A stretch of 56,993 nucleotides of DNA from Nitrospirota bacterium (GTDB lineage Bacteria; Nitrospirota; Thermodesulfovibrionia; Thermodesulfovibrionales; JdFR-88), in assembly GCA_021789555.1 (NCBI GenBank), contig JAJYJK010000001.1, positions 147,823 to 204,815 of the forward strand, given 5' to 3'. The notes under the pieces were generated by a model that was not told where the DNA came from, made no database searches, and saw only the letters and a program-made list of their open reading frames with translations. This document shows, piece by piece, positions 1 through 56,993 of this stretch; the stretch's first letter is position 1; each line of letters opens with the position of its first letter. The translations under genes and the position numbers were made by a program.

Positions 1-1284
1 CTGTCCGCCCGCATCCTGACCCGTCCCTGCCTGGCCCTGCCCGCCTTCACGGCCCGTTTGGCCCGACTGATTTATTAATTTGCCGGATTGCTGCCCCGCC
101 TGGACTGTCTTGTCCGCCTGAATGTTTCCATTTGCGTTAGTCGCCCCGCCGCCGGTCGTCGCATTATCGGCGGGATTGCCTGCGGACATAGGCGCTCCGC
201 CGCCCGAGGCATCAACTTTTTGTGGGGCGGCCCCTGCCCCTCCGCCCTGAATAATTTCGCCCTGAGCGGGCACAGAATTTTTACCCGTGGGCACGGGATT
301 ACCGGCGGATTTCCCGGCCCCGGCGGTGGACTGCGGGGTCGCATCCGGAGCCGCTTGCATTTGCCCTTTGCCGGACCCGGCGGTCTGCTGACCCGAGACA
401 TCCGGCAACAAATCAGCCAACCCGATTGCGCCGGCGAGCCCGTCCGGCCCGATATTGTCCAGCGCCGCGGTCTTATCCGCCGGTTTTACCTTTGCCGCGG
501 GGTCGTTTTTGGCGTCCCCTGTATCTTGCGAAGGGATTTCTTTCTGTCGGTCGCCGCCGGAGGGCGGGACGGCCGGCGGCATTGGGGAAGACGGCTTTTC
601 CCCCTGGCCTGATACGGTTTCGTTTGCGGCCCCTCCGGCCAGGGCGCCCCCGGCTGCCTTATCATCAGGCCTCAGCCCGCCGGATATGGAAATACCGGCC
701 GCTTTTTGTTTTTGTCCGGGCCCGGCCGTATCGGCCCCGCCGTTGTCCACAGCTGCGGGGGCGGCTGCGGATGCTGCTGTTTTTTCTGATGCAGTCCCAT
801 ACCCGGACAATTCAGAAACAAGAGAGGAAACCTGGCTTGTCGGTGCAATGGCCTGCGAATCCGCCAGTGCGGGTGCGTCCGGCCCTGAAGCGCTTCCTTT
901 CAGGAGCACATCCGCATTTGCCAAAAATGTTTGAGCGCCGGACGCCTTATCCTTACCGGTCGAACCTGGCGCATTGGGCGACGTCTGCCCGTTAGTCGAA
1001 ACCTGCCCGGCGGGCGAAACCTGGTTATCTGCCGATATCTGCCCATTGGACGACGTTAGCCCGTTCGTCGTCGAAACGGGCGCCCTCGAAGCGGACGCCG
1101 GCGAAGGGGCCGTTTGGGTTTGGGCAGCGGGAGACATCATTATTTCCGAGACCGTCTCCTCGAATTTCTTGCCGGCCTTGTCTTTGCCTGTTCCCCGGCC
1201 CGGCCCGCCGGCCGCCTGCGGACCGCCCGCGCCTGCATTTCGCTTCATATCCGTATTGTCCGCCGATATAAAAGACGCCTTCAT
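1..1284 (-). CDS. FliK-like flagellar hook-length control protein, N-terminal part (runs off the window edge)
   Basis: The minus strand is open from a stop at 1405-1407 through base 1. The translation is hydrophilic and low in complexity, rich in Ala, Gly, Pro, Gln, Ser and Asp, with no cysteine clusters or membrane segments. That composition is typical of the N-terminal secreted part of FliK, and the position after fliJ and the MotE-like gene is the usual FliK position. Around residues 60-100 there are imperfect 6-8-residue repeats of the type S-x-N-G-Q. The conserved FliK C-terminal domain would lie beyond the window, so the family call rests on context and composition. The start is uncertain: ATGs at 1362, 1284 and 1248 are all in frame and none has a clear Shine-Dalgarno. 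I chose 1284 as a compromise. Confidence 0.55.
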   Translation of the reverse strand, partial: MKASFISADNTDMKRNAGAGGPQAAGGPGRGTGKDKAGKKFEETVSEIMMSPAAQTQTAPSPASASRAPVSTTNGLTSSNGQISADNQVSPAGQVSTNGQTSPNAPGSTGKDKASGAQTFLANADVLLKGSASGPDAPALADSQAIAPTSQVSSLVSELSGYGTASEKTAASAAAPAAVDNGGADTAGPGQKQKAAGISISGGLRPDDKAAGGALAGGAANETVSGQGEKPSSPMPPAVPPSGGDRQKEIPSQDTGDAKNDPAAKVKPADKTAALDNIGPDGLAGAIGLADLLPDVSGQQTAGSGKGQMQAAPDATPQSTAGAGKSAGNPVPTGKNSVPAQGEIIQGGGAGAAPQKVDASGGGAPMSAGNPADNATTGGGATNANGNIQADKTVQAGQQSGKLINQSGQTGREGGQGQAGTGQDAGGQ

Positions 1285-1644
1285 GCGGGTATATTTATCA
1301 ATATGCGTGCCAGGTTTATCCCGTGCGGAGACGAAACGCCAATCCCCGGCGTCATGGTCCATCCCGCGCAAAGGAAGCCGGCTTTTTTTAAATCGGTGAG
1401 ACGGTCACATCACAAGTGAAAATGCCTTTGCTGAAAAATGCCAACCAACCGGATATAAAAGGAAAAATATCCGCCCCGCCAAGGCCGGGCGCCGGGGCCG
1501 ACGCCGTTTTCAACGGCCCTCATCACCTGCCGGGCTCCGGGCATCAAATCAAAAAACATTTCATTTGGTCCGCAACTCGAAGCCCTGGGATGCGTAATTT
1601 TAACGCCAGGACGGGCAGGCCTGACGGAAGAGGGGGTGAAAGAT

Positions 1645-2124
1645 TTACCTGATAGGAATTTTTTTCCCGATGCCCAGCATCCCGTTTGAGATTGCCTGGG
1701 CCTTCTCGGGGGACATCTGCGCCATTACCGCGGCGGCTTTTCTGGGTTTCATCATGAGCATTATTTTTACCGCAGTGGCCAGATCAAGCCCGGAGATCGC
1801 CTGGGCCGTATTTCCTGGCGGCATCGTCTCGTAGACCTTCACGAGGCGCTGTATGCCCTGGTTTGAGGCGGCCTGATACAGTTTTAGCGCATCCTGCACC
1901 TGGGCCAGGAGGTTTTGGTACCTGGCTATCCTCTGGTCCACGTCCTTTTTAAGCGCCAACAACCTCTGCTCCGATATTTTCAGCGCCTCTTCGCGGGCTT
2001 TCAGCTCGTTTCCCTGCTGCCCGCTGAAATCCTCCGTGTTAATCTTGTAACCGGGCTGCGCGGCGCGTGCGGACGCGGGGAGAAGCAATACGGATGCGAT
2101 TAAAAATAAAAAAAAGAACCTCAT
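1645..2124 (-). CDS. MotE-like flagellar periplasmic/secreted protein
   Basis: A protein of 159 residues with an N-terminal signal peptide or anchor (hydrophobic residues 3-17, then Ala-Arg-Ala-Ala). A charged coiled-coil stretch follows at about residues 40-80. The C-terminal 60 residues (ATAVKIMLMMKPRKAAAVMA and onward) resemble the MgtE N-terminal helical domain found in MotE proteins. MotE chaperones the stator-associated protein MotC in rhizobia, and MotE-like genes often sit after fliJ in other phyla. The ATG overlaps the fliJ stop by four bases, so the two are translationally coupled in the flagellar operon. No motA, motB or motC is in the window, so the partner is unknown. The family assignment is good; the exact role is inferred. 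Confidence 0.75.
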   Translation of the reverse strand: MRFFFLFLIASVLLLPASARAAQPGYKINTEDFSGQQGNELKAREEALKISEQRLLALKKDVDQRIARYQNLLAQVQDALKLYQAASNQGIQRLVKVYETMPPGNTAQAISGLDLATAVKIMLMMKPRKAAAVMAQMSPEKAQAISNGMLGIGKKIPIR

Positions 2125-2558
2125 TTGTTTGTCTTCCTGGTGACGGTGTTAAAATCCAGTTCCTTTTGCTCGATGGACTGTCTTTCCCGGAGTTCCTCAT
2201 CGGCTATCCTGTTTCGGAGTATCTCGAAGACGCGCTCTTCCCGGTAGGCGTTTCGGAGGGAGCTTTGTTTGATCTCCACCTCGTTTAGTATCTCCGAGAT
2301 CCTTGTCTCCTGCTCCTTTATCCGCTTGTCCAGATAGATCACGTAGTTGCTGAGAAGTTCGAGCCTCTCCGTGTCCACGTCTCCGCGGGAATATATGCTG
2401 TCCATGGTCTCCATGTTCTCGGCGAGTTTTACCTTCATGCCGTCAAGCTTGTTCAGCTCTACCTGCAGCCGCTCTCTGGTCTTCCTCATCTCCATGGACA
2501 TCTGCTCCTTGACCACACCCTTCCATTCGATGATCCTCGAAAGTTTTTTGCTTGTCAT
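2121..2558 (-). CDS. fliJ: Flagellar export protein FliJ
   Basis: A protein of 145 residues, almost entirely charged alpha-helix with long heptad-like stretches (about residues 15-125). This is the expected antiparallel coiled-coil form and usual length of FliJ. FliJ is the soluble stalk of the flagellar type III export ATPase ring and escorts chaperones to FlhA. Primary sequence conservation in FliJ is weak, so the call leans on length, coiled-coil character and position directly after fliI. The start ATG overlaps the fliI stop by four bases, and the stop overlaps the next gene by four bases, showing tight coupling. Confidence 0.85.
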   Translation of the reverse strand: MTSKKLSRIIEWKGVVKEQMSMEMRKTRERLQVELNKLDGMKVKLAENMETMDSIYSRGDVDTERLELLSNYVIYLDKRIKEQETRISEILNEVEIKQSSLRNAYREERVFEILRNRIADEELRERQSIEQKELDFNTVTRKTNK

Positions 2559-3889
2559 GCGCGTTCCTCAGCTTTTTTTTCAATGTCTTCGAAGATATAA
2601 TAGAGCCCCTGGATGCTGTCGGCCATGTCGCGCCTCTCGTTCATGTCCTGCCTGAGGTATTCCCTGAGCCTGTCGATAATGCCGAGGGCGAAGTCGACAC
2701 GCGGGTTCGAGCCCGCCTTGTAAGCGCCAAGGTTTATCATGTCCTCCATTTTCTTGTAAGTCGCCATCGCCTCCATGAACTTGGAGGCGTACTGCCTGTG
2801 CCTTGCGTCGACGATGTCCGGCATGAGGCGGCTCACGCTCTGCAGTATGTCGATGGACGGATAGTGGTTCTCCATCGCGAGGCTGCGCGACAGCACGATA
2901 TGGCCGTCCAGGATGGCCCTGGCGGCGTCCGCGACCGGGTCGGCCATGTCATCGCCCTCGACCAAAACGGTGTATATGCCCGTGATGCTGCCCCGCCCCT
3001 CGCCCGTGCCCGCGCGCTCCAGTATCTTCGGCAGCAGGGCGAACACCGAGGGGGTATAGCCTTTTGTGGTGGGCGGCTCGCCCACGGCAAGACCTATCTC
3101 CCTTTGCGCCTGCGCCACCCTTGTCAGCGAGTCCATGAGCAGCAGGACGTTTTCCCCCCTGTCCCTGAAATACTCCGCTATGGCGGTGGCGGCCAGCGCG
3201 GCCCTCACCTTGGCAAGGGGGGGATTTTCCGCCGTGGAGATGACCACGACCGATTTTTTTATCCCGTCCTCGCCCAGGTCCTTTTCGATGAACTCCCGCA
3301 CTTCCCTGCCGCGCTCGCCGATGAGCGCGATGACGTTTACGGTAGCCTCGGTGAACCTTGCCGTCATGCCCAGAAGGACGCTCTTGCCGACCCCCGAGCC
3401 GGCCATTATGCCGATCCTCTGCCCCTTGCCGCACGTCAGCAGCCCGTTTATGGCCCTGATGCCCAGGTCCAGCGGCTCGCGGATCCTTTTCCTTCCCATC
3501 GGGCTTGGCGTAGGGGCCGTCAGGGGATAATCCATGCCTGTAATCGGGCCCTTTGCGTCCATCGGAAGGCACCTGTCGTTTATGACCCTGCCCTTCATCT
3601 CCGGGCCCACCTTCACGGAGACGTTCTTGCCCAGAAGCTCGACCGGACTGCCGGGTTTGATGCCGGCCAGTTCGCCCGTGGCCATGAGAAGGACATGGCC
3701 GTCCCTGAAACCCACGACTTCGGCGTCTATCGGGTCCCCGCCCGAGGAGTAAATCAAACAGGACTCCCCGATGGAGCTCTCTATGCCGGCGGCCTTGATG
3801 ATGATGCCCGTTATCTCTGTGACCTTGCCGCGGACCCGCAGCGGGTCGCTGTTTTTTACCGCCTCTATGTATGGCGTCAGGCCCTGCAT
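2555..3889 (-). CDS. fliI: Flagellum-specific export ATPase FliI
   Basis: A protein of 444 residues, full length for FliI. The Walker A motif GSGVGKS is at about residues 164-170 and the Walker B motif LLLMDSLTR lies some 85 residues later. The ERGREVREF segment and the GSITGIYTVLVEGDDMADPV segment are characteristic of FliI/SctN ATPases. FliI hexamers energise and unfold substrates for the flagellar type III export gate on the cytoplasmic side. A 78-bp gap (3890-3967) separates it from fliH, longer than the other junctions in this operon. It is coupled downstream to fliJ. Confidence 0.97.
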   Translation of the reverse strand: MQGLTPYIEAVKNSDPLRVRGKVTEITGIIIKAAGIESSIGESCLIYSSGGDPIDAEVVGFRDGHVLLMATGELAGIKPGSPVELLGKNVSVKVGPEMKGRVINDRCLPMDAKGPITGMDYPLTAPTPSPMGRKRIREPLDLGIRAINGLLTCGKGQRIGIMAGSGVGKSVLLGMTARFTEATVNVIALIGERGREVREFIEKDLGEDGIKKSVVVISTAENPPLAKVRAALAATAIAEYFRDRGENVLLLMDSLTRVAQAQREIGLAVGEPPTTKGYTPSVFALLPKILERAGTGEGRGSITGIYTVLVEGDDMADPVADAARAILDGHIVLSRSLAMENHYPSIDILQSVSRLMPDIVDARHRQYASKFMEAMATYKKMEDMINLGAYKAGSNPRVDFALGIIDRLREYLRQDMNERRDMADSIQGLYYIFEDIEKKAEERA

Positions 3890-3967
3890 TTTATTGATCC
3901 CCGCAAATTAATGTCCTGAATTCCCTCACCCTCCGCTTCGCTCCACCCTCTGCCACGCCGCCGCCCG

Positions 3968-4663
3968 TCACTTGTCCGCCTGCGGCTTGCTGCCCAGGTT
4001 GCCGGCCATCTGCTTGATCAGGTTTTTAAGCTGAATGTCGATGCCGGTTGCGATCTCCTGGTGCTGGCCGGCTACCACGCAGCCGAAACGCGGCGACGCC
4101 GGGTCGCCCTCAAAGACGATGTCCGCGTGCGCGCCCAGAAGCTCCGGTTTATGCCTTGAAATGGTCTCCATCAGGGCCGGGCTGGTACGTATCGTTATCC
4201 TGCCCTGCGGCTGCATCTTTGAAAGCGCCTCCCTGGTGATCCTCGTGACGGCCTCCGGGTTAAGGGTAAGCTCGTCGAGGATTATCTTCCTTGCCGCGCT
4301 CAGTGCAAGCTCCACGAACTGCGGCTCCATCTCCCGCAACGTCCTTTCCCTGAGCGACGAAATCTCTCCGATCAGGTTCTCAAGCTTTCCCAGCAGGACG
4401 AGGGCCTTTTGTTCGCCCATGGCGAAGCCCGCCTGCTCACCCGTCGCAAACCCCTTTTCGTAGGCTTCCCGCTCCAGGACTTCCAGGCGGGTTGCGGTCT
4501 CCACGGCCTTCGCGCCTTCATCGGCTTGCCCGCAGAGGTCCCCGGTGAGGACGGACATGATGTCCTGCCCATCCGTGGCGAAGGAGACGGCCTCCAGCAG
4601 CGGCATCTCGAAGGGCAGGACCTCCCTGGGCAGGCCGGCCCCGGCAAAATCGTCAGACCACAA
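3968..4663 (-). CDS. fliH: Flagellar assembly protein FliH
   Basis: A protein of 231 residues. Residues 60-110 contain a helical stretch with small-residue spacing (YEKGFATGEQAGFAMGEQ), matching the GxxxG-type repeats of FliH. The C-terminal half (LALSAARKIILDELTLNPEA; later GCVVAGQHQEIATGIDIQLK) matches the FliH/SctL C-terminal domain. FliH inhibits and docks the FliI ATPase to the basal body C ring. The start overlaps the fliG stop by 11 bases, supporting translational coupling. The acidic N-terminal 50 residues are not recognisable and are variable in the family. Confidence 0.9.
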   Translation of the reverse strand: MWSDDFAGAGLPREVLPFEMPLLEAVSFATDGQDIMSVLTGDLCGQADEGAKAVETATRLEVLEREAYEKGFATGEQAGFAMGEQKALVLLGKLENLIGEISSLRERTLREMEPQFVELALSAARKIILDELTLNPEAVTRITREALSKMQPQGRITIRTSPALMETISRHKPELLGAHADIVFEGDPASPRFGCVVAGQHQEIATGIDIQLKNLIKQMAGNLGSKPQADK

Positions 4664-5636
4664 GTTCCTCGTCTCCTTTCCCGGCGAGGATTATCCTGCC
4701 CTCGGCCTCCAGCTTTCTTGCGATCTTCACGATGGCCTGCTGCGCCTTCTCCACGTCCGACACCCTCGCGGGCCCCTTGTTCTGCATCTCGTCCTTCAGG
4801 AGTTCCGCGGCCCTCTGGGACATGTTCTTGAAGAGTTTATCTTTCAGCGCCTGCGAGGCGGTCTTCAGGGCCAGGGTGAGGTCGTCCGTGGAGATCTCCT
4901 TCAGCAGCACCTGGATGCCCTTGTCGTCGACGCCGGAGAGGTCGTCGAAGACAAACATGAACCCCCGAACGGAATCGGCCATGTTTGCGTTTCTCTCCTC
5001 CATCGCCTCCAGCACCTTCTGCTCGGTGGCCCTGTCGCAGTGGTTTAATATTTCGGCAAGCGTCTTTGCCCCTTCGACCTTCTTGCCCGAGCCGCCGCCC
5101 ACGTCAAGGTGGCCCTTCAGCGTCTCGTTAAGCTCCTCGATCGCGCTCTCCGGGATGCGCTCCGTCGTGGCAATCCTGAAGGAGACCTCCGCCTTCAGGC
5201 CTTCCGGAAGCGACCCGAACACCTCGGCGGCCTTGGGGGGCTCGAGGAGGCTTATTATCAGGGCGACCGTCTGGGGGTGCTCCGTGACCAGGAAATTTGA
5301 GAGCGTCTTTGCTTCCACCCATTTCAGGGAATCGAGGGTCCTGCTCTTCGTGGCGGTCTCCAGGACCTTCCCCGCGCTCTCCGACCCCAATCCCTTTGAG
5401 AGCGCCTCTTTTATGAATTCGTCCCCGCTGACGACCATGTCTCCCTTGGATATCGTCTCGTCGACCTCGTCGAAGACGCTCTGGAGGGTGGCCCGCTTGA
5501 TCGCCGAGAGCCTCGTCATCTGTTTGGTTATCTCCTCTACGAACCTCATATCGAGGACTTTCAGCACCTCCGCCGCGGCCTCCTGGCCTATCGAGGCAAG
5601 GAATATGGCCGCTTTCTCGTATCCCGAAAGGCCCAT
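4653..5636 (-). CDS. fliG: Flagellar motor switch protein FliG
   Basis: A protein of 327 residues, the usual size. It begins with GYEKAAIFLASIG, typical of the FliG N-terminal domain that binds FliF. The middle-domain EHPQTVAL-type motif (VTEHPQTVALIISLLEPPKA) is present, and the C-terminal torque helix domain includes VFDDLSGVDDKGIQVLLKEI. FliG forms the C-ring layer that meets the stator. The ATG at 5636 lies 47 bp after the fliF stop. The upstream bases are a duplicate of the fliF 3' end and supply an AGAGGA about 13 nt before the start, which is a long spacing for a Shine-Dalgarno. Confidence 0.97.
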   Translation of the reverse strand: MGLSGYEKAAIFLASIGQEAAAEVLKVLDMRFVEEITKQMTRLSAIKRATLQSVFDEVDETISKGDMVVSGDEFIKEALSKGLGSESAGKVLETATKSRTLDSLKWVEAKTLSNFLVTEHPQTVALIISLLEPPKAAEVFGSLPEGLKAEVSFRIATTERIPESAIEELNETLKGHLDVGGGSGKKVEGAKTLAEILNHCDRATEQKVLEAMEERNANMADSVRGFMFVFDDLSGVDDKGIQVLLKEISTDDLTLALKTASQALKDKLFKNMSQRAAELLKDEMQNKGPARVSDVEKAQQAIVKIARKLEAEGRIILAGKGDEELVV

Positions 5637-5639
5637 GGT

Positions 5640-5721
5640 CTTTTACTTTTCCTCTTTCCAGTTTTTGATCATGAAGGGGCCTTCTACTTTTCCTCAATCC
5701 AGTTTTTGATCATGAAGGCCG
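5640..5721 (-). repeat. Tandem 41-bp duplication of the fliF 3' end between fliF and fliG
   Basis: Two adjacent 41-bp copies (5640-5680 and 5681-5721) match at 35 of the first 38 positions. The promoter-distal copy repeats the last codons of fliF and a stop codon. Each copy can be read as MIKNW-x-EEK-stop, although the second copy lies in a different frame from fliF. The first copy is the true fliF end; the second fills most of the fliF-fliG spacer. Confidence 0.9.
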
Positions 5722-7234
5722 CCTCCTTCGGGTTTTCCTTCGCCCAGCTTACGGCCCGGGGTTCGCGGTCCGGCTTATCCGCCGTTATCCGCTTATGCCC
5801 CTCGGCCTGCTCGAGGAGCCTCCGGGCCTCCTCGGAGAGCTGCGGCGTCGCCGTCTGCCTGCCCGGCCTGGCAAGGGCCTTCACCAATGGCCTGACCACG
5901 AAGAAAAAGACAAGGATGACGAATATGACCGGCGCCAGACGTTTCAGGACCGACAGGACGACCGGCAGCTCCGAGGGTTTAGGCGCGGCGGCCAGCTCTT
6001 CTTCGGCCCCGGCGCTGAAAGGCATGTTCACCACCTTCACCTGGTCTCCCCTGTCGGCGTTGAAGCCCACGGCCTTTTTCACCATGTCCTCGAACTGTTT
6101 CAGGTCCTGGTCCGAGCGCGGAATGTACTGCGTCTTGCCCTTCACGTTTTTATAAGTGCCGTCCACAAGGGCGACCACCGAAAGCCGACTGACAACGCCC
6201 GTGGCGTTTTCTATATGGCTGGTGACCTTGCTTATCTCGTAATTGACGGTCTCATTCTTCTTCTCGGAGACGCCGGATGAGGCAAACGCGGCAACGGCCG
6301 GTTTCCCCGGCAGGTTGGAGGTCGCGCCGGGTATCCCGCCGGGGGCGCCGGTCGTGGACTTCTCATCGGTGCTCTGCTGGCTCCTTGCCACCTGGCTGTC
6401 CGGGTCATAGGTTTCCTCGACCTTGTCCATCTTCGTGAAATCTATGTCCGCGGCGACCTTCACCTTCACGTTCCCCGGGCCCACCACCGGCTCCAGGATG
6501 CCCGCCACTCGGGTCTCGATGCCTTTCTCGACCGTGCGCTCGTAGTCGAGCTGGCTGCTCGTGAGCACGATGTTTTCGTCTTCCGGGGAATTCAGGATGT
6601 ACCCCTGGCTGTCCACGACGGAAACGTCCGAGGGTTCAAGCCCCTCGACGCTGCTTGCCACCAGGTGGACGATACCCTGCACCTGGCCTTGCGAAAGCGT
6701 CCTGCCCGGAGAGAGTTTTATCAGCACCGACGCCCTGGGTTTTTCCTGCTTGTCGGAGAGGAAATCGGTGTTGTCCGGTATCACTAGCTGGACCCTGCAG
6801 AGCTCGATGCCCGAAATCGTCCTGATGGTGCGGGCAAGCTCGCCCTGGAGCGCCCTCTTGTAGTCGACCTTCTGTACGAAATCCGTTGTCGTGTAGCTGT
6901 TTTTGTCGAATATTTCAAAGCCGACCCCGCCGCTCTGCGGCAGCCCCTCGGCCGCGAGTTTCAGCCGCAGGAGGTCCACTTTGTCCGCCGGCACCATAAG
7001 CCCTTCCGCCGCCGCCTTGTAGGGGACCTTCTGCGCGTCGAGTTTCTGCATGATGAGCCCCGCGTCCTCGGCGGTCAGGTTCGAATACAAAAGCTCATAA
7101 TCCGGCTTCTGCAGCCATGTAAACGAGATGACAATGGCTGCCACCAGCAGTACCGCCCCGCCAAGAAAGGCCGCCTGCCTGCTTCTGGGCAGGCCCTTCA
7201 GCTGCTCCAGTATGACCGTGATGAATTTCGGCAT
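5684..7234 (-). CDS. fliF: Flagellar M-ring protein FliF
   Basis: A protein of 516 residues. One transmembrane helix lies at about residues 20-40 and a second at about 420-440, flanking a large periplasmic ring-building region with the conserved YELLYSNLTAEDAG start and the GFEIFDKNSYTTTDFVQKV motif. FliF forms the MS ring that nucleates the basal body. The C-terminal tail (AAFMIKNWIEEK) is the segment that in other bacteria binds the FliG N-terminal domain. The start TGATG overlaps the fliE stop by one base. The 3' end is tandemly duplicated downstream (see the repeat at 5640-5721). Confidence 0.97.
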   Translation of the reverse strand: MPKFITVILEQLKGLPRSRQAAFLGGAVLLVAAIVISFTWLQKPDYELLYSNLTAEDAGLIMQKLDAQKVPYKAAAEGLMVPADKVDLLRLKLAAEGLPQSGGVGFEIFDKNSYTTTDFVQKVDYKRALQGELARTIRTISGIELCRVQLVIPDNTDFLSDKQEKPRASVLIKLSPGRTLSQGQVQGIVHLVASSVEGLEPSDVSVVDSQGYILNSPEDENIVLTSSQLDYERTVEKGIETRVAGILEPVVGPGNVKVKVAADIDFTKMDKVEETYDPDSQVARSQQSTDEKSTTGAPGGIPGATSNLPGKPAVAAFASSGVSEKKNETVNYEISKVTSHIENATGVVSRLSVVALVDGTYKNVKGKTQYIPRSDQDLKQFEDMVKKAVGFNADRGDQVKVVNMPFSAGAEEELAAAPKPSELPVVLSVLKRLAPVIFVILVFFFVVRPLVKALARPGRQTATPQLSEEARRLLEQAEGHKRITADKPDREPRAVSWAKENPKEAAFMIKNWIEEK

Positions 7235-7557
7235 CAGATCTGCATCCCCATAATCTGGTCGTAGGCGTTCAGTATCCGGTTTCTGACGTCAATCATGAGC
7301 TGGAAATTGAGGTCCGCCTTCTGCATCTCGATTATGGCCTGCGTCATGTCGCCTCCGTTTGCGAGGTCCTGCGTCGCCTTGTCGGCGCTCTGCTGTATCT
7401 GGGTCACCTCGTTTATGGCCTGGCTCATCGCCTCGTCAAACGCCTTCGCATCGGCCTTATTGCCGACGCTCTTAAGCTCGCGGGTAAGCCCATCGGCCCC
7501 CCCCGCCCCATTGACGCCCCCGCCGATGCCCCCGTTTGCGCCGATATCCGGCATCAC
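7234..7557 (-). CDS. fliE: Flagellar hook-basal body protein FliE
   Basis: A protein of 107 residues, normal for FliE. The C-terminal segment (LNFQLMIDVRNRILNAYDQIMGMQI) is the conserved FliE signature; the N-terminal 30 residues are Gly-rich and variable. FliE links the MS ring to the proximal rod and is an early type III export substrate. It overlaps flgC by four bases (ATGA) and fliF by one base, inside the flgB-flgC-fliE-fliF order that is standard in many phyla. Confidence 0.95.
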   Translation of the reverse strand: MMPDIGANGGIGGGVNGAGGADGLTRELKSVGNKADAKAFDEAMSQAINEVTQIQQSADKATQDLANGGDMTQAIIEMQKADLNFQLMIDVRNRILNAYDQIMGMQI

Positions 7558-7967
7558 CGGCCTCCAAGCTCCAGGGCCTTGTTGAGCATCGCCTTCGAGA
7601 CGTTGAACGTCGAGACCGACGCCTCGTAGGCGCGATAGGCCGTCATCATGTTGACCATCTCTTCCACCACGTTTATATCGGGCATCGTGACAAAACCTTT
7701 CTTGTCCGCATCGGGGTTTCCAGGGTCATAGACGCTCTGGAAGGCGTTCTCCTTGACGACATCGGAGACCTGCACGCCCTCAAGAGAACCATCCGGGCCC
7801 GACTCAATCGGCATCGTGGAGAAGACGACCTCCCTTTTTTTGTACGGGCCGCCCTCTTCGGACTTCGTAGACCGGGCGTTCGCCATATTGGAGGCTATGG
7901 CGTCCATCCTCTGCCTCTGCGCACTGAGCGCCGAGGCGCTAACTTCCAGAATCCCGAAAGAATCCAT
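7554..7967 (-). CDS. flgC: Flagellar basal-body rod protein FlgC
   Basis: A protein of 137 residues. The N terminus carries the rod/hook family signature (SASALSAQRQRMDAIASNMANARS). The C terminus has VNMMTAYRAYEASVSTFN, the matching C-terminal helix of axial proteins. FlgC is a proximal rod subunit exported by the flagellar type III system. Six bases separate it from flgB, and it overlaps fliE by four bases. Confidence 0.96.
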   Translation of the reverse strand: MDSFGILEVSASALSAQRQRMDAIASNMANARSTKSEEGGPYKKREVVFSTMPIESGPDGSLEGVQVSDVVKENAFQSVYDPGNPDADKKGFVTMPDINVVEEMVNMMTAYRAYEASVSTFNVSKAMLNKALELGGR

Positions 7968-7973
7968 TTTTCA

Positions 7974-8339
7974 TTACCTCTTGAGGGCGCTCGAGTACAT
8001 GTTCATGCGGGTCCCGAGCATCTTCAGGCCCGCCTCGAACATGAGCGCGTTTTCGTTCATCTTGGCAACCTCCGTGTCCAACTCCACGTTGTTGCCGTCC
8101 TTCCAGGGGGCGGAGCCGTCCACCTGGACCGGGGCGTCAGAGCCGGGGTCCGCCGGCCGCATGTGGCCAGGGTCGGTCACCTCGAGCGGCAGGGCCCCGC
8201 CGTTAAGAAAATCTTCGAACTTGATGTCCAGCGCCTTGTAGCCGGGCGTGTCGGAGTTGGCGATGTTGCCGGCTATGACGCCGTGCCTCTTCGTCGTGAA
8301 ACTGATGAGCCGTTCAAGCAAATTTTCAGGTCCTGTCAT
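7974..8339 (-). CDS. flgB: Flagellar basal-body rod protein FlgB
   Basis: A protein of 121 residues. RHGVIAGNIANSDTPGYKA at about residues 18-36 is the conserved FlgB/rod N-terminal motif, and the C-terminal helix is LMFEAGLKMLGTRMNMYSSAL. It is the first gene of the flagellar operon. A GAGGAG-type Shine-Dalgarno stands about 10 nt before the ATG. A sigma-54 promoter lies 38-53 nt upstream, so the start of transcription would leave a leader of about 27 nt. Confidence 0.96.
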   Translation of the reverse strand: MTGPENLLERLISFTTKRHGVIAGNIANSDTPGYKALDIKFEDFLNGGALPLEVTDPGHMRPADPGSDAPVQVDGSAPWKDGNNVELDTEVAKMNENALMFEAGLKMLGTRMNMYSSALKR

Positions 8340-8376
8340 TTTTCCGACTCCTCGAAACCGTTATCGGTCCGTTTAA

Positions 8377-8392
8377 TTCAATAAACGTGCCA
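8377..8392 (-). promoter_or_regulatory. Sigma-54 promoter of the flgB operon
   Basis: On the minus strand the sequence is TGGCACGTTTATTGAA. It matches the -24/-12 consensus TGGCACG-N4-TTGCW at every position except the C of the -12 GC. The predicted start is near 8366. An FlrC-like sigma-54 activator is encoded immediately upstream, which fits a class III-type flagellar promoter. Confidence 0.75.
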
Positions 8393-8414
8393 GATTCCAT
8401 CCTCCCTCTCCATT

Positions 8415-8443
8415 AAACCCTCTCCCTGCCAGGGAGAGGGTTT
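8415..8443 (-). terminator. Perfect 13-bp hairpin between the FlrC-like gene and flgB
   Basis: Arms AAACCCTCTCCCT and AGGGAGAGGGTTT flank a 3-nt loop. The hairpin lies 43 bp past the stop of the regulator gene and before the flgB promoter, so it could end transcription of the regulator operon. There is only a short T run after it. The core CCTCTCCCT...AGGGAGAGG recurs at 56235-56254, so it also belongs to a dispersed repeat family. Confidence 0.6.
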
Positions 8444-8485
8444 CACAAAAAACGGACGGGCCTGTGATATGCCAAATTTTTCCCA

Positions 8486-9823
8486 TCAGGAAAAATTTTC
8501 CCCATATTCCTTGAGCCCGTATTCTTTCAATTTATTTCTTATGGTCCGCACGCTGACGCCCAGTATCTTCGCCGCCCTGGTCCTGTTGCCGTCGACGCCC
8601 TTCAGTGTCTCGATTATGAGGTCCCGCTCCATGTCCTTGATCTTTCCCGCGACGGCGTGCTCCGGATGGGCAATGCCCTCCAGCATAAGGTCCGCCTCCT
8701 CTATCACCGGGCCCCTGGCAAGAAAGACCGCCCTGTGCACGACGTTTTGAAGCTCCCTTATGTTGCCGCGCCACTTCATCGCCTGGAGGGCGGCCAGCGC
8801 CCCTCCGCCGATTCCCTCTATCCTCTTGCCCGCGGCAACCGAATATTTGCCCGTAAAATGCCCCGCAAGCGCCTCTATGTCTTCCGGCCGGTCCCTGAGC
8901 GCGGGCACTTCTATCGGGAACACGTTAAGCCTGTAGTAGAGGTCCTCGCGGAACCTGCCGGCGGCGCATTCCTTCCAGAGGTCCCGGTTTGTGGTGGCGA
9001 TCACCCTTACGTCCACCGGGACCGGCGCCTTCCCGCCCACCCTGTCGACCTCCTTTTCCTGCAGCACCCTCAAGAGTTTTGCCTGAAGCACGAGGGACGT
9101 CTCCCCAATCTCATCAAGAAGCAGGGTGCCGCCCTCCGCCAGCTCGAACTTGCCTTTTTGCCTTTCGACGGCCCCGGTGAAGGAGCCCTTCTCATGGCCA
9201 AACAACTCGGACTCGAGCAGGTTTTCGGGGATGGCCGCGCAGTTGACGGCCACAAAGGGCCGCTCCGCCCTTCTGCTGGCCTTGTGTATATGCCTTGCCA
9301 GAAGCTCCTTGCCCGTGCCCGATTCCCCCTGAATGAGCACGGTTATCTCCGAATCCGCAAGTTTTCCCGAAAGCTCCACGATCCTCTTCATGGCCGGGTT
9401 GGCGGTGATTATTTCGCGGCTGCCGGCCCGCCCGGCCTCGCCGGCGCCGACGATGGACTCCACCGTCTTTTTTAGTCTCTCGAAGGGAAAGGGTTTCACA
9501 AGAAAGTCCGTCGCCCCCTCCTTCATCATCTCGACGGCGGTCTCGACCGTACCGAAACCCGTTATGACGAGCACGGGCAGAGGGCCCACTCCACGCCTTA
9601 TCTCTTTAAGGAGCGTAAACCCGTCCATCCTGGGCATCCTCATGTCGGTGACCACCAGGGCGAATTCCCGGCCCGGCTGCCGGAGTTTCGTCAACGCCTC
9701 CTCGCCGTTTTCAGAGAGCAGGACCTCATAACCCATCCTCCCGATGGATTCCCTGAGGGCCAGCCTCATCTGCGGGTCATCATCGACTATGAGAATCTGT
9801 CTGGCCGTATGAGCGGATTGCAA
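8486..9823 (-). CDS. FlrC/FleR-like sigma-54 dependent flagellar response regulator
   Basis: A protein of 445 residues with three domains. The receiver (1-120) has phospho-acceptor D60 and acidic pocket D14-D16. The AAA+ sigma-54 interaction domain (about 135-370) has Walker A GESGTGKE at 166-173. A Fis-type helix-turn-helix ([20 protein letters not shown]) closes the protein. The sigma-54 contact loop reads GSFTGA (213-218) instead of the usual GAFTGA; this variant is known in some members, so the protein may still be active. It follows its likely kinase by 6 bp and precedes the sigma-54 flgB promoter, so it most likely activates that operon in the way FlrC does. Confidence 0.9.
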
Positions 9824-9829
9824 TTGCCT

Positions 9830-11047
9830 TTACCTCCTTGCGGCATACGCGTCTCCGGCCGGGCAGACGGCGCCGAAAAACATGCCGAATGTGCTGCCCC
9901 TGCCAGGTTCGCTCGAAACTTTTATATAGCCGCCGTGCGACTGCATTATCTTGGATGCGATGGCGAGGCCAAGCCCGGTGCCCTTCTCCTTCGTGCTGAA
10001 GAAGGGATCGAAAATCTTCTCCATAAGTTCCGGGGCTATGCCGACCCCCTCGTCTTTTATCTCGAGGAAGGGGGTTTTGTTGACTGTGCCCTCCACACCC
10101 AGCCGGACCTCCACCACTCCGCCCTCCGGCATCGCCTGGACGGCGTTTATCACGAGATTCATCAATATCTGTTTGAGGAGCTCGACGTCGCCCTGCACCG
10201 CGGCGGGGGCCATAAAGAGCTTCTCGGCCCTCACCTTCCTCGACTCCAAAAACGGCGCGAGCATCCGGAGGACCTCCTCCGCAAGCTCTCCCAGGTCCAC
10301 ATCCGAGAGCGAGGGCCTGTGGGGCCTGGCGAAAAAAAGCATGTTCGTGAGGATGTTATTGAGGCTGTGGATGCCGGCCGATATGCCCCCGGCAAGCTCC
10401 TTCATCTTGCCGTCTTCGAGGTCCCGCTCCAGCATCGAGGCAAAAAGTTCGATGCTGCAGAGGGGGTTTCTGACCTCGTGGACTATCTTTGCGGCCATTT
10501 CGCCAAGCGATATGAGCCTTTTGTTGCGCTCGTGAAGGGCCTCCATCTGCCTCATCCGCGTAACGTCCTTTATCTGTATCACCCTGCCCCGGAGGTCGCC
10601 GTTTGAGTCGACGACGGGCGAGTCCCCGACTATGACGTCGTATTTTTTCCCCCCGGCCGCAAGCGCCCATACGGGGCCGTCCTGCCTGCTCAGGGCGATA
10701 TCAAGCTCCGAATATTTCTTGCCCAATGCGCCTTCCGCGGCCTCCCCCAGCAGCAGGACGGCCGCCCTGTTTATCATGGTTATCCTGCCGGCCCGGTCAA
10801 GGACGATTATCGCCTCTTCCATGCTGTAGAGCACCGCATCAAGATAGTCCTTGTTTTTTTCCGCCTCGCGGAGGGCATCACTCAGTTTGGCGTTCTTGTC
10901 CTTCAGTTCGAGGGTGAGAGAGCCGATCCTGTCTTGAAGGGCCTGATAGCTGGCCTCGAGGCTCTTTGAGGCCTTCGCAAAACTGTTGAAGGCGGTATTG
11001 AGCAGCTCCACATGCGCCATTGGAAGGTCGTCCACCTCTTTATTCAT
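9830..11047 (-). CDS. FlrB/FleS-like cytosolic PAS histidine kinase
   Basis: A protein of 405 residues without membrane segments. An N-terminal coiled coil (10-60) leads to a PAS domain (about 65-180). The HisKA motif KIVHEVRNPL carries the phosphorylated His at about residue 200. A HATPase domain with GTGLGLAIASKIMQSHGG completes the protein. The cytosolic PAS-HisKA layout matches the flagellar kinases FlrB/FleS, which pair with FlrC/FleR. The ATG overlaps the upstream TPR gene stop by four bases, and six bases separate it from the regulator, so all three are one operon. Confidence 0.88.
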   Translation of the reverse strand: MNKEVDDLPMAHVELLNTAFNSFAKASKSLEASYQALQDRIGSLTLELKDKNAKLSDALREAEKNKDYLDAVLYSMEEAIIVLDRAGRITMINRAAVLLLGEAAEGALGKKYSELDIALSRQDGPVWALAAGGKKYDVIVGDSPVVDSNGDLRGRVIQIKDVTRMRQMEALHERNKRLISLGEMAAKIVHEVRNPLCSIELFASMLERDLEDGKMKELAGGISAGIHSLNNILTNMLFFARPHRPSLSDVDLGELAEEVLRMLAPFLESRKVRAEKLFMAPAAVQGDVELLKQILMNLVINAVQAMPEGGVVEVRLGVEGTVNKTPFLEIKDEGVGIAPELMEKIFDPFFSTKEKGTGLGLAIASKIMQSHGGYIKVSSEPGRGSTFGMFFGAVCPAGDAYAARR

Positions 11048-12951
11048 TTCTTCGCGGGCTCCGTATCTGTGAGGCCGTAATGGTCCGTCAGGGCGTCCTC
11101 ATCGAGGCGCGCCACCGCATAGCGCCCCATCACGCCGCCCTGCCCCTCAAGGCTGTCCAAGGCCCCTTTAGGGTCTTCTTCCAGCGATTGGGCCCTGAAG
11201 AGCGCCCATTTGAGGTCCTGCGCGGGGAGGGCCTTTTTGTTTTTGTCCGATGCGCTTGCCCCCACGGCCTGCCTGTAATATCCAAGGGCCTTCGCCCTAA
11301 ATCCCTTTTCATACATGGCGTCGGCAAGGGACAGATAGAGCGCGGCGGGAGCGGGTGAAAGCATTTTCGATTTCTGGAGCCTTTTCTCGACAAGCTCTAT
11401 CGCTCCAAAATCTCCCGCGCGCGGCATCGCCTCCGCGAGCAGCTCCATGTCTGCTTCATTGAGGTCCTTTATGGAAAGGATGTCCCTTTCGGCCCCCTTG
11501 TAGTCCCCGTTCAGATAGCGAATGCCCGCCCTCAGGCGCAGTGTGGACTCATCCTTCAGGGGCAGGGCCGCCTGCCTGAAATAAACGGCCGCCTCATGCC
11601 CGTCTTTCACACGCACATAATAGGCGACCAGGTTTATTGCAGCCTGTCTGCCCAGTCCCCGGTCTCCGTTTCGCACGATCCAGCGGTTGATGTTCACAAA
11701 TTCTCCGATGTCCACCGCCTCCAGACGCGCGGCCGCCTTGAAGACGAACGGGGCCCGCTTGCGCTCCATCAGGCAGCCGCCCGCGAACTTCCAGATCTCA
11801 AGGAATTTTTCGTTTTCGCGCGGGCCGGCATGATCAAGCGCGGTCTGCATTACGTTTTGAAGCGCCTCCATGGCGGCCTCCGCGTATGCTTTTTTTACAA
11901 GCAGGCCCTTCAGGAGCGCCGCCGATCTCATGTACTGGCCTTTCATCGACAGGACTTCGGCCAGGAGAAACTTTCCGCTGTAATAAAGGTCCTCAAAGGA
12001 GCGGCTATAGCCCACGCCCCTCAGCGCGGCAAGCGCCTCATCCGGCTTTGCGAGTTTCAAGTCGCACCGGGCCAGGTTGATGAGGGCCTGCAATCTTATG
12101 CCGGTCTCATTCGAACCCGAGGCATCACGGAACAACCCGGCGGCCAGCGCGGTCTCGCCCTCCCCTTCGGCCATCAATCCGAGGGAATAGGCGGCCTTCC
12201 GCGCAAACTCCCCTTTGGTCAGGGGCATCAGATACGCCCTTGCCTCCTCGGTCTTTCCCAGAAGCCTGCAGGCCTCGCCCATGCTGTATCTGGCAAGCCC
12301 GGAGTGCGCCATATATCCGGGGTCCTGCGCGGCAAGCGATGTAAAAAACGCGTATGCCATTTCGGGCTTGCCCGTGGCCACCAGCGCCTCCGCCTTTCCG
12401 GACAGGGCCGCCTCCGAATTGCCGGCCTTTTCATAGTTCTGGAGCGCCTCGGCGTAGCGGGCGGTCTTCATTAGCGCGCTTGCAAGCCCCAGACGGGCCT
12501 GACTGGCATATTCCGATTTACCATAGGTATCCAGGAATATCCTGTAGGCCGATGCGGCCTCCTCGTATAAGCCGGCCTCTGCGTAAACATCGGCCCGCTT
12601 CAGAAGCGCCAGCTCCTTTTGGCTTCCCGCCGGCATGAAGAGATAAGCCAGCCTGTAGCGCTCCAGCGCGTCATAAAACTTTTTCCCCTTCCTGAGGGCC
12701 TCGGCGTATACATAGTTGTACATGGCGAAATCATCGGGTGTGAGCCGGAGGGCGGAGGGCCCGTATGCCTCCAGCATCTTTATCGCAGAGCCGGCGCGGT
12801 TTTGCCCGATTGCTTCCAGGGCCTTTTTTTCGATTGAGGAAAATGGTTCCGGAGATAACGGGGGGGTGGTCCCCGGCCCGGCGGGGGTTGCCCGGCCGGG
12901 GACCATGACAAAAGCAGCAATGACCGCGGAGGCTAGAAGCAATTTCATCAC
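11044..12951 (-). CDS. Secreted TPR-repeat protein of the flagellar regulatory operon
   Basis: A protein of 635 residues. The first 25 residues are a signal peptide (MMKLLLASAVIAAFVMVPG) and the rest is a long array of TPR-like helical pairs, such as AYRIFLDTYGKSEYASQARL and NLARCDLKLAKPDEALAAL. It should lie in the periplasm or at the outer face of the inner membrane. Its function is unknown. Its four-base overlap with the FlrB-like kinase suggests it informs that kinase about flagellar assembly or the envelope, which is inference only. The GTG at 12951 is followed directly by an ATG at 12948, and neither has a Shine-Dalgarno. The predicted sigma-54 transcript start at about 12952 would make the mRNA essentially leaderless. 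Confidence 0.8.
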   Translation of the reverse strand: MMKLLLASAVIAAFVMVPGRATPAGPGTTPPLSPEPFSSIEKKALEAIGQNRAGSAIKMLEAYGPSALRLTPDDFAMYNYVYAEALRKGKKFYDALERYRLAYLFMPAGSQKELALLKRADVYAEAGLYEEAASAYRIFLDTYGKSEYASQARLGLASALMKTARYAEALQNYEKAGNSEAALSGKAEALVATGKPEMAYAFFTSLAAQDPGYMAHSGLARYSMGEACRLLGKTEEARAYLMPLTKGEFARKAAYSLGLMAEGEGETALAAGLFRDASGSNETGIRLQALINLARCDLKLAKPDEALAALRGVGYSRSFEDLYYSGKFLLAEVLSMKGQYMRSAALLKGLLVKKAYAEAAMEALQNVMQTALDHAGPRENEKFLEIWKFAGGCLMERKRAPFVFKAAARLEAVDIGEFVNINRWIVRNGDRGLGRQAAINLVAYYVRVKDGHEAAVYFRQAALPLKDESTLRLRAGIRYLNGDYKGAERDILSIKDLNEADMELLAEAMPRAGDFGAIELVEKRLQKSKMLSPAPAALYLSLADAMYEKGFRAKALGYYRQAVGASASDKNKKALPAQDLKWALFRAQSLEEDPKGALDSLEGQGGVMGRYAVARLDEDALTDHYGLTDTEPAKK

Positions 12952-12962
12952 AAATGAAGGAA

Positions 12963-12978
12963 TGCAACTAGCATGCCA
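12963..12978 (-). promoter_or_regulatory. Sigma-54 promoter of the TPR/kinase/regulator operon
   Basis: The minus strand reads TGGCATGCTAGTTGCA, an almost perfect -24/-12 element with correct GG to GC spacing. The predicted transcription start is at about 12952, next to the GTG/ATG start codons of the TPR gene. The sigma-54 regulator gene 13066-14574 lies immediately upstream and is a good candidate activator. Confidence 0.85.
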
Positions 12979-13065
12979 AAAAATAAGTTATTGATTTTTA
13001 AAGCGAATTTTCAAGACGAGATTGAAAACGTCAGATAATTGACTTGGAGCAGCGGGGGCGCGGGG

Positions 13066-14574
13066 CTATCTTGCGCGAGCGGATTCCAAGTCCATCTTCT
13101 TCATCTTTTCTATGAGGGTGGTGCGGTTCAGACCCAGCAGTTTTGCCGCCTTGCTCTTGACGCCGCCCGTCTTCTCCAGGGCCTGCTGTATGAGGTTTTT
13201 TTCCATCTGCTCTACCGTTCTGGCGAGGTTCAGGCCGGAATCCGAAAGGTTTAAGTTATAAAGAGCCGCAGTCTCGGCAGCGCCGGATGCGGGGTTTCCA
13301 GGCCCCGCCTGGCCGACCGGACAGGACTCCACCGCCTGCTGGAAAGTTTTCACCGCGGGCGGGCCGGCCATCGGGGGAGAGGCCGCGGGGACTGCTGCCG
13401 TCCTTGCCATTATGAATTTAGGGGGCAGGTCGGAGACATCGATGTTATCGCCGGCCACAAGAATCGAGAGCCTTTCCAGAAGGTTTTCAAGCTCCCTCAC
13501 ATTGCCCGGCCAGTAATAACCTATTAGGCACTGCATGGCGGGGGCCGTGATTTTTAGCGGCGGCTTCTTCCTTTTTTTCGCAAATTCCTTTTTGAAGAAA
13601 TCCACCAGGAGAGGGATGTCCTCCACCCTTTCCCGCAGGGGGGGCAAGTGGATCGGGATGACATTCAGCCTGTAGAAGAGGTCTTCGCGGAATTTCCCCT
13701 CCGCAATGGCCTGTTCCAGGTCCTTGTTGGTGGCCGTGATTATCCTCACGTCGACCTTTATGGTCTTTGTGCCGCCGACCCTCTCAAATTCCTTGCCCTG
13801 CATGACCCTCAGGATCTTGCCCTGGAGGGATATATCCAGCTCGCCTATTTCATCCAGGAAGAGGGTGCCGCCCCTTGCAAGCTCGAAACGGCCGATCCTC
13901 GTATTGAGCGCGCCGGTAAAGGCCCCTTTCTCATGGCCGAAGAGCTCGGATTCAAGCAGGTCCCTCGGTATCGCCGCGCAGTTCAGGGGGACAAAGGGCT
14001 GCTGCGAGCGCGAGCTGCTGAAATGGATGGTCTTGGCTATCAGTTCCTTGCCGGTGCCGGATTCCCCGGTTATAAGGACGGTGGAGTCTATGTCGAATAT
14101 CTTTTCGATCATCTCATAGACCGTCTGCATCCGGGGGGAATCGCCTATCAGGCCGGAAAAGGTGTATTTTTTCCTGAGCTGCTTCTTGAGCATCTGGTTT
14201 TCATGCTGCAACTCGGACACCCCGATGGCCCTCTCGACGACCATCATCAGCTCCTCGAGCACGAAAGGCTTCGTTATGTAATCGAAGGCCCCGAGCCTCA
14301 TCGCCTCCACGGCCGTCTGCACGGTGGCAAACGCCGTCATCACTATCGACGGGGTCGTTATCTTCTGCTCGGCCATCCGCTTTAAAAGCTCGAGGCCGCC
14401 CACCTCCGGCATTATGAGGTCCATCAGGACGATATCGAATTTCCCGCTCTTCAGCTCATCGAGCCCGAGGGCGCAGTTGGAAGCGGTCTTGACTCTAAAC
14501 CCCTTACCCTTGAAAAAAATGTCGAGCGAGTCCCTTATGAACTCGTCGTCATCTATGATAAGAAGATGCTTCAT
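13066..14574 (-). CDS. Sigma-54 dependent response regulator (possible flagellar master regulator)
   Basis: A protein of 502 residues. The receiver domain has phospho-acceptor D52 and KPF near residue 103. The AAA+ domain has Walker A GESGTGKE (about 170) and an intact GAFTGA loop. A Pro/Ala-rich linker of about 50 residues (about 390-440) precedes a Fis-type helix-turn-helix (VKSKAAKLLGLNRTTLIEKM). It lies just upstream of the sigma-54 promoter of the TPR/FlrBC-like operon, so it probably sits above FlrC in the hierarchy; this is inferred from position. Its own promoter looks like sigma-70, and the start codon is only 9 nt from the -10 box. Confidence 0.9.
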   Translation of the reverse strand: MKHLLIIDDDEFIRDSLDIFFKGKGFRVKTASNCALGLDELKSGKFDIVLMDLIMPEVGGLELLKRMAEQKITTPSIVMTAFATVQTAVEAMRLGAFDYITKPFVLEELMMVVERAIGVSELQHENQMLKKQLRKKYTFSGLIGDSPRMQTVYEMIEKIFDIDSTVLITGESGTGKELIAKTIHFSSSRSQQPFVPLNCAAIPRDLLESELFGHEKGAFTGALNTRIGRFELARGGTLFLDEIGELDISLQGKILRVMQGKEFERVGGTKTIKVDVRIITATNKDLEQAIAEGKFREDLFYRLNVIPIHLPPLRERVEDIPLLVDFFKKEFAKKRKKPPLKITAPAMQCLIGYYWPGNVRELENLLERLSILVAGDNIDVSDLPPKFIMARTAAVPAASPPMAGPPAVKTFQQAVESCPVGQAGPGNPASGAAETAALYNLNLSDSGLNLARTVEQMEKNLIQQALEKTGGVKSKAAKLLGLNRTTLIEKMKKMDLESARAR

Positions 14575-14583
14575 GGACGAGAA

Positions 14584-14613
14584 ATACTAAATCACTTGCC
14601 ACCCGATTGTCAA
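14584..14613 (-). promoter_or_regulatory. Sigma-70 promoter placing the transcript start at the regulator ATG
   Basis: TTGACA (14608-14613) and TAGTAT (14584-14589) are spaced by 18 bp. The ATG at 14574 follows the -10 box by 9 nt, so the mRNA would have a leader of about 3 nt. There is no Shine-Dalgarno. Confidence 0.7.
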
Positions 14614-14632
14614 TATTTTGACCATATATGGA

Positions 14633-14682
14633 TATCCCAACCACCCGCCTTTTTTTGAATTGGGGCCCCGCCCAAGACCCCA
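14633..14682 (-). repeat. Dispersed GC-hairpin plus A-tract intergenic element, copy B
   Basis: On the minus strand a GGGGTCTTGGGCGGGGCCCC hairpin segment is followed by an A-rich stretch and GGCGGGTGG. The layout closely resembles the elements at 55079-55127, 18087-18130 and 56740-56787. It lies between the hybrid kinase stop and the regulator promoter. Confidence 0.6.
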
Positions 14683-14700
14683 AAAACAGATAAAAAACTC

Positions 14701-14757
14701 CGGCTCTTTTGAAATTCATGCGGGTACTTTTTTACCGGCCCGTCAATAGCAGAAAAC
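14701..14757 (-). repeat. 58-bp dispersed intergenic repeat, copy 1
   Basis: This 57-bp segment, read on the minus strand, matches 56153-56210 on the plus strand with two substitutions and one single-base indel. Both copies point in the same direction as the flanking genes and lie between a stop codon and the next gene. Recognisable parts are TATTGACGGGCC, AAAAAAGTACCCGCATGAA and CAAAAGAGCCG. No shared reading frame survives the indel, so it is unlikely to be coding. Confidence 0.85.
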
Positions 14758-14792
14758 CCTGCGGGCGGGAGGCGGGCTGTGGTTGAGGGCGG

Positions 14793-17315
14793 TCAGCCAA
14801 TGGTCTTACGGAGGACTTTGCTGAACTCCTCGATCCGATAGGGCTTTGAGACCATGCCCTTGAAGAAGAAATCCCTGTAATTGAAGAGTATCTGGTCATC
14901 GGAATAGCCGCTTGACACTATCGCCACTACATCCGGGTTTATTTGGCGCAGCTGCTCCATGCATTGCTTTCCACCCATTCCGCCGGGGATCGTCAAATCC
15001 ACGATGACGGCGTCAAAGGGGTTGCCTTTCGTGAAGGCCCGCCGGTAGGCCTCCACGGCCTGGGCCCCGTCCTGGCAGAGTTCCGCCTCGTAGCCCAGGC
15101 TCACAAGCATCTTCGCGGCGACCTCCCTTACCATCTCGTCATCGTCCAGGACGAGGACCCTGCGCCTTTCAGGGCGAGTGTTGTCCCTTGTGGTTTTCTC
15201 CTCGGACTTTTTATCGCTCGCGGGGAGATAGAGATAAAATGTGGTGCCCGAGGCCGGCCTCGATTCCGCGTTTATATAGCCCCCGTGTCTTTTCATTATG
15301 GAGTATGCCGTTGCAAGACCCAGCCCGCTGCCGTGCTGTTTGGTGGTGAAATAGGGGTCGAAGATGCGCGGCAGTATGTCCTCCGGTATACCCGCGCCCG
15401 TGTCCGAAACGGAGATTTTAACGTATCTGCCTGGTTTTACCGGCAGGGCCCCGGTGGAGCTGACCGTCAGATTCTCGGCCCTCACGGTTATGGCGCCGCC
15501 CATGGGCATGGCCTGGTTTGCGTTTATGATCAGGTTCTGCACCACCTGGCTTATCTGTCCGTCGTCGACCTCGACCTGCCATATGCCCTCCGGCATTAAA
15601 TACTGGCATCTGACACCGGCCCCCCTGACGGCAAAATCGATGTTCTCCTTCACAAGCTCGCCTATCGAGACGGTCTTCTTCACCGGCCCTCCGCCCTTCG
15701 AAAACGTAAGGAGCTGGCGTGTGAGGTCCTTCGCCCTGTTGGAGGCCTTTTCGGCTTTTTCAAGCCTCTCCCTGACCTTCTCGTTGGTGGCGAGCAGTTT
15801 CGCTATCGATATGTTTCCGATTATCGCCGTCAGGATGTTGTTGAAATCGTGCGCTATGCCGCCGGCCAGGACCCCGATGGATTCGAGCTTCTGCCACTTC
15901 AGGCGCTCTTCCTCCGATTTTTTCCTCTCGGTTATGTCGCTGAAGACGAGCACCTTGCCTGTGATCTTGCCGTTTTTCTCGCGGATGGGCGCCCGCTTGT
16001 ACTCTATCAGCCGCGTGTTTTTCCCATCCAGCGATTTAAGCAGGGCGCACTTTGCGTCCTCTTTTTCGCCGCCGTTGGCCTGATCGGACAGCCCCGCGCC
16101 CCTGATGCCCTCGATATTGAAAACCTCGGTGATGACGCGGCCCAGGGCAGCGTCGTGGTCCCACCCTGTAAGCTCCCCGGCCACCTTGTTCATGAGGAAA
16201 ATCCTGCCCTCCGTGTCGGTCGTCATGACGCCGTCGCCGATGCTCCTCAGGGTGACCGCAAGGCGCTCCTTCTCGGCCGCAAGCGCCTCCTTCGATCTTT
16301 CATTTTCGGTGATGTCCCTGCCCACCCCGGCGATGCCCACCACCTGCTTGTGCGCGTCCGGTATGCCCTTGAACGTCCAGGCGAAGACCCTAAAACCCTC
16401 CGTGGTCATGACGCGGTTTTCCAGATAGCCGGTGTGCGGTGGGATAGTGGCGGCCCCGAGGGCCTCGCGCGTGCGTCCCCTGTCGTTTTCCTCCACGAAC
16501 AGCTCGAAGGGGCTGCCGATCAGCTCTTTTTCCTTCCTGCCGAAGACCTCGCAAAAAGAAGGGCTCGCGAAGAGAAACGCGCCCGTGGGCGAGATTTTCA
16601 CTATCACGTCGGTCTGGTTCTCCACGAGGAGCTGATATTTCTCCGTCTTCTCCTGGAGCGCGGCGTAAAGGCCCGCGATATTTATGGTGGCGGCGGCATG
16701 GCTCGCAAAGAGCCTCATCAAGGTCTTCATGGATTCGCTCATCGCCGCTTTCTCCCTCTTAAACAGCGTGAGGCACCCGACTATGGATTCCTTGCTTTTA
16801 AGCGGCACCGAGGCCGCGTACTGGAAGCCGCCATGGATGGCCGGCATGTCGAGCGATTCCATATCGCAGGTCCGGGTGCGCTCGATTATCTCGCCCCCCA
16901 CTACGGACTCGATCACAAAATTATCGTCCGGTTTGAGGAAGTCCGGCACAACGGACCTGGCGGCCTCATCAAGTCCGGTGGAACCTTTGAAATACATTAT
17001 CCCCCGCTCGTTTATCAGCCAGAGTATGGCCGCCTCCGCCCGGCCGAAAAAGACCGCGGAGTCCAGTATCGAGGGGGCGAGCCTGTCCATGTCCAGGGAG
17101 TTTTCGTCACCCAGCTTCAGGAGCCATTTTATGTCTTCGCTGCGGTTTCTGGTTTCCTCACGAGCGCCGGGCAGATGTTGGGCGGAGCCGTTGACCTTCG
17201 TCTTCCCGCGAAGGGATTTTAAAAGCGGCGACAGGATAGATTTGCCAATGGACCTGATGGCGGGAAAAATCCGGGCCTGCGAGCCAGACGCACCCTTTCC
17301 CTCTTTGTCTTTCAT
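14793..17315 (-). CDS. Cytosolic hybrid sensor histidine kinase (GAF-PAS-PAS-HisKA-HATPase-REC)
   Basis: A protein of 840 residues with no membrane segment. In order: a basic N-terminal tail; a GAF domain (about 60-230); two PAS domains (about 235-345 and 350-475); a HisKA box AGGIAHDFNNIL with the His near 490; a HATPase domain with GSGLGLATAYSIMKRHGG; and a C-terminal receiver (about 725-840) with the acceptor Asp in VIVDLTIPGG. The IPGGMGG variant of the receiver is common in this kinase class. It is followed by the sigma-54 regulator 13066-14574 after 218 bp, so it could be that protein's kinase, although each has its own promoter. AAGGAG stands about 8 nt before the ATG. Confidence 0.9.
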   Translation of the reverse strand: MKDKEGKGASGSQARIFPAIRSIGKSILSPLLKSLRGKTKVNGSAQHLPGAREETRNRSEDIKWLLKLGDENSLDMDRLAPSILDSAVFFGRAEAAILWLINERGIMYFKGSTGLDEAARSVVPDFLKPDDNFVIESVVGGEIIERTRTCDMESLDMPAIHGGFQYAASVPLKSKESIVGCLTLFKREKAAMSESMKTLMRLFASHAAATINIAGLYAALQEKTEKYQLLVENQTDVIVKISPTGAFLFASPSFCEVFGRKEKELIGSPFELFVEENDRGRTREALGAATIPPHTGYLENRVMTTEGFRVFAWTFKGIPDAHKQVVGIAGVGRDITENERSKEALAAEKERLAVTLRSIGDGVMTTDTEGRIFLMNKVAGELTGWDHDAALGRVITEVFNIEGIRGAGLSDQANGGEKEDAKCALLKSLDGKNTRLIEYKRAPIREKNGKITGKVLVFSDITERKKSEEERLKWQKLESIGVLAGGIAHDFNNILTAIIGNISIAKLLATNEKVRERLEKAEKASNRAKDLTRQLLTFSKGGGPVKKTVSIGELVKENIDFAVRGAGVRCQYLMPEGIWQVEVDDGQISQVVQNLIINANQAMPMGGAITVRAENLTVSSTGALPVKPGRYVKISVSDTGAGIPEDILPRIFDPYFTTKQHGSGLGLATAYSIMKRHGGYINAESRPASGTTFYLYLPASDKKSEEKTTRDNTRPERRRVLVLDDDEMVREVAAKMLVSLGYEAELCQDGAQAVEAYRRAFTKGNPFDAVIVDLTIPGGMGGKQCMEQLRQINPDVVAIVSSGYSDDQILFNYRDFFFKGMVSKPYRIEEFSKVLRKTIG

Positions 17316-17339
17316 CGTCCGCTCCTTAAAAGCCTGAAT

Positions 17340-17368
17340 ATTATAAAAAACAAATTTTTATTTTTAAA
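17340..17368 (-). promoter_or_regulatory. Sigma-70 promoter of the hybrid kinase gene
   Basis: TTTAAA (17363-17368) and TATAAT (17340-17345) are spaced by 17 bp on the minus strand, in a strongly AT-rich stretch. The ATG at 17315 has a normal AAGGAG Shine-Dalgarno. Confidence 0.55.
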
Positions 17369-17380
17369 GAACGGCCCGCC

Positions 17381-18016
17381 TCAGACGCCCCGTTTTTCGG
17401 GGCCGAAGATGTATTTGTGGGCCTGAAGGTTGAAGATTACGTCCAACCTGTCCTGGAGCATCCAGTTTGCGAGGCCGGCCGGCTCAAGCAGGCCGAAGGC
17501 CGGCGAGAAGAGGACCTTGCATCTGTCGCGGAGCCTGTAATTGCTCACGAAATCCTTTGACCACTCGTAATCCATCCTGCCCGTAATCACGAACTTCACC
17601 TCGTCCGCGGGTTTAAGGAAATCGATGTTGGAGATGTCCATGTCCTCCCACATCCCGCTGCCCGGCGTCTTTACATCGAGGACGACGACCGCCCGGGGGT
17701 CCATCTCCTTAATGCTCAGGCTGCCGTTTGTCTCGATGAGCACCTGGTGCCCCTCGTTGAGGAGCCTCTCGGCCAGATGGAAAACCCCTTCCTGCAAGAG
17801 CGGCTCGCCCCCGGTTATGGTCACGAGGTTCACGCCCACGACGGAGACCTCGTTCATTATCTCCGCCTCGGAAAGCTCCACACCGCCGGTGTATGCGTAT
17901 CTGGTGTCGCAATAAGAGCACCGGAGGTTGCAGCCGGCAAGCCGGATGAAAGTGGAAAGCCGGCCTACATAGGTCGACTCCCCCTGGATACTGGTAAATA
18001 TCTCGCAGACCTTCAT
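17381..18016 (-). CDS. queE: 7-carboxy-7-deazaguanine synthase QueE
   Basis: A radical SAM enzyme of 211 residues that makes 7-carboxy-7-deazaguanine from 6-carboxytetrahydropterin in queuosine synthesis. The N terminus EIFTSIQGESTYVG is the substrate-recognition signature. The cluster motif CNLRCSYCDT (CxxxCxxC) lies at about residues 29-38, and VTITGGEPLLQ follows. No other queuosine gene is in the window. The family usually contains several length variants; this one is typical in length. Confidence 0.95.
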   Translation of the reverse strand: MKVCEIFTSIQGESTYVGRLSTFIRLAGCNLRCSYCDTRYAYTGGVELSEAEIMNEVSVVGVNLVTITGGEPLLQEGVFHLAERLLNEGHQVLIETNGSLSIKEMDPRAVVVLDVKTPGSGMWEDMDISNIDFLKPADEVKFVITGRMDYEWSKDFVSNYRLRDRCKVLFSPAFGLLEPAGLANWMLQDRLDVIFNLQAHKYIFGPEKRGV

Positions 18017-18086
18017 ATCACTTTAACTTAAATCAATTATGCAAAAAACCTCAATAGCCAAGCCGGGCAGAAGGCGAATGAGGGCA

Positions 18087-18130
18087 TGGGGGCGCCAGTC
18101 CCCATACATTAAAGGGCGGGAGGGTGGGAA
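18087..18130 (+). repeat. Dispersed GC-hairpin plus A-tract intergenic element, copy D
   Basis: GGGGGCGCCAGTCCCC is followed by ATACATTAAA, GGGCGGG and GGGTGGG. It shares the block CATACATTAAA..GGGCGGG with the element after tadA (56740-56787). It lies between queE and the nicotinate phosphoribosyltransferase gene and reads opposite to them. Confidence 0.55.
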
Positions 18131-18153
18131 TAAGAAAAAAACGGATGCTCTTC

Positions 18154-19347
18154 TCAGGAAAGCGGAAGCCCCGCGGTGTTTTCGAGCGTCCTTTGCCTTA
18201 TGGCCCCGGCATCCTCCGGGGGCAAAAGCTCCTTCCCCTCATCCAGGACCGGCACGAGCACGTCCGCAAAAGACCCGGCCCCGCAGGGGCAGGCCGGGGA
18301 AAACCCGTTCAGGGGCACTATGCGCCTGCCGCCGCACGCGGCGCACCTCAGGACCCGTTTGCTCCCTCCCCACTTGCCGACCTTGGAAAAGGGTTTCCCC
18401 TCCATCTCCATTATGTCCATCGCGTAATCTATCACAGGCGCATTGCTGATCGCGGTGCCTATCCCGTAACCGGCGACGAGCGGGTTCAAGGCGGGCACGT
18501 CGTCTTCCTTTATGCCCCCGCTTACGAAAAATTTCAGATTGCCGTGGCCCCTGATATCCAGCTCCCACCGGCATTCCTCAAGTATCCGGTAAAAATTCCC
18601 CCTCCTTGAGGCAGGCGTGTCAAAGCGCACCGCGTAGAGTTTCGCCCCAAGCGCCCCGGCAACGTTTATGCACTCGAACTTCTCGTCCAGGAGGGTGTCA
18701 ATCAGCGCCACCCTCGCCACCTCCGGCTCTATCACCTCGTCGAACGCCTTTAGCGCCTCCAGCGTCGAGCCCATGCAGAGCACAAGCGCATGGGGCATCG
18801 TCCCCATGGCCTCACGCCCAATCAACTCCCCCGACTCTATCACCGAGACCCCGTCGGCCCCCCCGATGTAGGCGTTTCTTTCGATCATCGGGGCAAGCAC
18901 CGGATGCATGCGCCTGGCCCCAAAGCTTATGAGGAGCCTCTCGCCCACCAGGCTTTTAAACCGCGCGGCCTGCGTGGCAACCCCGGAGGCCTGGCAGATG
19001 AGCCCCAGAAGGGCCGTCTCATAAACACAGAAATCCTGATACCTGCCCTCTATCTCCATCACGGGCTCGTACGGATAAAAGACCTCCCCCTCCCTCATCG
19101 CCCTCACCCTCACCGGCAGCCTTTTTAAAACATGCAGCGCCTCCTCCAGCCCGGCAAACACGCCCCACGGCCGGCCCCCCGGAAGATTCTTGGCTATGAA
19201 CTCCGCCTTTACATGCGGGTTTACCCCCTTCGCCTTCAGTATCCGAAGCGTCCTGTCAAAATAGATGTCCGTAATCCGCCCCGCAATCACTTCCCCGGGG
19301 TCCGCCGTGTAGAACATCCGCCCGCCTTGTTGTTTTTTGGAATTCAT
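18154..19347 (-). CDS. pncB: Nicotinate phosphoribosyltransferase
   Basis: A protein of 397 residues. It contains FYTADPGEVIAG, the helix ALLGLICQASGVATQA, FGARRMHP (the phosphoribosyl-binding region) and SGGIKEDDV, all typical of the NAPRTase class, plus KPFSKVGKWGG. The C-terminal 60 residues carry a possible zinc ribbon (CAACG then CPCG). The enzyme joins nicotinate and PRPP in NAD salvage. The nicotinamidase-like gene directly upstream would supply nicotinate, which strengthens the call. The ATG at 19347 lies in an AT-rich stretch without a strong Shine-Dalgarno; the second Met at residue 11 is an alternative. Confidence 0.88.
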   Translation of the reverse strand: MNSKKQQGGRMFYTADPGEVIAGRITDIYFDRTLRILKAKGVNPHVKAEFIAKNLPGGRPWGVFAGLEEALHVLKRLPVRVRAMREGEVFYPYEPVMEIEGRYQDFCVYETALLGLICQASGVATQAARFKSLVGERLLISFGARRMHPVLAPMIERNAYIGGADGVSVIESGELIGREAMGTMPHALVLCMGSTLEALKAFDEVIEPEVARVALIDTLLDEKFECINVAGALGAKLYAVRFDTPASRRGNFYRILEECRWELDIRGHGNLKFFVSGGIKEDDVPALNPLVAGYGIGTAISNAPVIDYAMDIMEMEGKPFSKVGKWGGSKRVLRCAACGGRRIVPLNGFSPACPCGAGSFADVLVPVLDEGKELLPPEDAGAIRQRTLENTAGLPLS

Positions 19348-19411
19348 TTTAAAATTTCACTTTTAAATCATAAGGTTATATAATAAACTTGACTGCTGAC
19401 TTTAAGTAAAA

Positions 19412-19936
19412 CTATTCGAGCCTGATGTTGACGGTATTCTGCATTATTCTAAGGGCCGATTCGTGATAGTCCCTGGTCAGGTCGGCGACCCCGTCCTTCA
19501 CAACGATCACGCCAAAATCCCTCAGGGCGGCCTCGTAGGCCGTAAACAGGACGCATATATGCGTCAGGCAACCTGTAAGCCTCAGGGTATCGACGCCAAG
19601 TTTCTTAAGTACAGCTTGAAGTTTTGTCTTATAAAAGGCTGAATAATAAGTCTTTTTTATGATGATATCCCCTGCCCTCGGTTTAAGCTCCTCGATTACC
19701 TTCTGGCCCTCGGAGCCCCGCACGCCGTGGGGCGGCCAGTTATATTTCGAGAACTCCTTGTCGTCATGCGTGTGGTTGTCGCAGACGTATACCACGGGAT
19801 TTCCCTTGCGCCGGGCCTTTTTGATTTCGCGCTGGACGGCGGCAATGATCCCCCTGTTGGCCGGCACTTCAAGCGGCGCGCCACGCCTTACGAAGTCGTT
19901 CAGCATGTCCAGGACCAGGAGGGCTTCTTTTGCCAT
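19412..19936 (-). CDS. pncA: Nicotinamidase-like cysteine hydrolase (isochorismatase fold)
   Basis: A protein of 174 residues. The catalytic triad can be assigned as D10 (LLVLDMLNDF), K94 or K95 (IIIKKTYYSAF) and C128 (THICV). Likely metal ligands sit in DNHTHDD (53-59), and WPPHGVRGSEG is the segment seen in nicotinamidases. It would hydrolyse nicotinamide to nicotinate for the adjacent phosphoribosyltransferase. Isochorismatase-fold hydrolases also include other amidases, so the substrate rests partly on context. TATAAT and GGGGAG lie before the ATG. Confidence 0.8.
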   Translation of the reverse strand: MAKEALLVLDMLNDFVRRGAPLEVPANRGIIAAVQREIKKARRKGNPVVYVCDNHTHDDKEFSKYNWPPHGVRGSEGQKVIEELKPRAGDIIIKKTYYSAFYKTKLQAVLKKLGVDTLRLTGCLTHICVLFTAYEAALRDFGVIVVKDGVADLTRDYHESALRIMQNTVNIRLE

Positions 19937-19978
19937 GAAACATCTCCCCGATAAGAGAGATTATAGAGTCTTTCGGCC

Positions 19979-20326
19979 TTAAATCAAAATCTGATGCGGG
20001 GGTGGCCCCTTATCCATGAAATGCATGAGATGCGTTATGAATATTCCCAGCCCCACAAAATAAAGGACCGGAGAGATGACCAAAACGCATACAAGCTGGG
20101 CGACGCCGGCCCCCACGCGCCCCTTCACCATCACGATGATGGAGATGATGAAGGCGGCCACATTGAGGGCCCACCCTATTATCCCGACTCCGGGCACAGG
20201 TATGAGAAAAAGCGCCCAGGCGATGAAAAGACATATCCAGCCCGCCTTTACCGGCGCCTCTTGCACCTCTGTCAACTCTTTTTCAGGTCCCTCGATCATC
20301 TGTATAACGGCCTCCTCCTCTCCCAT
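19979..20326 (-). CDS. Small membrane protein of unknown function
   Basis: A protein of 115 residues. An acidic N-terminal tail of about 25 residues (many Glu) is followed by three hydrophobic segments at about 29-46, 50-67 and 73-97, and a short polar tail. I do not recognise a family. The spacing to coaD is 12 bp, so it is probably cotranscribed with coaD and the genes before it. No catalytic motif is visible. Confidence 0.65.
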   Translation of the reverse strand: MGEEEAVIQMIEGPEKELTEVQEAPVKAGWICLFIAWALFLIPVPGVGIIGWALNVAAFIISIIVMVKGRVGAGVAQLVCVLVISPVLYFVGLGIFITHLMHFMDKGPPPHQILI

Positions 20327-20338
20327 CCCGAAGCCCTT

Positions 20339-20866
20339 TTATTTACAGTTCATGGTTTTGTACTTTTTCTTGAGGGCCCGCTCGACGTTTTCGGGCACAA
20401 GGCCCCTCACGCATCCGCCGAAGGAGGCGACCTCCTTTATCATCGAGGCCGTCAGAAACGTGTACTCGGCGCTGGGCATCAGAAAGACGGTCTCCACCCG
20501 GGCGTCCAGGCTGCGGTTCATGAGGGCCATCTGGAACTCGTATTCGAAATCCGAGACGGCGCGAAGCCCCCTGATGATGGCCCCCGCCCCCGAGGAGCGG
20601 GCGTAATCTATGAGAAGTCCGCTGAAAGTCTCGACCCTCGTCCTCTCAATGCCCCTGGTCGCCCCATTTATAAGTCCAAGGCGCTCCCGGAGCGTAAACA
20701 GGGGTTTTTTCCTGGTGCTGGGGGCCACCGCGATGATGACCTCGTCGAAGATGACAAGCCCGCGCAAGAGTAAGTCCAGATGCCCGTTTGTAAATGGGTC
20801 GTAAGTGCCGGGCAGGACCGCGCGGCTCACCACCCGCCCCTTCAAAGACCTGTTGGCGTCTTTCAA
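20339..20866 (-). CDS. coaD: Phosphopantetheine adenylyltransferase CoaD
   Basis: A protein of 175 residues. The nucleotidyltransferase motif PGTYDPFTNGHLDLL carries the T/HxGH-type site. IIRGLRAVSDFEYEFQMALMN and SSMIKEV-like (TASMIKEVASFGG) segments are conserved in CoaD. It transfers AMP to 4'-phosphopantetheine in coenzyme A synthesis. The annotated start is a TTG at 20866, favoured by a strong GGAGGG placed 7 nt before it. This gives about 12 residues more than the usual CoaD N terminus. GTG codons at residues 12-13 are weaker alternatives. Confidence 0.95.
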   Translation of the reverse strand: MKDANRSLKGRVVSRAVLPGTYDPFTNGHLDLLLRGLVIFDEVIIAVAPSTRKKPLFTLRERLGLINGATRGIERTRVETFSGLLIDYARSSGAGAIIRGLRAVSDFEYEFQMALMNRSLDARVETVFLMPSAEYTFLTASMIKEVASFGGCVRGLVPENVERALKKKYKTMNCK

Positions 20867-20900
20867 ATTTCAGCCCTCCCCCACGCGAAACCCCGTCTTT

Positions 20901-21449
20901 TCATACAAACTGAGCCCCGCTTTTTATATACAAACTTAGTGATGTGTCGCCGTACCTGTAAGTCTTTTTCTTTTTGAGTACGCCTGTCTCATCGGGCAGG
21001 GACCTTTTGGTCGCGTGCTCCGCTATCACAACGGCGTCCTCCGAAAGAAAACCCGGCGAGCCCAGAAGCGGCAACACCTTTTCAAGCTCGCCCGAGGCGT
21101 AGGGCGGGTCAAGAAAGACGATGTCGGCCATCAGGGCTTCCCCAGTCTGCGTGCCCGACTTTTTTATGAAACTCTCCGCCTTCATGGCGAGCACCCGCGC
21201 CTTTGGCCTGCAGCCGCAGCCATCGAGCAGGTCTTTGAGCCTGCCGGCCAGTTTTTTGTCCGCCTCGATGAAATAGACAGCCTTCGCCCCCCTGCTCATC
21301 GCTTCCATGCCGATGGCCCCGGTGCCCGCGTAGAGGTCCACGAAAACAGAGCCCTCCGTCCGGCCGGCCAGTATGTTGAAGACCGCCTGCCTAACCTTCG
21401 AAAGGGTCGGCCTAACGCTAAAATCCCCTTTTTTAAGTTTCAGCGCCAT
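20901..21449 (-). CDS. rsmD: 16S rRNA (guanine966-N2)-methyltransferase RsmD
   Basis: A protein of 182 residues. The early motif RPTLSKVRQAVFNIL, the SAM loop VDLYAGTGAIGMEAMSRGA and the catalytic LDPPYASGELE are the RsmD signatures. It methylates G966 of 16S rRNA. The family normally begins with a short basic beta-strand before the RPT motif. Here that strand is shortened, and the in-frame codons upstream of the ATG contain no usual start before a stop, so the N terminus really seems short. coaD and rsmD are neighbours in many genomes, as here. Confidence 0.92.
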   Translation of the reverse strand: MALKLKKGDFSVRPTLSKVRQAVFNILAGRTEGSVFVDLYAGTGAIGMEAMSRGAKAVYFIEADKKLAGRLKDLLDGCGCRPKARVLAMKAESFIKKSGTQTGEALMADIVFLDPPYASGELEKVLPLLGSPGFLSEDAVVIAEHATKRSLPDETGVLKKKKTYRYGDTSLSLYIKSGAQFV

Positions 21450-21510
21450 TTCCTTATCCGAAATCTGTAAACTGAAATCTAAAAACCAGATAAAACTAAA
21501 AAGCTAAACT

Positions 21511-22176
21511 CTAAGAAAGGTAAAAATTCTCAAGCGGCGGGTTTACGAGGGCCGCCTCGTCTGACCTGAAACCCTTTATGACCACCTTCTTGCCCTGCAC
21601 CTCAAGCCTTCCCTCGGCAAAAAGCCTCACCGCCTCCGGGTATATCCTGTGCTCGTGCTCGAGAATCCTCTCGGAGAGCGACTCCTCGGTGTCGTCATGG
21701 CGCACCGGGACGGCGGCCTGGATGATTATCGGGCCGGTATCCATCCCCTCGTCCACGAAATGCACTGTGCAGCCGGATATTTTTACCCCGTAATCCGCGG
21801 CCTGCCTCTGTCCATGGAGGCCCGGAAAGGACGGCAGGAGGGCCGGGTGTATATTCATCACCTTCCAGGGAAAGGCGTCCAGCAGCGGTCTTCGCACAAT
21901 CCGCATGAACCCCGCCAGCAGCACGAGCCCCACGCCCCTTTCGGCAAGCTCCCGGGCGATCTTTTCGAAGTAGGCGTCCTTTGTAGGGTAATCCCGCGGG
22001 GCCAGATACACAAAGGGTATCGCGTTAGCGCGCGCCCGCTCGATTGCGTACGCATCGGGCTTATCGGTGACCAGCAGGGCGATGGCGGCATTTTTTATGC
22101 GGCCGTCTTTTATCGCGTCCATGACGGCCTGGAAATTGGACCCCCTGCCGGAGGCAAGCACGCCTATCTTAAGCAC
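21511..22176 (-). CDS. purN: Phosphoribosylglycinamide formyltransferase PurN
   Basis: A protein of 221 residues beginning GVLASGRGSNFQAV. Catalytic residues are N108, H110 (MNIHPALLPSF) and D146 (DEGMDTGPII), matching the Asn-His-Asp set of PurN. It formylates GAR with 10-formyl-tetrahydrofolate in purine synthesis. The start is a GTG at 22176 without a clear Shine-Dalgarno. The C-terminal 25 residues extend slightly beyond the usual domain. Confidence 0.96.
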   Translation of the reverse strand: MLKIGVLASGRGSNFQAVMDAIKDGRIKNAAIALLVTDKPDAYAIERARANAIPFVYLAPRDYPTKDAYFEKIARELAERGVGLVLLAGFMRIVRRPLLDAFPWKVMNIHPALLPSFPGLHGQRQAADYGVKISGCTVHFVDEGMDTGPIIIQAAVPVRHDDTEESLSERILEHEHRIYPEAVRLFAEGRLEVQGKKVVIKGFRSDEAALVNPPLENFYLS

Positions 22177-22200
22177 TTGCCGGCAAACAAAAAACCCATC

Positions 22201-22671
22201 TCAAAGCTCCTTCATGACCGCATATTCGTTGCAATCCGGGAACTTGGGGCACCTGATGCAGTCCCCCCATATCTTATGGGGCAGCTTCGATTTATCCACC
22301 GCCTCGAAACCGAGGCGCCTGAAGAATTCGGGCGCATAGGTGAGCGCGAAGATCTTTCGCACTCCCAGGCCGCGCGCCTCCTCGATGCAGCTTTTGGCGA
22401 GGTCAGAGCCTATCCCACGGTTGCGCGCCCCTTTTCTGACGGCCAGCGAGCGTATCTCGGCCAGGTCTTCCCATACTATGTGCAGGGCGCAGGTCCCGAC
22501 AATCGTCCCGCCTCCCTCAATCCCTCCCTCGTCCTCATAAACATATATGTCCCTCATATGCTCATAGAGTTCGTTGAGGGAGCGCGGCAGCATCTCCTGC
22601 TCCGCCGCGCAGGCGTTTATGAGCGCATGGATGTGCTTTATGTCTGCTGCGAAAGCCTTTCTAATTGCCAA
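22201..22671 (-). CDS. GNAT N-acetyltransferase, short ArgA-like type
   Basis: A protein of 156 residues. The acetyl-CoA site is VRKGARNRGIGSDLAKSCI (R-x-x-G-x-G/A), and FFRRLGFEAVDKSKLPHKIW ends the GNAT fold. The tail carries Cys residues in CIRCPKFPDC. This form, with LPHKIW followed by a Cys-containing tail, is seen in stand-alone N-acetylglutamate synthases of several anaerobic lineages, so a role in arginine synthesis is plausible but not proven. It overlaps the ferredoxin oxidoreductase gamma gene by 11 bases, which suggests coupling with that operon. Confidence 0.78.
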   Translation of the reverse strand: MAIRKAFAADIKHIHALINACAAEQEMLPRSLNELYEHMRDIYVYEDEGGIEGGGTIVGTCALHIVWEDLAEIRSLAVRKGARNRGIGSDLAKSCIEEARGLGVRKIFALTYAPEFFRRLGFEAVDKSKLPHKIWGDCIRCPKFPDCNEYAVMKEL

Positions 22672-23203
22672 TATGCCGCCAGCCCCGCTTAAGCGCCTCT
22701 TGATTAACCGCCAAAACCTCCGGCTTGCCCCGTGGCGCGAGCTTTTTCAAGGCCCGCTCCATCGAGGCGAAGCCGCAGATGGAGGCCGCCCGCGCAAGCG
22801 CGCCGCAGATGACCATGTTGGCCGCAAGCGGCGCGCCCATGCCGTATGCTATCTCTCCGGCGGGCACCCCCGCCACTTTTACGCCCAGGTCTTTATTTGC
22901 CGTCTCCGCATCAACCATCGAGGAGTTCAATATTATAATACCGTCTTTTTTGACCTTTCCGCCAAAGCGCTCAAGCGAGGCCCGGTTCATGACGACCAGT
23001 ATGTCCGGGCTGCTTACGATGGGGGAGCCTATACGCCCTTCGGATATGACGACCGTGCAGTTTGCCGTCCCGCCCCTCACCTCGGCCCCGTAGGAGGGAA
23101 ACCAGGTGACGTTCATACCCTCCTCGATTGCGGCCTGGGCGACGAGCTTGCCCGCAAACAGTATCCCCTGCCCGCCGGAGCCGGCTATGAGCAGGCTAGG
23201 CAC
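22661..23203 (-). CDS. korC: 2-oxoacid:ferredoxin oxidoreductase, gamma subunit
   Basis: A protein of 180 residues. GSGGQGILFAGKLVAQAA and SYGAEVRGGTANCTVVIS are the gamma-domain signatures of 2-oxoglutarate/pyruvate:ferredoxin oxidoreductases. With the beta subunit it belongs to a complex that decarboxylates a 2-oxoacid and reduces ferredoxin, or runs in reverse to fix CO2. It overlaps the beta gene by 8 bases. No alpha or ferredoxin-like delta gene is beside it. Confidence 0.9.
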   Translation of the reverse strand: MPSLLIAGSGGQGILFAGKLVAQAAIEEGMNVTWFPSYGAEVRGGTANCTVVISEGRIGSPIVSSPDILVVMNRASLERFGGKVKKDGIIILNSSMVDAETANKDLGVKVAGVPAGEIAYGMGAPLAANMVICGALARAASICGFASMERALKKLAPRGKPEVLAVNQEALKRGWRHIGN

Positions 23204-23957
23204 CGGAAGGACCTTTCGCGCCCGCGTGCCTGTCCTTGAAAATACCGAGAGGGAAGAAATCCTTCATGGGGCCGGCCATCCATCTCAGCGATTCCTCCGG
23301 CGTGAGTTTCCAGTCGGTGGGACACGGCGAGAGGACTTCCACAAGGCTAAATCCCTTGGATTCCATCTGGTAGCGGAGGGCCTTCTCAAAGAGCCTTTCG
23401 GTCAGGAGCACGTTTTTGGGGCTGTCGAGGGAAGTCCTTGCGATAAACGCCGCGCCTTCGAGCCCGGCCAGAAGCTCCGCGACCTTAAGCGGATACCCCG
23501 CGCCGATGTCCCTGCCGGCAGGCGTGGTGGTTGTCTTCTGCCCCATGAGGGTCGTGGGCGCCATCTGCCCGCCCGTCATGCCGTATATCGCGTTATTCAC
23601 GAAAAAGACCGTTATGTTTTCACCACGGTTTGCAGCGTGTATTATTTCCCCCGTGCCGATGGCCGCAAGGTCTCCGTCGCCCTGATAGGATATCACAAGC
23701 CTGTCCGGCAGGGACCGCTTTATGCCGGTTGCGGCGGCCGGCGGCCTTCCGTGGGGGACCTCCAGGACGTCGAAATCAAAATAGTCGTAGGCATAGACGG
23801 CGCACCCCACGGGCGCTATCGCTATCGTGCGCTCCCGGATATCCAGGCGGTCGACGCATTCGGCGACAATCCTGTGCAGGGTGCTGTGGCCGCAGCCCGG
23901 GCAGTAGTGCAGGCGAACGTCCCTCAGGCTGCGCGGCCTTTCAAAGACCTTTCTCAT
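23196..23957 (-). CDS. korB: 2-oxoacid:ferredoxin oxidoreductase, beta (TPP-binding) subunit
   Basis: A protein of 253 residues from the chosen start. HYCPGCGHSTLHRIV lies near the N terminus, the thiamine diphosphate motif is SYQGDGDLAAIG, and NNAIYGMTGGQMAPTT is the usual beta-subunit segment, closest in style to 2-oxoglutarate enzymes. I start at ATG 23957, where GGAGGT lies 5 nt upstream. An earlier in-frame Met at 24074 would run through the diguanylate cyclase gene. The chosen start overlaps the cyclase stop by 17 bases. The substrate cannot be proven without the alpha subunit. Confidence 0.9.
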   Translation of the reverse strand: MRKVFERPRSLRDVRLHYCPGCGHSTLHRIVAECVDRLDIRERTIAIAPVGCAVYAYDYFDFDVLEVPHGRPPAAATGIKRSLPDRLVISYQGDGDLAAIGTGEIIHAANRGENITVFFVNNAIYGMTGGQMAPTTLMGQKTTTTPAGRDIGAGYPLKVAELLAGLEGAAFIARTSLDSPKNVLLTERLFEKALRYQMESKGFSLVEVLSPCPTDWKLTPEESLRWMAGPMKDFFPLGIFKDRHAGAKGPSGA

Positions 23958-25338
23958 CCCGACCTCCAGCAAGGCGGATTTGTTTTTTCCCCATGGATTT
24001 GGCCTCGTACAGGGCCATGTCCGCCGAATACAGAAGGCGTTTCTCATCCTGGCCGTCCTCGGGGTAAGTGGCAATCCCCCCGCTCAGGGAAACCCGTATC
24101 CTGCGGTCTATATAATACTCGCTTTCGACCGCATTTTTCACCCTCATGGCCTGTTTGAGCGCCTCGGCCTTCGAGGTGTTGGCCTGGATTATCACGAACT
24201 CCTCTCCGCCGTATCTCGCCACGATGTCGGATTCCCTGGAGATGCCTTTCATCGCGAGGGCGATATTTCTGAGGACCTCGTCGCCGGCCTGGTGCCCGAA
24301 TGTGTCGTTTATCGACTTGAAATCGTCGACGTCGAATATCGTTATCGAAAAGCGGGTGCCGTAGCGTCTCGCCCTGGCCGTCTCGAGGGCCATCGAGTCG
24401 TAGAAATATCTCAGGTTGAAGATGCCGGTGAGCGCGTCGGTCACGGCCAGGTACTCGGCCTCCTCATAGAGCCTCACCTTCTCGATGACCAGCGAGACGT
24501 GGTTGCCGATGAGGTGGATGAGAGAGGCAAGCTCGAACCCCATGGAAACGGGCGCCCTGCCGCCTATTGCAAGCACCCCGGCCTTCTCTATCCCTGCGCT
24601 CAGGGGCTGGGCCACCAGGAACACTATCCCCTCGGCTGAAAACAACTGGTATTTGCTGAAATCCTCCGGCTCCAGCACGTAAAACGGCTCGCTGCGGGAC
24701 ATGACCATGTTATGGAATTCCTCGAGCGCGCCCGTTTCCAGCTTCAGCCTGAAATTCCTGGAGACCCCGGCCACCCCGCGCAACTTGAATGTCCCGCCGG
24801 ATTTAAGGACTATCCAGCAGAGCGGAAGGTCCGTCACAAGCTGGATCTTTTCGAGCAGTTTTTCAAATACCGAGCTTATTTCATCGGAATAGATGAAGAC
24901 CGTGGATATGGTGTTTATCGCCATCAGGAGCCTGTTTCTCTTGGCGAGCTCCTCCTCCAGTTCGACATGCCCGGTTACGTCCTGGAAGAGGACCCCGAAG
25001 AGATGCCCATCTTCCGGGCCGGGCGGCCCGCCCGGCCCGCCCGCATGGATGGGATAAATGACCCAGTTGAAAACACCCTTGCCTGAAAACCTTATCTGCC
25101 CCGTCTGCTGGACATGTCCGGAGGCGCTCTTCTGCAAGGCCCCGGCAAGGCCCTCGAGCCCGCCCAGATCGGAAAAAGGTTTTCCGATGAAATCCGCGCG
25201 GTCTATGCCGAGGACGCCGCACAGGGCGCTGTTTAGCTCCACTATGTGCAAGAGGCCGTCGACTATGGCCACCGGGTTGTTGACGTATTCAAGGCACTGG
25301 ATGACGACTTTCTTCTTAAAAAGGTCTGTCAGTCCCAT
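23941..25338 (-). CDS. Diguanylate cyclase (PAS-GAF-GGDEF)
   Basis: A protein of 465 residues with no membrane segments. A PAS-like domain (about 15-130), a GAF-like domain (about 140-290) and a GGDEF domain (295-460) are visible. The catalytic motif is GGEEF at 377-381, and the product-inhibition site RxxD is intact (R368-D371, five residues before GGEEF). It should therefore make cyclic di-GMP from GTP under feedback control. It lies between a Ppx/GppA phosphatase (23-base overlap at its start) and korB (17-base overlap), an unusual place for a signalling gene. Confidence 0.92.
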   Translation of the reverse strand: MGLTDLFKKKVVIQCLEYVNNPVAIVDGLLHIVELNSALCGVLGIDRADFIGKPFSDLGGLEGLAGALQKSASGHVQQTGQIRFSGKGVFNWVIYPIHAGGPGGPPGPEDGHLFGVLFQDVTGHVELEEELAKRNRLLMAINTISTVFIYSDEISSVFEKLLEKIQLVTDLPLCWIVLKSGGTFKLRGVAGVSRNFRLKLETGALEEFHNMVMSRSEPFYVLEPEDFSKYQLFSAEGIVFLVAQPLSAGIEKAGVLAIGGRAPVSMGFELASLIHLIGNHVSLVIEKVRLYEEAEYLAVTDALTGIFNLRYFYDSMALETARARRYGTRFSITIFDVDDFKSINDTFGHQAGDEVLRNIALAMKGISRESDIVARYGGEEFVIIQANTSKAEALKQAMRVKNAVESEYYIDRRIRVSLSGGIATYPEDGQDEKRLLYSADMALYEAKSMGKKQIRLAGGRDEKGL

Positions 25339-26278
25339 CCGCGTTTCCTTCCAAGAGTTCTAGAATCAGTCCCTCAGGCAGGCCGGTATCGCTTGCGATC
25401 ACCCGGTTTAAGCCAAGCGCCCCCATTATCTTAATGATAAGGCCGAGACCGGGTATGATCAAGTCCGCCCTGTCGGGCTCGAGCCCGGCCACGCGCCTCC
25501 TTTTTTCAAGGGGGAGGGAGGCCAGCAGCCGGTATATCTCCAGGAGCCGCTCGAAACCAATTTCATGCCCGTGCACTTTTTCATGCTCGTAGCGGGCAAG
25601 CCCCAGGTCAATGGATGCGCCCGTGGAGGCCGTGCCGCCGGTTATCACGAATGAAACCCCGGCCGGAAGGGGCCAAACGGACTCTTTCAGTCTCAGGGCC
25701 GCCGCCCCGATCTCCCCCTGCATCGCGTCTTTATTTTTGCCCGCAAGCTTTACGACCCCGACCGGGACGCTCCCGGAGCGAAGGAGGGTTTCATCCTCCG
25801 TGAGCATCCACTCGGTGCTGCCCCCGCCGATATCCAGGATAAAGGCGCGGGGCAGGTCGAGAAAACCCATCACCCCCTTCGCCGAAAGCCTCGCCTCCTC
25901 GTCATGGGTAATCGTCTCCAGTCTTATGCCCGTCTCTTTCAGGACGCGCTCGACAAAACTGCCGGCGTTTGCGGCCTCCCTGAGCGCGCTGGTCCCCACG
26001 GCCCTCAAACCGGAGAGGCGGTAGGAAGAGAGCATCCGCCGGTAGCGTTTCAGGGCGTGGAGCGTCCGCTCCATGCTGCGGGGCGAAAGGTCCTTTCCCA
26101 CGCCCCCCGCAAGGCCCTCGGCGAGTCTTGTCGTCGTGCGTTCATACCTCAACCTGCGGAGACGGCCCTCTTCATGAATTTCTTCATCGTGAATTTCATC
26201 ATGAATTTCATCGTCAAGGGCGGCCACAAGCATCCGCACGGCGTTCGAACCGGCGTCTATGGCGGCGAAAATTTTCAT
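25316..26278 (-). CDS. Exopolyphosphatase/guanosine pentaphosphatase family phosphatase (Ppx/GppA)
   Basis: A protein of 320 residues, single-domain length. AAIDAGSNAVRMLVA is the first phosphate loop, LDIGGGSTEWML the second, and ITGGTASTGAS the third, as in the actin-like Ppx/GppA fold. It could hydrolyse polyphosphate or pppGpp. An acidic, His-rich tandem repeat (DDEIHDEIHDEEIHEE, about residues 22-37) is inserted after the first beta-strands and is encoded by near-repeats at 26171-26214. The short length without the C-terminal HD-type domain is common outside enterobacteria. The ATG is 7 nt from a TATAAT box, with no Shine-Dalgarno. Confidence 0.88.
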   Translation of the reverse strand: MKIFAAIDAGSNAVRMLVAALDDEIHDEIHDEEIHEEGRLRRLRYERTTTRLAEGLAGGVGKDLSPRSMERTLHALKRYRRMLSSYRLSGLRAVGTSALREAANAGSFVERVLKETGIRLETITHDEEARLSAKGVMGFLDLPRAFILDIGGGSTEWMLTEDETLLRSGSVPVGVVKLAGKNKDAMQGEIGAAALRLKESVWPLPAGVSFVITGGTASTGASIDLGLARYEHEKVHGHEIGFERLLEIYRLLASLPLEKRRRVAGLEPDRADLIIPGLGLIIKIMGALGLNRVIASDTGLPEGLILELLEGNADGTDRPF

Positions 26279-26285
26279 GGTAGAG

Positions 26286-26291
26286 ATTATA
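26286..26291 (-). promoter_or_regulatory. -10 box 7 nt before the Ppx/GppA start codon
   Basis: TATAAT on the minus strand ends 7 nt before the ATG at 26278. The -35 region is weak. The expected transcript starts at or next to the ATG. Confidence 0.55.
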
Positions 26292-26385
26292 TAGTAAACT
26301 GGGCAGGGCTTAAGATCATAAGAAGTGCAAGGATTTGGACGAAGAATAAAATAAAATTCACTCCTTTATCCGGCTGTAAGGCCGG

Positions 26386-26733
26386 TTACACTCCGCAGTC
26401 TTTCAGTTCTTTATCGACAAACCGGTCAAGATTTTTATTCAACCATGAGTTGATGCTTTCGCCGGAAAGTTTCGCTGACAGGTAAATCTTTCTATGTAAT
26501 TCGGGAGTAATGCGAACGACAAACTTGCCCGTAAAAGGTTTATCGGGAGCCTCGCCGCGCTCTTTGCAGAAAGCAAGATAATCGTCTACAGATTCCTTAA
26601 AAGCCTTTTTAAGCTCCGCGGCGGTCTTCCCCTGAAAAGTCACGACATCTTTAATACCGACTATTTCACCATGGAAGATTTCCGCTTCATCATCAAACGC
26701 TATTTTTGCCGTGTACCCTTTGTATACCATCAT
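26386..26733 (-). CDS. hicB: HicB-family antitoxin
   Basis: A protein of 115 residues. The N-terminal HicB partial RNase-H fold (YTAKIAFDDEAEIFHGEIVG; then FQGKTAAELKKAFKESVDDYL) is followed by a ribbon-helix-helix DNA-binding tail (FVVRITPELHRKIYLSAKLSGES). It neutralises HicA and probably represses the operon. It overlaps hicA by four bases, with toxin first, the usual order for this type. Base composition is AT-richer than the neighbours, a sign of transfer. A short hairpin (26370-26385) directly follows its stop. Confidence 0.93.
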   Translation of the reverse strand: MMVYKGYTAKIAFDDEAEIFHGEIVGIKDVVTFQGKTAAELKKAFKESVDDYLAFCKERGEAPDKPFTGKFVVRITPELHRKIYLSAKLSGESINSWLNKNLDRFVDKELKDCGV

Positions 26734-26984
26734 AGCTTTACTCCTGTTCCAATAAGAAAGCGCCGCATTGATTTAAGCGCTCCCTTAGCGGTTTCCTTGC
26801 CTGGATGCGGGCGGTGAAAAACCGCCCTAACGCCGCCAAGGGCGGTCCGCACCCTTGATCCCCTACCCTCGCTTATTTCAGCACCCATATTCTGCAATAA
26901 AGCCATAATATCATCCCACTTTATGTCCGCTCTGACCGGCTCCTCAAAAATCAGCGCCAGTGTTTTTCTATGTTTAGCGGACAC
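26730..26984 (-). CDS. hicA: HicA-family mRNA interferase toxin
   Basis: A protein of 84 residues, the HicA size. KHRKTLALIFEEPVRADIKW and the region with the catalytic His (AVFHRPHPGKE, H57 or H60) match the double-stranded-RNA-binding-like HicA fold. The toxin cleaves mRNA. The start is a GTG at 26984. A -10 box lies 6 nt upstream and no Shine-Dalgarno is present, so the mRNA is probably leaderless. A perfect inverted repeat covers the promoter spacer and -10 box (see 26991-27019). Confidence 0.9.
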   Translation of the reverse strand: MSAKHRKTLALIFEEPVRADIKWDDIMALLQNMGAEISEGRGSRVRTALGGVRAVFHRPHPGKETAKGALKSMRRFLIGTGVKL

Positions 26985-26990
26985 AAAATA

Positions 26991-27019
26991 ATAGTATCAA
27001 AAAATGATACTAAATACAA
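26991..27019 (-). promoter_or_regulatory. hicAB promoter with overlapping operator palindrome
   Basis: On the minus strand TTGTAT (27014-27019) and TACTAT (26991-26996) are spaced by 17 bp. A perfect inverted repeat, TAGTATCA and TGATACTA with a 5-nt centre (26992-27012), covers the spacer and most of the -10 box. This is where a HicB ribbon-helix-helix dimer would be expected to bind. Confidence 0.75.
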
Positions 27020-27159
27020 GAAATTTATTTTTAAGGGCACCGGGGCGTTGCCGTGCGGCTGCGCCGTCGCGGATGGAACACACACATTTTATATTCAAAT
27101 ATACTCGAGCCCCAATTTAAAAAAAGGGCTGGCTGGAATCCCATATTGCTTTTTTAGGT

Positions 27160-27165
27160 TATAAT
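27160..27165 (+). promoter_or_regulatory. -10 box 8 nt before the orphan sigma-54 regulator
   Basis: TATAAT ends 8 nt before the ATG at 27174, within TTATAATTTCCCGGT. There is no Shine-Dalgarno. No convincing -35 box is seen at 16-18 bp. Confidence 0.55.
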
Positions 27166-27173
27166 TTCCCGGT

Positions 27174-28532
27174 ATGCAGAGCATCCTCATAGTCGAGGAC
27201 AGGCAGGCCATGGCGGACATGCTCAAGGCCACGCTCGAGGGCGAGGGGTTTAGGGCCGTCCTGGCCGGAAGCGCCGGCGCCGCGTTCAAGGCGCTCAAAG
27301 AGGAAAAGATAGACCTGGTGCTTACGGACCTGAAACTGCCGGGGAAAAGCGGGGTCGAGGTGCTAAAGGCATCCAGGCAGGGCGATACGCTCCGGCCGGT
27401 CATAGTGATGACCGCATACGGCTCCGTAGAAGGCGCAGTGCAGGCCATGAGGCTCGGCGCCTATGACTTCATCACGAAACCCTTCGACACCGAGCACCTC
27501 ATCCTGATGATAAAGCGTGCGCTTGAAAACCAGCGCCTGACGACCGAAAACATCCTCATGAAGGAAGAGCTGGGACCCAAGTTCATGCCGGTCATCATCG
27601 GCAGATGTCCCATAATCATGGAGGTGGCCCAAAAGCTGAAACGGGTGGCCCCGGTGAAAAGCACCGTTTTGCTGCTCGGGGAGTCCGGCACCGGCAAGGA
27701 ACTCTTCGCCCGCGCCATTCACTATCTTTCACCGAGGAGGGATTACCCGTTTGTCGCCATAAACTGCGCGGCCATCCCCGAACGGCTCCTCGAAAGCGAG
27801 CTCTTCGGGCATGAAAAGGGCGCCTTTACCGGCGCGGACAAGACGAAACCCGGCAAGTTCGAGCTTGCCCACATGGGCACTGTCTTCCTGGATGAGGTGG
27901 GAGAGCTCGACCTCTCCCTCCAGGCAAAGCTTCTGCGGGTCCTCCAGGAAGGCGAGATAGAGCGCGTGGGAGGGGCGAGGCCCATGAAGATAGACGTCCG
28001 GATGGTGGCCGCCAGCAACAAGGACCTTGAAAAAGAGGTGCAGGGGAGGAATTTCAGGGAAGACCTCTATTACCGCCTCAACGTCTTTCCCCTTCAAATC
28101 CCCCCGCTCCGGGACCGCCGCGAAGACATCCCGCTTCTGGCCGAGTATTTCGTGAAAAAATACATTGCCGAGATAAAGCGCGGGGAGAAAGGCCTTACGG
28201 AAGATGCCCTGCAGGCGCTCTGCTCATACAACTGGAAGGGCAACGTCCGGGAGCTTGAAAACACAATCGAACGCGCCGTCATCCTCTGCGACGGGGACTC
28301 AATCAAACGCGGGCACCTCTGCCTGAACCCCGGCTGCCCCGCCCCCGAGCCTTTGTGCCCGGAGCGCCCACTCGAGGAGGTTTCGCGGCAGGCCCAGAGG
28401 GTCGCGGAAACGGAGCGCATAAGGCAGGCCCTCGCACAAGCCAGGGGCAACAAGACCAGGGCCGCGGCGGCCCTCCAGGTCAGCTACAAGACCCTCCTTA
28501 CAAAGATAAAGGAATACGGACTGGAACAGTAG
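27174..28532 (+). CDS. Orphan sigma-54 dependent response regulator (NtrC family)
   Basis: A protein of 452 residues. The receiver has acceptor D52 (LVLTDLKLPG) and KPF near residue 103. The AAA+ domain has GESGTGKE (about 166) and an intact GAFTGA loop. The Fis-type helix-turn-helix ends with NKTRAAAALQVSYKTLLTKI. No histidine kinase gene is adjacent, so its input and targets are unknown. Downstream genes (yebC and onward) have their own promoter. It is the third sigma-54 activator in the window. Confidence 0.9.
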   Translation: MQSILIVEDRQAMADMLKATLEGEGFRAVLAGSAGAAFKALKEEKIDLVLTDLKLPGKSGVEVLKASRQGDTLRPVIVMTAYGSVEGAVQAMRLGAYDFITKPFDTEHLILMIKRALENQRLTTENILMKEELGPKFMPVIIGRCPIIMEVAQKLKRVAPVKSTVLLLGESGTGKELFARAIHYLSPRRDYPFVAINCAAIPERLLESELFGHEKGAFTGADKTKPGKFELAHMGTVFLDEVGELDLSLQAKLLRVLQEGEIERVGGARPMKIDVRMVAASNKDLEKEVQGRNFREDLYYRLNVFPLQIPPLRDRREDIPLLAEYFVKKYIAEIKRGEKGLTEDALQALCSYNWKGNVRELENTIERAVILCDGDSIKRGHLCLNPGCPAPEPLCPERPLEEVSRQAQRVAETERIRQALAQARGNKTRAAAALQVSYKTLLTKIKEYGLEQ

Positions 28533-28650
28533 GCCGCCTCAAAGTCTGTATGCTTTTGCCCAATCCTGGCAGAAGGCGGACGGAAACGGGCGCTTTCATG
28601 TTATAATTTTGAAGGTTTTATGAATAAAAAGGGGGAAGGATCAGAGACCC

Positions 28651-29403
28651 ATGTCGGGACATTCAAAATGGGCGCAGATAAAACATAAAAAGGCCGCAAC
28701 GGACGTCAAAAAGGGAAAGGTCTTTTCCAAGCTGGCAAAAGAGATATCCGTGGCCGCGAGGCTCGGGGGGGGCGACCCGGCCGGAAACCCGCGCCTGAAG
28801 ACCGTCATAGAGAATGCAAAAGAAGTCAACATGCCCTCGGAAAACATCAAGCGGGCCATACAGAAGGGCACAGGCGAGCTGCCGGGCGCAAGCTATGAGG
28901 AGATAACATACGAAGGCTACGGCCCGGGCGGCGCGGCCATCCTCATTGCGACGCTGACCGACAACAAAAACCGCACCGTGTCGGAGATCAGGCACCTCAT
29001 GTCGAAGCACCACGGCACGCTGGGTGAGACGGGCTGTGTGGCCTGGATATTCGACAAGCGCGGATATATCCTGGTGGACAAAAAGTCCGTCGATGAGGAC
29101 ACACTCATGAGCGTTGCCCTGGACGCGGGCGCGCTCGATATGAAAAATGACCCCGGGGAGGAGAATTTTGAGGTCCTCACCGCGCCCGAAGATCTCGGGG
29201 CGGTGAAGCAGGCCCTCGGGAAGGCCTCCATCCAGGCCAGTCTGGCGGAAGTCACGATGCTGCCCAAAAACTACATCACCCTTGACGCGCACCAGGGCGA
29301 GCAGATGACACGCCTCGTCGAGGCCCTGGAAGACCACGATGACGTGCAGAACGTCTATTCCAATTTCGACATGCCCGAAGAAGTGCTGGAAAAATCCTCA
29401 TGA
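28651..29403 (+). CDS. yebC: YebC/PmpR-family protein
   Basis: A protein of 250 residues, full length. [21 protein letters not shown] is the family start; [15 protein letters not shown] and [13 protein letters not shown] follow. YebC proteins act as transcriptional regulators in some bacteria and as ribosome-associated factors helping polyproline translation in others; which applies here cannot be told. A TATAAT (28602-28607) and a good Shine-Dalgarno (GGGGAAGGA) precede the ATG. In many genomes yebC stands next to ruvC; here it is followed by a DUF502 gene. Confidence 0.96.
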
Positions 29404-29473
29404 GCGCCCCGCAGAAGCCTGATGTTTTCTCCGCTGCCGGCTTGCCTGCATCAGCAGCATTAGCATTATTATT

Positions 29474-30103
29474 ATGATCCCCATCAGGGCCACCTTCAGA
29501 AGGAAATTCATCGCCGGCATAATGGTCTCCGTACCGGTCCTGGTGTCGGTCCTCGTCGTCGTATGGGTCTTCAAGACGGTGGACAGCTTCCTGAGCCCGG
29601 TCTACGACGGCGTCTTCGGCCGCCACATATACGGCCTCGGCTTTGTCTCGGCGGTGCTCATCGTATTCATGCTCGGCATGGTCTCCACGAACGTCATCGG
29701 AAAGAAGGCGATAAAGGCGATAGAAAAATCCCTCATGGGGGTGCCGATATTAAAGAGCGTGTACTCGCCGATAAAGTCCGTCATGGACGCCTTCTCCAAC
29801 TCCTCCTCGTTCAAGAAAGTCGTCATAGTCGAGTACCCGCGCGCGGGGGCCTATGCGTTTGGTTTTCTCACCAAGGAACACACGGTCAAAAGGCACGAGG
29901 ACGGCACCGTCCAGAACCTTTCGGCCGTTTACATACCCACCAACAACCTCTACCTGGGCGAGATCGTCCTTTTCAGCGAGAAAGAGCTCTTCTATACGGA
30001 CATCCCGGTGGAAGAGGGGGTGAAGATAGTGCTTTCGGGAGGGATAGCGATGCCGCAGGTGATGAGAGAGACCAAAGATGCGTCCCAGAAAACGACCGGT
30101 TAG
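29474..30103 (+). CDS. DUF502-family inner-membrane protein
   Basis: A protein of 209 residues. Two transmembrane helices (about 13-35 and 55-75) are followed by a soluble domain with the family segments GVPILKSVYSPIKSVMDAF, VEYPRAGAYAFGFLTKE and VYIPTNNLYLGE. DUF502 proteins are widespread and lack a firmly established function. The ATG has no clear Shine-Dalgarno. The 3' end overlaps the glmU start by 26 bases, so it is probably cotranscribed with glmU and glmS. Confidence 0.9.
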   Translation: MIPIRATFRRKFIAGIMVSVPVLVSVLVVVWVFKTVDSFLSPVYDGVFGRHIYGLGFVSAVLIVFMLGMVSTNVIGKKAIKAIEKSLMGVPILKSVYSPIKSVMDAFSNSSSFKKVVIVEYPRAGAYAFGFLTKEHTVKRHEDGTVQNLSAVYIPTNNLYLGEIVLFSEKELFYTDIPVEEGVKIVLSGGIAMPQVMRETKDASQKTTG

Positions 30104-31568
30104 CTCCCCCGCCGTAAACCCGCCCCCCCCGGCAATACGTGCCCCAGGGACCCGGACGACTGCCTGCGTGGTCCTTGCGGGTGGACTCGGCACCAGGATG
30201 AAATCCGCGCTGCCGAAGGTCCTGCATGCCGTCTGCGGCCGCCCCATGATAGCTTACGCCCTGGAGGCCGCGATGGCGCTTAAACCGCAGAGGACGGTCA
30301 TAGTCACCGGCAGGCAGACGCATGAACAAATTAAAGACGCGCTGGCCCCCTATGCGGACAGGGCGAAAACGGAAATCAGCTTCGCGCTCCAGGTGAAACC
30401 CCTCGGCACCGGCCATGCGCTCCTGGCGGCCGTGAAGGAGCTTGGAGATGATTTCAGCGGCAGCGTCGTCGTCCTGAACGGCGACTTCCCGCTGATAAAA
30501 CCGGCGACACTGAAAAGGCTCCTCTTGCTGCATGGCAAAAACAGAAACTCCATTTCGCTTGGCTCCTTCATGACGGAGGACCCTGGCTCCTACGGTCGCG
30601 TCCTCAGGGACCCCGGCGGGATGCCGGCCAGGATAATCGAAAAGACGGACCTGGCAGCCGGGGACGAGGAGATAAAAGAGGTCAACAGCGGGCTCTACGT
30701 CCTCGAACCAGAGGCCCTGAAATTGGTTGGCGACATAAGGTTAAACCCCAGGAAGAAGGAATATTATCTTACCGATATCCTTGCCCTCGCCCGCCGGGAG
30801 GGGCTCAGGGCGGGGGCCTGCCGGGTTGCCTCCGAAGAGGAGTTCGCGGGGGTAAACGACCTGCGGGAACTCGGCCTGGCCGAGGCCGTCATCAGGCGCA
30901 GGATCGTCTGCGGGCTCTCCGAAAAAGGGGTGCGCTTTATCGCCCCCGAAACGGTCTTTATCGATTCCGGCGTAAAAATCTCCCCCGGCGCTCTCATCTA
31001 TCCGAACGTGCACCTTCAGGGCGTCACGGCAGTGGGGAAAGGGTGCATTATTTACCCCAATGTGCGTATAATAGATAGCGTCATTAGGGAGGGGGCGGTC
31101 ATACTGGATTCTTCCTTGATCGAAAATTCCGAAGTCGGGGAAAAAGCCCAGGTGGGTCCGTTTTCGCATCTGCGCCCCGGCGCCCGGATAAAATCTTCCG
31201 CAAAGATCGGCAATTTCGTCGAGATAAAAAATTCAACCATAGGGGAAGGCGCCAAGGCCATGCACCTCTCCTATATCGGCGACGCCTCAGTCGGCAGCTC
31301 CGTGAATATCGGCGCGGGCACCATAACCTGCAACTATGACGGCGTCAGTAAACACAGGACCGTCATAGGAGACGGGGTATTTATCGGCAGCGACAGCCAG
31401 CTCGTGGCGCCCGTGGCCGTAAAGAAGGGCGCATACGTGGCCGCGGGCACCACCGTGACGGAAGACGTGCCGGCCGGCTCCCTTGCCATAAGCAGGGTCC
31501 GGCAGAAAAACGTGATGGGGTATGTCGGCAAGAGAAAGGCCAGGGCGAGGGCCCGCGAAGATAAATGA
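30078..31568 (+). CDS. glmU: Bifunctional GlcNAc-1-P uridylyltransferase/GlcN-1-P acetyltransferase GlmU
   Basis: A protein of 496 residues. The uridylyltransferase loop LAGGLGTRMKSALPKVL begins at about residue 33, so there is an extra N-terminal tail of about 25 residues rich in Pro and Arg. The left-handed beta-helix acetyltransferase domain includes KIGNFVEIKNSTIGEGAKA, MHLSYIGD and NIGAGTITCNYDG. GlmU makes UDP-GlcNAc for peptidoglycan and lipopolysaccharide. I kept the ATG at 30078, inside the DUF502 3' end, because no later start leaves the nucleotide-binding strand intact. glmS follows after 21 bp, so two UDP-GlcNAc steps are cotranscribed. Confidence 0.95.
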   Translation: MRPRKRPVSSPAVNPPPPAIRAPGTRTTACVVLAGGLGTRMKSALPKVLHAVCGRPMIAYALEAAMALKPQRTVIVTGRQTHEQIKDALAPYADRAKTEISFALQVKPLGTGHALLAAVKELGDDFSGSVVVLNGDFPLIKPATLKRLLLLHGKNRNSISLGSFMTEDPGSYGRVLRDPGGMPARIIEKTDLAAGDEEIKEVNSGLYVLEPEALKLVGDIRLNPRKKEYYLTDILALARREGLRAGACRVASEEEFAGVNDLRELGLAEAVIRRRIVCGLSEKGVRFIAPETVFIDSGVKISPGALIYPNVHLQGVTAVGKGCIIYPNVRIIDSVIREGAVILDSSLIENSEVGEKAQVGPFSHLRPGARIKSSAKIGNFVEIKNSTIGEGAKAMHLSYIGDASVGSSVNIGAGTITCNYDGVSKHRTVIGDGVFIGSDSQLVAPVAVKKGAYVAAGTTVTEDVPAGSLAISRVRQKNVMGYVGKRKARARAREDK

Positions 31569-31589
31569 AAAGAAACGCTTTCACCGGAA

Positions 31590-33509
31590 ATGTGCGGAAT
31601 CATAGGCTATACCGGGCCTAAAAACGCGGTTGCGGTCGTCATCGAGGGTCTAAAACGCCTCGAGTACAGGGGTTACGACTCCGCCGGGGTCGCCTTCGCC
31701 CAAAAGGGGAAGATAAAGACCGTGCGCTCGGTCGGCAAGATAGGCCGGCTCGAAGACATCCTCGGCGACCGGCAGCAATACAGGAAATCCGGGGCGGTCA
31801 TCGGACATACGCGCTGGGCCACCCACGGCGGCCCTTCAAAGAGAAACGCGCACCCGCATAAATCCGGCAGCATCGCCGTCGTCCATAACGGCATCATAGA
31901 AAACTACCTGCCTCTTAAAAAAAAGCTCAAAGACGCCGGCTACGAGTTTCTCTCCGACACAGACACGGAAGTGATATGCCATCTCATAAACCACCGCCTG
32001 CGGGAGTTTCACTTCGAGGACGCGGTGCGGGCGGCCGTAGGGGAGCTGAAAGGGGCCTACGCCCTGGCCATAATAAACGGGGAGGAGCCGGAGAAGATAA
32101 TCGGCGTCAGGCGTGACAGCCCCCTTGTGCTCGGCGTTGGGGAAGGCGAGTTCTTCCTCTGCTCCGACGCCTCCGCCTTTCTCGCCCACACCAAAAAGGC
32201 CGTCTTCCTCGAAGACGGCGAGATGGCCGTCATCACGCGGGGCGGCTATAAAGTTATGCGCACTGACGGCAAGGCGTCCGGTGTAAAAATCCCCCAGTCG
32301 CTGCCCTGGAGCGAAAGCATGGCCGAGAAAAACGGCTACAAGCATTTTATGCTCAAGGAGATAGACGAGCAGCCGAGGGCCGTGGCGGACACCATCAGGG
32401 GCAGGATACTGCCGGGCGGAGACGGGATCAACCTGGAGGAGTTCGGCCTCAGCGACAAAGGGCTCAAGAAGATAGAGAAGGTGCTCATAGTGGCCTGCGG
32501 CACTTCCTGGCACGCCGGGCTCGCCGGAAGGTTCATGATGGAGCAGATGGCCCGCATGCCCGCGGAGGTCGATATAGCCTCGGAGTTCAAATACAGAAGG
32601 CCCATCCTGAAGGGCAATGAGCTTTTCATATCGATATCGCAGTCCGGCGAGACCGCCGACACCCTTGCGGCGCAGCGGCTCGCCAAAAAGGCCGGCCTTC
32701 AGACGCTCGCCATTACCAACGTCGTGGGCAGCACCGCCCAAAGGGAAGCCGACGCCGTCTTCTTCACCAGGAGCGGGCCCGAGATCGGGGTAGCCTCCAC
32801 CAAGACCTTTACGGCCCAGCTTTGCGCCCTCTACATGCTCGCGGTCGCCGTGGCCCGGGCAAAGGGGACCATTGACAGGCGCACGAGCAAACGCCTCATC
32901 CAGGACCTGGTCGAGCTGCCCGGCAAGATAGAGGACATCCTCAACCGGAAAGCGGAGATGGAGAAGATCGCAAGAAGGCATTTCAAGAAAGAGCACTTCC
33001 TTTTCCTTGGCAGGGGGATAAGCTATCCCATCGCCCTCGAGGGCGCGCTGAAACTCAAGGAGATATCCTATATCCATGCCGAGGGCTACCCGGCGGGGGA
33101 GATGAAGCACGGTCCCATAGCCCTCATAGACGAGGAGATGCCGGCCCTCTTCCTGCTGCCCCTGAAGAGCCAGTTCATGGAAAAGATAATCTCGAATATG
33201 CAGGAGGTAAGGAGCAGGAACGCCCGGGTCCTGCTGGTAACAGACGGGCTGGTCACAGACGGTCAGGGGCCCGCCGCCAATGATGAAAAACCTGCCGTCA
33301 CCGGGAAGGAAAGTCTCACCAGGGAGCAAGACGGGGAGTTTGAGGCATTTCCCGCGGAGGGCGTCTTCAGGGTGCCCGACGCGAATGAGTTTCTTCTGGC
33401 AGCGCTCATGGCGGTGCCGCTTCAACTCCTCGCTTATTATATAGGGGTCCTGAGAGGGTGCGACGTCGATCAACCAAGGAACCTTGCAAAGAGCGTCACG
33501 GTCGAATAG
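31590..33509 (+). CDS. glmS: Glutamine-fructose-6-phosphate aminotransferase GlmS
   Basis: A protein of 639 residues. It starts MCGIIGYTG, so C2 is the glutaminase nucleophile. The SIS domains carry ACGTSWHAGLAG and SISQSGETADTLAA; the C terminus is DVDQPRNLAKSVTVE. It makes glucosamine-6-phosphate. The usual length is about 605-610 residues. The excess is an insertion of about 30 residues near 549-580, before the final VPDANEFL segment, and it opens with a tandem VTDGLVTDG encoded by two 15-bp near-repeats (33234-33263). No glmS ribozyme is visible upstream; the gene is 21 bp from glmU. Confidence 0.97.
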   Translation: MCGIIGYTGPKNAVAVVIEGLKRLEYRGYDSAGVAFAQKGKIKTVRSVGKIGRLEDILGDRQQYRKSGAVIGHTRWATHGGPSKRNAHPHKSGSIAVVHNGIIENYLPLKKKLKDAGYEFLSDTDTEVICHLINHRLREFHFEDAVRAAVGELKGAYALAIINGEEPEKIIGVRRDSPLVLGVGEGEFFLCSDASAFLAHTKKAVFLEDGEMAVITRGGYKVMRTDGKASGVKIPQSLPWSESMAEKNGYKHFMLKEIDEQPRAVADTIRGRILPGGDGINLEEFGLSDKGLKKIEKVLIVACGTSWHAGLAGRFMMEQMARMPAEVDIASEFKYRRPILKGNELFISISQSGETADTLAAQRLAKKAGLQTLAITNVVGSTAQREADAVFFTRSGPEIGVASTKTFTAQLCALYMLAVAVARAKGTIDRRTSKRLIQDLVELPGKIEDILNRKAEMEKIARRHFKKEHFLFLGRGISYPIALEGALKLKEISYIHAEGYPAGEMKHGPIALIDEEMPALFLLPLKSQFMEKIISNMQEVRSRNARVLLVTDGLVTDGQGPAANDEKPAVTGKESLTREQDGEFEAFPAEGVFRVPDANEFLLAALMAVPLQLLAYYIGVLRGCDVDQPRNLAKSVTVE

Positions 33510-33526
33510 CAGGGGAAGGGAAAAAG

Positions 33527-33556
33527 TTGATTAAAATCAAGCAATTTTGTTATTTT
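33527..33556 (+). promoter_or_regulatory. Likely promoter of the UvrD/PcrA helicase gene
   Basis: TTGATT (33527-33532) and TATTTT (33551-33556) are spaced by 18 bp. The -35 region is part of an inverted repeat TTGATT-AA-AATCAA (33527-33540). AAGGCGGG precedes the helicase ATG. Confidence 0.5.
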
Positions 33557-33572
33557 ATTAAGGCGGGCAATA

Positions 33573-35663
33573 ATGTCTAAAAACCTTTTATCGGAACTTA
33601 ACCAGGAGCAGAGAGAAGCCATTGCCCATGCCGAAGGGCCGCTTCTCATACTGGCCGGTGCGGGCAGCGGGAAGACCAGGGTCATAACCTGCAGGTTTGC
33701 GAACCTGGCGAAGCGGTTCGCCTCCCCCCAGATCCTCACCGTCACCTTCACGAACAAGGCGGCCGGGGAGATGAAGGAGCGCATATGCGCCCTGCTGGGC
33801 AAGGACCTCAGGCAGTGCTGGATCGGGACCTTCCATTCCCAATGCGTAAGGATCCTCAGGAAAGAGATCGGCCTGCTTGATTTTAGCCCCGATTTCTCCA
33901 TTTACGATGACGCCGACCAGCTCTCCCTCATACGGCACATCCTGAAGGAGCTGAACCTGTATGAGGCCCTCTACAGGGGAGTGCTCTCGAAGATCAGCCA
34001 TTTGAAATCCTGTCTCATAAAACCCGAGGAGTTTCTGTCCCGCTCGGACGGGTTCGGTTTCGAGGAGAGGCTTGCCAAGGTCTACATGAGGTATCAGGAC
34101 GAGCTAAAAAAGAGCAATTCCCTCGATTTCGACGATCTCATAATGCTCGTCATCCGTCTTTTCGAGGAGCACCCGGCCACGCTCAAAAAATACCAAAACC
34201 TCTTCGAGCACATCCTCGTAGACGAGTTCCAGGACACGAATGTGGCCCAGTACAAGCTCTTGAAACTCCTTTCCAGCTCCCACGGCAACATATGCTGCGT
34301 CGGCGACGACGACCAGAGCATCTACCGCTTCAGGGGCGCGGACATAAACAACATAATGGATTTCCAGAAGGATTTTCCCGACGCGAGGGTGATAAAGCTT
34401 GAAAGGAGCTACCGCTGCAGCCAGAACATCCTTGACGTCTCCGGCAGCGTCATAAGCAAGAACCACAAGCGCCACCCGAAAAAACTCTGGACGGACAGGG
34501 TGGGCGGAGATGCCGTCTGCTTCTACTGGATGGACTCCGAAGATGACGAGGCCCGCCATATAGCCAGGACGGTAAGGGAGCTCTATCTCAAAAACAATTA
34601 CGATTACGGGGATTTTGCCTGTCTTTACCGGGTGAACACGCAGTCCCGGGCGATTGAGGACCACCTCCAGTCCGAGGGCATACCCTATAAGGTGCTGGGG
34701 GGCCTGAGCTTTTACCAGCGAAAAGAGATAAAGGACATCACCGCCTACATGAAGCTCATCCTCAACAGGGACGACAACGTCTCGCTGAGGCGGATCATAA
34801 ACTGCCCTCAAAGGGGGATCGGGGCCTCCACCTTGTCCAAGGTGGAGCAGCACGCGAAGAAAAAAACGCTCTCCCTCTACGCGGCCATAAAGGGCCTGCT
34901 GAGGACAAACGCGCTTGCCTCCACGATGAAGGAGAAGCTGGAAGGCTTCGTAAATATCATGGAGAAGATATCCGGCAACAACCACAAGGACGCGGCGGAG
35001 CTGATAAAAGACATCCTGGAGAGCGTGGGCTATTCGGAGGGACTGGACGAGGACCGGGCCAACAACATAGCCGAATTCATCTCCTCGGCCGCCGGCAAGG
35101 ACGCGAAGGAGTTCACGGACAGGCTCTGCCTGGCCAGCAACACCGACGACGCCAGCCAGCAGGGCCACGTCTCGCTGCTTACGCTGCACAGCGCCAAGGG
35201 GCTGGAGTTTCCCGTGGTCTTCGTCGCCGGGCTCGAAGAGGGCCTGCTGCCCTACCTGAAGGCCCAGACCCCCGAGGAGATGGCCGAGGAAAGAAGGCTC
35301 CTCTACGTCGGCATGACGAGGGCCAGGGACGTGCTCGTCCTCACCGGCGCAAAGAGCAGGCGGGTGTTCGAGAAGGTGAAGGAGCAGAAGCCGTCCAGGT
35401 TTTTGCAGGACATCCCCAGGCCGTTATGCCTCATGGTGGAAAAGACCTTCCGTAATGCGGCAAAAAAAGAGGACCCCAAACCAAAACCCATCCCCTCCCC
35501 TTATGTGACCGGCACAAGGGTCAAGCACCCGAAGTGGGGGGTGGGGATAGTGCGCGATTGCTACGGCGAGGGCGAAGAGGCTAAGGTGACGGTGAACTTC
35601 CCCATGGTTGGCGTAAAAAAACTCTGCGTGAAATTCGCCAACCTTGAGACTATACACGGATAA
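33573..35663 (+). CDS. UvrD/PcrA-type superfamily 1 DNA helicase
   Basis: A protein of 696 residues. Motif I is AGAGSGKTRV (about 28-37), motif II is LVDEFQDTN, and later motifs include GDDDQSIYRFRGA, LERSYRCSQNIL and LTLHSAKGLEFPVVFV. The C terminus (TGTRVKHPKWGVGIVRD onward) is a small barrel of the Tudor-like type that ends PcrA and binds RNA polymerase. It unwinds DNA 3' to 5' in repair and replication restart. PcrA/UvrD rather than Rep is favoured by the C-terminal barrel. AAGG lies before the ATG. Confidence 0.93.
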   Translation: MSKNLLSELNQEQREAIAHAEGPLLILAGAGSGKTRVITCRFANLAKRFASPQILTVTFTNKAAGEMKERICALLGKDLRQCWIGTFHSQCVRILRKEIGLLDFSPDFSIYDDADQLSLIRHILKELNLYEALYRGVLSKISHLKSCLIKPEEFLSRSDGFGFEERLAKVYMRYQDELKKSNSLDFDDLIMLVIRLFEEHPATLKKYQNLFEHILVDEFQDTNVAQYKLLKLLSSSHGNICCVGDDDQSIYRFRGADINNIMDFQKDFPDARVIKLERSYRCSQNILDVSGSVISKNHKRHPKKLWTDRVGGDAVCFYWMDSEDDEARHIARTVRELYLKNNYDYGDFACLYRVNTQSRAIEDHLQSEGIPYKVLGGLSFYQRKEIKDITAYMKLILNRDDNVSLRRIINCPQRGIGASTLSKVEQHAKKKTLSLYAAIKGLLRTNALASTMKEKLEGFVNIMEKISGNNHKDAAELIKDILESVGYSEGLDEDRANNIAEFISSAAGKDAKEFTDRLCLASNTDDASQQGHVSLLTLHSAKGLEFPVVFVAGLEEGLLPYLKAQTPEEMAEERRLLYVGMTRARDVLVLTGAKSRRVFEKVKEQKPSRFLQDIPRPLCLMVEKTFRNAAKKEDPKPKPIPSPYVTGTRVKHPKWGVGIVRDCYGEGEEAKVTVNFPMVGVKKLCVKFANLETIHG

Positions 35664-35691
35664 AAAAAGTTCCCGGCCTCTGCTTTTGCGT

Positions 35692-35697
35692 TATACT
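35692..35697 (+). promoter_or_regulatory. -10 box 7 nt before gatC
   Basis: TATACT ends 7 nt before the gatC ATG at 35705, leaving no room for a Shine-Dalgarno. The -35 region is weak (TTCCCG at 35670-35675, spacing 16). Confidence 0.5.
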
Positions 35698-35704
35698 ATA
35701 AGCC

Positions 35705-35989
35705 ATGATTGAAAACAGCGATGTACTGAAGATAGCAGGGCTCTCCAGGCTCGCCCTTACCGAAGAAGAGGTGACGCTCTACTCAAACCAGCTCTCCGCC
35801 ATCCTTGAGCATATAGAGAAGCTGAAGGAGCTCGATACCCGGGACGTCGGGCCGACCTCCCATGTCCTTGATATCCAAAACGTCATGAGGGAGGACCGGA
35901 CAGCGCCCTCTCTTGCCGTCGATGAAGCCCTCGGAAACTGCCCCGACCCGAAGGACGGTTTTTACCGGGTCCCAAGGATACTGGAGTAG
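35705..35989 (+). CDS. gatC: Asp/Glu-tRNA amidotransferase subunit C (GatC)
   Basis: A protein of 94 residues. VLKIAGLSRLALTEEEVTLY, LSAILEHIEKLKELDT and the C-terminal PDPKDGFYRVPRILE match GatC. It stabilises the GatA-GatB pair, which converts Glu-tRNA(Gln) or Asp-tRNA(Asn) to the amide form. gatA, the normal next gene, is absent; panD follows after 16 bp. The ATG lacks a Shine-Dalgarno and stands 7 nt from a -10 box. Confidence 0.93.
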   Translation: MIENSDVLKIAGLSRLALTEEEVTLYSNQLSAILEHIEKLKELDTRDVGPTSHVLDIQNVMREDRTAPSLAVDEALGNCPDPKDGFYRVPRILE

Positions 35990-36005
35990 GAAAGACAGAA
36001 AGCCT

Positions 36006-36350
36006 ATGTTCAGGTGTTTCCTAAGGGCCAAGCTCCATATGGGCGCAGTAACGGAGGCGAACATCGCCTACGAGGGCAGCATTACGATTGACGAGGGGCT
36101 CCTCAAAAAGTGCGGCATCCAGCCCTACGAGAAGGTCCACATCAGCAACGTCAATAACGGCGAGCGGTTCGAGACGTACGTCATCCCCGGGAAACCCGGC
36201 CAGATATGCCTGAACGGCCCGACGGCGAGGAAGGCCGTCGTGGGCGACAGGGTGATCATATTCAGCTACTGCTGGCTTGGCGCGGAAGAGGCCCGGGATT
36301 TTAAACCCGTCATCATAAAACTGAACGAGAAAAACCGGCCAGTGAAGTAG
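36006..36350 (+). CDS. panD: Aspartate 1-decarboxylase PanD
   Basis: A protein of 114 residues from the chosen start. FRCFLRAKLHMGAVTEANIA and YEGSITID place the self-cleavage site exactly at G24-S25, giving the pyruvoyl enzyme. K9 is in its usual position. It makes beta-alanine for pantothenate and coenzyme A. An in-frame Met 31 codons earlier would read through gatC and leave the family N terminus internal, so ATG 36006 is preferred. It lies 16 bp after gatC and is followed by possible terminators. Confidence 0.95.
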   Translation: MFRCFLRAKLHMGAVTEANIAYEGSITIDEGLLKKCGIQPYEKVHISNVNNGERFETYVIPGKPGQICLNGPTARKAVVGDRVIIFSYCWLGAEEARDFKPVIIKLNEKNRPVK

Positions 36351-36420
36351 GCCATTTTTCGGGCCGCTTCCCTTCTGGTCCCGCGCAGACGGAGCCCGGA
36401 GGGTAAACCCACCCCTGCCC

Positions 36421-36441
36421 CCCCTCCCAGGAGGGGATTTT
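36421..36441 (+). terminator. Possible terminator after panD
   Basis: CCCCTC and GAGGGG form a 6-bp stem with a 4-nt loop, followed by ATTTT. It lies 70 bp past the panD stop. Confidence 0.5.
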
Positions 36442-36513
36442 AAAAACTGCGGCCCTGCGAATATTCCGCAAGCCTTCTTCTTGAAAGGCGAAATGACGAG
36501 GGTTCAAAGACCC

Positions 36514-36552
36514 AGGACGTACCGAGTCCTCCTGCCTTTTTCCCCTTCTTTT
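36514..36552 (+). terminator. Second terminator-like hairpin before rnhB
   Basis: AGGAC and GTCCT form a 5-bp stem with a 7-nt loop (36514-36530), followed by a T-rich tract interrupted by C runs. It could back up termination after panD. Confidence 0.4.
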
Positions 36553-36657
36553 ATAACATACAGTGTGGGTAGGTGGGCGAAGTCTTGATAGTGAGCAATT
36601 TCCCTGAAAGGACTGCTCGCAGTCGGCGTACGCAAAAACCTTGGATTATTTTCTCCG

Positions 36658-37326
36658 TCAAAACAGCCCGGTCTGCCCGCCGGATGGCTCGATCAGCTCG
36701 CGGATGGGGGCGTAGGTCTTCCGGTGGAGAGAACACGGGCCGTATTTGCGGAGGGCCTCCATGTGCATTTTAGTGAGATACCCCTTGTGCACATCGAAGC
36801 CGTATTGAGGATAAAGGGCGTGGCATTCGACCATCGCCTGGTCTCTTGCCACCTTCGCCAGTATGGAGGCCGCGCTGATTGCCGCCACGCTCGCGTCGCC
36901 CCCGACTATGGCGATGACCTGGAAATCGGGGAGTTTCGGTTTTTTATTGCCGTCAACAAATACCCTTGCCGGCCTCACCTTCAGACCCCGGACGGCGCGC
37001 TCCATCGCAAGGAGGCTCGCGTGAAGGACATTTAACCTGTCGATCTCTTCGAGGCTTGCCGTTTCGATCCTCCAAGCCAGGGCGCGCAGCTTTATCTCCT
37101 CGCTCAGTTCCTCGCGCCTGCGGGCCGAGAGTTTCTTGGAGTCCGCCAGCCCGGCAATCGGCCTTGAGGGCTCCAGGATGACCGCGCCCGCATAGAGCTC
37201 GCCCGCGCCCGCGCCGCGTCCCACCTCATCACAGCCGCAGACAAGAAGGCCGCCTGCGCCCTCAAAGCCAGCTCCTAATTCAAGCTGCCGATGATCCCCA
37301 TCTTTTTTTGAAATTTTAATTTTCAT
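36658..37326 (-). CDS. rnhB: Ribonuclease HII
   Basis: A protein of 222 residues. CGCDEVGRGAGAGELYAGAV carries the catalytic D33-E34 and GRG; VDGNKKP and AAISAASILAKVARDQAM contain further active-site residues. It removes ribonucleotides from DNA. It is a lone minus-strand gene between two plus-strand blocks. The N-terminal 25 residues before the first strand are longer than in E. coli. GGAAAA stands about 6 nt before the ATG. Confidence 0.96.
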   Translation of the reverse strand: MKIKISKKDGDHRQLELGAGFEGAGGLLVCGCDEVGRGAGAGELYAGAVILEPSRPIAGLADSKKLSARRREELSEEIKLRALAWRIETASLEEIDRLNVLHASLLAMERAVRGLKVRPARVFVDGNKKPKLPDFQVIAIVGGDASVAAISAASILAKVARDQAMVECHALYPQYGFDVHKGYLTKMHMEALRKYGPCSLHRKTYAPIRELIEPSGGQTGLF

Positions 37327-37441
37327 TTTGTTTTCCAGCGGGCCGCATCCGATGGAACCTTTCTCTTTCGCTTCCGCGCATTTTTAATTTTCACTACCTT
37401 ACATCAAGGCCCGAGCTTAAATCCAGTTCGCCCCATTCCGA

Positions 37442-37466
37442 CCATCCCGGCGCCGCCGGGAGATGG
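37442..37466. promoter_or_regulatory. Hairpin between divergent rnhB and the efflux operon
   Basis: CCATCCCGGC pairs with GCCGGGAGATGG through 10 pairs with a 2-nt bulge and a 3-nt loop. It lies 100 bp before the efflux operon -10 box (TATAAT at 37542-37547). It may be an operator or simply structure; no regulator gene is adjacent. Confidence 0.3.
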
Positions 37467-37565
37467 CCGCGTTCATCTCCGGCGAGTTTACAAATCAGTA
37501 CCGGGCATGGAAACGGAAAGGACATTCATCGCAGAACCTGATATAATTTGCTTCGAATATAACAA

Positions 37566-38999
37566 ATGAGAAAATCGGCCCTCTTGCCCCTCATTGCCTT
37601 TCCCTTGCTTCTGGCCGGGTGCGCCACGTTTCATAACCGCCCTCTAAACTCCTCGAAAACGGCGTCCGAGTTCGAGGCCCGCACGCTAAACAGCCGGGGG
37701 CTGAGGGAATTCATGGAGAAAAACATTCATCACCGGATAAAGCCCTGGCCACGCGCGTCATGGGATTTCAGAATGCTGTCACTAGCCGCGGCCTATTACA
37801 GCCCGGCACTGGATGTCATGAGGGCCAAATGGGGAGTCTCCCAGGCTGCGGTGATTACCGCGGGAGGCCGCCCTAATCCCACCGCTTCACTTTTTGGTGA
37901 GCATCATTCAAGCACTCCCGGCGGAATTTCGCCGTGGACCTGGGGTATCTCGTTTGATATCCCCGTAGAGACCGCGGGGAAAAGAGGATACCGTATCCGG
38001 AGGGCTAAACACCTTTCCGCAGCCGCGCAGTTAAATATTTCCGAAACCGCCTGGCAGGTCTGGAGCGGTCTCAAGAAAAGTCTTCTGGACCTTTATGCGG
38101 CAACTGAAAGGCAACGTTATCTGTTGGATCAGCTTTCAGCCCGGGAGGAAATAGCAAGGCTGTTTGAAGAAAGACTGGCCGTGGGAGAGTCTTCCCAGTT
38201 CGAGGTGACCCAGTCCCGCCTGGCGATGGACAAGACGCGCCTTCTGCTTGCGGACAATCAAAAAAAGAAGGCCCGCGCCCGCGGTGCGTTGGCAATGGCG
38301 CTGGGGCTGCAGGCAAAAGCCTTTGACGGCATCCGGATATCTTTCGGCGTCTTTAAGCCGACGCCCGGGTCCATCGATTTACGGGATATCCGCAGAAAAG
38401 CGCTTCTGGGCAGGCCGGATATATTGTCCGCCCTTCAGGAATATGAGGCCTCCCAGTCGGCCCTGCAGCTTGAAATAGCCAAACAGTATCCCGATATCCG
38501 CCTTGGGCCGGGCTATGTATGGGACCAGGGCGACAACAGGTGGTCTATCGGGTTTTCCCTGGTATTGCCTGTCTTCAATCAAAACCAGGGCCCCATTGCG
38601 GAGGCCAGGGCACGCCGCAAGGAATTCGCGGCACAATTTATGGCCCTTCAGGCCAGTGTTATCGGGCGGATAGACAGGGCAGAAGCAACATATGCCGAAT
38701 CACTTAAGGATTTGCAGACTGCCGATTCCCTCGTATCGACGGAAAACAGCAACATGCGAACAATTCAGGCCAGGCTTGATTCAGGGGAAGCCGGTCATCT
38801 CGATCTCGAACAGGCAAAAATGGAATTGGCCTCGACAGAGCTTTCCCGTTTCGACGCGCTCATTTCGGCGCAGGCAGAGCTGGGAGAACTGGAAGACGCC
38901 GTCCAAAGACCACTTAATAAAGAGGAAATTTTTCCCGAAATGGCCGTATCTGGTTTGCAATCAGATGAAAAGATAAAAGGCAGGGGAGTGAAAAAATGA
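37566..38999 (+). CDS. Outer-membrane efflux lipoprotein (TolC/CusC family)
   Basis: A protein of 477 residues. A lipoprotein signal peptide ends in LLAGC (Cys at about residue 19). Two halves of long coiled-coil helices follow, each with features of the outer-membrane efflux family (GRPNPTASL; LGRPDILSALQEYEASQSAL; FSLVLPVFNQNQGPIAEARA). It would form the outer channel of the RND pump encoded downstream. The ATG overlaps nothing upstream; a -10 TATAAT stands 18 nt before it and no Shine-Dalgarno is clear. It overlaps the adaptor gene by four bases. Confidence 0.88.
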   Translation: MRKSALLPLIAFPLLLAGCATFHNRPLNSSKTASEFEARTLNSRGLREFMEKNIHHRIKPWPRASWDFRMLSLAAAYYSPALDVMRAKWGVSQAAVITAGGRPNPTASLFGEHHSSTPGGISPWTWGISFDIPVETAGKRGYRIRRAKHLSAAAQLNISETAWQVWSGLKKSLLDLYAATERQRYLLDQLSAREEIARLFEERLAVGESSQFEVTQSRLAMDKTRLLLADNQKKKARARGALAMALGLQAKAFDGIRISFGVFKPTPGSIDLRDIRRKALLGRPDILSALQEYEASQSALQLEIAKQYPDIRLGPGYVWDQGDNRWSIGFSLVLPVFNQNQGPIAEARARRKEFAAQFMALQASVIGRIDRAEATYAESLKDLQTADSLVSTENSNMRTIQARLDSGEAGHLDLEQAKMELASTELSRFDALISAQAELGELEDAVQRPLNKEEIFPEMAVSGLQSDEKIKGRGVKK

Positions 39000-40063
39000 A
39001 ATCCGGGCAAAAAAGGTTAATAGCCGCCGCGCTTATATTTGTTCTGGCCGTTTTTACAGCATTTTTCTTGCTAAGCGGAGGAAAAAAGAAGAAAGGCAAA
39101 GAAGAAAAAATTCCACAAACAAAACCGGAATTATCGGGCTATACGGTGACCATAAGCGAAGAGGCGCAAAAGACAGACGGCATAGCGACAATGGCGCTCA
39201 AATCGATTCTCTACCAAAAACAAGTTGAGGCATATGGAGAGGTGCTTGCCCCCGATGGGCTCAGCGCATCATATAAAAATTATATTGGGGCAATATCCGG
39301 ACTTGAAAAAGCTAAGGCCCGGTTGAAGGCGTCCAAGCAAGAGTATGCGCGGTTAAAAGTGCTAAACGCGAATGGCAAAAACGTCTCGGACCGGGTGCTT
39401 CAGGCCGCGGCGGCCCGGCTTGCGGTCGACAAAGCTGAGGGAAACGGTGCGCGCGGAGCTTTGCAATCGATAAAAAACGCGATAAGCATCAACTGGGGCT
39501 CTATTGTCTCAGACTGGATATTCGGTTACAAGGCTCCCCTCCGGGAGGTTATCGCAGCAAAAGACGTACTTGTGCAGCTTACCATTCCTCCCGCTGCCTC
39601 GCTTCAAGGCATCCCGAAGGAGGTTTTGTTGGAGCCCCCGGCTGGGGCCGCCATTCCCGCAAGGTTTGTCTCGCGGGCCACAAGCACGAGTCCGAGGATA
39701 CAGGGAATAAGTTTCATATACGTTGCTTCTTCCCGTTCGGGCAGCCTTGTACCCGGAATGAATGTCACTGCCCATATGCCATCGGCAGGGACGCAAACCG
39801 GCTTTTTCGTTCCACTGTCGTCCGTCGTATGGCTAAACGGAAAGGCGTGGGTCTATATAAAGAAAAACGAAACCGGTTTTGACAGAGTGGAAACACCGGT
39901 CTCAACATCAAAAACGTTAAACGGGGGCTATTTTGTCTCCGGGGTCTTATCTGCCGGTGACAATCTCGTGGTTAAAGGGGCGCAGGCCCTGTTATCGGAA
40001 GAGAGCACGCCAAAGGCGGCAGGCGGGGGCGGGGGAAAAGATGGAGGGGGAGATGAAGATTAA
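38996..40063 (+). CDS. RND efflux periplasmic adaptor (HlyD/CusB family)
   Basis: A protein of 355 residues. One N-terminal transmembrane anchor (about 8-27) is followed by a Lys/Glu-rich linker, a coiled hairpin (about 95-150) and beta-barrel/membrane-proximal domains with FVPLSSVVWLNGKAWVYIK. The C-terminal tail is Gly/Asp-rich (about 12 residues). The hairpin is short and the lipoyl halves are divergent. The adaptor would join the inner-membrane pump to the outer-membrane channel. ATGA overlaps the upstream gene. Confidence 0.82.
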   Translation: MKSGQKRLIAAALIFVLAVFTAFFLLSGGKKKKGKEEKIPQTKPELSGYTVTISEEAQKTDGIATMALKSILYQKQVEAYGEVLAPDGLSASYKNYIGAISGLEKAKARLKASKQEYARLKVLNANGKNVSDRVLQAAAARLAVDKAEGNGARGALQSIKNAISINWGSIVSDWIFGYKAPLREVIAAKDVLVQLTIPPAASLQGIPKEVLLEPPAGAAIPARFVSRATSTSPRIQGISFIYVASSRSGSLVPGMNVTAHMPSAGTQTGFFVPLSSVVWLNGKAWVYIKKNETGFDRVETPVSTSKTLNGGYFVSGVLSAGDNLVVKGAQALLSEESTPKAAGGGGGKDGGGDED

Positions 40064-40075
40064 AGGGGACGGGGA

Positions 40076-43000
40076 TTGAGCCCCGAAACCGGACAGCACG
40101 GCATACTGGCGACTATCGTCCGGTTTGCCCTCCGCCGCCGCGGCGTAATCATCGCCCTGGCCCTGGCCTTCCTGGGTTACAGCGCCTATTCGCTCACGAA
40201 GGCCAGATACGATGTGTTCCCGGAGTTCGCTCCCCCGCAGGTAACAATTCATTCAGAGGCGCCGGGGTTCTCGCCGGAGCAGGCCGAGGAGCTCATCACC
40301 CGTCCCGTTGAAACCGCTGTAAGCGGAGTGGGGGGAGTGGCCTCCGTCTTGTCAAAATCGATACAGGGGCTGTCGGTCGTAACGGTCAAATTCAAGACCG
40401 GCACGGACGTCTATCTTGCCAGACAGAAGATAGCGGAGCGGCTCTCCACGCTTACGGGACAACTACCCACGGGGATAACACCGGAAATGACCCCGCTTAC
40501 TTCCTCAACGGGAAGCGTGCTTGTAATCGGGCTCACATCCGCCAAACTCTCCCAGATGCAGCTCAGGACCGTCGCCGACTGGACGGTAAGGCCGCGTCTT
40601 CTGGCGGTGCCGGGCGTTTCCAAAGTGGCCATATTCGGAAGTGAGGACAAGGAACTCCAGGCACAGGTGTTGCCCGGCCGCCTGATTAAATATAACCTCT
40701 CTCTCGAAGATGTGATATCCGCCACCCAAAAAGCCACTGGCATGGAGGGGGCGGGTTTCATCGAAGGCGCAAACCAGCGAATTACGATCAGGAGCGTTGG
40801 CCAGTCATTGACGGACAAAGAGCTTGCCGGGACGGTCCTACTGTATAAAAAAGGCGCAAACGTGGTGCTCGGGGACGTGGCCAACGTGGCGGAAGCCCCG
40901 GCCCCCCAGATCGGAGGGGCGCTGATAAACGGAAAGCCCGGCATACTCATGATAGCCTCGGCCCAATATGGCGCAAACACACTGGAGGTGACAAAGGGCC
41001 TGGAAAAGGCGGAGGCTGAACTGCAACCCGCGCTTAAGGCGCAGGGCATAACGATGTACCCGAGGCTCTTCCGCGCCGCCGATTTCATCCAGACCGCGCT
41101 CCATAATATAAGCTCCGCTCTCATCATCGGGGCGCTGCTTGTCATGATCGTGCTTTTCCTTTATCTGTTTAACTTAAGGACCGCGGCCATCTCCTGCGCG
41201 GCCATACCGCTATCGCTTCTGGGGTCGGTGACGGTATTGGAGCGCCTGGGCCTGAGCCTGAATACCATGACCATTGGGGGGCTCGCAATCGCCATAGGCG
41301 AGGTCGTGGACGATGCCGTGATAGACGTGGAAAACATACTAAGGCGCCTCAGGGAAAACCGTATGGCGAAAGAACCGCGCCCCGCGCTTCAGGTGGTGTA
41401 TGAGGCCAGTGTGGAAGTGAGGAGCGCCGTGGTCTATGCCACTTTTGCGGTCGTGATGGTCTTTATCCCGGTGCTTACCATGTCCGGGCTGTCGGGCAAG
41501 TTCTTCGCGCCCCTTGGCCTTTCTTATATTTTCGCCATCCTCTGCTCCCTGCTTGTTGCGCTTACGGTGACGCCGGCATTGTCGCTTCTCATGCTGGGCG
41601 GAAGGGAACTGCCGGCAGAAGAGCCGCCCGTGGTCCGCTGGACAAAGACGCGCTACAAAAGTATCATCCATGCCGTCGAACGGCGCCCAAAAGCTGTAAT
41701 GGCGTGGGCCGCCGTACTCATAGCGGCCACGGTAACTATCTTCCCATTCCTTAAAAGCCGGTTTTTGCCCGAACTGATAGAGGGAAATTTCATAATACAT
41801 GTATCGGCCGCCCCCGGCACCTCGCTGAAGGAGACCTTGCGGACCGGGGCGCTTTTGGCGGACAGACTGACCGCGCTGCCCTATGTGCGCTCGGTCGCCC
41901 AGCGCGCGGGCAGGGCCGAAGCGGGAGAGGAGGCCAGGGGCACAAACGCAAGCGAATTCGACCTTACGCTAAAACCGCTTGGTAAAAAGGGTTTCGACCG
42001 GGCAAAAAAACAGATCGGCGGCATCGTTAAAAAATTCCCCGGCCTGACCACCTCGATAGACACCTTCCTTACGGAAAGGATAAGCGAGACCATCTCCGGC
42101 TTCAGGGCCCCGGTTGCCGTAAACATATACGGCAACGACCTCTCCGTGCTCGATCAGAAGGCCGTCCAGGTGGCGGGCATATTAAGCGGCATCCGCGGCG
42201 CCGCTGACGTGAAGCTCCAGGCCCCGCCTGCCGCCCCGGAGCTTTTGGCGACGCTCGACAAGCGGGGCCTTGCGCGCTGGGGGTTCGAGCCCGCAGATGT
42301 GCTCGACGCAATACATACGGCCTACGCCGGAAAGAAGGTGGGGCAAATATTTCAGGGAAACAGGGTCTTTGACGTGTCGGTCATCCTCGACCCTCAAAAC
42401 AGGAAGAGCATAACGGATGTGGCAAGCCTGCCCCTCAGGAACCCGGAGGGGACCTACGTAAGCCTCGGCCAATTGGCCGATCTGCGCGAAATGCCGACCA
42501 GGTTTATCATACTCCACGAGGGCGCGCGTCGTGTTCAGACCGTCACCTGCCGTGTAACGGGCAGGAACCTCAGTTCTTTCGTGGCGGAGGCCCAAAAGGC
42601 CTTTTCTTCCCGTGTGCCGCTTCCGCCCGGCGACTATATCGATATCGCGGGCGCGGCAAAGGAGCAGGCCCGCACAAAAAAAGACCTGCTGGTCCACTCC
42701 GCAATCGCCGCAATCGGGATAATCATCCTCCTGTCCATTGTTACGGAAAATCATAGAAACCTCTTGCTGATACTGCTAAACCTTCCCTTCGCCCTGTCCG
42801 GAGGGGTCTTTATGGCCCTGATTACCGGTGGGCAACTGTCGATAGGCTCCATCGTGGGTTTTGTGACCCTCTTTGGGATTACCCTTAGAAATTCCGTTAT
42901 GCTGATTTCCCATTACGAACACCTGGTGAGGGTCGAGGGAATGCAGTGGGGCCTGGAGACCGCGGTGCGCGGGGCATCGGAACGCCTGTCGCCCATCCTC

Positions 43001-43180
43001 ATGACGGCCTCGGTCACGGCTCTGGGGCTGCTGCCGCTTGCGCTTGGAAGCGGCGCGCCGGGCCGGGAGATAGAGGGCCCGATGGCCCAGATAATACTCG
43101 GCGGCCTGGTGACCTCGACCCTGCTTAATCTCCTTATAATGCCCGCGCTCGCGCTGCGCTTCGGACGGTTTGAAAGTTGA
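40076..43180 (+). CDS. RND efflux permease, heavy-metal (CusA/CzcA) type
   Basis: A protein of 1034 residues, the full size, with the duplicated 12-helix RND layout. YDVFPEFAPPQVTIHSEAPG near the N terminus is the hallmark of the heavy-metal branch. Transmembrane helix 4 carries the proton-relay acidic pair in GEVVDDAVIDVENILRRL (about 410). The second half ends VGFVTLFGITLRNSVMLISHYEHL. It exports a cation by proton antiport, but which metal cannot be told. The start is a TTG at 40076, the only in-frame start after a stop at 40061, with AAGGGG at 8 nt. It is 12 bp after the adaptor gene. Confidence 0.92.
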   Translation: MSPETGQHGILATIVRFALRRRGVIIALALAFLGYSAYSLTKARYDVFPEFAPPQVTIHSEAPGFSPEQAEELITRPVETAVSGVGGVASVLSKSIQGLSVVTVKFKTGTDVYLARQKIAERLSTLTGQLPTGITPEMTPLTSSTGSVLVIGLTSAKLSQMQLRTVADWTVRPRLLAVPGVSKVAIFGSEDKELQAQVLPGRLIKYNLSLEDVISATQKATGMEGAGFIEGANQRITIRSVGQSLTDKELAGTVLLYKKGANVVLGDVANVAEAPAPQIGGALINGKPGILMIASAQYGANTLEVTKGLEKAEAELQPALKAQGITMYPRLFRAADFIQTALHNISSALIIGALLVMIVLFLYLFNLRTAAISCAAIPLSLLGSVTVLERLGLSLNTMTIGGLAIAIGEVVDDAVIDVENILRRLRENRMAKEPRPALQVVYEASVEVRSAVVYATFAVVMVFIPVLTMSGLSGKFFAPLGLSYIFAILCSLLVALTVTPALSLLMLGGRELPAEEPPVVRWTKTRYKSIIHAVERRPKAVMAWAAVLIAATVTIFPFLKSRFLPELIEGNFIIHVSAAPGTSLKETLRTGALLADRLTALPYVRSVAQRAGRAEAGEEARGTNASEFDLTLKPLGKKGFDRAKKQIGGIVKKFPGLTTSIDTFLTERISETISGFRAPVAVNIYGNDLSVLDQKAVQVAGILSGIRGAADVKLQAPPAAPELLATLDKRGLARWGFEPADVLDAIHTAYAGKKVGQIFQGNRVFDVSVILDPQNRKSITDVASLPLRNPEGTYVSLGQLADLREMPTRFIILHEGARRVQTVTCRVTGRNLSSFVAEAQKAFSSRVPLPPGDYIDIAGAAKEQARTKKDLLVHSAIAAIGIIILLSIVTENHRNLLLILLNLPFALSGGVFMALITGGQLSIGSIVGFVTLFGITLRNSVMLISHYEHLVRVEGMQWGLETAVRGASERLSPILMTASVTALGLLPLALGSGAPGREIEGPMAQIILGGLVTSTLLNLLIMPALALRFGRFES

Positions 43181-43318
43181 CCGTCCGCTAATGCCGGAGA
43201 TATAGCATTGCCGGGGAGGAGGCGGACGGTTTACCCAGGGTTGACAGCGGGCCGGATTGATAATAAGCTGGGCGTAGAAAGCGGAAAGCAAAAATCCAAA
43301 AAAAAGGGGGGCGCAGCC

Positions 43319-43513
43319 ATGCTCTGCTGTTATGCCGGACTGGACAAGGAAAAACTGGACGAGCTGCAGAAACTCGAAAAGAAACTGGGCAAGACCCTGC
43401 TTGCATTTCAGTGCCACGACACAAAGATGGAAAAGCTCAACCAGACGGAGATGTCGGAAATCCAGGAACTGGAGAAGAGACTGGGTTTCCAGCTTGTGGC
43501 GGTACAAAAATAG
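43319..43513 (+). CDS. 64-residue protein with a duplicated coiled motif, function unknown
   Basis: The protein starts MLCCYAGLDKEKLDELQKLE and has no signal or membrane segment. A motif of about 20 residues occurs twice: LDELQKLEKKLGKTLLAFQ (about 14-32) and MSEIQELEKRLGFQLVAVQ (about 45-63). The segment between holds CHDTK. Cysteines are at residues 3, 4 and about 33. The ATG at 43319 is favoured by a GGGGGGCG stretch about 9 nt upstream; an earlier in-frame start at 43208 would add 37 unlikely basic residues. It lies 138 bp after the RND permease and may belong to that operon, so a metal-binding role is possible but speculative. Confidence 0.7.
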   Translation: MLCCYAGLDKEKLDELQKLEKKLGKTLLAFQCHDTKMEKLNQTEMSEIQELEKRLGFQLVAVQK

Positions 43514-43534
43514 AGGAAATGACGAACAGCGGCG

Positions 43535-44623
43535 CTAATCCCCGCCGTTTTTTAAGACATACCCTGTAACGAGCATATCCTCGTCCACTTTTTTTATAGT
43601 TAAATCCCTCAACCGCCAGGCGTCCTGGAGCCGGGCGGCCCCCTGCCCCGCTATCGCCGGGAACCGGGTGCCGCCGAGGATCTTCGGCCCGTAAAAAAAC
43701 ATCGCCTTGTCCACGACGCCCTCCTCAAAGGCGTGCGCATTGAGGCTTGAGCCGCCCTCTATGAGGACCGATGTAACGCCCATCGCGCCCAGTTTTTTCA
43801 TCAGCCATTCAAGCGAAAGCTGCCCCTTGAAGTTGATCGCCTCCACGCCCGCAGAGGCAAGCGCCGCGGGGAGCGTCTTCCTCGTCACAACGAACGTCGC
43901 GGGCGGGGTCATAAATATCTTCGAGGAAAGCGGGCTTCCAAGCTCCGGGTCTATGACAACGCGGATGGGGTTTTTGCCCCCCTTTGTCCTCGCGGTCATC
44001 TCCGGGTCGTCCGCCGCGACCGTGCCGACGGCCGTCAGTATCGCATCCACGCCGGAGCGCACGCGGTGGACAAGCCTTCTGGCAGCCTGGCCCGTTATCC
44101 ATTTGGACTGCCCGGCAGAGGTGGCAATCTTCCCGTCGAGGCTCATCGCCACCTTGAGCGTGACGAAAGGCGTCCCGGTGATTATGTATTTTATATACGC
44201 CTCATTGAGGATTTTTGTTTTGGCCTCCAGCACGCCGGTTTTTACCTCTATGCCCGCGCCCCTAAGCTCCTGCACCCCTTTGCCCGAGACTGCCGGATTG
44301 GGGTCCAGCATGGCCGCGACGACCTTCTTCACCCCGGAGCGGATTATCACGCCCGTGCATGGCGGCGTCCTTTTTTTAAGATGGCAGCAGGGCTCAAGCG
44401 AGACATAGAGCGCGGCCCCCCGCGCCCGCTCCCCGGCAAGCCCGAGCGCCACGGCCTCGGCATGGGGCGCACCCGCCCGCTCGTGGAAACCCTCCGCTAT
44501 CACCTTGCCCCCCTTGACCACCAGCGCGCCCACCATCGGGTTCGGGCTCGCGAGTCCCCAGCCCTTCATGGCCAGTTTCAGGGCCCTTGCCATGTATATC
44601 TCATCCTGATTTTTAAGGGGCAT
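43535..44623 (-). CDS. ribD: Bifunctional riboflavin deaminase/reductase RibD
   Basis: A protein of 362 residues. The deaminase half has zinc ligands in PHAEAVAL (H54, E56) and PCCHLKKRTPPC (C79 or C80, C89). The reductase half (about 150-360) has VTLKVAMSLDGKIAT, ADDPEMTAR and SVLIEGGSSLNAHAF. It carries out the second and third steps of riboflavin synthesis. No other rib gene and no FMN riboswitch is beside it. Its 3' end is 21 bp from the convergent small protein gene. Confidence 0.96.
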   Translation of the reverse strand: MPLKNQDEIYMARALKLAMKGWGLASPNPMVGALVVKGGKVIAEGFHERAGAPHAEAVALGLAGERARGAALYVSLEPCCHLKKRTPPCTGVIIRSGVKKVVAAMLDPNPAVSGKGVQELRGAGIEVKTGVLEAKTKILNEAYIKYIITGTPFVTLKVAMSLDGKIATSAGQSKWITGQAARRLVHRVRSGVDAILTAVGTVAADDPEMTARTKGGKNPIRVVIDPELGSPLSSKIFMTPPATFVVTRKTLPAALASAGVEAINFKGQLSLEWLMKKLGAMGVTSVLIEGGSSLNAHAFEEGVVDKAMFFYGPKILGGTRFPAIAGQGAARLQDAWRLRDLTIKKVDEDMLVTGYVLKNGGD

Positions 44624-44844
44624 CGAAAAAGAATAACATAAAAATAGCAGTTCGTTACCAGGCGATGGCGGCTTTGAACGCCGCCCATTTACCTGCCTGC
44701 CTTATTCATTCGGTCAGGCCGTTCCGGGCGTAAGCCGAAAAGGCCGTTAAGGCCGCCTCAAAGAGCGATTGCCTCGTTTTTTGGGTGCGGCGTCTCTTGT
44801 CCGTCGGCTTCTTCCCTCATTCATAAGGACAGGCAGGCAGGGGC
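44624..44844. other. Gene-free stretch upstream of ribD and thrS
   Basis: It contains a 6-bp hairpin (GGCGGC/GCCGCC, 44667-44685). It also holds a loose inverted repeat built from CCTGCCTGCC...TTAT (from about 44692) and ATAAGG...AGGCAGGCAGG (to about 44842), 110 bp apart, which resembles a degraded mobile-element end. No protein or known RNA is visible. Confidence 0.4.
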
Positions 44845-44956
44845 GGCCCGGGTGCGGTTGGCGGTGAGCGAAACGCGCCCTGCGGGCTGACGTGGAGCAT
44901 GCGGAGTGTGCGGCCCGCATTGGCGCGGGCAGCGAACCGTCAACCGCACCCGGGCC
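44845..44956. repeat. 112-bp quasi-palindrome able to form a long hairpin
   Basis: Arms 44845-44860 and 44941-44956 are perfect 16-bp inverted repeats (GGCCCGGGTGCGGTTG). Pairing continues inward with 5 more pairs (one G-U), then CGCGCC/GGCGCG (44874-44879 with 44922-44927) and TGCGGGC/GCCCGCA (44881-44887 with 44913-44919). It ends 15 bp before the thrS -35 box, so it is probably outside the main thrS transcript. Confidence 0.75.
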
Positions 44957-44971
44957 AGGTAAAGCGAAAGA

Positions 44972-44999
44972 TTGAAAAAACACGGCAAAAACATATAAT
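44972..44999 (+). promoter_or_regulatory. Sigma-70 promoter of the thrS-infC-rpmI-rplT operon
   Basis: TTGAAA (44972-44977) and TATAAT (44994-44999) are spaced by 16 bp. The expected transcript start at about 45006 gives a leader of about 26 nt containing the GGAGG of thrS. Confidence 0.7.
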
Positions 45000-45031
45000 A
45001 TATCTGTCATTTTGTGCTGGAGGACTGAAAA

Positions 45032-46939
45032 ATCAGGCTCGTAATCGACGATAAGGAGTTTCCGGTAAGAGACGCCGCCGAGGCCGAAATGCTTTTGCGG
45101 GAAAACCGGGTTTTTGCCGTGGCTGTCGGCGGCGAACCAAAAGACCTCTCGGTCATGGGGCGGATGGGCGCCGGAGAGCTGGAAGACATCGAGGGCCTGA
45201 CGTTTTCCTCCACGGCCGGCAAAGCGGTCTACAGGCACAGCGCGTCCCACATACTCGCCCATGCCGTAAAGGAGCTTTTCCCGGATGCGAAACTCGCCAT
45301 AGGACCGGCGACCGCCGAGGGGTTTTACTATGATTTCGACATCCACGTCCCTTTTACGCCCGCTGACCTCGAGGCGATAGAAAAACGTATGCTCGAACTG
45401 ATCAAAAAAAATTCGCCCTTTATCCGGAAGGAGATTTCAAAGACGGAAGCGGCGGAGATATTCGGCCGGATGGGCGAGACCTATAAGGCGGAGCTGCTCC
45501 AGGACATTGCCTCCGGTGAGACCGTCTCCATCTACGAGGAAGGCGGGTTCGTAGACCTCTGCCGCGGGCCGCACGTCCCGAATACGGGACGGATAAAGGC
45601 GGTAAAACTCCTCTCCATTGCGGGGGCCTACTGGCGCGGCGATGAGAAGCGAAAGATGCTCCAGCGCATCTACGGCACGGCCTTCGACAGCAAAGAGGAG
45701 CTTAAGAAATACCTGGAGTTCCTGGAGGAGGTAAAAAAACGCGACCACAGGAAGCTCGGCCGGGAACTGGACCTCTTCAGCATCAACGAGGAGATAGGCG
45801 CCGGCCTCATCCTCTGGCACCCCAATGGGGCGATCATCAGGAAGACGATAGAGGATTTTTGGCGCGACGAGCACCTGAAGGCGGATTACAAGCTCCTGTT
45901 CTCGCCGCATATGGCCAGGTTGGACCTCTGGAGGAAGAGCGGCCACTGGGATTTCTACAGGGAAAATATGTACAGCCCGATGGAGGTGGAGGGCATGGAA
46001 TACGAGATAAAGCCCATGAACTGCCCCTTCCACTTGGCCGTCTATAAAAGCGGCCTGAAAAGCTACCGGGACCTGCCCGTAAGATACGCCGAGCTGGGCA
46101 CCGTCTACCGCTTCGAGCGCTCCGGCGTCCTTCACGGGCTCATGCGTGTAAGGGGTTTCACACAGGACGACGCGCACATCTTCGCGCGCGAAGACCAGTT
46201 GGAAGGCGAGATATTAAATATCCTGGACTTCACGCTCTTCATCTTAAACACCTTCGGGTTTGAAGAATATGACGTCTACCTCTCCACGAGGCCGGAAAAA
46301 TACGTCGGCTCGCCTGAGAACTGGGAGCTTGCCACCAAGGCCCTGAGACTTGCGCTTGAGGCAAAGGGGCTAAAATACGACATAGACCCCGGCGAGGGCG
46401 TCTTCTACGGTCCGAAGATAGATATAAAGGTGAAGGACTCCCTTGGAAGGGCATGGCAGTGCAGCACCATACAGGTCGACTTCAACAACCCCGAGAGGTT
46501 CGACGTCTCCTACAGGGGGACCGACGGGAAAGAGCACAGGCCCATAATGATACACAGGGCGCTCATGGGCTCGCTGGAGCGCTTTTTCGGCATCCTCATA
46601 GAGCATTATGCCGGGGACTTCCCGCTCTGGCTCGCCCCGGCGCAGGTGGAGGTGCTGACAATCGCCGAGCGGCACATCGAGTTTGCCGGCAGCGTATCCG
46701 CAGCCCTGAGGAAAGAGGGCATCAGGGTGCAGGAGAATTTCGAAAACGAGAAAATAGGCTATAAAATTAGGCACTCGGCAATGCGAAAAGTGCCATATTC
46801 GGTTATAATAGGCGATAAGGAAACTGAGTCGGGAGGGGCTGCGCTTTCCGCGAGGAAAAAAAACGGCGAGTCCATAGGCCCTTTCCCGATCGCCGGACTT
46901 ATCGATTTTTTAACGGAAGAAATCAAAACCCGGAGGTGA
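45032..46939 (+). CDS. thrS: Threonyl-tRNA synthetase, apparent AUC start
   Basis: A protein of 635 residues from the chosen start. A short TGS domain (IRLVIDDKEFPVRDAAEAEM) is followed by the second additional domain (HSASHILAHAVKELFPDAKL; GGFVDLCRGPHVP). The class II core has the zinc Cys in MKPMNCPFHL-type sequence, then GLMRVRGFTQDDAHIF, and an anticodon domain. The TGS strand runs upstream of the first ATG (45089), and a stop lies at 45026-45028. The only codons between are AAA and ATC. GGAGG at 45019-45023 is 8 nt from the ATC, so I place the start at ATC 45032. Starting at 45089 would cut off half of the TGS domain. Confidence 0.9.
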   Translation: MRLVIDDKEFPVRDAAEAEMLLRENRVFAVAVGGEPKDLSVMGRMGAGELEDIEGLTFSSTAGKAVYRHSASHILAHAVKELFPDAKLAIGPATAEGFYYDFDIHVPFTPADLEAIEKRMLELIKKNSPFIRKEISKTEAAEIFGRMGETYKAELLQDIASGETVSIYEEGGFVDLCRGPHVPNTGRIKAVKLLSIAGAYWRGDEKRKMLQRIYGTAFDSKEELKKYLEFLEEVKKRDHRKLGRELDLFSINEEIGAGLILWHPNGAIIRKTIEDFWRDEHLKADYKLLFSPHMARLDLWRKSGHWDFYRENMYSPMEVEGMEYEIKPMNCPFHLAVYKSGLKSYRDLPVRYAELGTVYRFERSGVLHGLMRVRGFTQDDAHIFAREDQLEGEILNILDFTLFILNTFGFEEYDVYLSTRPEKYVGSPENWELATKALRLALEAKGLKYDIDPGEGVFYGPKIDIKVKDSLGRAWQCSTIQVDFNNPERFDVSYRGTDGKEHRPIMIHRALMGSLERFFGILIEHYAGDFPLWLAPAQVEVLTIAERHIEFAGSVSAALRKEGIRVQENFENEKIGYKIRHSAMRKVPYSVIIGDKETESGGAALSARKKNGESIGPFPIAGLIDFLTEEIKTRR

Positions 46940-46943
46940 TAAT

Positions 46944-47438
46944 ATACAGAAAGATATCAGGGTAAATGAGAAGATAAGGTCGAGGGAAGTGCGTCTGGTA
47001 GACGCCGAAGGCAGGCAGTTGGGCGTAACCGGCATATCGGAGGCCCTGAGGAAGGCCGAGGAAAGCGGTCTGGACCTGGTCGAGGTCGCCCCGCAGGCGG
47101 TCCCCCCGGTGTGCAGGATAATGGACTTCGGCAAATACAAGTACCAGATCAGCAAAAAATCGACTCAGAAAAAGACCTTGGGGGTAAAAGAGGTAAAGAT
47201 AAGGATGCGCATAGACGCCCATGACCTCGAACTGAAGGCCAGGAACATACGGAGGTTCCTGGACGAAGGCAACAAGGCCAAGATCACCATGTACTTCAGG
47301 GGCAGGGAGATCGTGAGACCAGAGCTGGGCATGAACGTCTTTAAGAAGCTCACGGAGATGCTGCCCGGGAAATTCCAGGTGGAGCAGGCCGCGCGCCTCG
47401 AGGGAAACCATATAACGATGATCCTGGGCCCGAAATAA
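46944..47438 (+). CDS. infC: Translation initiation factor IF-3, apparent AUA start
   Basis: A protein of 164 residues. The conserved IF-3 N terminus (QKDIRVNEKIRSREVRLVDA) lies upstream of any ATG, GTG or TTG. GGAGG (46932-46936) is 7 nt from an ATA at 46944, the only reasonable start; a GTG at 46989 would remove 15 conserved residues. IF-3 rejects non-AUG starts, and infC genes of many bacteria use AUU, AUC, AUA or CUG for self-repression. The linker and C-terminal domain (VKEVKIRMRIDAHDLELKARN; FRGREIVRPELG) are normal. The Shine-Dalgarno touches the thrS stop, so the two are coupled. Confidence 0.95.
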   Translation: MQKDIRVNEKIRSREVRLVDAEGRQLGVTGISEALRKAEESGLDLVEVAPQAVPPVCRIMDFGKYKYQISKKSTQKKTLGVKEVKIRMRIDAHDLELKARNIRRFLDEGNKAKITMYFRGREIVRPELGMNVFKKLTEMLPGKFQVEQAARLEGNHITMILGPK

Positions 47439-47462
47439 AGGCGGGGATCCTGGGCCCGAAAT
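47420..47462 (+). repeat. Direct repeat duplicating the infC 3' end
   Basis: A 17-bp sequence, GATCCTGGGCCCGAAAT, occurs at 47420-47436 (end of infC, followed by AA to give its stop) and again at 47446-47462 (followed by GA, giving a second in-frame-like stop). The unit is 26 bp. Because GGGCCC is self-complementary, the two copies can also pair with each other as a stem in the infC-rpmI spacer. Confidence 0.9.
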
Positions 47463-47500
47463 GAAGTTTTTTTCTTTTTTAGTGAGGAGGCTTGATAAAG

Positions 47501-47695
47501 ATGCCAAAACAGAAGACGCACAGAGGGGCCGCAAAGAGGTTCAAGATCACGGGCAGCGGGAAGGTTAAGACCTGGAACGGTTTTAAGAGCCACCTGCTTA
47601 CCGGAAAGACGAGGAAGAGAAAGAGGAATCTGAGGAAGGCCTCTGTCCTCTCCGGCGCCATCGCAAAAAACACAAAAAGACTTCTTAACGCATAG
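47501..47695 (+). CDS. rpmI: Ribosomal protein bL35
   Basis: A protein of 64 residues starting [20 protein letters not shown], with the basic C-terminal [15 protein letters not shown]. The ATG at 47501 stands 10 nt after GAGGAGG; a TTG at 47492 is too close to that Shine-Dalgarno. It is followed by rplT after 13 bp, the universal infC-rpmI-rplT order. Confidence 0.97.
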
Positions 47696-47708
47696 GAGGA
47701 TTTTTTAG

Positions 47709-48068
47709 ATGCCTAGAGCAAAGGGCGGTTTCAAGACCAGAAGAAGAAGGAAAAAAGTCCTGGAGGCGGCGAAGGGCTTTTACGGCGGCCGAAGCCGGCT
47801 TTTCAGGGTGGCCACCGAGGCCGTCGATACCGCCCTGGGCCACGCCTTCGCGCACAGAAAGACGAAGAAAAGGGATTTTCGCGCCCTCTGGATAGCGAGG
47901 ATAAACGCGGCTGCCAGGCAAAACGGCATATCCTACAGCCAGCTCATGTCCGGCATGAAGAAGGCCGACATCAGCCTGAACCGCAAGGTCCTCGCCGACA
48001 TGGCCGCAACCAACCCGGAAACCTTCGAAAAACTCGTCCAGACAGTGAGGCAGAAGCTCGCTTCCTGA
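47709..48068 (+). CDS. rplT: Ribosomal protein bL20
   Basis: A protein of 119 residues. PRAKGGFKTRRRRKKVLEAAKGFYGGRSRLFRVA is typical, as is the tail with LNRKVLADMA. bL20 organises 23S rRNA early in assembly and represses its own operon in other bacteria by binding a leader that mimics 23S rRNA. GGAGG lies 9 nt before the ATG. The stop shares one base with the pheS start (TGATG). Confidence 0.97.
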   Translation: MPRAKGGFKTRRRRKKVLEAAKGFYGGRSRLFRVATEAVDTALGHAFAHRKTKKRDFRALWIARINAAARQNGISYSQLMSGMKKADISLNRKVLADMAATNPETFEKLVQTVRQKLAS

Positions 48069-49078
48069 TGGGCGGCGGAGATATCCGGGAATCCTTTCTG
48101 AATGAACTGGCCCCGGTAAAGACAATCGGCGACCTGGAGCAGCTGAGGGTCCGGTACCTGGGCAAGAAAGGGATACTGACGGCGGAGCTTAAAAAATTGG
48201 GCGGGCTGCCGCCCGAGGAAAGGCGCTCCGCCGGCGCGCTCCTGAATGAGACGAAAATCTTCGTCGAGGCCGAGCTTGCCGCGAGAAAAGAGGAACTGAA
48301 AGAGCTCGATCTCCGAGAGAAATTCGCCTCTCAGGCCATCGATGTGACCCTGCCCGGAAAGTACACGCCCCCCGGCAGGACCCATCCCATCATTCGCGTC
48401 ATGAGGGAGGCCACATCCATCTTCGTCGCCATGGGCTTTTCAGTCGAGGAAGGGCCGGAGGTGGAGCTGGATTACTACAATTTCGAGGCCCTGAATATCC
48501 CGAAGGAGCACCCGGCAAGGGAGATGCAGGACACCTTCTACGTCAGCCCGGACATAGTCCTGAGGACGCACACCTCCCCCGTGCAGGTGCGCGTGATGCA
48601 GCGGAAAAAGCCGCCCGTGAAATTCATCGCCCCGGGGAAAGTCTACAGGTGCGATGCGGACATCTCCCATACGCCGATGTTCCATCAGATAGAGGGTTTC
48701 ATGGTGGCAGACGACATCTCCTTCTCCCACCTCAAGGCGGTCCTCGAATCCTTCCTGCACCGGATTTTCTCCCCCGATGTGCCCGTGCGGTTCAGGCCGA
48801 GTTATTTCCCGTTCACGGAGCCGTCGGCGGAAGTGGACATAGGCTGCATATTCTGCAAGGGCACGGGCTGCAGGACCTGCAAGGGCACGGGCTGGATAGA
48901 GATACTTGGCGCCGGGATGGTCCACCCGCATGTCCTTCAGATGGTCGGCTACGATGCGCGGATCTACTCCGGGTTCGCCTTCGGCATCGGCATGGAGCGC
49001 ATAGCTATGCTCAAATATTCGATAGACGACATCAGGCTCTTCTTCGAAAACGACCTTCGGTTTCTTGGTCAGTTTTGA
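48068..49078 (+). CDS. pheS: Phenylalanyl-tRNA synthetase alpha subunit
   Basis: A protein of 336 residues. An N-terminal coiled coil that binds tRNA (about 20-85) is followed by the class II core with FSVEEGPEVELDYYNFEALN, EMQDTFYV, LRTHTSPVQVR and SYFPFTEPSAEVDI. A Cys pair insert, CIFCKGTGCRTCKGTGW, is shared by many PheS proteins. The last segment GIGMERIAMLKYSIDDIR is conserved. It is translationally coupled to rplT. Confidence 0.97.
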   Translation: MGGGDIRESFLNELAPVKTIGDLEQLRVRYLGKKGILTAELKKLGGLPPEERRSAGALLNETKIFVEAELAARKEELKELDLREKFASQAIDVTLPGKYTPPGRTHPIIRVMREATSIFVAMGFSVEEGPEVELDYYNFEALNIPKEHPAREMQDTFYVSPDIVLRTHTSPVQVRVMQRKKPPVKFIAPGKVYRCDADISHTPMFHQIEGFMVADDISFSHLKAVLESFLHRIFSPDVPVRFRPSYFPFTEPSAEVDIGCIFCKGTGCRTCKGTGWIEILGAGMVHPHVLQMVGYDARIYSGFAFGIGMERIAMLKYSIDDIRLFFENDLRFLGQF

Positions 49079-49096
49079 ATGAAAGGAAATTTCTGA

Positions 49097-51175
49097 ATGA
49101 GGGTCCCCTTCGGCTGGCTCCAGGAATTCATAAACCCCGGCATAAGCGTCGAGGGGACCGCCCATCTGCTTACGATGAGCGGCCTCGAGGTGGAGGCGCT
49201 TGAGACCGACGGCGACGACGTGGTCCTGGTGATAAACGTGACCCCGAACAGGGCGGACTGCCTGAGCGTCCTCGGGATAGCGCGGGAGCTTTCCGTCCTT
49301 ACCGGCGCTCCCCTGAATTTGCCTTTTCCACCCGCCGGGGCAAAACCCCCCGTAATAAAACCCGTCCCCGCATCCGAAATCGCGGTTGAGATAAGAAACA
49401 CCGGGCTTTGCCGCAGATACGCGGGCAGGGTCATAAAAAACACAAGGACGGGCCCCGGACCGGAATGGATGGCCAGGAGGCTTGAGGCGTGCGGACTGAG
49501 GCCGATAAACAACATCGTCGACGTTACGAATTATGTGCTCCTGGAGCTTGGCCATCCCCTGCACGCCTTCGATTTAAATACGCTCAAGGGCGGCCGCATC
49601 GTTGTCGACACGGCCGACAATGTTTACCAGAAGATAAAGACCCTGGACGGAGTGGAGAGAAAACTGCCCGCCGGGGCCCTGGTCATAGCCGACGCGGAAG
49701 GGCCGGTTGCGCTCGCCGGCATAATGGGCGGCGCCAATACCGAGGTTGAGGACTCGACCCGGGACATATTCCTGGAGGCCGCCTGGTTCGAGCCGCGCAA
49801 TATAAGAAAGACGGCCAGGGCGCTTGGCCTCGCCTCGGAGTCCTCCTACAGGTTCGAGCGCGGGGCGGACATCGAGATCATCCCCGCTGCCCTGGACAGG
49901 GCCGCTTCCCTCATGGAGGAGCTTGCGGGCGGCGCGCTGGAGGGCGCGGTCGACGTCTATCCGGTCAAGTACAGGGCTCCCTCCATAGAGTTTCGCGCGG
50001 ACAGGGTCAATAAGCTTCTGGGCGCGGAGATAGAAGAAGACGAAATGCTCCGCATACTAAACAGGCTGGGGTTTGCCGCTGAAAAGTCCCCGGGCGGCGC
50101 GATCTCGGCCTCCCCGCCGTCCTACAGGCTCGATGTCGAAGGCGAGGCCGACTGCGTCGAGGAAGTGGCCCGCATTCACGGGTATGACAAAATTCCATCG
50201 GTCCTCCCCTGCTCCAGGCTCTCTGCCGATGGCGCCGGCGCCAGGGAGGATTTCATAAGACTCGTGGGCGGCGTCATGAGGAAATCGGGTTACAGCGAGG
50301 CCGTAAACTACAGTTTCATGAACCCCCGCGCGCTCGAAAACCTTGCGCTGCCCCCGAATGATTTCAGAAGAAGCGCGGTAGTCCTTCTAAACCCGCTAAA
50401 ACAGGAGGAGTCGCTCCTGAGGACCACCGTCATCCCATCGCTCATTGAAAACCTCAGGCACAACCGGGAGCGCGGCCTCAAAAACATCAGGCTTGCCGAG
50501 ACGGCGAAGGTATTCATAAGGACAAATGAAGAGCAACTTCCTCTGGAACCCCTGAAGCTGGCGGGCATAGCCATCGAGCAGAGGACCCACAGTTTCTGGC
50601 GCGACGCCGCGGAGGATTTTTACCTGGCAAAGGGAGCGGTCGAGGCGCTCCTGGATGAACTGAGGATAAAAGACAGGCATTTCGCGCCCTCCGGCGAGCC
50701 GTTTCTGCATCCCGGGAAATCCGCGGATTTGATCGCTGGCGGAAGAAAGTGCGGTTATGTGGGCGTCCTTTCACCGGCGGCCGCGGAAAAGTTCGAGATC
50801 AGGGACAAGGAGGAGATAACCGTCTTCGAGCTGGACCTCGATGTCCTCCTGGGCCTCCTGCCCCCGCCCCCGGTCTATAAGCCGGTCCCGAAATTCCCCT
50901 ATATCGAGCGCGACCTCGCCATCGTCGTGGAGGGCGGCGTAAAGGCGGCCGATGTAATAAGATATATAAAAAACTACCCGTCGGAGTTCATAGAGGACGC
51001 AGTCGTCTTCGATCTCTACACGGGCGAAAAAGTGCCGGCGGGCAAAAAGAGCATGGCCTTCAACATAAGGTACAGGGCAAGCGGCAGGACGCTTACCGAA
51101 GACGAGATAGAAGTCATCCATGCCGGGCTCGTGAAAGACCTCCTCACCCACACCGGCGGCTCATTGAGGCAATAG
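49097..51175 (+). CDS. pheT: Phenylalanyl-tRNA synthetase beta subunit lacking the B2 tRNA-binding domain
   Basis: A protein of 692 residues; the usual form is about 790-800. The N terminus VPFGWLQEFINPGISVEGTA and LTMSGLEVEAL runs after a few residues into VINVTPNRADCLSVLGIARE. The OB-fold (EMAP-like, B2) region of about 100 residues that normally sits between these motifs is missing. The B3/4 editing domain, B5 domain, catalytic-like core and the C-terminal ferredoxin-fold anticodon domain (PKFPYIERDLAIVV) are all present. Both flanks read smoothly, so this is a clean domain loss and not a frameshift. AAGGA lies about 10 nt before the ATG. Confidence 0.95.
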   Translation: MRVPFGWLQEFINPGISVEGTAHLLTMSGLEVEALETDGDDVVLVINVTPNRADCLSVLGIARELSVLTGAPLNLPFPPAGAKPPVIKPVPASEIAVEIRNTGLCRRYAGRVIKNTRTGPGPEWMARRLEACGLRPINNIVDVTNYVLLELGHPLHAFDLNTLKGGRIVVDTADNVYQKIKTLDGVERKLPAGALVIADAEGPVALAGIMGGANTEVEDSTRDIFLEAAWFEPRNIRKTARALGLASESSYRFERGADIEIIPAALDRAASLMEELAGGALEGAVDVYPVKYRAPSIEFRADRVNKLLGAEIEEDEMLRILNRLGFAAEKSPGGAISASPPSYRLDVEGEADCVEEVARIHGYDKIPSVLPCSRLSADGAGAREDFIRLVGGVMRKSGYSEAVNYSFMNPRALENLALPPNDFRRSAVVLLNPLKQEESLLRTTVIPSLIENLRHNRERGLKNIRLAETAKVFIRTNEEQLPLEPLKLAGIAIEQRTHSFWRDAAEDFYLAKGAVEALLDELRIKDRHFAPSGEPFLHPGKSADLIAGGRKCGYVGVLSPAAAEKFEIRDKEEITVFELDLDVLLGLLPPPPVYKPVPKFPYIERDLAIVVEGGVKAADVIRYIKNYPSEFIEDAVVFDLYTGEKVPAGKKSMAFNIRYRASGRTLTEDEIEVIHAGLVKDLLTHTGGSLRQ

Positions 51176-51255
51176 CATTGTCGGGTTGCATTCGCTAACC
51201 AAAAAATTTTACTCTCTTTTCTTATACGGTCCCCCGCTCTGGATTTTTTGGGGGC

Positions 51256-51275
51256 TTGGGGGCAAAAGCCCCCAA
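51256..51275 (+). terminator. Strong hairpin after the pheT operon
   Basis: TTGGGGGC-AAAA-GCCCCCAA is a perfect 8-bp stem with a 4-nt loop, 80 bp past pheT. The T tract after it is poor, so termination efficiency is uncertain. Confidence 0.55.
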
Positions 51276-51495
51276 CTGCTCTCATATAGACCCCCATCCG
51301 CGATTTTTTTTGAAAAAAAACATTTTACATGAAACGGAGGAACTTGCCAAAAGCCCGCAAACTGCCATGTCGCCAGGGCCGATTGCCGGGTTTAGCTGCC
51401 AACGGGCGCCAAATCTGTCATAATTCCGCTCAGGTAGCGGGGATTTCCGTTGACATGGGGATTTCCGGGACTTTATTTTTTTTGCAGTAGAATTT

Positions 51496-51501
51496 TATAA
51501 T
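51496..51501 (+). promoter_or_regulatory. -10 box 9 nt before the P-loop protein start
   Basis: TATAAT ends 9 nt before ATG 51511; no Shine-Dalgarno is present between them. The -35 region at 17 bp is T-rich and weak. Confidence 0.55.
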
Positions 51502-51510
51502 CTATCCAGC

Positions 51511-53292
51511 ATGATTTCCATAAAGAAACCTTATGTAATCACCCGCAATAAAGTGATCATGGATTATGCGCGCGTTTACTGCGACACCCCGGAAAAGCTT
51601 TTGAAAAGCCCGCTTTTCTTCGAAATCGTAGATCGGTTTATCGAGAAAATGGCAGCTAAAGGGAGCGCTCTTTTTGCGTTGCTCGTTGAAAGCCTTCCAG
51701 GACTTAAAAGGAGCGATTTGTCGGGTTACGCGGTAAATCTTTTCAGGCTGCTTGCAAGCTACTCGGCTGAGGAGATTATAAGCATGAACCGCGATTTCGG
51801 ACCGGTCCTTTCCCGCCGGGAGGAGTTGCACGAGTTCGTCGAGGAGCTTTACAATTACTGGCGCCGTTTCGAGCGTTTCCTCTATCTTGAGGCCCCAAAA
51901 AGGTATGAAGCAACCAACAGCGCGCTTCACGGCGTCCAGTTCATAAAGTCCAATGAAGACTTCAAAAACCTGCTGCTTTACGTCTACAGGCGCGTAGCGG
52001 AAAATATAACCGGTCAGAGCCCAAGGGTTTACAGACAACTGCCCGCGGGGGCAAATATGGGCATGCTCGTGGAGCAGGTTGACTGGTCATGTCCGAACGC
52101 CTATGGCAACCTGACGCAAATACCATTCCTCAGACTTTCCCTCGTCAATCCGCCGGTCATCCTCTACCCGGTGACAAACAAGAGAAAAGGCGCTTTCGAA
52201 GAGATAGATGGAATAACCCCCGGTATGCTCAGGCTTGATCCCGCGGAATGGTTCTGCTATCCGGCGAAAGTGGGAGATCTTACTGCTTTTATCTTTTTCC
52301 ACCAGGATTTCATATCGCTTGCGCTTTCGCTTTCAAACCTCTTTGAGATCGCCGATTACGAAGAAGTTCGTGGCAAGCGCCCCGACCTGATGATAATGTT
52401 CGGGCTTTCCGGGGAAGCAATGAGGTCCGATACCCTTTTTTATGATGACAAAGAAAACAATGTCCTGGTAGGTCTTATAAAGCACTCCGAGGAGATGGAC
52501 TATTTCGGCTACTTCAAGAAGATGACGCTTACTCTTCACAATATCGCCATGCTGAAAAAGGGGAGGCTACCCATTCACGGAGCCATGGTTCACATGAAAC
52601 TCAAAGACGGCGGAGCGGCCAATATCGTCATAGTCGGTGACAGCGGCGCGGGTAAATCCGAGACCCTGGAGGCCCTGCGCACCCTTTCCGAAGAGAACAT
52701 CTGCGATCTCAAAATCATATTCGACGATATGGGTTCGCTGGGAATAGACAAAAATGGAAGGCTCGCGGGATACGGAACGGAGATAGGCGCTTTCGTGAGG
52801 CTTGACGACCTGGAGGCCGGATACGCATACGAGGAAATAGACAGGTCTATCTTCATGAACCCCGACAAGACGAACGCAAGGCTTATTATTCCCGTAACAA
52901 GGTATAACCACATAGTCAAAGGCTATGCTGTTGACTTCCTGTTTTACGCGAACAACTACGAGCAGATAGACGATGATCATTCCGCGATAGAGTTTTTCAA
53001 GACCCCCGAAGAGGCATTGAACGTTTTCCGGAGCGGCGCGAGGCTTGCCAAGGGCACGACGGACGAAAAAGGACTGGTACATACCTATTTCGCAAACCCG
53101 TTCGGAGCGCCCCAGCGCAGGGATATTCACGAAAAGCAAGCGGAGTTCTATTTTGATTATTTGTTCAAGACGGGGATCAGGGTTGGACAGATACGCACAC
53201 GGCTGGGAATTGAGGGGTTCGAACATCTGGGGCCAAAGGCCGCTTCCAAAGAACTGTTCCACGCCGTCCGTAATATGAAAAAGCTTCAATAA
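51511..53292 (+). CDS. PEP-carboxykinase/HPr-kinase superfamily P-loop protein, function unknown
   Basis: A protein of 593 residues. The N-terminal 340 residues are not recognised. Near 376-383 a P-loop GDSGAGKSE closely resembles the HPr kinase loop. It is preceded by LPIHGAMVHMKL and followed by KIIFDDMGSLGID, an arrangement shared by ATP-type PEP carboxykinases and HPr kinases. The C terminus (YFDYLFKTGIRVGQIRTRLG; GFEHLGPKAASKELF) resembles the PEP carboxykinase end. No HPr or other PTS gene is visible. It may be a divergent carboxykinase or a protein kinase. Its start has no Shine-Dalgarno and sits 9 nt from a -10 box. It stands alone between pheT and argS. Confidence 0.75.
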   Translation: MISIKKPYVITRNKVIMDYARVYCDTPEKLLKSPLFFEIVDRFIEKMAAKGSALFALLVESLPGLKRSDLSGYAVNLFRLLASYSAEEIISMNRDFGPVLSRREELHEFVEELYNYWRRFERFLYLEAPKRYEATNSALHGVQFIKSNEDFKNLLLYVYRRVAENITGQSPRVYRQLPAGANMGMLVEQVDWSCPNAYGNLTQIPFLRLSLVNPPVILYPVTNKRKGAFEEIDGITPGMLRLDPAEWFCYPAKVGDLTAFIFFHQDFISLALSLSNLFEIADYEEVRGKRPDLMIMFGLSGEAMRSDTLFYDDKENNVLVGLIKHSEEMDYFGYFKKMTLTLHNIAMLKKGRLPIHGAMVHMKLKDGGAANIVIVGDSGAGKSETLEALRTLSEENICDLKIIFDDMGSLGIDKNGRLAGYGTEIGAFVRLDDLEAGYAYEEIDRSIFMNPDKTNARLIIPVTRYNHIVKGYAVDFLFYANNYEQIDDDHSAIEFFKTPEEALNVFRSGARLAKGTTDEKGLVHTYFANPFGAPQRRDIHEKQAEFYFDYLFKTGIRVGQIRTRLGIEGFEHLGPKAASKELFHAVRNMKKLQ

Positions 53293-53367
53293 AAGCATGA
53301 ATACCCGCGCGGGCCGACCCGTTGAATCATAATAGCGCGTCGCTCGCAAAAAAACCATGAAGCAAAT

Positions 53368-53397
53368 TTGACAACCCCGCGCTCCGGGCCTTAAACT
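53368..53397 (+). promoter_or_regulatory. Sigma-70 promoter placing the transcript start at the argS ATG
   Basis: TTGACA (53368-53373) and TAAACT (53392-53397) are spaced by 18 bp, or 17 to TTAAAC. The ATG at 53406 follows the -10 box by 8 nt. No Shine-Dalgarno. Confidence 0.7.
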
Positions 53398-53405
53398 TAA
53401 CTCTT

Positions 53406-55073
53406 ATGACCGAAATCGTCCGCAAAATTCTCTCCGGCGCGCTGGTGGCCATGGGCGCGCCCTTGCCCGAAAGGATAGAAGTCGAAGTCCCTAAAGACGA
53501 GTCCATGGGAGACCTTGCGACCCCGCTTGCCATGTCCCTTGCGAAGGCCCTTAAAAGGCCGCCAAGGAAGATCGCCGAGGAGATCGTGGAAAACATCAGG
53601 GACAGGGGCGATTTCGAGAGGATAGAGGTCGCGGGCCCTGGGTTTATAAATTTCACCTTCAGGAGGGAGTCGCTTTACCGGTCTTTTTCGGAGCTTTTGA
53701 GGCGGGAAGAGGCCTTTTTCAGAAAGGACATCGGCAAGGGGCGGAAAATCCTGGTGGAGTTCGTAAGCGCAAACCCCACCGGCCCTCTTCATCTCGGACA
53801 CGGAAGAGGCGCGGCGCTGGGCGCGGCCCTCTCGAACCTGCTTGCCGCCGCCGGCTTCTCGGTGACGAAGGAGTACTACATAAACGACGCGGGCAGGCAG
53901 GTTTCACTTTTGGGCGAGTCCGTCTTCGCCAGGTACCAGGAGCTTTTTGGAATTTCTTACCCTTTTCCGGAAGACGGCTACCGCGGTGATTATGTCCTGG
54001 GCATAGCCCGCCGGATAAAAGAAAGCGAAGAGGAAAAAAACGAAGGGGGCAAATATAAAGGCCTAAATTTTGAATTTCCGCAGAGCAATTATTTCACCAG
54101 CTACGCCTGCCAGCAGATGCTCTCTGTCATCAAGAGCGACTTAGAGCATTTCGGTGTCACCTTCGATGTCTGGCAGAGTGAAAAAGAGCTTTACGATAAA
54201 AACGAGGTGTCCGGCGCAATCGATTACCTGCGCCAAAAGGGCTTCGTCTACGAAGACGAGGGCGCGACGTGGTTCAAGGCCACCCTGTTCGGGGACGAGA
54301 AAGACCGCGTGCTGATAAAAAGCGGGGGGCAGCACACGTATTTCGCATCCGACATAGCCTATCACAAGAAAAAGGTGGACGGGAGTTTCGATGAGCTTAT
54401 AGATATATGGGGAGCAGACCATCACGGTTACATCCCGAGGGTGAGGGCGGCCCTTGAAGCGCTCGGATATGAGAAGGAGAGGCTAAAAGTGCTGCTGGTG
54501 CAGATGGTCTCTCTCTTGCGGAGCGGAAAACCCGTGCAGATGTCCAAGCGGGCCGGGGAGTTCGTGACCCTGAGAGAGGTCATCGAGGAGGTCGGCGCGG
54601 ACACGACCAAGTTCGTCTTCCTTACCAGGAAGGCCGACAGCCACCTGGAGTTCGACCTCGAAGTCGCAAAGGCCGCATCGGCTGAAAACCCGGTCTATTA
54701 CGTCCAATATGCCAATGCGAGGATCAACAGCATTTTCAGAAACGCCGCGGAGAAAGGTTTTACCGGGGGGGCCGGGATTAACGATGCCAATTTATTGCCG
54801 CTTCTTTCCGAACCCGAGGAGACCAGGCTGATAAAGAAAATCCTCCTCTACCCGGCCGTCTTCGAGGCGGCAGTACAGGCCAGGGAGCCCCACAGGATCA
54901 CCTACTACCTCCAGGAGCTGGCCGGCATGTTCCACCCCTATTACAACCGGCACCGCATATTGACGGATGAGCGGGAACTCTCATCCGCCCGGCTTTCGCT
55001 TTGCCGTGGGGTGGCCTCGGTGCTCAAAGACGGGCTCCGGCTGCTTGGAGTGGCCGCGCCGGAGAAGATGTAG
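53406..55073 (+). CDS. argS: Arginyl-tRNA synthetase
   Basis: A protein of 555 residues. The N-terminal additional domain is followed by FVSANPTGPLHLGHGRGAALG with the class I HLGH at 129-132. DIWGADHHGYIPRVRAALEAL and the KMSKS-like QMSKRAGEFVTL follow. The C-terminal DALR anticodon domain ends the protein. The MSKR form without the second Lys is normal for many ArgRS. The mRNA is probably leaderless (promoter at 53368-53397). Confidence 0.97.
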   Translation: MTEIVRKILSGALVAMGAPLPERIEVEVPKDESMGDLATPLAMSLAKALKRPPRKIAEEIVENIRDRGDFERIEVAGPGFINFTFRRESLYRSFSELLRREEAFFRKDIGKGRKILVEFVSANPTGPLHLGHGRGAALGAALSNLLAAAGFSVTKEYYINDAGRQVSLLGESVFARYQELFGISYPFPEDGYRGDYVLGIARRIKESEEEKNEGGKYKGLNFEFPQSNYFTSYACQQMLSVIKSDLEHFGVTFDVWQSEKELYDKNEVSGAIDYLRQKGFVYEDEGATWFKATLFGDEKDRVLIKSGGQHTYFASDIAYHKKKVDGSFDELIDIWGADHHGYIPRVRAALEALGYEKERLKVLLVQMVSLLRSGKPVQMSKRAGEFVTLREVIEEVGADTTKFVFLTRKADSHLEFDLEVAKAASAENPVYYVQYANARINSIFRNAAEKGFTGGAGINDANLLPLLSEPEETRLIKKILLYPAVFEAAVQAREPHRITYYLQELAGMFHPYYNRHRILTDERELSSARLSLCRGVASVLKDGLRLLGVAAPEKM

Positions 55074-55078
55074 GAGAG

Positions 55079-55127
55079 TGGGGTTTGGGGCGGAGCCCCA
55101 ATAAAATAAAAGGGTGGGCGGGTGGGA
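55079..55127 (+). repeat. Dispersed GC-hairpin plus A-tract intergenic element, copy A
   Basis: GGGGTTTGGGGCGGAGCCCC is followed by AATAAAATAAAA and GGGTGGGCGGGTGGG. It starts 6 bp after the argS stop. It closely resembles copy B at 14633-14682. Confidence 0.65.
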
Positions 55128-55135
55128 AATCCATA

Positions 55136-55165
55136 TTGATGAATCCACTCCCCATGTTTTAAAAT
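55136..55165 (+). promoter_or_regulatory. Sigma-70 promoter placing the transcript start at the ilvE ATG
   Basis: TTGATG (55136-55141) and TAAAAT (55160-55165) are spaced by 18 bp. ATG 55174 follows the -10 box by 8 nt. No Shine-Dalgarno. Confidence 0.6.
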
Positions 55166-55173
55166 ATACAGCG

Positions 55174-56088
55174 ATGCTCGAAAAAACCGATAAAATCTGG
55201 ATGGACGGCAATCTCGTCGCCTGGGACGACGCCAAGGTGCACGTGCTCACCCATTCGCTCCATTACGGGCTTGCCATCTTCGAGGGCATCCGCTGTTATG
55301 ACTGCAAAAAAGGCCCGGCCGTCTTCAGGCTGGATGAGCATGTAAAGAGATTTTTCGATTCCGCCCATATCTTCAACATGGAGATACCGTACAGCCACGG
55401 GGAGATTGCGCGGTCCATACTGAAAACCGTGAAGGCAAACCGGCTGAGGGAGTGCTATATAAGGCCGCTGGCCTATATAGGCTACGGGGTAATGGGCATT
55501 TCCTCGACGGGCAGCGCCATCAAGGTGTCGATCGCCGTCTGGCCCTGGGGCGCGTACCTCGGGGAAGACGGGCTGAAAAACGGCATCCGCGCGAAGACCT
55601 CTTCATTCATAAGGGGGCATGTGAATTCAAACATGTCAATGGCCAAGGTGAGCGGCTATTACGTGAACTCTCAGCTTGCCAAGCAGGAGGCCGTCGCCCT
55701 GGGCTATGACGAGGCCATCCTGCTGGACACCGAGGGGTACGTGTCCGAGGCCACGGGGGCGAACATATTCATCGTCCGAGGCGGAGTGATAAAGACCACC
55801 CCGCTTACCTCCATCCTGGAAGGCATTACGAGGAACACCATAATGGAGCTTGCAGGGGAGATGGGCTACGAGGTGCGGCAGGAGCGCTTCACCAGGGACG
55901 AGGTCTATATCGCCGATGAGGTATTTCTCACCGGCACGGCGGCCGAAGTCACCCCGGTCAGGGAACTCGATGGGAGGACCGTGGGCAAGGGGAAACCCGG
56001 CGAGATCACCAAAGCCCTGCAGGATGCGTTTTTTCATGCAGTAAAAGGCAAAAATAAAAGACACGAACGCTGGCTTTCCTATATCTAG
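55174..56088 (+). CDS. ilvE: Branched-chain amino acid aminotransferase
   Basis: A protein of 304 residues from the chosen start. IWMDGNLVAWDDAKVHVLTH and HYGLAIFEGIRCY are the family start; the PLP lysine is K158 in SMAKVSGYY, and EATGANIFIV contains the cofactor-binding Glu. It transfers amino groups to and from Leu, Ile and Val. An in-frame GTG-type start 20 codons earlier lies in the promoter region, so ATG 55174 is preferred. The following 181 bp before tadA hold two repeats (56153-56210 and 56235-56267). Confidence 0.94.
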   Translation: MLEKTDKIWMDGNLVAWDDAKVHVLTHSLHYGLAIFEGIRCYDCKKGPAVFRLDEHVKRFFDSAHIFNMEIPYSHGEIARSILKTVKANRLRECYIRPLAYIGYGVMGISSTGSAIKVSIAVWPWGAYLGEDGLKNGIRAKTSSFIRGHVNSNMSMAKVSGYYVNSQLAKQEAVALGYDEAILLDTEGYVSEATGANIFIVRGGVIKTTPLTSILEGITRNTIMELAGEMGYEVRQERFTRDEVYIADEVFLTGTAAEVTPVRELDGRTVGKGKPGEITKALQDAFFHAVKGKNKRHERWLSYI

Positions 56089-56152
56089 AAACCGCCCCGC
56101 GCACCCATGCCGCCTTTAACGGGCGAAAACAATCCGCCCCCCGCCCCGTGAT

Positions 56153-56210
56153 GTTTTCTACTATTGACGGGCCAGTAAAAAAGTACCCGCATGAATTTTC
56201 AAAAGAGCCG
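56153..56210 (+). repeat. 58-bp dispersed intergenic repeat, copy 2
   Basis: It matches 14701-14757 (minus strand) with two substitutions and one indel. It lies 64 bp after ilvE and 60 bp before tadA, in the same orientation as both genes. Confidence 0.85.
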
Positions 56211-56234
56211 AAATAACAGTTTCTTTTGCGACAT

Positions 56235-56267
56235 CCTCTCCCTAAAGGGAGAGGGTTGGGAGAGGGT
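56235..56267 (+). repeat. AGGGAGAGGG-family hairpin repeat before tadA
   Basis: CCTCTCCCT and AGGGAGAGG form a 9-bp stem with a 2-nt loop (56235-56254), then GTTGGGAGAGGG. The last GAGGG serves as the tadA Shine-Dalgarno. The same core occurs at 8415-8443. Confidence 0.75.
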
Positions 56268-56269
56268 GT

Positions 56270-56734
56270 ATGTCTTTAAATGACGATATCAGTTTCAGCT
56301 TCATGCGGCTTGCCCTTGAGGAGGCCAAACGCGCCTTGCAGGAGGGGGAGGTGCCGGTCGGCGCGGTGCTCGTGGCGGGCGGGAAGGTCATCGCCAGCGC
56401 GCATAACAGGCGGGAAAATGAAAACGATCCGACGGCGCACGCGGAGATTCTCGCCCTGAGGGAAGGCGCAAAAAAACTGGGCTCCTGGAGGCTTGCGGAT
56501 GCGACCCTCTACGTGACCAAGGAACCCTGTCCCATGTGCGCCGGGGCGATGGTGAACGCGAGGCTGGGAGGGCTTGTCTACGGCTGCCCCGATGCGAAGG
56601 GCGGGGCCGCCGGGAGCCTTTTCAATATAGCCCGGGATGACAGGCTCAATCACAGGGTGGAAGTGGAGTCAGGCGTGCTCGGCCGGGAGTGCGCGGAGCT
56701 GTTGAGGGATTTCTTCGAAAAGAAAAGACTTTAA
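56270..56734 (+). CDS. tadA: tRNA-specific adenosine deaminase TadA
   Basis: A protein of 154 residues. The zinc site is H57-A-E59 (TAHAEILAL) and C87-x-x-C90 (KEPCPMCAGAM). VPVGAVLVAGGKVIASAHN and GCPDAKGGAAGSLFNI are typical of TadA. It deaminates A34 of tRNA-Arg(ACG) to inosine. The ATG at 56270 has GAGGG 5 nt upstream, inside a dispersed repeat. A tRNA-Ser gene follows 100 bp downstream. Confidence 0.96.
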   Translation: MSLNDDISFSFMRLALEEAKRALQEGEVPVGAVLVAGGKVIASAHNRRENENDPTAHAEILALREGAKKLGSWRLADATLYVTKEPCPMCAGAMVNARLGGLVYGCPDAKGGAAGSLFNIARDDRLNHRVEVESGVLGRECAELLRDFFEKKRL

Positions 56735-56739
56735 TTCGG

Positions 56740-56787
56740 GGGCGCAGCCCACATACATTAAAAAGGGCGGGCATTAAAAAGGGCGGG
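56740..56787 (+). repeat. Dispersed GC-hairpin plus A-tract element, copy C, with 16-bp tandem repeat
   Basis: GGGGGCGCAGCCC is followed by ACATA and two perfect copies of CATTAAAAAGGGCGGG (56756-56771 and 56772-56787). The single-copy form CATTAAAGGGCGGG appears in element D at 18087-18130. Confidence 0.75.
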
Positions 56788-56817
56788 GCAAGAGAAATTT
56801 TATCGCCCATTCTGGGT

Positions 56818-56823
56818 TATAAT
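56818..56823 (+). promoter_or_regulatory. -10 box of the tRNA-Ser gene
   Basis: TATAAT ends 11 bp before the mature tRNA 5' end at 56835. The -35 region is weak. Confidence 0.5.
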
Positions 56824-56834
56824 TAGACTCATTC

Positions 56835-56924
56835 GGAGAGGTGCCGGAGCGGTTGAACGGGACGGTCTCGAAAACCGTTGTGGGGGCGACCCCACCCAGG
56901 GTTCGAATCCCTGCCTCTCCGCCA
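56835..56924 (+). tRNA. tRNA-Ser(CGA)
   Basis: The acceptor stem GGAGAGG pairs with CCTCTCC, followed by discriminator G and an encoded CCA. The anticodon arm ACGGT-CTCGAAA-ACCGT gives anticodon CGA, which reads UCG. A long variable arm (TGGGG-GCGA-CCCCA) and T arm CAGGG-TTCGAAT-CCCTG confirm a class II serine tRNA. Confidence 0.97.
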
Positions 56925-56926
56925 TT

Positions 56927-56993
56927 CTAGCAGGACAGGAATTTTTCCCAGAGGCGGTCTTCGTATTCCTCAAGATACGGGGGGCGGTTCAGC
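56927..56993 (-). CDS. C-terminal end of an unidentified protein (partial)
   Basis: An open frame enters from the right edge on the minus strand and ends at a TAG (56927-56929). The last 21 residues read LNRPPYLEEYEDRLWEKFLS-C. The composition looks protein-like, but the piece is too short to assign a family. It would converge on the tRNA gene. Confidence 0.4.
   Translation of the reverse strand, partial: LNRPPYLEEYEDRLWEKFLSC

Follow-up and report, generated by a model that had tools for sequence, protein, structure and literature searches.

A 64-residue two-repeat protein encoded next to a CusA-like RND pump belongs to a small-protein family scattered among strictly anaerobic bacteria and archaea

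The window (the whole stretch of DNA analysed, 56,993 nucleotides from a Nitrospirota bacterium, genome G000) carries a pump cassette at positions 37566–43180 that encodes an outer-membrane factor, an adaptor and a CusA-like RND permease (40076–43180). On the same strand, 138 bp beyond the stop of the CusA-like gene, an open reading frame at 43319–43513 (+) runs from an ATG start to a TAG stop and encodes a protein of 64 amino acids. Both the frame and its distance from the pump agree with an earlier, sequence-only reading of this DNA, as does the lack of a signal peptide, none being evident by eye. Compared with its counterpart in G002, a sister species of the same genus, the gene displays a dN of 0.105 and a dS of 0.64, and third codon positions hold 18 of the 32 base differences. 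Because of these values and the third-position excess, and with homologues found as described below, we regard the frame as a real coding gene that, on sequence comparison, is under purifying selection.

Inspection by eye of 43180–43230 showed a perfect inverted repeat of 9 bp (ACCGTCCGC / GCGGACGGT) that starts at the CusA-like stop codon and may end the pump transcript. Just 3′ of the small gene, at 43530–43553, CGGCG and CGCCG lie 8 bases apart and are followed by TTTTTT, an arrangement that was also recognized by eye and is absent from the scanner list. Upstream of the small gene, a looser promoter scan (−10 with A and T at fixed places, a total of 8/12, mononucleotide shuffles) returned a sigma70-like site, TTGACA-17-TAAGCT, at 43241–43269 (+), which is kept in the sister species; a stricter scan returned none near the gene, the −10 hexamer of this site matching at 3/6 positions. 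With the looser scan, from which loci L053, L054, L088 and L089 were left out, a TTGAC-type promoter-like site was found in 21 of the 24 testable Nitrospirota members (1.25 expected). A shared promoter holds only for Nitrospirota, because the same scan returned sites in 4/32 members elsewhere against 1.9 expected.

The pump cassette occupies one and the same slot in the two species of the genus but in opposite orientation (window 37566–43180; L022:2692–8251), as in a clean local inversion. In G002 the three pump genes, with identities of 75, 49 and 81 percent, are encoded on the opposite strand and flanked by rnhB on one side and the small gene on the other, and the order of the small gene, ribD, thrS and infC is kept despite the inverted cassette (these four gene names were read from the protein sequences, independently of any family search). 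Likewise, TTGACAGC and AATAATAAGCT are kept upstream of the small gene in both species despite the pump inversion. The sister species also encodes, before its CusC-like gene, a 108-amino acid frame with a signal-like N-terminus and a His/Cys segment (L022:8396–8722, −).

The 64-residue protein consists of two similar units, repeat 1 at residues 8–31 (LDKEKLDELQKLEKKLGKTLLAFQ; 43340–43411, +) and repeat 2 at residues 40–63 (LNQTEMSEIQELEKRLGFQLVAVQ; 43436–43507, +), which align ungapped at an offset of 32. The BLOSUM62 ungapped self-score is 56, a value reached by none of 20000 shuffles (mean 19.2, maximum 49), and the family's half-profiles align to one another with an hhalign probability of 97.5 (E 7.4e-12). 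The internal gene duplication proposed in the sequence-only reading is thus upheld, with units of about 24 residues in place of the 18–20 originally given, and is old, because both halves are present in every full-length family member. The pattern I-x-x-L-E-x-x-L-G-x-x-L-x-A is conserved in both halves, and conservation is strongest at E20, G24, A29, E52, L55, L59, V60 and A61. In two archaeal loci (L191:6596–6772, −, in G1033; L192:6912–7085, +, in G1090) the order of the two units appears exchanged, much as a circular permutation would produce: profile residues 35–63 match before residues 5–32 in one frame, and this order suggests a changed repeat arrangement in these members. Proteins of about 112 amino acids in three Desulfosarcina-type genomes (L111 in G405, L112 in G406 and L113 in G408; sequences read for the first two) each contain one similar unit, which matches profile residues 34–63 (E about 5e-4 to 1e-3); the L111 protein gave no significant match in Pfam.

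An AlphaFold2 model of the window protein (mean pLDDT 69.6, pTM 0.48) places helices at residues 10–23 and 42–55 and strands at 26–29 and 59–62, i.e. one helix and one strand per repeat, with pLDDT below 50 over the first four to five residues. A second model, of a Desulfobacterales member (pLDDT 77.7), has the same helices and no regular strands, and the helix-strand-helix-strand layout is accordingly predicted with low confidence. Foldseek searches with both of these low-to-middling-confidence models returned nothing below E 0.9, and the best VIA fold match of a low-confidence model had a Z of 3.2 and an rmsd of 3.5 over 49 aligned residues.

Family members are about 60–68 residues long and scattered among strict anaerobes, namely sulfur-cycling Nitrospirota and Desulfobacterota and mcrA-carrying archaea. 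A protein search of 61 genomes from the genus, family and order detected clear relatives in 12 (own genome included, E 5.1e-10 or better), rising to 18 at E up to 1, where the additional matches are weak. By profile search the gene is carried by 25 of 176 genomes of the order, and the 13 carriers in a 345-genome sample of Nitrospirota all belong to this same order. A scan of genome contigs yielded 26 loci, mostly in Nitrospirae and Desulfobacterales records, including the complete genomes of Desulfosarcina widdelii and D. alkanivorans, the latter with the N-terminal part of its copy out of frame. Sampling of 395 genomes from the D. widdelii phylum gave 22 with a match, which in one case (G444, L134) is only partial. 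In the phylum of a Syntrophomonadaceae metagenome-assembled genome the match is restricted to the query locus itself (1/199 genomes), and this locus may therefore be a binning error. Two copies of the gene lie in tandem, about 100 bp apart, at L052:3498–3695 and 3797–3994 (+). A viral origin was set aside, no relative being found among the viral contigs searched.

One record titled 'archaeon' led to an archaeal phylum; of 148 genomes there, 26 have a match, in some cases to two copies. The mcrA gene is present in 25/26 of these carriers and 58/122 non-carriers (p 1.5e-6, uncorrected for clade), and because of this gene we take the phylum to be methanogens and their relatives. For the bacteria, the corresponding link to sulfate reduction proved uninformative within the own order: dsrA occurs in 25/25 carriers and 133/151 non-carriers (p 0.08), and its co-occurrence says little because it is near-universal in the order (158/176).

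Among the members scanned against Pfam and NCBIfam, none was seen to exceed a curated cut-off (in the alignment scans, bit scores refer to the first member and E-values to the others). The window protein, compared with PHROGs, which has no curated cut-off, gave a best E of 0.069, and HMMER searches of PDB sequences returned nothing below E 0.65. Four short peptide strings from the family retrieved 0 papers, and a portion of the text of a paper on Methanosarcina mazei small proteins (PMC11456600) names no such repeat family. With no model in the three family libraries searched and no name among the papers found, the family appears to be unnamed, and its members are probably annotated as hypothetical proteins in the public protein databases.

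The sequence-only reading had proposed that the small protein could serve the pump as a metal-binding partner in the cytosol, in the manner of a metallochaperone or metal sensor using the cysteines and the histidine as ligands. Its location 138 bp after the CusA-like gene on one strand favours such a role, as does the higher frequency of CusA-type genes among carriers of the order (24/25 versus 85/151 non-carriers at 1e-170, p 7.8e-5). This excess mostly follows clade, because the five carrier-holding families commonly have CusA; within them it shrinks without vanishing (24/25 carriers versus 44/58 non-carriers, one-sided p 0.044). Across 89 bacterial and archaeal homologue loci (tblastn, E 1e-5, median locus 14 kb), however, a CusA homologue lies near the family gene in only two; these belong to a single genus, and one of them has the pump inverted. 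Four further carriers from this taxonomic family (G003, G005, G007 and G008), for which a window-type pump is listed, have it and the small gene on separate contigs. At E 1e-20 a CusA-type RND gene is missing from all 26 archaeal carriers, while all 29 other carriers tested have an RND match at this threshold, 15 of them exceeding the CusA cut-off.

Clustering of the frames in all bacterial loci revealed no neighbour shared across families. A gene of PAS type was recognized by eye upstream in four loci (L049, L051, L057 and L135) and ABC-transporter genes occur within several, which we took as chance or clade effects. A few members do stand near metal-related genes, all named by eye, a further point in favour of a metal partner: a 76-amino acid HMA-like protein adjoins the family gene in three related genomes (L077, L079 and L084), a CobW-like GTPase lies near it in L032, and a BtuF-like protein in L139, L143 and L144.

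The cysteines bear on the same question. The window protein contains Cys3, Cys4, Cys32 and His33, as the sequence-only reading described, and only part of this proposed ligand set is conserved, and only in the bacterial branch: Cys3 (codon 43325–43327, +) is present in 52/54 covered rows and, in the tree set, in 24/24 Nitrospirota rows, and Cys32 (codon 43412–43414, +) in 56/59, whereas Cys4 is confined to the window protein (1/54) and His33 occurs in 22/60 rows. Among the 60 bacterial and related rows the two conserved cysteines, 29 residues apart, occur together in 52; two rows have neither, two have Y/S, and in the remaining four Cys32 is visible alone, the N-terminus not being covered. By tree set, the pair is found in 24/24 Nitrospirota rows, 27/31 rows of a mixed set that is mostly Desulfobacterota, and 1/22 archaeal rows. 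The tree omitted L053, L054, L058, L088 and L089, with incomplete or out-of-frame N- or C-terminal ends, as well as the swapped L191 and L192; the archaeal alignment set comprised 24 of 30 loci. Metal binding by Cys3 and Cys32 in the bacterial branch is possible on sequence grounds. The conservation of these two residues there is again what a pump partner might be expected to show, but the remaining ligands are not conserved, many relatives occur without a CusA-type RND gene, and across the family as a whole the cysteines are not kept. On neighbourhoods, co-occurrence and cysteine conservation we rejected the pump-partner proposal, which we now consider very improbable; the promoter-like site retained despite the pump inversion also argues against it, and we found no evidence here of a functional link between the 64-residue protein and its CusA-like neighbour.

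The paired cysteines fit more readily with a thiol/persulfide protein or a redox switch in sulfur-cycling bacteria. In such a protein Cys3 and Cys32 would bear sulfane sulfur or alternate between the dithiol and disulfide states. Outside the archaeal set these two sequence-distant residues are either both kept (51 of 55 complete rows) or both absent (the other four), the counts for this and the mixed set including one archaeal locus with the pair (L055). Cys32 follows the first predicted strand of the AlphaFold2 model, Cys3 lying in its low-confidence N-terminus, and dsrA is present in every carrier of the order. Against this, dsrA is common to nearly the whole order, the archaeal branch keeps the repeats almost entirely without the pair, five archaeal rows have a cysteine at the Cys3 position and none at Cys32, and TusA, DsrE and rhodanese families are not among the Pfam or NCBIfam matches. 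Taken as a rival to the reading given next, we regard a thiol or persulfide function as possible but not probable.

The reading we favour, and consider probable, is that of an independently transcribed cytosolic alpha-beta-alpha-beta repeat protein of strict anaerobes, representing an unnamed family. The small gene would be transcribed alone, independently of the neighbouring RND pump, and its two helix-strand copies would give a cytosolic product that folds, as a pseudo-symmetric repeat, into a small and probably dimeric alpha/beta protein. The biochemical role that we infer for the 64-residue protein is to bind a ligand, or a partner protein, that takes part in anaerobic metabolism. Bacterial members would tune this binding through a single thiol site made up of Cys3 and Cys32 (a disulfide, a persulfide or a soft-metal site), and archaeal members would use the same scaffold without such a site. 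For the bacterial thiol site itself, we consider a redox or persulfide function most likely, rather than copper handling for the pump.

A broader proposal, which we put forward tentatively and rate as rather doubtful, is that this cross-domain family of small cytosolic repeat proteins marks strict anaerobes (here sulfate/sulfite-reducing bacteria and methane- or alkane-metabolising archaea), arose when a helix-strand unit underwent one ancient duplication, has swappable repeats, and serves an anaerobic energy or sulfur step shared by the two groups, with a dithiol in the bacteria.

Proteins of 60–70 residues are under-annotated, and the present family, which has no entry in three libraries, nevertheless has members both in sulfur-cycling bacteria and in archaea that carry mcrA. 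A small gene that stands alone, is under purifying selection and is common to both groups is a tractable candidate for an accessory factor of anaerobic metabolism. The locus also illustrates how adjacency to a pump can mislead, the sister species having a flipped cassette and having kept the promoter-like site of the small gene.

In comparison with known systems, the neighbouring permease (40076–43180) resembles the CusA/CzcA heavy-metal RND family (NCBIfam TIGR00914) over nearly its full length (E 4.5e-202), yet its 673.6 bits fall below the curated cut-off of 701.45. The small protein shares with HMA/CopZ-like and CusF-like copper proteins its small size, the cysteines of its bacterial branch and, in one genus, a CusABC-like neighbour. 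A CxxC motif is a feature of the HMA domain and of CopZ. Unlike HMA/CopZ or CusF, the family lacks this motif (there is none in the window protein), most archaeal members have no cysteines and linkage to a pump is not seen elsewhere; the HMA model is not among the first 25 of the 26 Pfam families listed for 26 members, nor are HMA or CusF families among the Pfam/NCBIfam matches listed. A further likeness is to the LysR helix-turn-helix (Pfam PF00126, HTH_1), with which the family has in common the I-x-x-L-E-x-x-L-G-x-x-L spacing over one helix plus the residues that follow. Since this unit resembles the LysR recognition helix, a small DNA- or protein-binding regulator was considered, and HTH_1 was indeed matched by 16 of 26 members at E up to 1 (best 0.00019), with the LysR structure 1ixc among six very weak fold matches. 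At E 7.9, however, 1ixc amounts to no match, and the window protein scores 14.5 bits over residues 47–60, against a curated cut-off of 26.6; we therefore hold a regulator to be improbable and the motif similarity to be a resemblance only. Only about 14 residues align, the second helix and the rest of the helix-turn-helix being unmatched, and in this family, unlike in HTH_1, the unit is duplicated.
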